A DNA stretch of 34,562 nucleotides from Paraglaciecola polaris LMG 21857. GTDB lineage: Bacteria > Pseudomonadota > Gammaproteobacteria > Enterobacterales > Alteromonadaceae. The stretch lies in NCBI RefSeq assembly GCF_000315055.1, contig NZ_BAER01000112.1, forward strand, positions 1 to 34,562, written 5' to 3'. Positions 1 through 34,562 of this stretch are shown piece by piece. The first letter of the stretch is position 1; each line of letters begins with the position of its first letter. The notes under the pieces were generated by a model. The model did not search any database, was not told the DNA's origin, and saw nothing but the letters and a program-made list of their open reading frames with translations. The translations under genes were made by a program, and so were the position numbers.

Positions 1-60
1 TGACCTCCGTTGAAAAATAAAAAGAGGGCGCATTAGATCACATATTTAATCCGTTTGGTA

Positions 61-1212
61 TTACTCTGAATTCGACACCCTTTTGGCCAAGACAGGTACC
101 AAATAAGCAGACAGTAAAGCGGTAACCAAAGTCATTACTACTAATGCGATCATCGTATGATGGGATAAATGCTGTTGTTGAAAACCTATGCTCGCTACTA
201 TTAATGCTACCTCTGCTCGCGGTACCAACGCCATGCCCAATAACCACCGTTCACTATTCTTTAACCGGGATGCTATGACCCAAGGGCTAAATAATTTACC
301 GGCAATGGCAGCCAGTATTATGAGCATAATAAACCCTATGATTTCCATGCTGTTAATGTTGAGGACGGTGATTTGCATCCCCACGCTCAAAAAAAATAGC
401 GGAATGATATAGTTAGCAACTTGGTTGAAGAAACCCACATCCCGCAACATATCGTCATGTTTAAAGTAAGCAAAAATTGCTCCCGCAACGAAACCGCCAA
501 CAACAGGAGAGAGTCCATTGAGCAGTGTTACCCATGCGGCAATGATAGCCAACACCGTAAAGCTGATGCGACGGAAAAACGTCTTTTTAATTATACTTGT
601 CTTTCTCAACAGCCATCCCATCAATGCTAGGGCAAAGCACAATAATAAAAGCACCAACAAGCTAAAAAGCAGAGAAAATACAATTTGACTCAGTCCGTTA
701 CTAATGGTCAAGCCAACATGCACCGCAGCCAATATATAAAGTACTAAAACATCGTCTACAATGGCTGCTGCGAGTAATATTTGTCCTATTTTACTACTAA
801 GCAGCCCAACTTTGTGCAAAATGGGAACACTCAAACCAATACTGGTTGCTGACAAAGCCACACCAACATACAGCGCTTCATCCAGCCTATTATTGATAAA
901 AAAACTGGCCATAAAACCCAGTAACATACTCAATACAATACCAGCCAAACCCACCATCACTCCCGGCTTAATAGCAGCCATAAAAGAAGCCCAGCGAATT
1001 TCAAAACCTGCCGCAAATAAAATAAATACCACTATCCACTCTGTGACGAACCGCTCAACTTCGCCGTAACTAATCCAGTCAAGATAAAATGGACCAAGCA
1101 ACAGGCCAATAATGATCACAACGGCAGCTTGTGGTAGATTGGAACGTGTGAAAATCGGGTTCACAAATGCCAGTAACAAACCAGCTATTAACCAGGTCAA
1201 TAGAGTAAACAT
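61..1212 (-). CDS. Kef-type cation:proton antiporter (CPA2 family)
   Basis: Integral inner-membrane protein of about 383 residues that probably exchanges Na+ or K+ for H+. It has about 11-12 hydrophobic segments and no cytoplasmic RCK/TrkA-N domain, so it is the short membrane-only form. Family hallmarks are visible: SATSIGLSVP, the paired acidic residues in AAIVDDVLVL (the ion-binding DD pair of CPA2 proteins), and a late LVPRAEVALIVASIG segment. The ATG at 1212 is preferred over a GTG at 1221 because a GGTGG-type ribosome site lies just upstream of it. It follows the heptaheme cytochrome gene by about 90 bases on the same strand and may be cotranscribed, but its own expression cannot be excluded. 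The transported ion is not predictable from sequence alone. Confidence 0.88.
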   Translation of the reverse strand: MFTLLTWLIAGLLLAFVNPIFTRSNLPQAAVVIIIGLLLGPFYLDWISYGEVERFVTEWIVVFILFAAGFEIRWASFMAAIKPGVMVGLAGIVLSMLLGFMASFFINNRLDEALYVGVALSATSIGLSVPILHKVGLLSSKIGQILLAAAIVDDVLVLYILAAVHVGLTISNGLSQIVFSLLFSLLVLLLLCFALALMGWLLRKTSIIKKTFFRRISFTVLAIIAAWVTLLNGLSPVVGGFVAGAIFAYFKHDDMLRDVGFFNQVANYIIPLFFLSVGMQITVLNINSMEIIGFIMLIILAAIAGKLFSPWVIASRLKNSERWLLGMALVPRAEVALIVASIGFQQQHLSHHTMIALVVMTLVTALLSAYLVPVLAKRVSNSE

Positions 1213-1303
1213 CTGAACCACCTTCTATTTTGAAACACCTACATAGTGACATTACAACGACTAATACCGACGCTATTTACCAAGATTTTCAAATTTTCCT
1301 ATG

Positions 1304-2098
1304 TCAATGGTGTTTATACCAACCGGCACGCTTAATATCATTCCATGAAGTGCTTTGATGGCATGCGTAACACTCTTCTACTTTCGCGTTGAGCTCACCC
1401 GCTACTTGCGCTGATATCATTTTAAAATGCTGCATGTAATGGCTAGGCGGCGCTTCGTGACATTGATTACAGTCTAAAGACTGATTTGATGGATGAATAA
1501 ACTCAGGCAATGTCCATTGCCTTGTGCTGTGACATTGCACACAATCTTTGCCGAATAGACCAAAATGACGATCGTCGTTACTATGGCACGCAGGGCAGCT
1601 GAGCAAGGCTTCCTTTGGCATTACATCTGGGTGAACAAATATGGGATCCGGTTTCCGACTATTAGCTAATAGACTTTCTAAAAAGGCTAATGTCGCAGTA
1701 CCCTCATCAAACGGAACATTGGGATCTGGCAACATGTTTAAACCTACGTTCACCAGTGCTTCGTGATCCATTTGAGAAATTGAGGCCAACTTACCTTTAT
1801 GCTCCTTATGACAGGATGCACACTCAGCCACATCCGCGTGAAATGCCGTGGGCTGACGCTGAAGAATATGCGTGTCGTTAGCATGGCAGACAACACAGTT
1901 ATCTCTTGTTACACCAGTAGCCGGTGTATGGCAGCCTAAACAATCTGTTTCCATAAACGCATGGGCTGCACTTAAATCCCCCGGACTTACCGCGCTTTCC
2001 CAATTTACATCAGGAATTGAATCTGGGGAGTGAACAAAGTGGCTAATCAGCGCAACAATTGCGATGAGAGCCATGGCTAACCAAAAGAACTTTTTCAT
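1304..2098 (-). CDS. Heptaheme periplasmic c-type cytochrome, membrane anchored
   Basis: A 264-residue protein with seven CxxCH heme-attachment motifs, starting at about residues 53, 68, 93, 168, 186, 210 and 243. It begins with an uncleaved-looking signal anchor (residues 4-22), so the heme domain should face the periplasm. The motifs fall in two groups (three, then four) separated by about 70 residues without a heme motif. A longer in-frame extension to 2191 exists but would add a non-signal N-terminus. The ATG at 2098 overlaps the stop of the cytochrome b gene as ATGA, which fixes the start by translational coupling. Its likely role is to accept electrons from the neighbouring cytochrome b and pass them to periplasmic acceptors. 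The terminal acceptor is unknown; this is not a recognisable NrfA, NapC or MtrA. Confidence 0.88.
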   Translation of the reverse strand: MKKFFWLAMALIAIVALISHFVHSPDSIPDVNWESAVSPGDLSAAHAFMETDCLGCHTPATGVTRDNCVVCHANDTHILQRQPTAFHADVAECASCHKEHKGKLASISQMDHEALVNVGLNMLPDPNVPFDEGTATLAFLESLLANSRKPDPIFVHPDVMPKEALLSCPACHSNDDRHFGLFGKDCVQCHSTRQWTLPEFIHPSNQSLDCNQCHEAPPSHYMQHFKMISAQVAGELNAKVEECYACHQSTSWNDIKRAGWYKHH

Positions 2099-2847
2099 AA
2101 CCATCTCAACCCAAAATAAATTTCTGTGCTGATATGGAAAACCAGCAGCACATACAAGATAAGTGAAATAGCGATATGAAACTTCAACCACCGTTTAAAC
2201 CAAAGCTTCGCGGTGTCGTGGATCTTTATGCTGTAATCCACGTCCGACAAACTGTCTATTAGACGAAAAACATCACGCTCATAGTTTCTAGGTGAAGAAC
2301 GTTCCCCAAAAATTGCGGTAATCGCGGGCATTAACGTTCGATGATTGCTTGACAAACTGCGTATACGTGTCGAGCAAACTCGGTTGCGCAGTTCCTGCTT
2401 GGCGATGTCCAACCTAGAATTTAATTCTTCTTTGAGGACCGTCTTATCTCTTAGCCGAGACGAAATGAGACTGAGTATATATCTACCTATAAAGCCGCTT
2501 ATGACAACGGTGAGCATCAGAAGGACCAGCGCTATCCCGACAAAACTGTCAAATTTATGGGCACTATGCAGAATTCCTAGAATTGGCCCTAGTACACCCG
2601 CATATATGTGTAACAGAAGCAAAGATGGCATGGAAACACGCTTTGTCACCCATTTTCTTAGTGGCTTGATGCGCTTTATAATGAGATAAAATAGCGGCCA
2701 GAACATGAAGAAGGCTGCCACAATACCTATCATGCTGCCGTTGAAGCTACCGGGAAAATTAGGATCACGGTGCCAAACAAACCCTCCCCATAAAAGCAGC
2801 ATCAAAAAAACAAGCATCGTTACGATATGACGTTCTTGATTATTCAT
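2095..2847 (-). CDS. Two-heme cytochrome b-like membrane protein
   Basis: A 250-residue protein with five predicted membrane segments (about 9-26, 37-57, 74-93, 103-125 and 224-246). Segment 3 carries His80 and His94 and segment 5 carries His224 and His238. Both pairs are spaced by 14 residues, the spacing by which b-type cytochromes and ferric-reductase-like proteins ligate two stacked hemes across a membrane. A soluble charged loop of about 90 residues (130-220) lies between segments 4 and 5. It starts 4 bases after the stop of the flavin reductase gene with a GAGG ribosome site, and its stop overlaps the start of the heptaheme cytochrome. The context suggests it carries electrons from the reductase to the periplasmic cytochrome. 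The assignment to an exact family is inference from the His pattern. Confidence 0.78.
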   Translation of the reverse strand: MNNQERHIVTMLVFLMLLLWGGFVWHRDPNFPGSFNGSMIGIVAAFFMFWPLFYLIIKRIKPLRKWVTKRVSMPSLLLLHIYAGVLGPILGILHSAHKFDSFVGIALVLLMLTVVISGFIGRYILSLISSRLRDKTVLKEELNSRLDIAKQELRNRVCSTRIRSLSSNHRTLMPAITAIFGERSSPRNYERDVFRLIDSLSDVDYSIKIHDTAKLWFKRWLKFHIAISLILYVLLVFHISTEIYFGLRWL

Positions 2848-2851
2848 AAAA

Positions 2852-4831
2852 TCATGCCTCGACGTCCACCGAAGTTTTTGGGATAGACTGGCATGCCAGA
2901 ATATAACCCTGTTGTCTATCTTGTTCTTCTAGCCCATCGTCAACGTCCATATCGACGGTTCCTTTGAGAAGCTTCACTTTGCAGCTTCCACAAGTTCCCG
3001 AGCGACATGAACTGTCTATTTCCACATCTAATGATTCAGCAACATCCAAGACCGTCTCGTCTTGTTGAGCAATGGCTTTTTTCTGTGACTTTGCAAAACT
3101 GATTTCGAAACCAGATTTAGAGCTTGATTTATTACCTTCAGGAATATCACTTGGCTTCCTTTTGGGAGGGGCGGAGCCAAACGCTTCGCTCTTAACCCTG
3201 TCAGCAGCCATTCCAAGCTGGACTAGCGTTTGTGTCGTTGCCTCCATCATGGCAGTCGGCCCGCATATGTGGGCTGTTTTCGCTGGCAAGTCTGGCACAA
3301 AGTCATTGATGAGCTGCGATGTTAATCGACCTTGCGGTCCCATCCATGAGGTCCCCTCCGCCCGCGTCATACTCACCAAAACATGCAGATTTTTGTGCCG
3401 CGCTTGAAGATACTGAAGCTCTCGCTCAAATATAAAATCATTCGAAGAACGAGCACAGAATAGGAAGTAGATATTCCCTTCCCAACAACGAGCCGTTAAA
3501 TATCGTACTGCACTCATCATCGGCGTAATACCAACCCCACCAGATATCAATACAACGCTATCTTCACCGCTACCATTAAAATAGAATTTCCCATTCGGTG
3601 CTTTGATTGCAAGTTCATCTCCGATTGACACGTGATCATGCATAAACCGCGACACAAGTCCCTGTTCTTCGCGCTTAATCGTCACTTCAAAATAATCTCT
3701 TTCTGTGGGAGACGATGCGATAGTGTATGAGCGTTTCGTCACTTTAGCCTGCCCGGGTATCGTTAAACTAAACGTGACAAACTGGCCTGGCTCATAATCG
3801 AAAGGCAAGCTACTGCCATCTGTAGCGGCCAAACGAAATGTTTTCACATCGTGAGTTTCACTAAAGATCCCTATTACCTGAAAATTACCACTGAAAACAA
3901 TTTTTTTACTCACAGTAGCTTGTATTGCATTAGGGCTAGATGATTCTGGTTTGAGCTGGCTTGTCGTTGAACTATCAATTTCTTGCCGTGAACTCTTCTC
4001 AGGGGTTGCCGATCTTGAATCGTTTTGTAACTGACTCGGTGGTGATTCACTTTCGAGCTCCTTAAGCAAGGCCCCAGCTCTTCGCATCTTAAATCCATAC
4101 ATCCAAAACATGACACTAGCAAAAAAGAGCAGAATGAGCATTACGCCTGTGTGAATAGGAGACATACCAAAAATTAAAGCGCGATCTGTTCCCTCACTTG
4201 TTGGTAACAAGTTCATCTGACTCTTAAACCAAGTAAGCGCAACTCTTCTCGGCTCTTGACCTTCTGCAATAACACGCTTGGCCGCCAGACCGCTATCGTA
4301 TTGGCTTAAGCCTTGGTCGATAAGCGTAACCGCCGACTGCATTTCAGAAAAATTTTGACGCCCGTCAGCTAAGGATAGTGCTGTAAATCCGTTTATCATA
4401 AGTTGGTTGCCGGCCAGCATTCTCGCCACCGCTTTGTCTAACACTTCTTGCTTTTTCTCTACTGGTAGTTGAGATAGCCGCATAAGGGATGGATAGAGAT
4501 CTTTAGGTTTGGGAGCCCCCATCTTTTCCATCATTTTGTCCATTCCTTTAGCCATTCCAGGACCCATTCCTTGTTCTTGCCTCATTCCTTTTTTAATATC
4601 TTTACCTTGAGCTGGTGATGTTTCTAGTCCAGTGAACGGTTCTTCGGGAGTTTGGGGGGCTAAAGATTGTTCAGCATATATATCAGGGTGATGACCTTCA
4701 TGTTCCTGCTGAGACTGTTGTGCGGCACACGGCCACACAAGTAAAAAAGCAACAAAACTGAATATCCGTTTCAGCTTACCACTAGCTAAGTCTATTTTTT
4801 TTTCCATGAGTATCAAATTCATTACAAACAT
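2852..4831 (-). CDS. Membrane-tethered FAD/NAD(P)H/2Fe-2S oxidoreductase
   Basis: A 659-residue fusion. Residues about 20-38 look like a signal segment ending in CAA. Residues 39-220 form a probably periplasmic region with a Met/Gly/Lys-rich stretch (82-105) and a helical domain (113-210). A second membrane helix follows (about 225-246), then MRR, which marks the cytoplasmic side. Residues 310-550 are a ferredoxin-NADP reductase-type module with the FAD motif KRSYTIASSP, the nucleotide-binding SGGVGITPMMSA and CGPTAMME. Residues 570-659 are a plant-type 2Fe-2S ferredoxin with Cys609, Cys614, Cys617 and Cys647 (C-x4-C-x2-C-x29-C). This places NAD(P)H oxidation in the cytoplasm. The start abuts the stop of the upstream gene; an internal ATG at 4807 is an alternative. 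The natural electron acceptor is probably the cytochrome b encoded next. Confidence 0.88.
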   Translation of the reverse strand: MFVMNLILMEKKIDLASGKLKRIFSFVAFLLVWPCAAQQSQQEHEGHHPDIYAEQSLAPQTPEEPFTGLETSPAQGKDIKKGMRQEQGMGPGMAKGMDKMMEKMGAPKPKDLYPSLMRLSQLPVEKKQEVLDKAVARMLAGNQLMINGFTALSLADGRQNFSEMQSAVTLIDQGLSQYDSGLAAKRVIAEGQEPRRVALTWFKSQMNLLPTSEGTDRALIFGMSPIHTGVMLILLFFASVMFWMYGFKMRRAGALLKELESESPPSQLQNDSRSATPEKSSRQEIDSSTTSQLKPESSSPNAIQATVSKKIVFSGNFQVIGIFSETHDVKTFRLAATDGSSLPFDYEPGQFVTFSLTIPGQAKVTKRSYTIASSPTERDYFEVTIKREEQGLVSRFMHDHVSIGDELAIKAPNGKFYFNGSGEDSVVLISGGVGITPMMSAVRYLTARCWEGNIYFLFCARSSNDFIFERELQYLQARHKNLHVLVSMTRAEGTSWMGPQGRLTSQLINDFVPDLPAKTAHICGPTAMMEATTQTLVQLGMAADRVKSEAFGSAPPKRKPSDIPEGNKSSSKSGFEISFAKSQKKAIAQQDETVLDVAESLDVEIDSSCRSGTCGSCKVKLLKGTVDMDVDDGLEEQDRQQGYILACQSIPKTSVDVEA

Positions 4832-5359
4832 TTACATATCTTCATTGAGGTAAGGTTCAACTTGGGTTTCTCGTAAACGTTCGATTTGTTTCGACATTAG
4901 CACTTCTACAACGTTACCAACGAGTTTGATAAAATAAAGCCGGATGGATGTATTGGGCGACTCTACTTCTGATGGGGTCGCCTTTATTTCTTTTAAATCA
5001 GGCTCTCCTGAGGACGTTAATTCACCTAAATGTGTTCCAAGTTGTTCGCGTTTAATTACGTTTTGACTTTGAAACTTCTTCCATTGACACTTCCCCTCCT
5101 CAATAAAATTGACTGATTTACCAGTTAAATGGTGCTGTTCCGTGGAGTTCAAAAATAAATCAACTTCCCCGAAGTGGTATAGGTGAGGAGCGTTTTTATA
5201 TCCCCGCAGTGTCGTTTTTAGGTTGACGTCGTCTTTGACAATGTGAATCTTGGGATGAACGCCGATCATAGGCAAGTTCTTCATCAGCTTATACATACAT
5301 GAATTCTGGGGCTTCATCGCGTTCATTTTACCTTTCATACTTATTTGTGTTGGCGCCAT
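4832..5359 (-). CDS. C-terminal part of a split secreted protein, unrecognised
   Basis: An open frame of 175 residues from the first ATG. The same frame stays open upstream to about 5446, adding roughly 30 residues that join directly to the signal-peptide ORF at 5398-5637 if one extra base is read in the A8 run at 5435-5442. The joined product would be about 268 residues. The sequence is polar and basic, with a few hydrophobic beta-like stretches, and I recognise no family. On its own it has no signal peptide and no clear ribosome site. Its TAA is immediately followed by the ATG of the flavin reductase gene, so it sits in the redox operon and could be a periplasmic partner. It could also be a dead gene if the frameshift is a real mutation. 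Confidence 0.55.
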   Translation of the reverse strand: MAPTQISMKGKMNAMKPQNSCMYKLMKNLPMIGVHPKIHIVKDDVNLKTTLRGYKNAPHLYHFGEVDLFLNSTEQHHLTGKSVNFIEEGKCQWKKFQSQNVIKREQLGTHLGELTSSGEPDLKEIKATPSEVESPNTSIRLYFIKLVGNVVEVLMSKQIERLRETQVEPYLNEDM

Positions 5360-5397
5360 GCTTACAGCACTTTGTTCAATAGGAATATTGTTTTTCT

Positions 5398-5637
5398 CTA
5401 CTGTAGTAACCTGAGTATCTGACAGGTTAGATTCTTTTTTTTCAGGTTATTATTCCCCTTCTCAACGGCATTTTGAATTTGGCTTAAACCATCAACATGT
5501 GCTGGTTTAATTGGGGTATGGATGATTTCAACAGAATCATTAACCATCCTATCCCTACTTTGCTTACGCTCTTCTGCCAATGATACACACGAAGCTAATG
5601 CTGACGTCAGCGACAAACAAAGCGTTTTTAAGTACAT
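5398..5637 (-). CDS. N-terminal signal-peptide part of the split protein
   Basis: A 79-residue ORF whose first 20 residues form a signal peptide (hydrophobic core LCLSLTSALASCVSLA) followed by a charged segment. After residue 68 the frame runs through an A8 tract and ends with 11 residues (NLTCQILRLLQ) that look like out-of-frame coding. Reading one base back at the tract continues instead into the frame of 4832-5359 without a stop. This is the secreted N-terminus of one protein encoded in two frames. The ribosome site is weak: an AAGG lies about 14 bases before the ATG. Whether the join occurs by programmed frameshifting, by transcript slippage, or only appears broken through a sequencing error in the homopolymer cannot be settled here. 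Confidence 0.55.
   Translation of the reverse strand: MYLKTLCLSLTSALASCVSLAEERKQSRDRMVNDSVEIIHTPIKPAHVDGLSQIQNAVEKGNNNLKKKNLTCQILRLLQ
5408..5442 (-). promoter_or_regulatory. Candidate -1 frameshift signal (A AAA AAG plus hairpin)
   Basis: On the coding strand the zero frame reads CTG AAA AAA AAG, so the heptamer A AAA AAG (5440 down to 5434) is in the frame used by the E. coli dnaX frameshift site. Four bases downstream is a 7-bp hairpin: TAACCTG (5429-5423) and CAGGTTA (5413-5407), with a 9-base loop. An AAGGGG motif lies about 12-14 bases upstream of the slippery run and could act as an internal Shine-Dalgarno stimulator. A -1 shift here joins the two ORFs exactly. The A8 run could also cause RNA polymerase slippage. 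Confidence 0.5.
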
Positions 5638-5711
5638 TAAACGTAACTTAAGCCTTACTTTTTTTCATGAACTAAAAAACTCCATAATCACTATAATGCA
5701 AGCAACATTAT

Positions 5712-6065
5712 CTAATCGTCTGCAAACTCAACCATGTCGTATTGAATGACATCACCCGTCACCACAACAGCGTTAGCAAAGTGCTTGTCTTTCTTTTCAC
5801 CCAGACGTATTTTACCAACAAACTCTCTGGTATAACCTGATTCGCCTTCAGCGGTCACGCTAGCGTCATAAGCCGTCCGATATACGTTAAATACAGAGTG
5901 TTCTTTTAAGCTGTCTGTATCTGAGACACATACCAGTACTTCCTGATCATCAATAGCAACGATTTGTCCGCTCATGATGTAGTCGTGATAAACCTGACTT
6001 GCACATCCACTTAAAAAAATAAGGGATAATGCAATAATTATTAACGGCCTAAATGCATATTTCAT
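5712..6065 (-). CDS. Small outer-envelope lipoprotein
   Basis: A 117-residue protein with a type II signal peptide. The lipobox LSGC puts the lipidated cysteine near residue 21, followed by about 96 residues of mixed, mostly beta-like sequence. Ser at +3 (CAS) suggests outer-membrane sorting. A strong AAGGAG ribosome site precedes the ATG. I recognise no named family. The same architecture appears in the disrupted copy at 7006-7333: SGCAS, then YHxY, SGQxV and a conserved Cys-x-x-Asp-Thr/Ser, so the two are paralogs from a local duplication. The role is unknown; by position it belongs to the metal/redox envelope block. Confidence 0.72.
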   Translation of the reverse strand: MKYAFRPLIIIALSLIFLSGCASQVYHDYIMSGQIVAIDDQEVLVCVSDTDSLKEHSVFNVYRTAYDASVTAEGESGYTREFVGKIRLGEKKDKHFANAVVVTGDVIQYDMVEFADD

Positions 6066-6192
6066 ATTTTGCTCCTTAGTTATATTAACTCAATTTACTG
6101 ATTCACCTTGAGAGGATAAGACGCTTGCGTACTCCTGTCATAGACTCACATGAGCACGGATTTTAAGTGCCTTTATCCTCAAAATGGATAAC

Positions 6193-6636
6193 TTATTTTT
6201 TGTGCTCATGAACCATTTTACTTTCCTCTACCGTATGCCCCATTACTTGCTCCATCATTTGCTCCATCATCATTAAGCGTTTTTCCATATTAGATGTAGA
6301 GAGCATAGCTTCAGACTTTTTCATTTTGTCCATACTGTGTTTACCCATGGAATGCCCCATGCCTTTATTGTCGCCATGCATTATCGTCATCATATCTTCC
6401 ATGCTTCTGCCATGCTTGTGCAGCAACTCTTGACGTTTTTCGGGGTCAGTTTCGTTCTTAACTTCTTCTAGTAAAGTGTTCATTTTAGACATATGACGCT
6501 GCATTTTTTCCATTTTTGCTTCATCCATCATGCCCATAGACATGGGATTTTTGTCACTATATTGCTGCGCGTTAACGGTTGTTACAGGTGAGATGACTAA
6601 CAATGAAGTGATCGCCAGTGTTGCTATTGTTTTCAT
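6193..6636 (-). CDS. Met/His-rich periplasmic protein, possible metal binder
   Basis: A 147-residue protein with a cleavable signal peptide ending near VNAQ (about residue 23). The mature part contains about 25 Met and 9 His in helical, charged surroundings, with clusters such as MSMGMMDEAKMEKM, MEDMMTIMHG and RLMMMEQMMEQVMGH. Met/His-rich periplasmic proteins of this kind commonly bind Cu(I)/Cu(II) or silver, which would fit the CopL-like gene in the same block. That role is inference. There are no Cys residues and no enzyme motif. An AGGA ribosome site precedes the ATG. The flavin reductase at 2852-4831 carries a similar short Met-rich stretch, which suggests a shared metal theme. Confidence 0.68.
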   Translation of the reverse strand: MKTIATLAITSLLVISPVTTVNAQQYSDKNPMSMGMMDEAKMEKMQRHMSKMNTLLEEVKNETDPEKRQELLHKHGRSMEDMMTIMHGDNKGMGHSMGKHSMDKMKKSEAMLSTSNMEKRLMMMEQMMEQVMGHTVEESKMVHEHKK

Positions 6637-6758
6637 AATATATTCCTACTTTTTATGCGCCTGATTGCGCGGTGACTACATTATAATTTTTGAGCTATAC
6701 CAAACTCTAAACCTGCGCATTAAACACAAGTCAAAAATGCCAAAATAAACCTAATTTT

Positions 6759-6878
6759 TTATACATATCTTTTTTTACTTTTCTCAGCAGTATGGCCCAT
6801 CAGTTTTCCGCATGTATTGCCACAACCGGTACCGACAACAAGACTGTGATTAAAATGATTTTGTTTAATAATTTTCAT
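6759..6878 (-). CDS. 39-residue Cys/His-containing peptide
   Basis: A short ORF preceded by a good GGAGAG ribosome site six bases before the ATG. The peptide has a basic N-terminus with two His, then GTGCGNTCGKLMGH, and a Lys-rich tail. The CxxxC and His residues could bind metal. The segment LMGHTAEKSKK resembles the C-terminus of the Met-rich protein downstream (VMGHTVEESKM), so it may be a shrunken paralog or a leftover of a duplication. It has no signal peptide. Expression is unproven. Confidence 0.35.
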   Translation of the reverse strand: MKIIKQNHFNHSLVVGTGCGNTCGKLMGHTAEKSKKRYV

Positions 6879-7005
6879 TACACTCTCCGTTAGTTTGATT
6901 GAAGCACCATTTATGTCGAGTTGAGCCTTGTTAATGCGAACTAAATTTAGTGCTGTTAATTTTTCGTTTACACATCACCTGAAAAAGAAAAGACACTCAT
7001 GCTTG

Positions 7006-7333
7006 TCAATTTTCACTGAGCTCCAGCATGTCATGTTTTTTAATTTCACCGTTGCTAACCGTTGTCAGGGCATAGTGTTGCTCCTTGATTTCGTTTATGC
7101 TCAGCGGGCCCATTGTATCCAGTCGATAAACTGACTCCCCAGTCTCAGTTGAGCCATAGATAAACACCGAGCGACGTACTTCAAACTGATGTGTTGTATT
7201 TAACTCTCTGGTATCAGCTACACTCCATCACGTCGTTACCACCCACTTTAACGACCTGACCACTCTTCACATATTTGTGATAAATAGGGCTGCTCGCACA
7301 TCCACTTGCTATTGTGATTATTGCCAATATCAT
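7006..7333 (-). pseudogene. Frameshifted paralog of the 5712-6065 lipoprotein
   Basis: Frame one (7333 to 7214) encodes a lipoprotein signal peptide with the lipobox ASGC, then ASSPIYHKYVKSGQVVKV and ends at a TGA after MECS. Shifting frame near 7217-7222 continues at once as VADTRELNTTHQFEV and runs 70 more residues to a stop at 7006. The reconstructed protein matches the intact lipoprotein along its length (SGCAS, YHxY, SGQ, Cys followed by DT). One missing base near TGTAGC explains the break. No strong ribosome site precedes 7333. This is a real disruption, or a sequencing error, in a duplicated gene. Confidence 0.72.
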
Positions 7334-7418
7334 CAACAATTTGAGGCTTACTCCCTACAGCCCATTTTTTGCTAGTGCGATACTGCATTGTCTTGTTTAT
7401 AAGCCTCCTTTTGTTCAA

Positions 7419-7958
7419 CTATTTCTTTCCTAGAAAACCAACTAATACGTTAATCTGTGCCGAAGTTAATGGCATTTTTGGCATTGCTGATGACGGGTTA
7501 TTAAATTGAGGATCAGTCAGTTTTTTCATAACAAACTCGCCCCCCCTTTGAGCAACTACGTTATCCAGCGCGGGGCCAAGCGCTCCCCCTTTGCCATTAA
7601 AACTGTGGCAGCCCTGACAGCCGAATTTTTTCATCAATGCACCACCGTCCATGACCGGCATGGTTGCCACATCTGCTACATTCTTAACGGGGCCTCCGGA
7701 TAGGGTTTTAAAAAAATCCATAACCGTTTCAGTTTCTTGACCGGTTAGGTGAGCTTTTTCGCGCATATGCGGCAAAATCACTGACCATTCCTGAGTTGAA
7801 AATTCCTGGACTGGCCTTGAATTATGGCAACGGGCACAATTGTTGTTGATGATCTCGGCACCGCTGCCCACCTCGGCAGCAATCGCTTGAGTAAATAGCG
7901 TTATTAACCCACCACCGAGTGTTAAAAGTAGTACGCTTAAAAGATGTAATTTTTTCAT
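7419..7958 (-). CDS. Periplasmic diheme cytochrome c
   Basis: A 179-residue protein with a signal peptide (cleavage probably after AIAA, about residue 28) and two heme sites, CARCH at 41-45 and CQGCH at 114-118. Met residues near the C-terminus (SAMPKMPLT) supply the likely axial ligand of the second heme. The two class I-like domains of about 65-70 residues each resemble soluble electron carriers that feed terminal oxidases or dehydrogenases. A GGGAAA ribosome site precedes the ATG. It starts 11 bases after the porin gene ends, so the two are probably one operon. It may exchange electrons with the heptaheme cytochrome or with an outer-membrane partner, but no specific partner is shown. Confidence 0.87.
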   Translation of the reverse strand: MKKLHLLSVLLLTLGGGLITLFTQAIAAEVGSGAEIINNNCARCHNSRPVQEFSTQEWSVILPHMREKAHLTGQETETVMDFFKTLSGGPVKNVADVATMPVMDGGALMKKFGCQGCHSFNGKGGALGPALDNVVAQRGGEFVMKKLTDPQFNNPSSAMPKMPLTSAQINVLVGFLGKK

Positions 7959-7969
7959 TTTAATTTCCC

Positions 7970-9136
7970 TTAGAATCCGTAGCTGTATTGAACCGCCAGG
8001 CGTTGGTCACCATCACCTTCCTCAATATCAGTTTCTTCGTAGCTAAATTTGATCACTGAGCGGGGATCCAACCAATAGTTGAGACCTGCGACCCAACGTT
8101 TTGCCTTGGCAAACTTATTGGTTTTGGCATATTCCACTACCAGTTCCGTCCCCCCTAATTGCGGCCAGATTTGGCCTGCTTGTAATACGCCTTGCAAATA
8201 CCAACCATTACGCTTAAAGGCATTAATAGTCTCTTCAGCGTGTTCATCTGCCTCTTCCAAGCCATCAGTTTCGGTTAAAATATACTCGCCACGTATTAGG
8301 TAGCGACTGCCAATGACATTGATATCCATTCCCTGGGCGGTGATACTCAGACGTTCTTCTTCATCGTACTTGGCAGTGTAATAAGAAGCCCCGATTTCAA
8401 TCGCAGGTAAAAAAGCGTAGGCGATGCGCCCACCGAAGGCTTTATTTTTATTGTTATCGCCACTGGTTGCTGCAAATTCCACCTCTGGAAACGCTTCAGT
8501 GTGCTCATCGACCACCTCTTCATCCTCAGCGTGATCTTCGATTATCTCATCACCATCATTATGTGCCTCTGCGCGGGCACCGTTGGTAACGTAAAGATCC
8601 AGGAATATTTTCTGTTGGGATGTAAAAAAGAAGGTTTGCTGAACAGCGATACCTACATCACTAAGGATCGGCAACAAAGGCGTCATGGCCTGGGCGCTGC
8701 CGTGAGAACCGTATATTCCCGGTGTCCAGGGGGTACGGTTGATCCAGCTAGGGTGAAAATTGGCACTGAACTGCCCAAAGGGTAATAAAAATTTACCGAC
8801 GGTAACCGTGGTAGTATCCGTTAGAAAATAATGAATGTCGGCATATTCAAGTTCAACTTCGGTTTCGCCCGCTTCATTGAGAGAGATTTCCGTTTCCGCT
8901 TCCACATGCATTTTGTCATTCAGGCTGAACAGAAATATAGGCACAAAACGCGCACTAAAGGCACTGCTATCTAACAAATCACTTTCTTCATATTTCACAT
9001 CACCATATCCGGCGATAACAAAACGTCCTTGCTCCCCTGCATCGTATGGTTGTGCCAGACTGGCGGCAGAAATAAGGTAAGCGGACATGCATGAGATTAA
9101 TTTAATTGAGTGATTTTTTACTATATTTGTGTGCAC
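7970..9136 (-). CDS. Outer-membrane beta-barrel porin-like protein
   Basis: A 388-residue protein with a signal peptide (about residues 10-29, ending SLAQ). Alternating amphipathic strands follow, ending in an aromatic C-terminus (VQYSYGF) typical of barrels recognised by the BAM complex. The segment VTVGKFLLPFGQF resembles phosphate-selective-porin and other anion-porin barrels. Residues 190-220 form a very acidic, His-containing loop, and a second such patch (EEADEHAEE) lies near residue 295, probably on the surface. The start is a GTG with an AAGGA ribosome site eight bases upstream. It lies between the CopL-like gene and the diheme cytochrome, suggesting metal or redox substrate passage. 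The substrate is unknown. Confidence 0.78.
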   Translation of the reverse strand: MHTNIVKNHSIKLISCMSAYLISAASLAQPYDAGEQGRFVIAGYGDVKYEESDLLDSSAFSARFVPIFLFSLNDKMHVEAETEISLNEAGETEVELEYADIHYFLTDTTTVTVGKFLLPFGQFSANFHPSWINRTPWTPGIYGSHGSAQAMTPLLPILSDVGIAVQQTFFFTSQQKIFLDLYVTNGARAEAHNDGDEIIEDHAEDEEVVDEHTEAFPEVEFAATSGDNNKNKAFGGRIAYAFLPAIEIGASYYTAKYDEEERLSITAQGMDINVIGSRYLIRGEYILTETDGLEEADEHAEETINAFKRNGWYLQGVLQAGQIWPQLGGTELVVEYAKTNKFAKAKRWVAGLNYWLDPRSVIKFSYEETDIEEGDGDQRLAVQYSYGF

Positions 9137-9250
9137 AGTATGTTCCTTACCGGAACGCCCGATGGCAAAACGCCAGGCCGTTAAATAAACCAGTTTTATT
9201 TTAATGGGTGGTTTGTTGGTTATATAACCAACAGGCGGATCAATCCTGCA

Positions 9251-9631
9251 TTACAAGATGATCGGAGGACGTAAATCGGGTGTGAGAATGCGTGGCAGCA
9301 CAACGTAAATATGCTGATTAAAGTAAGGCGGAGGTACAAGACCTGAGGATTGAGCTTTATTTGGGTAAGTAACAAAACTGTTTGCATGGCACTGGCCCTC
9401 AGGACAACCACAATCCGCACATTCACAAGGTTGACTGACATTGTCAGGCGAAGCCTGGCTCGGCGTGGCCATATGGCCGGCATGAGCAGAATTAATTTGC
9501 TTATCCAACGCAAGCGAAGAAGATGAGGTCATATCCATTGATTGGCACTCATGAGCAGCAAGAGACGGTATCGCTGCTGTTTGCAGCAGCAATACCATCA
9601 AAAACAGCTGTAAGAGTGCGCGTTTTTTCAT
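9251..9631 (-). CDS. CopL-like Cys/His-rich secreted metal-binding protein
   Basis: A 126-residue protein starting MKKRALLQLF with a signal peptide cleaved near SLAAHE (about residue 26). The mature protein contains HECQSMDM, a SAHAGHM patch and a dense CECADCGCPEGQCH cluster with six Cys, and ends in LTPDLRPPIIL. This arrangement resembles small CopL-family proteins found beside copper-resistance genes, which bind Cu. The family call is from memory of the pattern. It is first in the run leading to the porin and cytochrome c. A 13-base palindrome lies about 57 bases before the start. ATG at 9631 is preferred to the TTG just upstream. Confidence 0.6.
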   Translation of the reverse strand: MKKRALLQLFLMVLLLQTAAIPSLAAHECQSMDMTSSSSLALDKQINSAHAGHMATPSQASPDNVSQPCECADCGCPEGQCHANSFVTYPNKAQSSGLVPPPYFNQHIYVVLPRILTPDLRPPIIL

Positions 9632-9687
9632 CAATAATATTCATTCATAAACTAAGGATTGGGGCAATATTGGCATCTTGTGCAAAA

Positions 9688-9700
9688 AGAACATTGTTCT
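9688..9700. promoter_or_regulatory. Palindrome upstream of the CopL-like gene
   Basis: AGAACATTGTTCT is a perfect 6-1-6 inverted repeat within the region where the promoter of the 9251-9631 gene should lie. It could be a repressor or activator site. I cannot name the regulator, and a single short palindrome in AT-rich DNA is weak evidence. Confidence 0.3.
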
Positions 9701-9872
9701 AGATCAACTTTTGTGGACTTAGGTGTGTGATTCATAGAGATCGTTTCAATCTTGCCATCTCTAGATTCAATCTGTCGTTGGCATCCTGAACGCTTTCATT
9801 TTTAATTTCATAATTGTCTAGTACTTAAAGATTGGGGTTGGAAATATATGTGTGAAAAATGGTACGTAGGGT

Positions 9873-10352
9873 TTAGTTAGCATACCTATCTGGTTCTGAA
9901 GGTAACTCGAGGTGCTGGGGGATCCCCTCATAGAATAGGCCTCCCTTCTTTGTGAACCCAGGTAATATATTGATGCTCTTAAGGTGAAAGGCAGCCCACC
10001 TTATTTGAGCTTCACTTATCTTGTAATCCGAGGCCCTTTTTCTGACCTCTCTGCCTAATCTTATGATTGATAACACGCGCCGATGGCGAGTCGTATTGGC
10101 TTGAAATGCGCGCTCCCAATGTTGCTGCTGAGCGATGAGGCCGAGCAGTCTTAACAACCATTCAGCAAGCATCGCAATCAGTAGTAATATATCGAATCTT
10201 TTAATGCAGCGACTATTGCTGTGGCGTAGTCCCATTCCATATTGTGGACTTTTAATATCGCGGAAGGTTTCCTCTATTTGCATCCGTCTGGCGTACAAAG
10301 TGACAAGCTGTTTAGAATTGAATTTAACGTATTCCAGTATCTGAAGTTGCAT
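9873..10352 (-). mobile_element. IS4-family transposase, C-terminal remnant
   Basis: A 159-residue open frame that matches only the last third of an IS4-family DDE transposase. The diagnostic Y-x2-R-x3-E-x6-K signature is present (YARRMQIEETFRDIK), which carries the catalytic Glu. The two catalytic Asp residues and the N-terminal DNA-binding part are missing, so the element cannot move on its own. The 5' side runs straight into the end of the truncated ORF 10324-10770 with about 29 bases of overlap, which marks a deletion or insertion junction. I could not identify terminal inverted repeats or a target duplication. The remnant marks past rearrangement at the edge of the metal/redox block. Confidence 0.82.
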
Positions 10353-10770
10353 TTAATATTGCTTCGACACCTACTTGGGGACGATGAGATCTAGCGGCTA
10401 CAGTCGCCTCGAACAAGAAATTTCTAGCAGTCGTTGATTTTGGTGTTTCATCGGACGCATTTATAGGGCCCTTAATACCTTTTTGTAGATTTTCGACGAG
10501 TTGAGATAGTTCGGAAGATGGAATATCACGAAATGCTTTGTGGATATCAATGAAATCATGCACTTCAAATACCGAACTAACAAAGTCTGGAAAGGTAGCC
10601 TTACCTTGATCTTCAGACGCTGTTTTGTATTCATCTTTCCAGTGCTCGAGCACTTTCTCGTAATGATTAGTTCTTCCTGAACTAAATTTCACCCCAGTTT
10701 TGCTCATCCACGCCAACGCATCGGTATAACTCTGATAGATTTTTTCATACGATTCGGTGGGTATTCTCAT
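10324..10770 (-). CDS. Truncated hypothetical protein at the IS4 junction
   Basis: A 148-residue ORF of soluble, charged, helical sequence with no signal peptide and no motif I recognise. Its last 10 or so residues (NATSDTGIR) are read from DNA that also encodes the transposase remnant, so the natural C-terminus has been lost. The start lies four bases after GTTAGGT (10781-10775), which matches the integron attC core GTTRRRY, and no ribosome site is evident. It may therefore be the first part of an integron gene cassette. That is inference, and the base composition does not differ clearly from its neighbours. Confidence 0.5.
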   Translation of the reverse strand: MRIPTESYEKIYQSYTDALAWMSKTGVKFSSGRTNHYEKVLEHWKDEYKTASEDQGKATFPDFVSSVFEVHDFIDIHKAFRDIPSSELSQLVENLQKGIKGPINASDETPKSTTARNFLFEATVAARSHRPQVGVEAILNATSDTGIR

Positions 10771-10774
10771 AAAA

Positions 10775-10837
10775 ACCTAACGCCTTAAACAATGGTTATT
10801 TATAGCAGTTCACGTAGCGAGTTTAAATAATCCATTG
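10775..10837 (-). repeat. attC-like imperfect hairpin with one bulged base
   Basis: CAATGG (10790-10795) pairs with CCATTG (10832-10837), and TTATTTA (10796-10802) pairs with TAAATAA (10824-10830). This leaves one extrahelical base at 10831 and a 21-base loop. Next to the stem is GGCGTTAGG (10784-10776, minus strand), which contains a GTTRRRY core. Integron attC sites combine such a core with a bulged imperfect stem. The opposite core (RYYYAAC) is not clear, so this is only a candidate or decayed site. Confidence 0.35.
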
Positions 10838-10930
10838 ATTTTACTTGTTGTTTTGCAGCCAGATGTTAGTCACTTTTGGCTGCTCAGATTGGAAAATATC
10901 GAGACAATAGCACTTGAGGAGAGATCCAGT

Positions 10931-11002
10931 TCCTAAAGCTTAGCTAGTGGTCTGATTGGAAATTAACGCCGATTTCAACAGCCACTTAACTTAGCTTTAG
11001 GG
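10931..11002. repeat. Imperfect inverted repeat in the gene-free stretch
   Basis: CCTAAAGCT (10932-10940) pairs with AGCTTTAGG (10993-11001), and GTGG (10947-10950) with CCAC (10982-10985), enclosing a second GGCGTTA motif on the minus strand. The 70-base size and ends are attC-like but the core differs from consensus. No gene is visible from 10771 to 11471; the stretch holds this and other hairpins only. Confidence 0.35.
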
Positions 11003-11253
11003 ATTGAAAAACAGTATAGTTCCGTCAAGTTTCTTTGTTCGATTTTATTGCGCTTAAAACCACTTTGAATTAACTGTGTCAATACACAGCAAAAATCTTA
11101 CGTAAGCCATAATATCTAGGCTTAACGCTTTCCAATTCTAAAACAACAGGTTATTAATGCGACCATACAAGGTCGTTTAACTTGCGAACTATCTTATCTT
11201 GCAGAGTAGAAATATCCAATGGTCGTTTCTCGTTCGAAACGGAAATCCCAAAA

Positions 11254-11348
11254 GCTTAATTGAGGGCCTGGTTTCTGCTATTTGGGAACGTTCTGTCAAG
11301 TAGGATAGCAAAGGCTGCAAATAGCAAAATTTGCCTTTCAAATTAAGC
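11254..11348. repeat. Long imperfect inverted repeat (31-nt arms)
   Basis: The arms 11254-11284 and 11318-11348 have equal length and mirror each other. Outer GCTTAATT pairs with AATTAAGC and inner TGCTATTTG with CAAATAGCA, with mismatches between and a 33-base loop. A smaller perfect hairpin, CGTTTC/GAAACG, lies just upstream at 11224-11241. It could be a MITE-like relic, a structured RNA or a cassette recombination site. There is no coding sequence around it. Confidence 0.4.
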
Positions 11349-11471
11349 CTGGCTTCGGCCATAAACAGACATCACTACTCTCCAGATAACACCAGTTATG
11401 AACCACGTGTTCTGCCCCTACAGATACTGATTTCAACGAACCTGAGCACACAGATCCGAGATAGCATCACG

Positions 11472-12551
11472 TTAACTACTCAATATTTTAAGGGGTAATG
11501 ACAACGCCCCGTTATCTGTTTGACCCACAAGCCAAATAATGGCACTTAGGCCACCCAAAGTGGTGACATACCACAAAATGGAAACGATTTGGGCATAACG
11601 GTTAAGAGGCAGTAACTCACTTAAATGTCGGCGTTTATATTCAAAGAATATTTCTACACTGCCTATAGCAAGTAAAAAACCTAACAAAGCCAAACCGAAG
11701 TAATAACTGACGTAAACACCTAAAATGGCTCCCAGTGCGCAGGCGATTATCCCTACTCGGGAGTTAATTGAAAAAGCGATACTTTTAAGCACATGCCCAC
11801 CATCTAATGGCAATACAGGTAACATATTAAATAAATTGAGCAACGCATTAAATACCGCTAAACCTGCAAGTATTTCTATATCGGTAAGCCAATACCCCAC
11901 TAAACACGCAATAGACAATATTAAGCCAAAAAATGGCCCCATAATTGAAATAACAATATCTTGCCAGCGGGTATTAATTTTATCATCGCTAAGCGCTAAA
12001 CCTCCCACAAAAGGGATAAGGTAAATACCTTTGGTTTTCAAACCAAAGTACTTCATCGCCTTAATATGACCGTATTCATGGAATACCAGACACAGTATCA
12101 GGGCAATGGCAAACTCAATAGAAAACAACCAGCTATAGGCGGCTAAACTGCCCGCAGCAAACAACACTTTAATAACCTTGGCACTTTTTAACAGTTTTAG
12201 ACCTAAACCCGCCAAACCAATGAAACTAAATTTCATTGGTTGTTTTTCACCTTGGATAACTTGCCTTTGCTCAATGTCTTTTTCAGTGAGCGTATTTTCA
12301 TGCAATAACTGCTCATTAACTAAAAGCTGATACTGCAGATCAAAAGGTTGCCATTGCAGAGCACCACTGAGCTCTACTTGAATTTTGCCTTGCTCACTTT
12401 GCAGGGAAAATTGATGTGAAAAGTTATCATTGTCAGCGCTAGCACTAATTTGCGAAACGCAGTCATCTCCCCAAAAAAGCTGTTGCCACCCAGCCATTGA
12501 ACCTTCTAATTTAAGTGTTTTACCCAAACACTCTACTTCTAATAAATGCAC
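11472..12551 (-). CDS. M50 (site-2 protease-like) membrane zinc metalloprotease
   Basis: A 359-residue protein. Residues 1-105 form a soluble beta-rich domain. Residues 106-355 are membrane-embedded with about six segments. The zinc site is H158-E-Y-G-H162 in a membrane helix, and the third ligand is in LPLDGGH (Asp250), the arrangement of intramembrane proteases of family M50. There is no PDZ domain, unlike RseP, so this is a small S2P-type enzyme. Members cut membrane-bound proteins or serve as peptidases in poorly known pathways. The start is a GTG; the ribosome site is weak. It stands alone, divergent from the gene at 12750, and flanks the debris region. Its substrate is unknown. Confidence 0.85.
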   Translation of the reverse strand: MHLLEVECLGKTLKLEGSMAGWQQLFWGDDCVSQISASADNDNFSHQFSLQSEQGKIQVELSGALQWQPFDLQYQLLVNEQLLHENTLTEKDIEQRQVIQGEKQPMKFSFIGLAGLGLKLLKSAKVIKVLFAAGSLAAYSWLFSIEFAIALILCLVFHEYGHIKAMKYFGLKTKGIYLIPFVGGLALSDDKINTRWQDIVISIMGPFFGLILSIACLVGYWLTDIEILAGLAVFNALLNLFNMLPVLPLDGGHVLKSIAFSINSRVGIIACALGAILGVYVSYYFGLALLGFLLAIGSVEIFFEYKRRHLSELLPLNRYAQIVSILWYVTTLGGLSAIIWLVGQTDNGALSLPLKILSS

Positions 12552-12582
12552 TATAAAAACTCAACATATAAAATCTAACCCG

Positions 12583-12617
12583 ATTATTGCCATTATTGTG
12601 TCAGAGTCGGCAATAAT
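12583..12617. promoter_or_regulatory. Inverted repeat in the divergent promoter region
   Basis: ATTATTGCC (12583-12591) and GGCAATAAT (12609-12617) are perfect inverted copies spaced 17 bases apart, between the protease gene and the gene at 12750. This may be an operator shared by both genes or a fortuitous AT-rich repeat. No regulator gene is adjacent. Confidence 0.25.
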
Positions 12618-12749
12618 TTTCCTTCTTACTTTATAAGACACAGTGAAAGTCCATCTTAGTCTGGATGGGCGGGATAAAACCCATTGGCATAGTCATTGCT
12701 CTGTTCGTGCAAAGCATTCATTATCATTGGATTTAATTAAGGGGATCTT

Positions 12750-13184
12750 ATGCAGATAAATAGTAGTAGCTACATAACGAGTATCTATCAAATGGACAAT
12801 ACTATTAACGATAAATCACCTAACGCCAGCCCTCTATCACGGAGTGAAACCACTACAGACACAGTAACGATTAGTGATGCTGGCTTAAGTGCAGAAAGAA
12901 AACTGCAACAAATGGCCCACAAGTATGATCCAACTAATATGTCATATAGCGAATTAACACGTATGTCGTCAGAATTACAATTAAACGGGTTAATAACGTC
13001 CCAAGAGGGCTTAGCCATGAGAGCACCTCCAAGTAGAGACTTCGATCCTGATGAAAAATACGACACTGTAGCCTTGGCACGAAAATCCGTCGCATTTGAT
13101 CAATCCCTTAGTGCGGCGCAAAGCAAAGATGCCACACTAAGGACAAGCGTACTTGATATTTTGGAAACCCTACAAGGAAGATGA
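12750..13184 (+). CDS. Small hypothetical soluble protein
   Basis: A 144-residue polar protein with a good GGGG-type ribosome site before the ATG and no signal peptide or membrane segment. The N-terminal 40 residues are Ser/Thr/Asn-rich and likely disordered. A DTVTISDAGLSAERK segment is followed by a helical half (LQQMAHKYDPTNMSYSELTRMSSEL and onward). The DTVTISDAG phrase resembles the disordered starts of FlgM-like and other regulatory proteins, but the helical part does not show a clear anti-sigma domain. I do not assign a function. It stands alone between the M50 protease and the TonB-dependent receptor. Confidence 0.65.
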   Translation: MQINSSSYITSIYQMDNTINDKSPNASPLSRSETTTDTVTISDAGLSAERKLQQMAHKYDPTNMSYSELTRMSSELQLNGLITSQEGLAMRAPPSRDFDPDEKYDTVALARKSVAFDQSLSAAQSKDATLRTSVLDILETLQGR

Positions 13185-13345
13185 GCTATACGAGTTGATG
13201 CAGGCGCAAGTAAGTTAATGGGCGCATACCAGACACATGACTGTCGAGCGTTGGGTTAGATTATACGCTAGGCTGCAAAAGACACAGTCTAGAAATCAAT
13301 AGAGCCCCTGCTCGTCACGCTATTACACATAAAATACCTATAAAA

Positions 13346-13372
13346 AATCCGGTAAAGGTCATTTACCGGATT
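13346..13372 (-). terminator. Intrinsic terminator of the TonB-dependent receptor
   Basis: Arms 13346-13356 and 13362-13372 form a perfect 11-bp stem (AATCCGGTAAA) with a 5-base loop. On the minus strand it is followed by a T run. It lies about 140 bases after the receptor stop. Confidence 0.75.
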
Positions 13373-13389
13373 GTGATTTACTCTGTTTT

Positions 13390-13463
13390 CCCACTGTACT
13401 TGCGATGCCCACTGTACTTCGGTTGTCCACTAGTACGGCGTTAAACTACTTCGGCTTTAACGC
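13390..13463. repeat. 18-bp tandem repeat followed by a hairpin
   Basis: CCCACTGTACTT recurs at 13390 and 13408 with a period of 18 bases, and a degraded third unit starts at 13426. The hairpin GCGTTAAA (13438-13445) / TTTAACGC (13456-13463) follows. It sits in the 3' untranslated part of the receptor transcript. Function is unknown. Confidence 0.5.
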
Positions 13464-13511
13464 TCTTCGTTAAACCTAAGCAGAGTGTTACGGACATGGC
13501 AAAGAATGAGC

Positions 13512-16166
13512 TTAGAAACGAGCCGTTACTTTTGCATGATAATAACGCCCCATCACATCGTAAACCTCTGGAACGGTATTAGCATTATTCCATGAATATA
13601 TGTATGGCGGTGTTTTATCAAACAGGTTATCCACGCCGGCAGATATTGACCAGGTATCGTTTATGAAGTATTGCGCCGCTACATCATGATAAGTCACCGA
13701 ACTGATGTCTTGCACTAGATCATAAGACGCATAATAGTCGTCGGTCATACTGCCGATATAACGAGCCTTCCAGCTTAGGGTCCAGTCGTCTTGGCCCATT
13801 TTAATGCCTAGGTTAGATTTCCACTTGGCGAATCCGCCGTTAGTGCCGTCAATTTTACCCGTGTATTCAACCTCATCTTCGGTATATTCAAGAAGACGGG
13901 TTGCATCTACGTCCACTGACCAATCAAAGCCCATCGCCTCAAACACATACGCCATGTTCATATCAACGCCGCGGGTTTCAATTGTGCCAACATTGGTTAA
14001 CGGAGATTCCATGTAGTCAATGTTGCCTGTGACATCATCACGGGTGATATTTAACACATCGCAATAGCTGGATTCGCCCGCATAACACTGATCCAAATAA
14101 GTTTGTGTTGAAATACGCGAAATGGCATTGCTGACTTCGATATTAAAGTAATCTAAGGTGAGTGATAAACCTTCGATGACGTGCGGATTGTATACCACCC
14201 CGACCGTAACCGTATCCGCTTGCTCAGGGGTTAAATTCGCCACAGTCGTATAGGTATTTTCAATTTGGCCATCAGTATATTGGTAACTTGTATTGCCAAT
14301 TTCTGACTGACAAGTTTGATACAGGCTTGAACTTGAATCGCTCCCACCGTAACCAGAACAGGGATCTGTTAGGTAATCGTATGAGCCAACATCACCGCCA
14401 TATAACTCATCAACGGTTGGCGCACGAAAGGCCGTTGACGCAACACCTCGGATCATCAAGTCATCATTTACGTGCCAGCTTAATCCCATTTTCCAGGTGG
14501 TATCTGAATCAAACGTACTGTAATCAAACCAACGTACAGCCGCATCAATGGATAACGCTTTGACCAAGGGTAAATCAGCTAATAAGGGAATAGCAAACTC
14601 AGCATAAATCTGCGTGGTATCAAAGCTACCCGAAGTGGCTTCTTGCGCAGAGGCACTGCCATCACCAGCAACGGTTACCGCATCAGGTTGGTACCAACCT
14701 TTTTCACGGCGGTATTCTGCACCTGCCGCAAACGCAACAAAACCAGCGGGAAGCTCAAATAAATCCCCCGTCAGATTAAGATTAACGATATTAAATTCAT
14801 TGCCGCCGGTAGCTTGGTCGGTATACGAGATGTAATCAATTGTATCGGCTGACAAGTCCCCTTCCCCAACAAACCAATCTTGACATGGAATACCCACATC
14901 ATTACAAACTGACGAGTCCATCGTGTTATAAAGCTTAGTCAGGTTAATGTAGTTAGATGAACGGTCAGTGGCATCGTTACGACCATAGGAATATGACAGA
15001 TCCCATTCATAGCCAGACCCTATATCCCACAAGCCTTGAGCCCCTACAACGGTGCGCAATGTGTCAGTAACCTGGTCAAATACACGATCACCGACTTCAG
15101 TCATGCGACGGCGCATTGAGGTTGCCACACCAAAAGGATTACCCGTTGCATCAGCCGAGAGTGTGGCGCTGATAGGCGATGGTGCCATTTGCTGAGTTGA
15201 CGTGCGCTTGGTGTACAAGGTTTCTAGGTAAACCTGGGTATCTTGATTTACATCGTAATTAGCGTTGGCAAACAAGCCGATACGTTTTTGCGGCGTGTAT
15301 AGATACGAGCTATCTGCGTAGTTATAGGCGTCGTAACCTTCTGTCCAATTTTTATCACCGTCCAGCGTTCCCCAACCATCACCAGAATTATAGTTACCGC
15401 CAGATATGTAAGAGCTGCCAGATTGACACGCACCTGTCGAATCAAAATCATTATCTGGGCAAGCTGAAAAGTCACGATCACCTTGCATGGCTTTACCGCG
15501 ATTAACATAACTTAGTCCCAGTACGAAGTGACCTTTTTCTCCACCACCGCCGGTAACCAAGCTGATATCGCCAGTATTGGCGTCACCTTTTGCAGAGCCG
15601 GCGTATCCCATTGACAACTCAAGCCCATCGAAATGCGTTTTGGTAATGATGTTAACCACACCTGCTACCGCGTCTGAACCGTACACCGCCGATGCACCAT
15701 CTTTAAGCACTTCAACTCGCTCGATAGTCGCCAACGGGATAGTGTTTAAATCAACTGACGAGTCAGCCCCCGTGCCGGAGTTGACCATACGACGGCCATT
15801 GACCAATACAAGCGTACGGTTGCTACCTAAGCCTCGAAGGTTAATACGTGCAGCACCTGCACCACCATTATTGGTGGCAGCGCCTGTCGCCATACCACTA
15901 GATGCGGTACTTTGTTGTAGCACTTGCTCTATGGAGGTAAAACCGCCGAGTTTAATGTCCTCAGCGCTAATAATAGAGATCGGACTTGCCGACTCAAGAT
16001 CTGTGCGCTTGATACGTGACCCAGTCACTTGGATTTTTTCGACTACATTTGCTTCACCCTCATCATTTGCTTGCGCGGCAACAAAACTGCTTGGCAAGGC
16101 CAGCGCTGCACTACTGACAAAAAGTGAAAGTCGAATGGCCTCTGCTACTGTATTATTTTTAAACAT
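13512..16166 (-). CDS. TonB-dependent outer-membrane receptor
   Basis: An 884-residue protein with a signal peptide (about 1-31, ending VAAQA), a plug domain (about 45-170) and a 22-strand barrel to the C-terminal aromatic residue (AKVTARF). The TonB-box region precedes KIQVTGSRIKR, a start common to a large receptor subfamily in Alteromonadales. Plug landmarks are SIEQVLQQ, INLRGLGSNRTLVLVNGRR, ERVEVLKDGASAVYGSDAVAGVVNIITK and, at the end, SAGVDNLFDKTPP. Pairs of Cys in external loops (for example DPCSGYG and TCQSE) suggest loop disulfides. Such receptors import large substrates using TonB-ExbBD energy. No SusD, transporter or enzyme gene is adjacent, so the ligand is unknown. An AGGGA ribosome site precedes the ATG. 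Confidence 0.93.
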   Translation of the reverse strand: MFKNNTVAEAIRLSLFVSSAALALPSSFVAAQANDEGEANVVEKIQVTGSRIKRTDLESASPISIISAEDIKLGGFTSIEQVLQQSTASSGMATGAATNNGGAGAARINLRGLGSNRTLVLVNGRRMVNSGTGADSSVDLNTIPLATIERVEVLKDGASAVYGSDAVAGVVNIITKTHFDGLELSMGYAGSAKGDANTGDISLVTGGGGEKGHFVLGLSYVNRGKAMQGDRDFSACPDNDFDSTGACQSGSSYISGGNYNSGDGWGTLDGDKNWTEGYDAYNYADSSYLYTPQKRIGLFANANYDVNQDTQVYLETLYTKRTSTQQMAPSPISATLSADATGNPFGVATSMRRRMTEVGDRVFDQVTDTLRTVVGAQGLWDIGSGYEWDLSYSYGRNDATDRSSNYINLTKLYNTMDSSVCNDVGIPCQDWFVGEGDLSADTIDYISYTDQATGGNEFNIVNLNLTGDLFELPAGFVAFAAGAEYRREKGWYQPDAVTVAGDGSASAQEATSGSFDTTQIYAEFAIPLLADLPLVKALSIDAAVRWFDYSTFDSDTTWKMGLSWHVNDDLMIRGVASTAFRAPTVDELYGGDVGSYDYLTDPCSGYGGSDSSSSLYQTCQSEIGNTSYQYTDGQIENTYTTVANLTPEQADTVTVGVVYNPHVIEGLSLTLDYFNIEVSNAISRISTQTYLDQCYAGESSYCDVLNITRDDVTGNIDYMESPLTNVGTIETRGVDMNMAYVFEAMGFDWSVDVDATRLLEYTEDEVEYTGKIDGTNGGFAKWKSNLGIKMGQDDWTLSWKARYIGSMTDDYYASYDLVQDISSVTYHDVAAQYFINDTWSISAGVDNLFDKTPPYIYSWNNANTVPEVYDVMGRYYHAKVTARF

Positions 16167-16840
16167 ACAAATTCCCTACACTCATTCAATTTAAAATAAA
16201 TTGAGTGAATGCTATCTAGTTATTATTTTGATATATGAGTCGTGTGTCGACAAGTAACCTTGGGTGCATCCCAAGTGGCGAATTAAGCACCTAGCCAAGT
16301 CGAGAATCAATTCAAAGTGGTCGAAAAACACCCACTTAAATGGAAATTTACGCTTTATTTACTCAGCCTTTACAGACCCTGACATATACCTGCATATTTA
16401 TGCACAATTCAACAAAGGGAGATGTCTTTATTTTGATATAAGTCGATAACATAAGTACGAAATTTTTTTAACTAAAATCGGCAGGTAAGAACGATTTAAA
16501 AATAATACATTCACGTCATCACAAAAATATTTTTGCTGAGGTTATATAAAAGGTGAATCTATGGCAGGCATGAATTGCCACCAAAGTGATTAAATTCAGT
16601 TAATAACATTAAAAATATGAATAAAGCAGAACGTCAATTTTTTTGGTGACCAAGTGAAATATGCGATAAAACCAAACACTTATTGTTGAGGTTTTATGCA
16701 AACAACAATATAAAATTTATGATTTTTTAATCTATTTGGAATTTAAATTATAAAATAAAGTGGTTTTAAATAAATTATGTAAAAAAAGAATAAAATGCAC
16801 TTTTTATGCACATTATTTACTAATAACTTACATTCAAACA

Positions 16841-16870
16841 CTGACAATTAACGGCGTAATTCGTCATAAT
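16841..16870 (+). promoter_or_regulatory. Sigma-70-type promoter of a candidate small RNA
   Basis: CTGACA (16841-16846) and CATAAT (16865-16870), 18 bases apart, are a good -35/-10 pair on the plus strand. The start site would be near 16877. No ORF follows before the terminator. Confidence 0.5.
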
Positions 16871-16876
16871 ATTCAT

Positions 16877-16955
16877 CGACAGCCTAGTGAACTGTTATGT
16901 GCCTCCCTGGTACCAATAGCTGCTAGTTTTAAGTAACTAGCAGCTACTTTTTATT
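16877..16955 (+). ncRNA. Candidate orphan small RNA (about 80 nt)
   Basis: A promoter-like pair lies just upstream and a very strong intrinsic terminator closes the unit. Arms TAGCTGCTAGTT (16917-16928) and AACTAGCAGCTA (16935-16946) form a 12-bp stem with a 6-base loop, followed by CTTTTTATT. There is no protein gene upstream on this strand for the terminator to serve. The 40-base unpaired 5' part includes GTGCCTCCCTGG, which could pair with ribosome sites. It matches no small RNA that I recognise. Confidence 0.45.
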
Positions 16956-17299
16956 CCCCTAGATATTAATCTAGCCGTGAAATACCGCCGCAAAATACCT
17001 ACACTCAAACGAATATTCATTCACAAGATAAATGTAAGTATATTCCTGCATGCCGAAATTTGGGATTTATCATTAAAAAGGTCCCTGAGGTTGGGAAAGT
17101 GCCTAATGCTCAGATATTTGAAGTATTGTTTAGAATAATCACGACGCTTTTTTGCCTATATACAGCTAAAGCTGTGAATGAAACATAATCGAGATCTTAA
17201 ATAAGAAATATAATTTGCACATGAGGTGCGTCTACATAGCCCGCGAAAAGTAACTCATGTGGGCTACCCTTATTGTTAGATGGGACACATAAAATCAAA

Positions 17300-17323
17300 A
17301 AGCCGCTTGTGACTAAGCGGCTT
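17300..17323 (-). terminator. Intrinsic terminator after the DUF2059 gene
   Basis: AAGCCGCTT (17300-17308) pairs with AAGCGGCTT (17315-17323) over a 6-base loop. On the minus strand it is followed by TTTGATTTT. It lies 40 bases beyond the stop of the DUF2059 gene. Confidence 0.75.
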
Positions 17324-17362
17324 CTTACATGTTATCGCTAATAGTATAATGCGAAAATAGGT

Positions 17363-17869
17363 TTATTGACCTGTTGGTTGTTGCCTAGCTTGCTGGATCT
17401 CGCCCTGCATTTCTTCAGCGATGGCCTGCACCTTGGGCATTATCCCTTGCATTATTTGCTGACCGACCAACATAGAATCTTGCATCACCAAAGGCATTTT
17501 TTGCGTCATACTGCGGCCAACTTCCGATTGATAGAACGCAATCAAACCATCAACTTCCTTTTGGTTAAAGTGTTTTAAGTACACGCTGATCATGGGATCC
17601 TTAAACTGCTGCCAGGTCATTTGTTCTTTAAACAAAACATCTAGTTTTCCCATGTATTTTTGAAATGCAGGTCTTTCCTCATCTGAAATATTCATTTGAG
17701 TTGCCATGTTATTGAACATGTTACTTACCTGGCCTTGCATCGTCTCCATCATTTTGGATACATCCGTTAACACCATCAACTGCTCAACAGACTCCCGAGA
17801 CGCTTTGCTCTCTGCGTGTGCACCAAAAGTGAAGCATGCTAGGGTCAATAGTAAAATGGGTACTTTCAT
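17363..17869 (-). CDS. DUF2059 family periplasmic protein
   Basis: A 168-residue protein with a signal peptide (MKVPILLLTLACFTFGAHA). The mature part is helical, with the DUF2059 core YLKHFNQKEVDGLIAFYQSEVGRSMTQKMPLVMQDS near residues 95-130 and a Gln-rich tail. Proteins of this family are secreted and of unknown function. A frame extension upstream to 17920 adds 17 odd Met-rich residues. The ATG at 17869 has an AAGGA ribosome site seven bases upstream and begins the signal peptide, so it is preferred. It is a single-gene unit with its own terminator. Confidence 0.85.
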   Translation of the reverse strand: MKVPILLLTLACFTFGAHAESKASRESVEQLMVLTDVSKMMETMQGQVSNMFNNMATQMNISDEERPAFQKYMGKLDVLFKEQMTWQQFKDPMISVYLKHFNQKEVDGLIAFYQSEVGRSMTQKMPLVMQDSMLVGQQIMQGIMPKVQAIAEEMQGEIQQARQQPTGQ

Positions 17870-18030
17870 TTTTAGTCCTTTAAGTTTAGTAAGGGGTTGC
17901 ATCATCATTTCTGCCATCATCTTGAATGTGCATTCATGCTAACGATTAATGTTGCGTCATCACCGTATTTAGCGATAACGAGCATAAACTAATTATTCAC
18001 ACAGATGCGTTACAAAATTCATTTTTTTCA

Positions 18031-19014
18031 TCAACTTGCGATTAAATATTCGAGTAACTTTAACGTAGCCTTTTCGTCCGGGCTAAAATATTTGGAGCGA
18101 GTTCGTTTTAATTGATTTCGGAAATAAGCCAATGTTCGGCCGCTTTCATACTGCAAAATCACATGCGGATGTATGTAGTTTGCGCGACACACTGCAGGCG
18201 TATTTCCTAATTCATTGGCGACCTTTTTAATCCCAGCGAGAACATTGCCTTGATTCAACTTTTTGTCTTCTACCGGCCCCAGTTCATCTAACGCGACCGC
18301 CATCAATACCGTGCCGGCCCAAGTCCTAAAATCTTTTGCGCTAAAATCCTCACCCATGACTTCCGCAATATATTGATTCAAGTCTTGCGCAGTTAATTTC
18401 TTACGCGATGCGTCCGGCAAGGTAATATCAAATAACTCATAACCAGTCATATTTTCTAATTGCGCTAACACATTTCTAACATGTTTATCAGAAACCTCTC
18501 TGTGCTGCTGTTGATGGCTCTTCCCCACATAATCAAACTCAATATGCTGGCGCTCGATGTTCATGTGTTTCGCCCGCAGCGTGGTTAATCCATAGGTTTG
18601 ATTGTCTCTGGTGTAGCTAGCGCTTCCAGGTCGAAAGAAGGCGTCGTCTAACATGCGAGTCATACACGCCAGTACGGCGTTTTCGTCAATAGGCCGTTGC
18701 GTGATATGTTGACCTGTCACTCTGCGCATAGTTGCTAGTTGTTTAGCAAAACGTAAGATCCGTTCGAATTTTTGTTTACTCGCTTGTTCAGTCCAGTGCG
18801 GATTATAAACATACTGCTTTCGGTTTTTCCCATCACGGCCGTAGGCCAGTACCTTGGCACTGCGGTCGAGTTCTATATGCACATCTTGCCAAGCGGGAGG
18901 TATGGCTAAACTTTGCACCCAGCGTTTTATACCCGCACTTTTTACCGTGCGCCCAGTAGGATATTGATAGGTAAACGACTGACCAAAAGGCTTGCGAACT
19001 ATATAACGATCCAT
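18031..19014 (-). CDS. DNA topoisomerase IB
   Basis: A 327-residue enzyme of the poxvirus-like bacterial type IB family. It relaxes supercoils through a 3'-phosphotyrosine intermediate. N-terminal KRWVQSLAIPPAWQDVHI matches the start of the family (IPPAW). The middle has LRFAKQLATMRRVT and TTLRAKH. The catalytic core has KDFRTWAGTVLMA (Arg of the active site) and the Tyr in VCRANYIHPHV. All expected catalytic residues appear present. The ATG at 19014 has a GGAG ribosome site; 20 more residues upstream are open but not family-like. It is divergent from the TetR gene with about 200 bases between. In many bacteria this gene is accessory rather than essential. Confidence 0.9.
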   Translation of the reverse strand: MDRYIVRKPFGQSFTYQYPTGRTVKSAGIKRWVQSLAIPPAWQDVHIELDRSAKVLAYGRDGKNRKQYVYNPHWTEQASKQKFERILRFAKQLATMRRVTGQHITQRPIDENAVLACMTRMLDDAFFRPGSASYTRDNQTYGLTTLRAKHMNIERQHIEFDYVGKSHQQQHREVSDKHVRNVLAQLENMTGYELFDITLPDASRKKLTAQDLNQYIAEVMGEDFSAKDFRTWAGTVLMAVALDELGPVEDKKLNQGNVLAGIKKVANELGNTPAVCRANYIHPHVILQYESGRTLAYFRNQLKRTRSKYFSPDEKATLKLLEYLIAS

Positions 19015-19162
19015 TTTATCTCCATCAAGCAGCCACAAACTCTTTATTACACAAACCGGCTGGGTGTGGTTCAATTTTTTACTAATTGTTGCATGAAAAC
19101 TGCTATTAGCTACCCATGCAACAAATCACATTTAGGGTAAGAACGCTTAGCCTTTTGACAAA

Positions 19163-19205
19163 GTAGAACAAACGCTCTACCCTGAAAGTAGAAAAAACAC
19201 TCTAC
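19163..19205. promoter_or_regulatory. Two tandem TetR-type operator palindromes
   Basis: GTAGAACAAACGCTCTAC (19163-19180) and GTAGAAAAAACACTCTAC (19188-19205) are two copies of GTAGA-N8-TCTAC, 25 bases apart, in the promoter of the TetR gene. TTGACA at 19155-19160 is a fitting -35, so the first palindrome would cover the core promoter. Autorepression of the TetR-oxidoreductase operon is likely. Confidence 0.65.
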
Positions 19206-19219
19206 CTAGGTTATACACT

Positions 19220-19741
19220 GTGCTTAAAGAACAAATTGCAGCGCGTTTAGAAACAGCGTTTAGCCACTATGGATTTGCAGAACCCAGTGTTTCTCAATTA
19301 AAAACAGCCTGTAATGTGAGCCTACGCACGCTATACAAGCATTATCCTTCCAAAGAAATAATGACAGTTGCGGCCTTGGAATATCGCCATAAACGATACA
19401 TGACCTTTTTACTTGGTGAACCTGAGTCGTCCGGCACGGTGCGAATTACGCAAACGTTCGAAAAACTCAATCAATGGATGACGGAGTTTGCGCCAAACGG
19501 TTGCATGTCGCTGAATGCGCTCGCCGCATTTCCAGAAAATACTGATATTAAAGCTGCTGTGATGCAGCACAAACATGATGTTCGTGTGTTATTAGGCGAG
19601 CAAGCACAGCGCCCAGATTTATCCATGGCTTTATTTTTACTCCATGAAGGGGTATCCAGTGTGTGGCCAATTTTAGGCTATGACGCAATCGAATCAGCAA
19701 AACACTCAATTAAACAAATGATGGATATAAGAAAACAATGA
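19220..19741 (+). CDS. TetR/AcrR family transcriptional regulator
   Basis: A 173-residue repressor. The N-terminal helix-turn-helix is AFSHYGFAEPSVSQLKTACNVSLRTLYKHYPSKE, matching the TetR pattern that ends in LYxHYxSKE. The remaining 120 residues are the variable ligand and dimer domain. The start is a GTG with little upstream coding space. Its stop overlaps the next ATG as ATGA, so it is coupled to the oxidoreductase. Two palindromes directly upstream are probable own operators. The ligand is probably the substrate of the enzyme or a reactive quinone or aldehyde, but this is inference. Confidence 0.88.
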   Translation: MLKEQIAARLETAFSHYGFAEPSVSQLKTACNVSLRTLYKHYPSKEIMTVAALEYRHKRYMTFLLGEPESSGTVRITQTFEKLNQWMTEFAPNGCMSLNALAAFPENTDIKAAVMQHKHDVRVLLGEQAQRPDLSMALFLLHEGVSSVWPILGYDAIESAKHSIKQMMDIRKQ

Positions 19742-20787
19742 TGACTAATATTCCCACTACCATGAAAGGCGTTAGGTTAATTGGCCATGGAGGTCCTGAA
19801 GCACTTGAATACAGTGATAACATTTCAGTCCCTCGACCAAAAGCAAACGAAGTACTCATTCGCGTAAGCGCCGCTGGCGTAAATAATACCGACATCAATA
19901 CTCGAACCGCATGGTACTCAAAAACGGCAGGGAATAACGGTGACGCAAGCTGGTCTGGTAATGCACTTAACTTTCCACGCATTCAAGGTGCTGATGTATG
20001 TGGGGTAATCGTCGCGGTAGGCGATAATGTAAATGTTCAGCGTGTCGGTGAGCGGGTATTAATTGAACCCTGTATACGAGAGCACAATAGCCAAATTCTG
20101 GACTCACCTTGGTATTTTGGCTCGGAATGCGATGGAGGATTCGCAGAGTTCACTGTCGTTGCGGCCAAACATGCGTATTCGGTTACAAGCGACCTATCCG
20201 ACGTTGAACTAGCGACCTTTCCTTGCTCGTATTCTACCGCAGAAAATATGCTAACCCGAGCTGGCGTTACTGCCCATGATAAGGTTCTCATTACTGGTGC
20301 CTCAGGGGGCGTTGGCTCTGCCGCAATCCAATTGGCAAAAGCACGGGGTGCATATGTTATCGCTATCACCAGCTCAGCGAAAAAGCAGCAACTATTAACA
20401 TTAGGTGCTGATGAAGTGGTGCTAAGAGACGCCGACTTAGGTGACGTTATTCCCGTCAATAGTATTGATGTAGTCATCGACCTGGTGGCAGGACCACAAT
20501 GGTCACAATTGCTTGAAATACTAAAAGTGCAAGGGCGATATGCCGTGTCTGGCGCGATAGGTGGCGCACATGTTGAACTTGATATTAGAACGCTGTATTT
20601 AAAAGACTTACGCTTTTTCGGCTGCACGATACTGGAACCCGAAGTGTTTCAAAATCTAGTTAATTGTATCGAGCAACAAAAAATCGTCCCTATTGTTGCA
20701 CAATCTTTTCCATTAACAGAAATCTCTGCTGCCCAACAGATGTTTTTGGATAAAAAGCACGTGGGAAAAATCGTGTTAACACTTTGA
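19738..20787 (+). CDS. Quinone oxidoreductase-like medium-chain dehydrogenase
   Basis: A 349-residue MDR-superfamily enzyme that uses NAD(P)H to reduce quinones or activated alkenes. The N-terminal GroES-like domain has NEVLIRVSAAGVNNTDINTR, with Asn where zinc alcohol dehydrogenases have the catalytic Cys, so it is a zinc-independent QOR type. The Rossmann motif is ITGASGGVGSAAIQLAKARGA (about residues 181-201). The C-terminal HVGKIVLTL closes the fold. It follows TetR with a 4-base overlap, is the only target in the operon, and ends 11 bases before the convergent LysR gene. The true substrate cannot be named. Confidence 0.88.
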   Translation: MMTNIPTTMKGVRLIGHGGPEALEYSDNISVPRPKANEVLIRVSAAGVNNTDINTRTAWYSKTAGNNGDASWSGNALNFPRIQGADVCGVIVAVGDNVNVQRVGERVLIEPCIREHNSQILDSPWYFGSECDGGFAEFTVVAAKHAYSVTSDLSDVELATFPCSYSTAENMLTRAGVTAHDKVLITGASGGVGSAAIQLAKARGAYVIAITSSAKKQQLLTLGADEVVLRDADLGDVIPVNSIDVVIDLVAGPQWSQLLEILKVQGRYAVSGAIGGAHVELDIRTLYLKDLRFFGCTILEPEVFQNLVNCIEQQKIVPIVAQSFPLTEISAAQQMFLDKKHVGKIVLTL

Positions 20788-20798
20788 CGTAAGCAAGG

Positions 20799-21716
20799 TC
20801 ACAACTTTGCTTGAATCCATTCAGGCTGCAGATTAATTTCCGCAAAATGCTCAATAATAAAGTCGATAAAGGTTTTCAATAGCGGGCTTATCAGCCTGTT
20901 CGATGTGTAGAGTAAGTTGATAGGCAGAGGTGCAGGCCGATAATCTCTTAATATTTCAACTAGAGCCCCCCTTGCGAGGTCTTTTTGAACATACAGTTCA
21001 GGTAGAAATACGATCCCCTGTCCTGCTTTCGCTAATGAGAGTAAAGCCAACGATTCATTTGACTCTATATCGCCGTTCACTTTAACTTTTTTGGCATTTC
21101 CTTCTACTGTATATTCCCAGCGCCCTGAGGATGACAACGCAGTATTTATCAAACAATTTTGCAGATGCAACTCTCGCGGCACCAGAGGTGTCCCATGCTT
21201 GCGCAAATATTCAGGGCTTGCCACCGTAACAAACGACATTGTGCCCAATTTACGAGCAATAAGGTTTGAGTCAGCTAAGTTACCGACGCGAAGAGCCAAG
21301 TCGTACCCCTCCTCAACTAAATCAACTTTTCTATTAAGTAATGACAAAGATACCTGTACGTTGGCATGTTCATTCTTAAACGCCGAAATAGCATTTGGTA
21401 GTATGAACTGTCCCAGCATCATAGGTGCAGATAGTGTTAACTTTCCAGTTAGCTGAGCGAGATCCCCTCGCGTGCATTTTAGTTCATCCACTAATCCTAA
21501 GATTGACGACATCTTGGCTAAATACTCGCTTCCCTCTCCCGTTAGATGCAAAGAGCGTGTCGTACGATTGATTAATCGTATACCTAGCCAGTTTTCTAAT
21601 TCGCTGATCTGCCTACTCACGGCTGATGGCACAAGATTAAGTTGATCCGCAGCCCGACTAAAGCTCTCTTGTTCAATCACAAGTTGAAATACCTTAAATG
21701 ACTTAATGATATCCAT
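20799..21716 (-). CDS. LysR-family transcriptional regulator
   Basis: A 305-residue regulator. The winged helix-turn-helix is at residues 1-60 (FSRAADQLNLVPSAVSRQISELENWLGIRLINRTTRSLHLT). The co-inducer domain at 90-295 resembles the AaeR/DsdC-like group that follows SDR or quinone reductase genes (GKLTLSAPMMLGQFILP, LALRVGNLADSNLIARKLG). The ATG at 21716 fits an AGGTG ribosome site and the family start. It is divergent from the frameshifted SDR gene and a candidate operator lies between. It likely controls that SDR gene and itself. The convergent oxidoreductase stops 11 bases away. Confidence 0.92.
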   Translation of the reverse strand: MDIIKSFKVFQLVIEQESFSRAADQLNLVPSAVSRQISELENWLGIRLINRTTRSLHLTGEGSEYLAKMSSILGLVDELKCTRGDLAQLTGKLTLSAPMMLGQFILPNAISAFKNEHANVQVSLSLLNRKVDLVEEGYDLALRVGNLADSNLIARKLGTMSFVTVASPEYLRKHGTPLVPRELHLQNCLINTALSSSGRWEYTVEGNAKKVKVNGDIESNESLALLSLAKAGQGIVFLPELYVQKDLARGALVEILRDYRPAPLPINLLYTSNRLISPLLKTFIDFIIEHFAEINLQPEWIQAKL

Positions 21717-21740
21717 AGCAACACCTAACACGTTCCAATT

Positions 21741-21769
21741 AGTGATATTTTATCACCAGTGTTATCACT
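21741..21769. promoter_or_regulatory. Candidate LysR operator between lysR-type gene and SDR
   Basis: GTGATATTTTATCAC (21742-21756) is a near-perfect palindrome and a third half site GTGTTATCAC follows at 21759-21768, within AGTGATA...TATCACT symmetry. Clustered half sites between divergent genes are typical LysR binding regions. Confidence 0.5.
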
Positions 21770-21845
21770 TTATTGTTATTTTTGTAATTAATACGGGTAG
21801 GTAAACTGTTTTTAGTTTCTTCACCAAACCAGAGAGTAAAAACAT

Positions 21846-22446
21846 ATGAAAATCGTATTAATAGGCGCGACAGGCATGATTGGCAAAGCGGTCAGCAATG
21901 AACTGAAGGAGCATGAGATTATCAGCGCCGGTTTTAAAAACGGTCAATATCAAGTGGATATTGAAAATAGAGACCCAATTGAAGCTATGTTTGAGGACGT
22001 AGGCCAAGTTGATGCAGTCACTTCCACCACTGGTTTGATCGCGTTTGCTCCGCTAAATGAATTAACCATAGAACAGTTTAGAATGACTATTAATAACAAG
22101 ATTTTAGGCCATATAAACTTACTTCAAATAGCCAGTCAATATATTCGAGATGGTGGGAGTATCACCTTTACCAGCGGTTACGTGGCGCAAAACCCCATGC
22201 CAGGCTCTTCATCAGTCAGCCTGGTTAACGCTGCATTGGATGCCTTTGTTAAAGCGGCTGCACTTGAGCTGGGTTCAAAGCTTAGAATAAACACTGTTAG
22301 CCCACGGTTTATCAAAGATAACGATGACACTAATGGGTATGGACAGCACCGATGGCGTCAGTGCTGCCGATACAGCCAATGCCTACCGTCACGCTATTGA
22401 AAGCAATGAGACTGGTAAAGCATTTGACGTGGTAGATTACATTTAA
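21846..22446 (+). pseudogene. Short-chain dehydrogenase with a one-base frameshift near the end
   Basis: The frame starts at an ATG with GATGxxG-type cofactor binding (LIGATGMIGKAV), then has TSTTGL, SITFTSGYVAQ and INTVSPRF, typical of the atypical SDR family that lacks the YxxxK pair. After residue 158 it reads out of frame and stops at 22400. Removing one A at 22320-22321 restores D-T-M-T-L-M-G-M-D and continues KAFDVVDYI to a stop at 22446, giving 199 residues, the normal family length. It is therefore a broken gene or a sequencing error. It is divergent from the LysR regulator, a usual pairing. Confidence 0.8.
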
Positions 22447-22571
22447 GCGTTGTAAAACATACCTAGCGAGCGTTAACTCACTCCTGTAAAACTCAACTGC
22501 TAAATGGATAAAGTATCGATTTCAGTTATTAAAACTGGCTTCTGCTGCATGATAGGCAGAGCCTAGTTTTA

Positions 22572-23669
22572 TTACCCCGCTTTACCTTCTTTAGCCTCTA
22601 CTTTATCTTCCTGATGCTCTAGTTCCTTTAATTCAGGCCCATCACTGGCTAAGAGTAGTGCGATCCAGCGCGTGTCTCGCCCCGATTCAAGGCCAATTTT
22701 AACGATCATAGTTAACGGTACTGAGAGCAGCATACCCACGGTACCAAGCAGCCATCCCCAAAAAATCAACGACAGAAACACCACCAAGGTAGATAAACCA
22801 AGCCCTCTTCCCATATAACGTGGCTCGATTATATTTCCCATTACTGTGTTGGTTACAACAAATCCAAGTGCTGTTAACCCAGCAACACCTGGCCCCAATT
22901 GCACTAATGCCAACAGCACTGCTGGAATTGCCGCAAGAATAGAGCCTATATTTGGAATGTAATTAAGCAAAAATGCCAACATTGCCCACAATAAATAGTG
23001 ATCCACACCCAATACGTAAAGCCATAAGCCGATAATCAGTCCCGTCGCTAAACTCACTAGTGTTTTAATAGCCAGATAGTTTTTGACCGATAACAAAAAC
23101 TTATCGATTTGGCGCATTTTCATATTAGGATCATCAAGCGCAATATGAATTTTTCTAGGAAATGATTCTGCTTCAAACAGCATGAAAACCACGATAAGCA
23201 GAATAAGCAAAAAGTTCGTTAACACCCCGCCAAGACTGGTCAGTAAACTAGTGGCCATGTTCATGGCAGCCCCAGGATCTAAATAAGACAGCAGCTGATC
23301 TTTATTAATCTGAATATTAAAGTCATTCAACCGGCCAATGGCCCAAGCAAATTGTGCAACCAACTGTTTGCGATATTTAGGTAAATTATCGCTAAAGTCG
23401 TTCATGGATTGCCCCACTAACCCAGCCAACATAAATCCAAATACCACGATCAGCAGTATCACTAATACCACCGAAACAGCACGCGGAATTTTATATTGGT
23501 TCGCCCAGTTAATAATGGGGCTGCACGACATAGCGATAAAAATCGATAATAAAAATGGCACGACTATGGTGCTGGCCGCTTTAATACCTGCAAGTACGAT
23601 TACCAAAGACGCGAGTATCAGCAAGACTTTCAGCGATGGGGAGTATTTCATGTGCATAGATTGAATCAT
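22572..23669 (-). CDS. AI-2E transporter family (PerM-like) membrane protein
   Basis: A 365-residue protein with about eight membrane segments. The family core is visible: IVVPFLLSIFIAMSCSPIINW at the start, GGVLTNFLLILLIVVFMLFEAES, then AMLAFLLNYIPNIGSILAAIPAVLLALVQLGP and NIIEPRYMGRGLGLSTLVVFLSLIFWGWLLG. Members were named after autoinducer-2 export, but many are proven or suspected Na+/H+ or other exporters, so the substrate is open. A charged hydrophilic C-terminal tail (ELKELEHQEDKVEAKEGKAG) is probably cytoplasmic. It stands alone and is divergent from folX. Confidence 0.9.
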   Translation of the reverse strand: MIQSMHMKYSPSLKVLLILASLVIVLAGIKAASTIVVPFLLSIFIAMSCSPIINWANQYKIPRAVSVVLVILLIVVFGFMLAGLVGQSMNDFSDNLPKYRKQLVAQFAWAIGRLNDFNIQINKDQLLSYLDPGAAMNMATSLLTSLGGVLTNFLLILLIVVFMLFEAESFPRKIHIALDDPNMKMRQIDKFLLSVKNYLAIKTLVSLATGLIIGLWLYVLGVDHYLLWAMLAFLLNYIPNIGSILAAIPAVLLALVQLGPGVAGLTALGFVVTNTVMGNIIEPRYMGRGLGLSTLVVFLSLIFWGWLLGTVGMLLSVPLTMIVKIGLESGRDTRWIALLLASDGPELKELEHQEDKVEAKEGKAG

Positions 23670-23850
23670 CAGTAGAGTGAACGGGGGAAACTATCAGATA
23701 GTAAGGTTATTTTATAGCCTTAGCCTATGTATTTAGTATTATGAAACATATCAATGACATATTGATATTAACCATGTATAAAACGATTAAAAGATATTAA
23801 CATACTGATTTTAGGTTATTTTTGCGTCTTAAAACAAGAGTGCTAGTAAT

Positions 23851-24216
23851 ATGAAGTTAAATCCAGCGACAATTCGAATTAAAAATTTACGTTTACGTAC
23901 CTATATTGGTATTAATCAAGATGAAATAAACAACAAGCAAGATGTTATCGTGAACGTAAAAATAGAATATAAAGCAGACGAGGCGACAGGGTCTGATAGT
24001 ATGAATGACGCGCTAAATTATAAGGTGATCACCAAACGAATTATTCAATTGGTCGAAGATAGCCGCTTTGCTCTACTTGAAAAACTCACCGCTGATGTAC
24101 TAGCCATTGCAGCCGAGCATCCGTGGGTAATATATGCTGAAGCCGAAGTTGATAAACCCCATGCACTGCGGTTTTCTGATTCGGTTTCCCTTTGTCTTTC
24201 GTGCAGTAAAACGTAA
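23851..24216 (+). CDS. folX: Dihydroneopterin triphosphate 2'-epimerase FolX
   Basis: A 121-residue enzyme of the dihydroneopterin aldolase/epimerase tunnelling fold. [32 protein letters not shown] matches FolX more closely than FolB, and [16 protein letters not shown] plus [15 protein letters not shown] complete the conserved core. The Glu and Lys (LLEKL) are the catalytic region. It is followed within 17 bases by the yfcH-type epimerase, the same order as in E. coli. Its physiological role is obscure; it converts dihydroneopterin triphosphate to the monapterin form used as a cofactor precursor in some bacteria. Confidence 0.88.
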
Positions 24217-24233
24217 CATAACAAGGATTTTCT

Positions 24234-25127
24234 ATGCGTATTTTGATTACTGGAGGTACAGGATTAATTGGTTCTAATTTAATTCCTAAGTTAAAGCCAA
24301 ACGAAATCACAGTGGTCACCCGCAACGTATCTCAGGCTGAGTTGGTGTTGGGCCATAAAGTCACCTTGATTTCATCGTTAGATGATTTTGAAAATCTTGA
24401 TGATTTCCATGTTGTTATCAATTTAGCTGGCGAACCGATTGCTGACAAACGCTGGTCACCAGAGCAAAAAAAGCGCATTGAACACAGCCGTTGGGATATG
24501 ACTGAAAAGTTAGTGTCACTCATCAAAGCGGGAAGTGCCCCACCATCACTATTTATCAGCGGCTCAGCCATTGGCTATTATGGCCGCCAAAACGAACAAA
24601 TCATCGATGAGGAATTTGATGCTCCTCATGACGAATTCAGTCATCAGTTGTGTGCACGTTGGGAATTCTTGGCCAAGCAGGCTGAGTCGACTCAAACTCG
24701 GGTATGTATCGTACGCACCGGGTTGGTGATCACTCGCCGTGGTGGCGCGTTGATGAAAATGGTGCCACCGTTTAAATTTGGGTTAGGTGGCCCGATGGGC
24801 TCAGGCCAGCAATACATGTCTTGGATCCACCTAGAAGATATGCTTGATGGCCTTATTCATCTGATAGAAAACACTCAATGCCAAGGCGTATTTAACTTCA
24901 CAGCACCAACGCCTGTCACGAATGCACAGTTCAGTAAAACGCTTGCGACCGTGTTACACCGCCCATGTTTTTTACCTATGCCGGCGTTCGCCTTACGGGT
25001 GATTATGGGAGATGCCGCAGATTTATTGTTATATGGTCAGCGTGTGGTACCAAAGCGATTGCAAGAAAGTGGTTATCAGTTTCACTACCCAGAACTAGCT
25101 CACGCCTTGGAGTGTTTACGTCTGTAG
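24234..25127 (+). CDS. yfcH: NAD-dependent epimerase YfcH family (TIGR01777)
   Basis: A 297-residue SDR-like sugar-nucleotide epimerase-type protein. The Rossmann start is ITGGTGLIGSNLIPKL and the family core includes NLAGEPIADKRWSPEQKKRIEHSR, SGSAIGYYG, RTGLVITRRGGALMKMVPPFKFGLGGPMGSGQQYMSWIHLEDM and GVFNFTAPTPVTNAQFS. The C-terminal part has the DUF1731-like end. It follows folX with a clear AAGGA ribosome site and is its operon partner. The substrate has not been established for the family. A strong bidirectional terminator follows. Confidence 0.92.
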   Translation: MRILITGGTGLIGSNLIPKLKPNEITVVTRNVSQAELVLGHKVTLISSLDDFENLDDFHVVINLAGEPIADKRWSPEQKKRIEHSRWDMTEKLVSLIKAGSAPPSLFISGSAIGYYGRQNEQIIDEEFDAPHDEFSHQLCARWEFLAKQAESTQTRVCIVRTGLVITRRGGALMKMVPPFKFGLGGPMGSGQQYMSWIHLEDMLDGLIHLIENTQCQGVFNFTAPTPVTNAQFSKTLATVLHRPCFLPMPAFALRVIMGDAADLLLYGQRVVPKRLQESGYQFHYPELAHALECLRL

Positions 25128-25189
25128 CCCCAGTGGTTACGGCGAAATAACAGTCCTCAAGGGAAAGTCCCTCTTGTATGAAATATGAA

Positions 25190-25230
25190 CAAAAAAGCCG
25201 ATAGTGTCTGTCTCACCCTATCGGCTTTTT
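25190..25230. terminator. Bidirectional intrinsic terminator, yfcH / ybbP
   Basis: Arms 25190-25203 (AAAAAAGCCGATAG) and 25217-25230 form a 14-bp stem with a 13-base loop. T runs follow on both strands. It separates two convergent genes. Confidence 0.9.
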
Positions 25231-25263
25231 TTATCTAATGAAAATGTCAACTAAACGCCGGAT

Positions 25264-27792
25264 TTATACCATTTGACGCAGTAAATGGCTGGTGTTTAAC
25301 CGCAGTAAACGCCAACAGCCGATCATACCTAATATTCCGACGACGAGTGCCCCAGCGACAGGAGCGATAAACCAGTACTGCCAATGTAAGGCGGCCTGCA
25401 TTTCAAACACTTGGCTTTGTAAGAAGAACAAGCTAATTTCGTTAGCAAATGCGGCCATGAGGCCAGCAACCGAGCCGATAATAATAAACTCAAAAAGTAC
25501 ACTGGCTCGGATTAAACGCCCTTTTGCCCCCAAGGTACGCAATATAGCCAACTCTTGTTGACGCTCATCCATACTTGCTTGCACTTGAGCGATAAGCACT
25601 AAAGCCCCGGCAGCCAGTACCAGTACTAAAATAAATTCCACAGCCAAGGATACTTGTTTCACGATATCCCGCAGTTGTTCAATACGGGCGTCTACGTCAA
25701 ATAGAGTCACACTCGCAAACGGCTTCATTAACTCAGTTATCTCTGCCTTACGCGATTTATCAAGGTAAAAGCTGGATAAATAGGTAGGCAAGTACCCCTG
25801 CATCGCTTGGGGCTGAATAACAAAGAAAAAATTCGGCTGCATGGTTTGCCAATCAACTTCACGTAAACTCGATACTTCAGTGTTAATGATTTCGCTGCCC
25901 ACATTGAACGTAAGCTTGTCGCCCAGTTGAATATTTAAACGCTCGGCAATACGCGCTTCGACAGAGACGCCATACAACCCACTGGCTAAGGGGTCGTTAG
26001 TATCAAACCACTGCCCTGCGACGATCGTATTCTCGTGTTGGAGCGTATTGCTCCAAGTCAGGTTGGCTTCCCGACCTAAGCCCTCACGACCTTGACGTTG
26101 TCCTGCTTCTTCATCTTCTTTACTCACCGCAGTTGAAACCTTCTCGTCGTTAATCGCGACGAATCGACCACGCACAACCGGGTAAAAGTGTTCAATATCT
26201 ACATTTTCTTCGGCGAAGTGCGTTTTCAAATCAGGTAATTGCTGCTGGGTAATATTGACCAAAAAGTAATTAGGGGTTCCTTGGGGTAACTGATTTTGCC
26301 ACTGTGCAATCATGTCGTTACGCATCACCAGTACAATAAGTAACAACATAATGGTCACCGCAAAACTAATGAGCTGAATGGCGTTATCCATTGCTCGCCG
26401 ACGAATACGTGCCCATGCCAGTTGCCATGCGCCCATTTTTCCCTGCCCCAACTTGCGACCGAGCCAAATTAGGCCAAACGTAACCAGTAAGAGGCTGATC
26501 ACCAATAGTATGCCTGAGCCAAACAAAATAGCGCTTAAACCTAAATTGCCACTGTAAGCCCACATCAAACTAAAAATTGCCCCTCCAGAGGCAAAAAACT
26601 GAATAAAACGCGAGCTAAGTGATGCACCCAAATCACGACGCAATACACGTAGCGGAGACACCGAAAAAAGCTTGAGCAGTGGATAAAGGGAAAACAGCAC
26701 TGCACAAATGGCCCCGGTGAAAATAGCAATCAGTAAGGGCCGCCAAAACCATACATCCAAAGATACATCTACGCTGCCGGCAAGCGCCCAAACAACAACC
26801 TGCTGAATAACAAAACCCAGTACCGTGCCAATCGCTATGCCTAACAGCGTAATAAAAGTGATTTGCAATAAATAAACTTGCTGCACCATACTTTTACTGG
26901 CACCCAAGGTTTTCATAATAGCCACGGGGTCATAGTGACGCTGGCTATAACGCTGGGCGGCCACAGCTATAGACACGGCAGCCAAAACGATTGCCAACAA
27001 ACTGGCCAATAAGAAATACTGCTCAGCTTTGGCAATAGAGCGCCCTATAGCAGAATCATCATCACTGACCGATACCCAACTCTGCAATTCGTTATCTAGC
27101 TGAGGCAGCAACCAGTCGTAATAGTTATTTAAGTCGGCTTCACTGCCAGTGAAAAAATAACTAAACGACGCACGGCTTCCTGGACCAATAATATTGGTCT
27201 CGGCTAAATCGGCTTCAGCAATGAGTACTTTCGGGTCGCCACCAAATACGCTAAAGCCAGCATCTGGGACCTCAGATAAGACTTTGCTCACTACAAACGT
27301 CTTATCGCCCACATCTATATATTGCCCTATCGCCAGGCCTAAATTTTGAAAAAGTCGTGACTCAATCCAAGCATGACCAGCTTGAGGTAATGCTGAGGTT
27401 GCTTGACCCGGAGCGAAAGGCTGGTCTGCAACTTTAACGGCGCCTTTTAATGGGTAACCTTCGGCCGCCGCACGCAGATCGACCAACATCATATTATCGC
27501 CAGAGAACGCCATCGAGCGGGTATACACTTGATGCGCGGTATTCAAGCCAAATTCCTGCGCTTTCGTTATCCAGCTGACATCCACCGGTTTACGAGAATT
27601 GAGGACGCGATCCGCGGCTATGAACTCAGCGCTTTTTGCCGTTAACGCTGATTGTAAGCGCTCGCTAAATAAGGACAAAGATAGAACAGAAGAGACAGAC
27701 AAAATAATAGCGAGCAAAATAATTGTCAGTTCGCCGCGCTTGGCTTCATGTTTAAACAGTCGCCAAGCCAAATTAAAGGTTTGCTTAGTCAT
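25264..27792 (-). CDS. ybbP: FtsX-like ABC transporter permease YbbP
   Basis: An 842-residue permease. An N-terminal membrane helix is followed by a periplasmic MacB-type core, then three or four membrane helices (about 255-380), a middle pair of helices (400-450), a second core domain and a C-terminal FtsX block (VSLAVEFILVLVLAAGALVLIAQVQASMDERQQELAILRTLGAKG). LGASKSMVQQVYLLQ and LGAKGRLIRASVLFE are the two coupling-helix motifs that contact the ATPase. E. coli YbbP has the same length range. The start lies four bases after the ATPase stop, forming an operon. It is thought to handle lipids or envelope stress; the exact job is unknown. Confidence 0.92.
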   Translation of the reverse strand: MTKQTFNLAWRLFKHEAKRGELTIILLAIILSVSSVLSLSLFSERLQSALTAKSAEFIAADRVLNSRKPVDVSWITKAQEFGLNTAHQVYTRSMAFSGDNMMLVDLRAAAEGYPLKGAVKVADQPFAPGQATSALPQAGHAWIESRLFQNLGLAIGQYIDVGDKTFVVSKVLSEVPDAGFSVFGGDPKVLIAEADLAETNIIGPGSRASFSYFFTGSEADLNNYYDWLLPQLDNELQSWVSVSDDDSAIGRSIAKAEQYFLLASLLAIVLAAVSIAVAAQRYSQRHYDPVAIMKTLGASKSMVQQVYLLQITFITLLGIAIGTVLGFVIQQVVVWALAGSVDVSLDVWFWRPLLIAIFTGAICAVLFSLYPLLKLFSVSPLRVLRRDLGASLSSRFIQFFASGGAIFSLMWAYSGNLGLSAILFGSGILLVISLLLVTFGLIWLGRKLGQGKMGAWQLAWARIRRRAMDNAIQLISFAVTIMLLLIVLVMRNDMIAQWQNQLPQGTPNYFLVNITQQQLPDLKTHFAEENVDIEHFYPVVRGRFVAINDEKVSTAVSKEDEEAGQRQGREGLGREANLTWSNTLQHENTIVAGQWFDTNDPLASGLYGVSVEARIAERLNIQLGDKLTFNVGSEIINTEVSSLREVDWQTMQPNFFFVIQPQAMQGYLPTYLSSFYLDKSRKAEITELMKPFASVTLFDVDARIEQLRDIVKQVSLAVEFILVLVLAAGALVLIAQVQASMDERQQELAILRTLGAKGRLIRASVLFEFIIIGSVAGLMAAFANEISLFFLQSQVFEMQAALHWQYWFIAPVAGALVVGILGMIGCWRLLRLNTSHLLRQMV

Positions 27793-27795
27793 CTA

Positions 27796-28536
27796 CTACC
27801 CTACCTGACTTTGTATCGTCGGCACAGGCACATTAATGTCTGGTGTCTTATTTGATGGTGTAATGTCACTCAATTCACCGGCTGTCATCAACAATTGACG
27901 TTCACAATGTTTTGCCAGCTCACTATCATGGGTAACCAACACCAAAGTGGTATGAGAATCACGATTAAGATCAAACAATAAGCGCTCTACTTTATCACTG
28001 TTGGCCGCGTCTAAATTACCGGTAGGCTCGTCGGCAAACAGTATTTTCGGTTTAGTGATAAAGGCTCTGGCAATGGCCACACGTTGCTGTTCACCACCGG
28101 ATAACTGATTAGGATAATGATCGCCACGATGACCTAAGCCGACTTTTTCGAGAATATCTTGGCCTCTTTGCTTGGCATCAGCCAAACCCGCTATTTCTGC
28201 GGGTAAAATAATATTTTCTAGTGCAGTGAGGCTTTGCACCAACATAAAACTTTGAAAAATAAATCCTACTTTGGCGCCTCGAAGTTGCGCGCGCTGCTCT
28301 TCGTTCATGCTGTGTAGGCTCTGCCCGTCGAGATATATTTCGCCGCTGCTGACTTCATCAAGCCCCGCCAACAGACTCAATAGGGTTGATTTACCGGAGC
28401 CTGACGCACCCACTATGGCAATCGACTCACCCGCCTTGACTTCAAAACTAATTGGCTTGAGGATCGAAAGCTCACCTTGAGTCGTATTAACCGTTTTCGT
28501 GATCGCGGACGTTTTAATCATATTTGCAGGAGCCAT
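27796..28536 (-). CDS. ybbA: ABC transporter ATPase YbbA
   Basis: A 246-residue ATPase of the LolD/MacB type. It has Walker A GASGSGKST, the Q-loop (FIFQSFMLVQ), the signature LSGGEQQRVAIARA, Walker B ILFADEPTGNLD and the H-loop (THD). The ATG at 28536 gives a start that matches E. coli YbbA; a longer frame to 28584 overlaps the tesA gene, and a later ATG at 28521 is possible. It is divergent from tesA and precedes ybbP, the same arrangement as in E. coli. Confidence 0.92.
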   Translation of the reverse strand: MAPANMIKTSAITKTVNTTQGELSILKPISFEVKAGESIAIVGASGSGKSTLLSLLAGLDEVSSGEIYLDGQSLHSMNEEQRAQLRGAKVGFIFQSFMLVQSLTALENIILPAEIAGLADAKQRGQDILEKVGLGHRGDHYPNQLSGGEQQRVAIARAFITKPKILFADEPTGNLDAANSDKVERLLFDLNRDSHTTLVLVTHDSELAKHCERQLLMTAGELSDITPSNKTPDINVPVPTIQSQVG

Positions 28537-28561
28537 AGTGTTTAATTTGATAAGTAATTCA

Positions 28562-29179
28562 ATGCGCAAGCGCGCCAGAGTCATGTTGTTTCTTTTACCT
28601 ATATTACTGGTTTCAGATCAACTTTGGGCAAAATCAACGAAATTGTTAATCTTAGGCGATAGCCTAAGTGCTGGATATGGTTTGACGCAAGCGCAAAGCT
28701 GGGTAAGTTTGTTACAAAATGCGTGGCTAAAAAGCGATATAAGTGTGATAAATGCCGCGATAAGCGGCGAAACTACGGATGGTGCTTTAGCACGTTTACC
28801 GCGCCTATTGAACCAACACTCCCCGACACATGTGTATGTTGAGCTCGGCGGGAATGACGGTTTACAAGGGCATTCAATCTCTAAAATGCGCACCAATCTG
28901 AGTAAAATCATCGAATTGAGCCAGCAAGCAAATACGACTGTTATTTTACAAGAAATGCAGATCCCGACTAATTATGGCCGGCGTTATACCGAGCTTTTTA
29001 CCCAAGCTTATCAAACATTAGCTGATGAATATGATGTGGTACTGATACCTTTTTTCTTGGCAGATATCGCACTAAACAATGATTTAATGCAGGCTGATGG
29101 CATACATCCAAACGCGAAAGCCCAACCCATGATTGCTCAGTCAATGCAGCAACATCTCAAAGCATTGTTGCTAGAGTAG
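28562..29179 (+). CDS. tesA: Acyl-CoA thioesterase I / lysophospholipase TesA
   Basis: A 205-residue periplasmic SGNH hydrolase. Signal peptide MRKRARVMLFLLPILLVSDQLWA; then block I GDSLSAGYG with the nucleophile Ser, AAISGETTDG (block II), ELGGNDGLQG (block III) and DGIHPN (block V, Asp and His). These are the complete catalytic residues. It hydrolyses thioesters and lysophospholipids in the periplasm. The ATG at 28562 is the best start because it begins the signal peptide; a longer frame to 28499 adds a membrane-like stretch that is unlikely. It is divergent from ybbA with a very short or overlapping promoter region. Confidence 0.92.
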   Translation: MRKRARVMLFLLPILLVSDQLWAKSTKLLILGDSLSAGYGLTQAQSWVSLLQNAWLKSDISVINAAISGETTDGALARLPRLLNQHSPTHVYVELGGNDGLQGHSISKMRTNLSKIIELSQQANTTVILQEMQIPTNYGRRYTELFTQAYQTLADEYDVVLIPFFLADIALNNDLMQADGIHPNAKAQPMIAQSMQQHLKALLLE

Positions 29180-29273
29180 CACTGATGCCCTCACTAGGGC
29201 TGTCTGTTGATACTGGTAAACTAAGGTTTGTCAGTTTAGACTTGAGTACTTATCGACTTAAAAGGCCATAGTG

Positions 29274-29474
29274 ATGGAAGTGAATTCAACAGGCGCGAAT
29301 CAAGTTCAAAGCAATCAGCCAACACCAAGGCAAGAAGTTGAACGCCGGGCTACGCCTGTGCAGGAAACACAGACTGCCCAAGCTATTCCGCAACCGACTT
29401 CTCAGGCTGCAGAGCCAGCACAAGCCTCGGATCCAAATCAACGTGTGGGCTCGATTGTAGACGTTCAGGTTTAA
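29274..29474 (+). CDS. Small low-complexity hypothetical protein
   Basis: A 66-residue protein dominated by Gln, Pro, Ala, Thr and Glu (for example PTPRQEVERRATPVQET), with no hydrophobic stretch. It is therefore probably disordered. An AAAGG ribosome site lies eight bases before ATG 29274, and a GTG at 29271 is an alternative. I know no function. It is followed by a strong hairpin shared with dusC. Confidence 0.55.
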   Translation: MEVNSTGANQVQSNQPTPRQEVERRATPVQETQTAQAIPQPTSQAAEPAQASDPNQRVGSIVDVQV

Positions 29475-29495
29475 GCGCAAATCAAAAACGTGTGA

Positions 29496-29538
29496 CAATA
29501 AGAAATCAGATTGATCGGCTTAATCTGGTTTCTTATTG
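29496..29538. terminator. Long-stem terminator between the small gene and dusC
   Basis: Arms 29496-29512 and 29522-29538 pair over 17 positions with one G-T wobble and a 9-base loop. The genes on each side are convergent. There is no long T run immediately after the stem on the plus strand, but TTTTTGATTTG lies close on the minus side. Confidence 0.65.
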
Positions 29539-29556
29539 TGCTCACAGCAAACACGC

Positions 29557-30489
29557 TTAACTTTGCTGATGCAACACACGCACTATTTCACCAGAATCGC
29601 TTAGTCGACGCACTTGCATAAAGAGTGCTTGAGCTTCAGGGTATTGGCGACTTAAATAGCCCAACCACTGTTTAAGGCGATTTGGAAAATATTTGCCTTT
29701 ATCACCAAACAGCTCATATCCAGAATAATCAATCAGCAATTGATTAACCTGCGACCATGGCATGACATTTTGTTCACCTCGCACTACCTGCGCTAAGTTT
29801 GGCATAGCAAGAATGCCACGCCCCAACATGATGTTCTGACAATTTGATTGCTGCTGGCAATTAACGGCATCATCAAACGACCAAATTTCACCGTTAGCAA
29901 TGATAGGAATATCCACTTTCTGTTTGATATCCGCTATCCAAGACCAATAGGCAGGAGGCTTGTACCCTTCTACCTTAGTACGTGCATGAATAACCAATAA
30001 ATCAGCGCCAGCAGCCTCTATCGCCGCTGCGTTTTCAAAGGCTAAGCTTTTATCATCAAACCCTAAACGCATCTTAGCGGTCACTTTATGCTCTTTAGGA
30101 ACGGCTTGACGTACTGCACTCACAATGTCATATAAAGTTTGCGGCTCACGCAATAACACCGCCCCGCCTTTACTTTTATTGACCGTTTTAGCAGGACAAC
30201 CAAAATTCAAATCAACGCCATGTGAGCCAAGTTCCACAGCCCGCATTGCATTTTCAGCCAAGGGCTGAGGATGCTGCCCTAACAACTGCACTCGCACAGG
30301 TGTCCCGTTCGGGGTAAATCCGTCGTTGTGTAGTTCGGGGCACAAACGATAAAAAACTTTTTTCGGAAGCAAGCAATTCACTACTCGCACAAATTCGGTC
30401 ACACAAAGGTCGAAACCGCCGACCTTGCTCAGCATGTCACGCATTAGGTGATCAACTACCCCTTCCATCGGCGCTAAAATTACTTGCAA
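29557..30489 (-). CDS. dusC: tRNA-dihydrouridine(16) synthase DusC
   Basis: A 310-residue flavoenzyme that reduces uridine 16 of tRNA. The TIM barrel starts VILAPMEGVVD. Catalytic Cys in LNFGCPAKTVNKSKGGAVLL, then KMRLGFDDKS, IHARTKVEGYKPPAYW, IPIIANGEIW and MLGRGILAMPNL. NGEIW and the C-terminal helical domain fit DusC rather than DusA or DusB. The frame extends to another TTG at 30519, but a terminator-like hairpin (30524-30544) is just upstream and E. coli DusC starts at the position of the TTG at 30489, which I therefore choose. No strong ribosome site is seen for either. It is the second gene after a DUF1289 gene, a common order. Confidence 0.9.
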   Translation of the reverse strand: MQVILAPMEGVVDHLMRDMLSKVGGFDLCVTEFVRVVNCLLPKKVFYRLCPELHNDGFTPNGTPVRVQLLGQHPQPLAENAMRAVELGSHGVDLNFGCPAKTVNKSKGGAVLLREPQTLYDIVSAVRQAVPKEHKVTAKMRLGFDDKSLAFENAAAIEAAGADLLVIHARTKVEGYKPPAYWSWIADIKQKVDIPIIANGEIWSFDDAVNCQQQSNCQNIMLGRGILAMPNLAQVVRGEQNVMPWSQVNQLLIDYSGYELFGDKGKYFPNRLKQWLGYLSRQYPEAQALFMQVRRLSDSGEIVRVLHQQS

Positions 30490-30523
30490 CTGGCGTACTC
30501 TGTAAAATAAAAATGACAATAAA

Positions 30524-30544
30524 AAGGCCGGCTAAAGTGGCCTT
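30524..30544 (-). terminator. Intrinsic terminator before dusC
   Basis: AAGGCC (30524-30529) and GGCCTT (30539-30544) pair over a 9-base loop. On the minus strand the stem is followed by a T run. It ends the transcript of the DUF1289 gene and may attenuate dusC. Confidence 0.7.
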
Positions 30545-30576
30545 CAATGAATTCGAAATAAATTAAAATTGAAAAA

Positions 30577-30786
30577 TTATCGAGTTAGACGTGACTGTTC
30601 AACACGCATACTGGCGGACTTTTCAGCCCTTGAACCGCACTTGAGCAAAATGCTTTTGCGTTGTATTGAGGTGGCTTGCCCCCATCCAACTATTTCATCT
30701 AGCATACGAAAACAACCAACGCACATGTCTTGATTGTTCAAACAACAATTTCGCACACAAGGAGACGCTATTTCTTTATTTTCCAT
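30577..30786 (-). CDS. DUF1289 Cys-rich small protein
   Basis: A 69-residue protein with the DUF1289 core SPCVRNCCLNNQDMCVGCFRMLDEIVGW, with Cys spaced as C-x3-C-x7-C-x2-C plus one extra Cys, likely a zinc or iron-sulphur site. The rest is basic and helical. The frame extends 27 residues upstream to 30867 with a hydrophobic segment that does not belong to the family. The ATG at 30786 is preferred, with ATG 30798 also possible. The biochemical role of the family is unknown. It lies directly upstream of dusC, a frequent association, which hints at tRNA modification, although this is unproven. Confidence 0.85.
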   Translation of the reverse strand: MENKEIASPCVRNCCLNNQDMCVGCFRMLDEIVGWGQATSIQRKSILLKCGSRAEKSASMRVEQSRLTR

Positions 30787-30976
30787 ATGCTTTCTCATCA
30801 CGAAATTCTGTTGCAATTGTACCATAGGGCTGAACAGCATAAACATAGATAAGGAAGGCAATTTCATGTGTTTAGCTAACAGCCCATTTCTTGAAAATAT
30901 ACGCTTATTCTCACTAAAGACATCAACCGAAAACTGAGCATACCTAGAATATAGAGTGGGTTAATGCTTGAGCAGC

Positions 30977-30996
30977 TAAAAAAGAGGCGTTCCTCT
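30977..30996 (-). terminator. Short terminator of the 30995-31438 gene
   Basis: AGAGG (30983-30987) pairs with CCTCT (30992-30996), followed on the minus strand by five or six T. The stem overlaps the stop codon. It is short, so the call is moderate. Confidence 0.5.
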
Positions 30997-31438
30997 ATTT
31001 ACTATGCGGCTCCAATGAACGTAACGCTTGAATAGTATCAAGACTGCTAATATATCCCGCATTTTGCAAACAGCTATACGCTTCTTGCGGATCCATGAAG
31101 CGTTCAGGAACGATCCCTGACTGAGTAAAGTACGGCATTAGCGCATCGCCTTGCGAAAGCTCGTCGACTATCCAACACTCAAGCTTTTGATTACGTCTGT
31201 CTAAAGTAACATCGGACTTCAGCGGGGACGTACTCACGGATTTAGGGACTAGCCAACCACGCATGTCGACCAAAACCGCCCATGTGTTACCGCGCATGGA
31301 CTGCATCGCCTCTCCTAAATCCGATAGATAGGCCATGTCGGTTTGCAGAGTCCATTCACCTGATGTGTGTACAATGATAAGGCGGGACTTTACATTAATT
31401 TGATACGAAGCAAGAGTAGATTTAAAGTTACTGGTCAT
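30995..31438 (-). CDS. Hypothetical protein, SpoIIAA/STAS-like
   Basis: A 147-residue soluble protein. A beta strand with IIVHTSGEW is followed by a helix and WAVLVDMRGWLVPKSV, then a Cys-containing helix and PERFMDPQEAYSCLQNAGY. This strand-helix order resembles SpoIIAA/STAS-like proteins that bind small ligands or partners. I cannot name a function, and the resemblance is structural inference. No signal peptide or membrane helix is present, and the ribosome site is weak. It lies alone between the DUF1289 gene and the tRNA operon. Confidence 0.65.
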   Translation of the reverse strand: MTSNFKSTLASYQINVKSRLIIVHTSGEWTLQTDMAYLSDLGEAMQSMRGNTWAVLVDMRGWLVPKSVSTSPLKSDVTLDRRNQKLECWIVDELSQGDALMPYFTQSGIVPERFMDPQEAYSCLQNAGYISSLDTIQALRSLEPHSK

Positions 31439-31628
31439 GAATTTACAACATTAATTGCGTTTAACTTCGCCATCAAAAACGCGGTGTAACTAGGTGATTG
31501 CGGGCAGAACGCTCACCATACATATCAATTCCATGAACTAAAACAGGATCTAATATTAAACCTCATAAGCAGCAAGCTAATAATTAGACTATCTGTGGAC
31601 AAACAATAAAATCCCTATTTTTAAGATG

Positions 31629-31660
31629 AAAAAAAAGCCATACATTGCTGTATGGCTTTT
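31629..31660 (-). terminator. Terminator of the tRNA-Ala/Glu operon
   Basis: AAAAGCCATACA (31633-31644) pairs with TGTATGGCTTTT (31649-31660) over a 4-base loop. On the minus strand it is followed by eight T. It lies directly after the last tRNA-Glu. Confidence 0.9.
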
Positions 31661-31666
31661 CTTATG

Positions 31667-31742
31667 TGGCGTCCCCAAGGGGATTCGAACCCCTGTTACC
31701 GCCGTGAAAGGGCGGTGTCCTAGGCCTCTAGACGATGGGGAC
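31667..31742 (-). tRNA. tRNA-Glu(TTC), second copy
   Basis: A complete 76-nt cloverleaf with encoded CCA. Acceptor GTCCCC pairs with GGGGAC, the anticodon loop is CTTTCAC with anticodon TTC, and the T arm is CAGGGGTTCGAATCCCCTT. It is identical to the copy at 32084-32159. It is last in the operon, just before the terminator. Confidence 0.97.
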
Positions 31743-31752
31743 AGAAATCGGC

Positions 31753-31774
31753 TTTCAAAAGTAAACTTTCGAAA
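31753..31774. repeat. Palindrome upstream of tRNA-Glu copy 2
   Basis: TTTCAAAAGT (31753-31762) faces ACTTTCGAAA (31765-31774) with one mismatch. The same element, perfect, precedes the other copy at 32170-32191. It could be a processing stem in the precursor RNA. Confidence 0.65.
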
Positions 31775-31857
31775 TATCCTGTAAGGTGAAATGAGCGACA
31801 TTAATAGTCGGCTTGTTCAACTCAACCTTACAAAAATAAAGTTCTATCCAAACGAAT

Positions 31858-31886
31858 CATTTACTGGCCTAGGTATGCCGTAAATG
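31858..31886. repeat. 29-nt spacer hairpin repeat, copy 1
   Basis: CATTTAC and GTAAATG form the stem together with GGC/GCC and one bulged base. An identical copy is at 32341-32369. The flanks to the right of the tRNA genes are also similar, showing duplication of the spacer. Confidence 0.75.
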
Positions 31887-31932
31887 TCCTTGTTTGTGCT
31901 ACATAAACCCAATCCGTAGGTTTACTTAAAAA

Positions 31933-31951
31933 TGGCGTCCCCAAGGGGATT
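31933..31951 (-). repeat. 19-nt repeat of the tRNA-Glu 3' end (not a tRNA)
   Basis: TGGCGTCCCCAAGGGGATT is identical to the CCA end, acceptor strand and part of the T arm of both tRNA-Glu genes. It stands alone, without the rest of a tRNA, in the spacer between them. This resembles the 3'-end repeats in the E. coli tyrT transcript. Confidence 0.85.
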
Positions 31952-31952
31952 A

Positions 31953-32069
31953 TAAAATACGTCCTGTATTTTACCGCTTTGCGGCCGTGCTAAGCACGTT
32001 CAAATTCGTTCCCTACGAATTTGTCGAACTAAGGGGCTCTCACCCCTTGTGACGCATAAATGCTATCAC
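31953..32069. repeat. Cluster of about six adjacent hairpins
   Basis: Consecutive stems, left to right: TAAAATAC/GTATTTTA (31953-31973), CCGC/GCGG (31974-31984), CGTGCT/AGCACG (31986-31998), CAAATTCGT/ACGAATTTG (32001-32023), AAGGGG/CCCCTT (32031-32048), and GTGA-GCAT/ATGC-TCAC (32049-32069). They fill the spacer between the tRNA-Glu 3'-end repeat and the first tRNA-Glu. Confidence 0.8.
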
Positions 32070-32083
32070 TTCGTTCTTTTGTA

Positions 32084-32159
32084 TGGCGTCCCCAAGGGGA
32101 TTCGAACCCCTGTTACCGCCGTGAAAGGGCGGTGTCCTAGGCCTCTAGACGATGGGGAC
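32084..32159 (-). tRNA. tRNA-Glu(TTC), first copy
   Basis: Identical to the copy at 31667-31742 with encoded CCA. It follows tRNA-Ala in the transcript. The 3' side is followed by the hairpin cluster. Confidence 0.97.
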
Positions 32160-32169
32160 AGAAATTGGC

Positions 32170-32191
32170 TTTCGAAAGTAAACTTTCGAAA
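32170..32191. repeat. Perfect palindrome upstream of tRNA-Glu copy 1
   Basis: TTTCGAAAGT (32170-32179) and ACTTTCGAAA (32182-32191), 10-bp arms with 2 bases between. Further pairs AAGATGA/TCATCTT (32200-32237) and TCAG/CTGA lie nearby in the same spacer. Confidence 0.7.
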
Positions 32192-32340
32192 TTTTCCATA
32201 AGATGAAGTAAGTCAGCGAACTGATCGACCTCATCTTACAAATTTAATTTGCCTTTACATTTTTGTAAGTCAGTTGAGCGTCATTAATAACACCTTATTC
32301 AACTCAACATTACAAAAACAAAAATCTGTCTATATCACTA

Positions 32341-32369
32341 CATTTACTGGCCTAGGTATGCCGTAAATG
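32341..32369. repeat. 29-nt spacer hairpin repeat, copy 2
   Basis: Identical to 31858-31886. It sits just after the tRNA-Ala 3' end in the transcript. Confidence 0.75.
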
Positions 32370-32379
32370 CTCCTTGATA

Positions 32380-32455
<76 letters not shown>

Positions 32456-32516
32456 ATACTTAAATTAAAGCGTACTTGCTTTGACTAAGTGGGTGTCGTT
32501 CCGTGACAGCGGGCGC

Positions 32517-32545
32517 ATTCTAGGCACCCCCCCCTTTTATGTCAA
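32517..32545 (-). promoter_or_regulatory. Stringent-type promoter of the tRNA operon
   Basis: TTGACA (32545-32540) and TAGAAT (32522-32517) are 17 bases apart, followed by a GC-rich discriminator GCGCCCGC as in stable-RNA promoters under ppGpp control. The spacer contains a run of eight G. The promoter begins 20 bases after the gltX stop. Confidence 0.75.
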
Positions 32546-32564
32546 CGACTTTTTTAAAATTAAT

Positions 32565-33974
32565 CTAGGATTGTTGTCTGTTTGCTATATATATGAGCGC
32601 TTTGTCTATACGTTGAGCAATTTGCTCCGGTTTCAACAAGTTTAGGGTTACATCCAGTGACGGAGAATTTCCTGAGCCTGTTACAGCAACACGTAAAGGC
32701 ATACCCACTTTGCCCATACCTATGCCTAAATTTTCAGCAGTTTGGTTAATAGCATCGTGAATAGTTTGTGTATTCCACGTATCTAACGCCAATAATGAAA
32801 CTTTAACGGCTTCAAGAGGTTCTTGGGCTACAGGTCTAAGATGCTTCTTAGCCGCTTTTTCGTCAAAATCTTCGTATTCCTGATAAAAGTAGCGACTTAT
32901 CTCGGCTAACTCTTTGAGCGTTTTCACTCTGTCCGCTTGCACATTGATGACATCTGCAAGCGAAGGGCCATTACTTACGTCTATACCTTGCTGGTCAAAA
33001 TGCCATTGTGCATAAGGTAGAACTTCGCTCACAGGCAGCTCTTTAATGTAGTGTTGATTTAACCAAATTAATTTATCTGTGTTAAATGCAGATGCCGATT
33101 GCCCTATTGCATCCAAACTAAATAACTCAATCATTTCTTCCTTTGAGAAAATCTCTTGGTCACCGTGCGACCAGCCTAAGCGGACCAAGTAATTAAGTAA
33201 CGCTTGAGGTAGGAAACCGTCATCGCGATATTGCATGACACTAACAGCACCATGGCGCTTCGATAATTTTTTGCCATCGTCACCAAGGATCATAGATACA
33301 TGTGCGTATTCTGGTACTGGCGCATCAAGTGCTTTCAGGATGTTTATTTGACGAGGCGTGTTATTGATGTGGTCTTCCCCGCGAACAACATGTGTTATCC
33401 CCATATCCCAGTCATCGACTACAACACAGAAATTATAAGTCGGCGTTCCATCGCTGCGCAGAATAATCAGGTCATCAAGCTCACTGTTGGCTATTTCTAT
33501 GTTGCCGCGTATATGGTCCTTAACAGTGACCGAACCTTCAAGGGGGGTTTTAAAACGTATGGCATAAGGCTGGCCTTCAGGATGATCGGTACGATCACGC
33601 CAAGTACCTGGGTAACGAGGTTTTTCGCCGTTTGCTTTTTGTTTTTCTCGAATACCATCAAGCTCGGCGCTGCTCATAAAACACTTATACGCTTTACCCT
33701 CTTCTACCATTTCATTGATCAGAGCTTTGTAACGATCAAAGCGTTGGGTTTGATAATAAGGACCATCGTCCCAGGTTAAACCCAACCATTCCATACCTTC
33801 TAGAATTGCATCAATAGCTTCTTGAGTAGAACGCTCAATATCGGTATCTTCAATACGAAGCACAAATTTGCCACCTTGGCTTTTAGCGTATAACCAAGAG
33901 TAGAGCGCTGTGCGTGCGCCACCAACATGTAAAAAGCCAGTAGGGCTCGGAGCGAAACGGGTAACCACAGTCAT
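32565..33974 (-). CDS. gltX: Glutamyl-tRNA synthetase
   Basis: A 469-residue class I synthetase that charges tRNA-Glu. The HIGH-like motif is in [22 protein letters not shown], the KMSKS-like motif is [12 protein letters not shown] (about residue 236), and the catalytic domain has [34 protein letters not shown]. The C-terminal anticodon domain is complete and ends within the usual length. An AGGA ribosome site precedes the ATG. No zinc-binding Cys cluster is evident, which is common in one class of GltX. The next genes downstream are tRNA-Ala and two tRNA-Glu, the substrates of this enzyme. Confidence 0.97.
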
Positions 33975-34132
33975 GGTAAAAAATCCTATTGCAAAAAATT
34001 GCCGATATTTTACCAGTCAATTGACCCCAGAAGATAGGTTAAACGATGAATGCGATGTTAACTTCTGCATATACTCGCGCAGACAAACGTTTTTACTCTT
34101 ACGAGTTTCCTTTAATGCAGTCAGGTTCCTTT

Positions 34133-34204
34133 CTAGAACCCCTCAAGTAGCTTACGTTTACCTTGGGATTTCATTTCCATGACGAATTTAATAAATTTTT
34201 TCAT
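34133..34204 (-). CDS. Possible 23-residue basic peptide
   Basis: A short ORF with a GGGGA ribosome site eight bases before the ATG. It encodes a Lys-rich amphipathic peptide beginning MKKFIKFVMEM. It lies upstream of gltX in about 400 bases with no larger gene. It may be a leader peptide or a chance ORF. Confidence 0.25.
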   Translation of the reverse strand: MKKFIKFVMEMKSQGKRKLLEGF

Positions 34205-34388
34205 TAATTTCCCCAATAGCTATAAAAAATGCACCAAATATCGGCTTTATCCAAAAAAAATATTCGACTCAGACGGATTAAAATGCGTAACTTTTCTTTC
34301 GATTTAATATTTAACTGGCCATTTATGCTCAACTTTCAACCCGACTGTCTGTTTTTCAAGCGCTTAAACAATTATTTATAATTTACAG

Positions 34389-34416
34389 TTGACACCGTGG
34401 AGAGCATACCTATAAT
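34389..34416 (+). promoter_or_regulatory. Near-consensus sigma-70 promoter
   Basis: TTGACA (34389-34394) and TATAAT (34411-34416) are exact consensus boxes with a 16-base spacer, followed by an AGCGCTCC discriminator. The start site would be near 34423, about 36 bases before a tRNA-like sequence. Confidence 0.8.
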
Positions 34417-34458
34417 AGCGCTCCACTTACCGAGGCAACTTAGTAAGCATTAAAAAAC

Positions 34459-34562
34459 GGTCGCTTAGCTCAGTTAGAAAAAGAGAAAAGCATCGCCGCC
34501 CTCTACAAGAAATGGTCGAGGGACACTGCTTAAAATCAGTGTGGGTACAACATTTCATATAC
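34459..34562 (+). pseudogene. Broken tRNA-like sequence at the window edge
   Basis: GGTCGCTTAGCTCAGTTAG is a tRNA 5' acceptor and D-arm start. Then follow an A-rich insertion, GCATCGCC, TACAAG and ATGGTCGAGGG, segments in the right order for a tRNA such as Val(TAC), but spaced by extra bases so that no cloverleaf closes. After that the sequence departs, with a CACTG/CAGTG hairpin around TTAAAA. It is a decayed or recombined tRNA, or an artefact at the end of the sequence. The identity is uncertain. Confidence 0.5.

Follow-up and report, generated by a model that had tools for sequence, protein, structure and literature searches.

The window, by which is meant the whole stretch of DNA that was analysed (34562 bp, the whole of its contig), carries on its minus strand what appears from sequence comparison to be a CpxP/Spy/CnrX-like periplasmic lipoprotein gene, in a split form that has been seen in no other species. 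The gene is frameshifted in this lineage alone, at a run of eight A residues, and on balance we think it rather probable that an indel broke it whilst it was loosely constrained and that some full-length product is rescued adventitiously. The zero-frame codons across the A run read CTG AAA AAA AAG AAT, and a -1 shift at the heptamer A AAA AAG contained in them fuses a 79-aa signal-peptide ORF, whose LASC we take to be the lipobox of a lipoprotein-type signal peptide, with a 175-aa ORF (4832-5359, ATG 5359) that sits within the open -1 frame. A dnaX-type frameshift site is expected to have an X XXY YYZ heptamer phased to the zero frame and, beyond it, a -1 frame that stays open, and this is the arrangement here. 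A first-pass annotation of the sequence had described this site (heptamer, AAGGGG, 4-nt spacer, 7-bp stem, joining -1 frame and a stop after 79 residues), and its geometry was found to be accurate on the minus strand, where the features are as follows.

5398..5637, minus strand: zero-frame ORF of 79 aa (ATG 5637), a lipoprotein-type signal peptide and linker, stopping just past the A run
5455..5460, minus strand: AAGGGG, a Shine-Dalgarno-like word (5460-5455) 14 nt 5' of the heptamer, from the sequence and from random-site counts
5435..5442, minus strand: A8 run, followed by G at 5434
5434..5440, minus strand: slippery heptamer A AAA AAG (5440-5434) in zero-frame phase, from the sequence
5407..5429, minus strand: 7-bp hairpin TAACCTG (5429-5423) / CAGGTTA (5413-5407) with a 9-nt loop, separated from the heptamer by a 4-nt spacer
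4832..5434, minus strand: -1 frame of 200 open codons, from GAA 5434 to the stop at 4832, predicted to encode linker, Cys/Met segment and helical CpxP/Spy/CnrX-like domain

That the -1 join is meaningful, as had been claimed, is borne out by the orthologs, which encode both halves in the same order as a single lipoprotein. A single ORF was found in 11/11 other matching genomes (395 were sampled from the family), and 16/16 distinct ortholog DNAs hold the gene in one frame and without an in-frame A6(A/G) heptamer; many of these 16 are close to each other, and L023 is counted among them though it is cut by a contig end. Left out of the 16 was G844, a class-wide match with an open frame of 314, and G131, which matches at 26% identity over 92 residues (E 3.5e-4) and has three internal stops, was not accepted as an ortholog, whilst two of the ten plasmid records with a match were used (pGLAAG01 and pAlt83_a). 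The first-pass annotation had proposed looking for the heptamer in orthologs and had taken a continuous frame in relatives as evidence against its own reading: the in-frame heptamer is present in 0/16 and the frame continuous in 16/16, which counts against a conserved programmed signal. A frame that is broken relative to intact orthologs, and in one lineage only, is what is expected of a pseudogene or frameshifted gene. Identity to the window gene is low in the orthologs, 34% over about 200 residues and 43% over 117 in the best case, and the genome searches, which above genus level were samples of larger groups, brought up no ortholog of intermediate distance. No relative was retrieved when the window protein alone was compared with genome contigs; a sampled class-wide genome search gave one distant match (G844) besides the species' own genome, viral contigs gave no match to the window gene, and the literature searches brought up no paper on this gene, only papers on frameshifting, slippage, hydrogenases and Alteromonas or on unrelated subjects. 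The gene terminates with ATGA in most orthologs; in the annotation of pGLAAG01 and pAlt83_a, the next gene begins within it. It is very improbable that the window holds two separate genes, a small 79-aa lipoprotein and an independently started 175-aa protein: both ORFs do exist as separate protein database entries, but the orthologs unite the two halves in matching order, ATG 5359 lacks a Shine-Dalgarno word and the 175-aa ORF lacks a signal peptide (both read by eye), and the two-gene reading was rejected on the ortholog evidence.

The split state recurs in other assemblies. The 79-aa form is identical in P0018, which lies on a 124305-bp contig, and is present with two changes as P0019, whilst the 175-aa form is present with one change as P0001 (the protein database gives 5 member sequences and 1 contig for each of P0001 and P0019). 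P0018 may come from a repeat assembly of the isolate sequenced here, which is impossible for P0019 and P0001 because their sequences differ. At a homopolymer in a draft assembly of 146 contigs one naturally suspects that the A run was miscalled or misassembled, but this is scarcely credible given that other assemblies yield the same split products, in two cases with differences between strains, and that no clear homopolymer-linked break was seen in a 507-kb sample of the species' own genome (40 stretches and the window). This census comprised 201 A/T runs of 7 or more, of which 112 lay within a single coding frame, 73 in noncoding sequence, 14 close to the edge of a coding region and 2 close to a same-strand frame switch, and both of these switches have a start and a Shine-Dalgarno-like word near the stop, like gene junctions; it caught 83/120 planted deletions and would miss about a third. 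Homopolymer errors in this assembly look rare, and sequencing error was rejected on the basis of the other assemblies and the census. The supposition of the earlier reading that no base had been gained or lost in sequencing is upheld by the recurrence of the split products.

A homopolymer at the break also raises phase variation, in which replication slippage would change the length of the A run and toggle a surface lipoprotein within the population. In two orthologs read by eye, the approximately corresponding position has just a short A run, and in the window three A runs, 7 to 9 long, fall inside a stretch of 900 bases. Such switching is nonetheless improbable: P0001, P0018, P0019 and the window are all in the split state, eight A's are short for a contingency locus, and no full-length form of this species' protein was found among 5.77 billion proteins, in a search that reaches only relatives sharing exact words.

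The capacity of the host for -1 shifting can be judged from its own dnaX (L078), in which an in-frame AAAAAAG, preceded by GAAGAGGAG, is found at open-frame codon 571. The heptamer stands behind GAGGAG and a -1 stop follows one codon after the shift, and the gene looks to carry the canonical dnaX frameshift signal. A one-mismatch pattern search, which is not exhaustive, found two tRNA-Lys(UUU) genes and no CUU gene, and the host appears to combine AAG decoded by tRNA-Lys(UUU) only with the heptamer in dnaX, the equipment required for dnaX-type shifting. According to the sections of PMC4066793 used here, few heptamers shift more efficiently in E. coli than A_AA.A_AA.G does in the presence of stimulators. 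The dnaX heptamer, the tRNA-Lys(UUU) complement and the efficiency of the heptamer in E. coli together make some -1 shifting likely at the window site. The site resembles E. coli-type dnaX in having A AAA AAG, an upstream Shine-Dalgarno word and a downstream hairpin in the same order; it differs in that it is absent from the orthologs examined, its hairpin is AT-rich and weak, its shift yields the longer product and its gene is whole in relatives. The same sections of PMC4066793 place the Shine-Dalgarno-like word 6-17 nt upstream of a dnaX-type slip site, and AGGGG in the window conforms, with a gap of 15 to the second base of the motif, as do 540/6000 random sites by chance.

The flanking signal is modest, suggestive rather than compelling, its statistics having been chosen after the fact. 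The hairpin has an energy of -7.3 kcal/mol; in a 30-nt segment it gives a z of -1.9 (11/200 shuffles as good) and in 45 nt a z of -1.1 (24/200), whilst folding over 60 nt, including a second hairpin, gives -2.8 (1/200) and folding over 65 nt starting just before AAGGGG gives -0.3. The chance baseline was 6000 random in-frame sites within ORFs of the same genome: besides the 540 with a qualifying Shine-Dalgarno-like word, 877 had an equally good hairpin, 80 had word and hairpin jointly, and 78 reached the duplex energy of AAGGGG with the 16S tail. At 36 in-frame A AAA AA(A/G) sites in the same ORFs, the word was found 3 times, the hairpin 4 times and both together at none. The heptamer and its phase carry little weight, because wherever an A run passes into G, an indel in the run suffices to leave such a heptamer (an argument, not a test), and the joining frame was set aside as evidence for programming since it too follows from an indel in the run. 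It had been argued that slippery site, spacer, stem and frame together are more than a random indel would give; the parts are all present, but the argument is weakened by the fact that heptamer and frame follow from the indel. Were the gene merely decaying, it would be a clean warning that a heptamer and frame at an A run are no independent evidence of programming.

A young but functional dnaX-type programmed -1 frameshift, with A8, AGGGG and hairpin under selection and setting the proportion of short to long product or keeping the lipoprotein at a low dose, seems to us unlikely, if not strongly so. It draws on a complete set of signal parts in working geometry, on the heptamer and early -1 stop of the species' dnaX and the finding of tRNA-Lys(UUU) genes alone, on the split form in other assemblies and on the 200 open codons past the site. 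It can also draw on P0019, in which a Leu-to-His change falls in the overlap: a lone base change could yield it only as CTC to CAC, which would be silent in the -1 frame and, at 5414 (placed there from the protein), would add a base pair, turning the 7-bp stem of -7.3 kcal/mol into an 8-bp stem of -8.4 kcal/mol, although one inferred substitution in the overlap proves nothing. Set against these points, the site is unconserved, the in-phase heptamer is explained by the indel, the hairpin is modest (11/200 shuffles), signature residues of the family are missing from the domain that lies beyond the shift, and the 79-residue product has no recognisable role.

Judged by gene order, the lipoprotein gene appears to belong to an electron-transfer cluster found in relatives alongside a HynSL-type [NiFe] hydrogenase. 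Its neighbours in the window are listed below.

61..1221, minus strand: CPA2/Kef-type antiporter, scoring under the NCBIfam cut-offs; the contig ends after this gene, at the point where relatives have the first hydrogenase genes
1304..2191, minus strand: multihaem cytochrome c3/c7
2095..2847, minus strand: membrane cytochrome b-like protein of 250 aa (putative role; no Pfam/NCBIfam match)
2852..4831, minus strand: FAD/NAD/2Fe-2S reductase of 659 aa, intact, its first base directly after the -1-frame stop
5712..6065, minus strand: 117-aa lipoprotein, conserved
6193..6636, minus strand: Met/His-rich secreted protein of 147 aa
7419..7958, minus strand: cytochrome c
7970..9136, minus strand: phosphate-selective-type porin

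On pGLAAG01 and pAlt83_a the cluster starts with (a porin,) cytochrome c, two small secreted proteins, the lipoprotein gene and the 2Fe-2S reductase, and continues with the cytochrome b-like protein, cytochrome c3, the antiporter, and hydrogenase maturation and small- and large-subunit genes. The Alteromonas HynSL cluster (orf1/cyt/orf2/hynD/hupH/hynS/hynL), as set out in the available part of PMC3102683, is comparable in that the same order stands upstream of the hydrogenase on pAlt83_a and pGLAAG01; it differs from this genome (completeness 100), which gave no match to PF00374, the hydrogenase large subunit, or to HypD. Amongst the other carriers, 6/12 have both PF00374 and HypD and 6/12 keep the gene whole without hydrogenase, so that the module can exist without the enzyme. 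Loss of hydrogenase is for that reason insufficient as the whole cause of decay and was set aside in that role. The accessory electron-transfer module (61-9136, minus strand) may serve another electron donor. From the layout of the genes, ribosomes stopping at 5398 would leave about 570 nt untranslated before the reductase, and reductase expression may be lowered. An ORF resembling, by eye, part of an IS4-type transposase lies beside the cluster (window 9873-10352, minus strand).

A comparison of the lipoprotein with its reductase neighbour points to reduced constraint. The window copy keeps 46/91 otherwise invariant residues whilst G410, a comparably distant intact ortholog, keeps 64/91; in the reductase the figures are 217/269 for the window and 204/269 for G410, and the gene-versus-reductase interaction has a z of -3.0 and a p of 0.003 with columns taken as independent. 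Invariant columns were defined from seven orthologs, four of them nearly alike, and G410 is the sole yardstick that has both genes; P0010 and P0011 keep 83/91 and 76/91 but are nearer to the other orthologs. For the adjacent 117-aa and 147-aa proteins (p117 and p147) the window keeps 56/76 and 55/85, p147 being rather diverged too. Constraint that is lower than in the neighbouring gene, as measured here against one yardstick species, is characteristic of a pseudogene. In addition, the window copy has lost parts of the family signature: CMGMMCKM is present as a shorter segment, LTxxQ lacks its Q and there are prolines in the second helix. The interpretation of the site as a programmed signal is partly supported: the join is real, whereas the lower conservation than in the reductase favours decay, as do the intact orthologs and the signature losses.

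The likeness to the CpxP/Spy/CnrX periplasmic helical proteins (LTXXQ PF07813, Metal_resist PF13801) resides in the helical domain of the lipoprotein. Pfam gave no match for either window piece, PF07813 scored 14.8 bits on the intact ortholog, below the curated 24.3, and a sequence search of solved structures gave a best E of 0.13, which is not meaningful. AlphaFold models had a pLDDT of 49 and 54, low overall, and the window piece was modelled as two long helices, which suggests that the prolines in the second helix do not show a lost fold. There are no further stops or indels downstream of the site, where 200 codons are open, as is expected if the break is recent. When drift without selection was simulated from the window sequence, the frame stayed stop-free in 30% of runs at 90% identity, 6.5% at 80% and 0.8% at 60%; since drift rarely keeps 200 codons open, the -1 frame was selected until recently or still is. 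The -1 frame has thus been protected for most of its history, and the break is either recent or bypassed.

Under the favoured account of an indel with adventitious rescue, the gene would have come under weak constraint in this lineage and an indel in the A run of the linker would have become fixed, both the order of these events and the fixation being presumed. Initiation at ATG 5637 would yield a product of 79 residues, most of them signal peptide and linker, and with the break on A AAA AAG some ribosomes would be expected to slip -1 (or RNA polymerase would slip), giving some full-length lipoprotein. AGGGG and the small hairpin may raise the full-length yield, though nothing shows selection for that. 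This account has to accommodate the 200 stop-free codons, the hydrogenase-less carriers with a whole gene, the rarity of word and hairpin together (80/6000 sites), the stem-lengthening variant of P0019 and the two-helix model of the window piece.

There are parallels for such rescue. Frameshifted genes of endosymbionts are rescued by slippage at poly-A tracts ('savior' or compensatory frameshifting), as described in the part of PMC5009743 that was drawn upon, and the window gene shares with those cases an A-run indel, an expectation of partial rescue and a broken product of no evident use; it differs in that the host has a 5.2-Mb genome and is not a reduced endosymbiont, in that rescue here is predicted, and in that its A8 falls short of the nine-base runs treated as slippage-prone in the portion of PMC1088944 consulted. 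The singletons and pseudogene clusters of GeneTack, in the extract of PMC3711429 used, are similar in that intact homologs support the frame transition and a single species is concerned, whereas the error singletons differ from the window site in that here flanking stimulators are present and the split is found in several assemblies. By the criteria in that extract, its lack of conservation would place the window site closer to pseudogenes and indels than to programmed sites. We find it rather unlikely that the site is a programmed -1 frameshift caught at birth, in which the linker A-run indel turned part of a metal/redox lipoprotein gene into a dnaX-type slip site that was kept rather than purged, with AGGGG and the stem (7 bp here and, by inference, 8 bp in another strain) being tuned to set the full-length fraction. 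The origins of recoding sites have mostly been inferred from old, conserved cases; with a gene that is whole in relatives and split in several assemblies, and with the species' own dnaX as an internal standard, the step from accident to rescue or programme becomes measurable.

The start of the gene has a feature of its own.

5659..5668, minus strand: ATG (5668) and A7 run behind GGAG (5683-5680), opening a 6-codon ORF that reads MKKSKA and stops

The frame of the 79-aa ORF reads KKVRLKLRL just 5' of ATG 5637, which lacks a good Shine-Dalgarno word, and initiation at ATG 5637 is possible. Together these observations hint at, but do not prove, a second A-run disturbance at the gene start, one that would need the opposite shift and is not explained by a -1 programme. 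The three minus-strand A runs (A9, A8 and A7) lie in less than 900 bases (window 4795-5665), near the reductase start, at the break and near the lipoprotein gene start, respectively. A promoter scan found 4 candidates as against 3.8 in shuffles, and a terminator-like 11-bp stem lies on the plus strand inside the 175-aa ORF (window 4955-4983), where 1 was found and 0.8 expected in shuffles. Elsewhere in the window, an SDR-family gene on the plus strand (21846-22446) looks, by eye, to be frameshifted too. There is no long homopolymer at its break; the listed ORF ends at 22400 with an atypical tail, and another frame runs on, with an ending that looks typical (...AADTANAYRHAIES...), to a stop at 22446.
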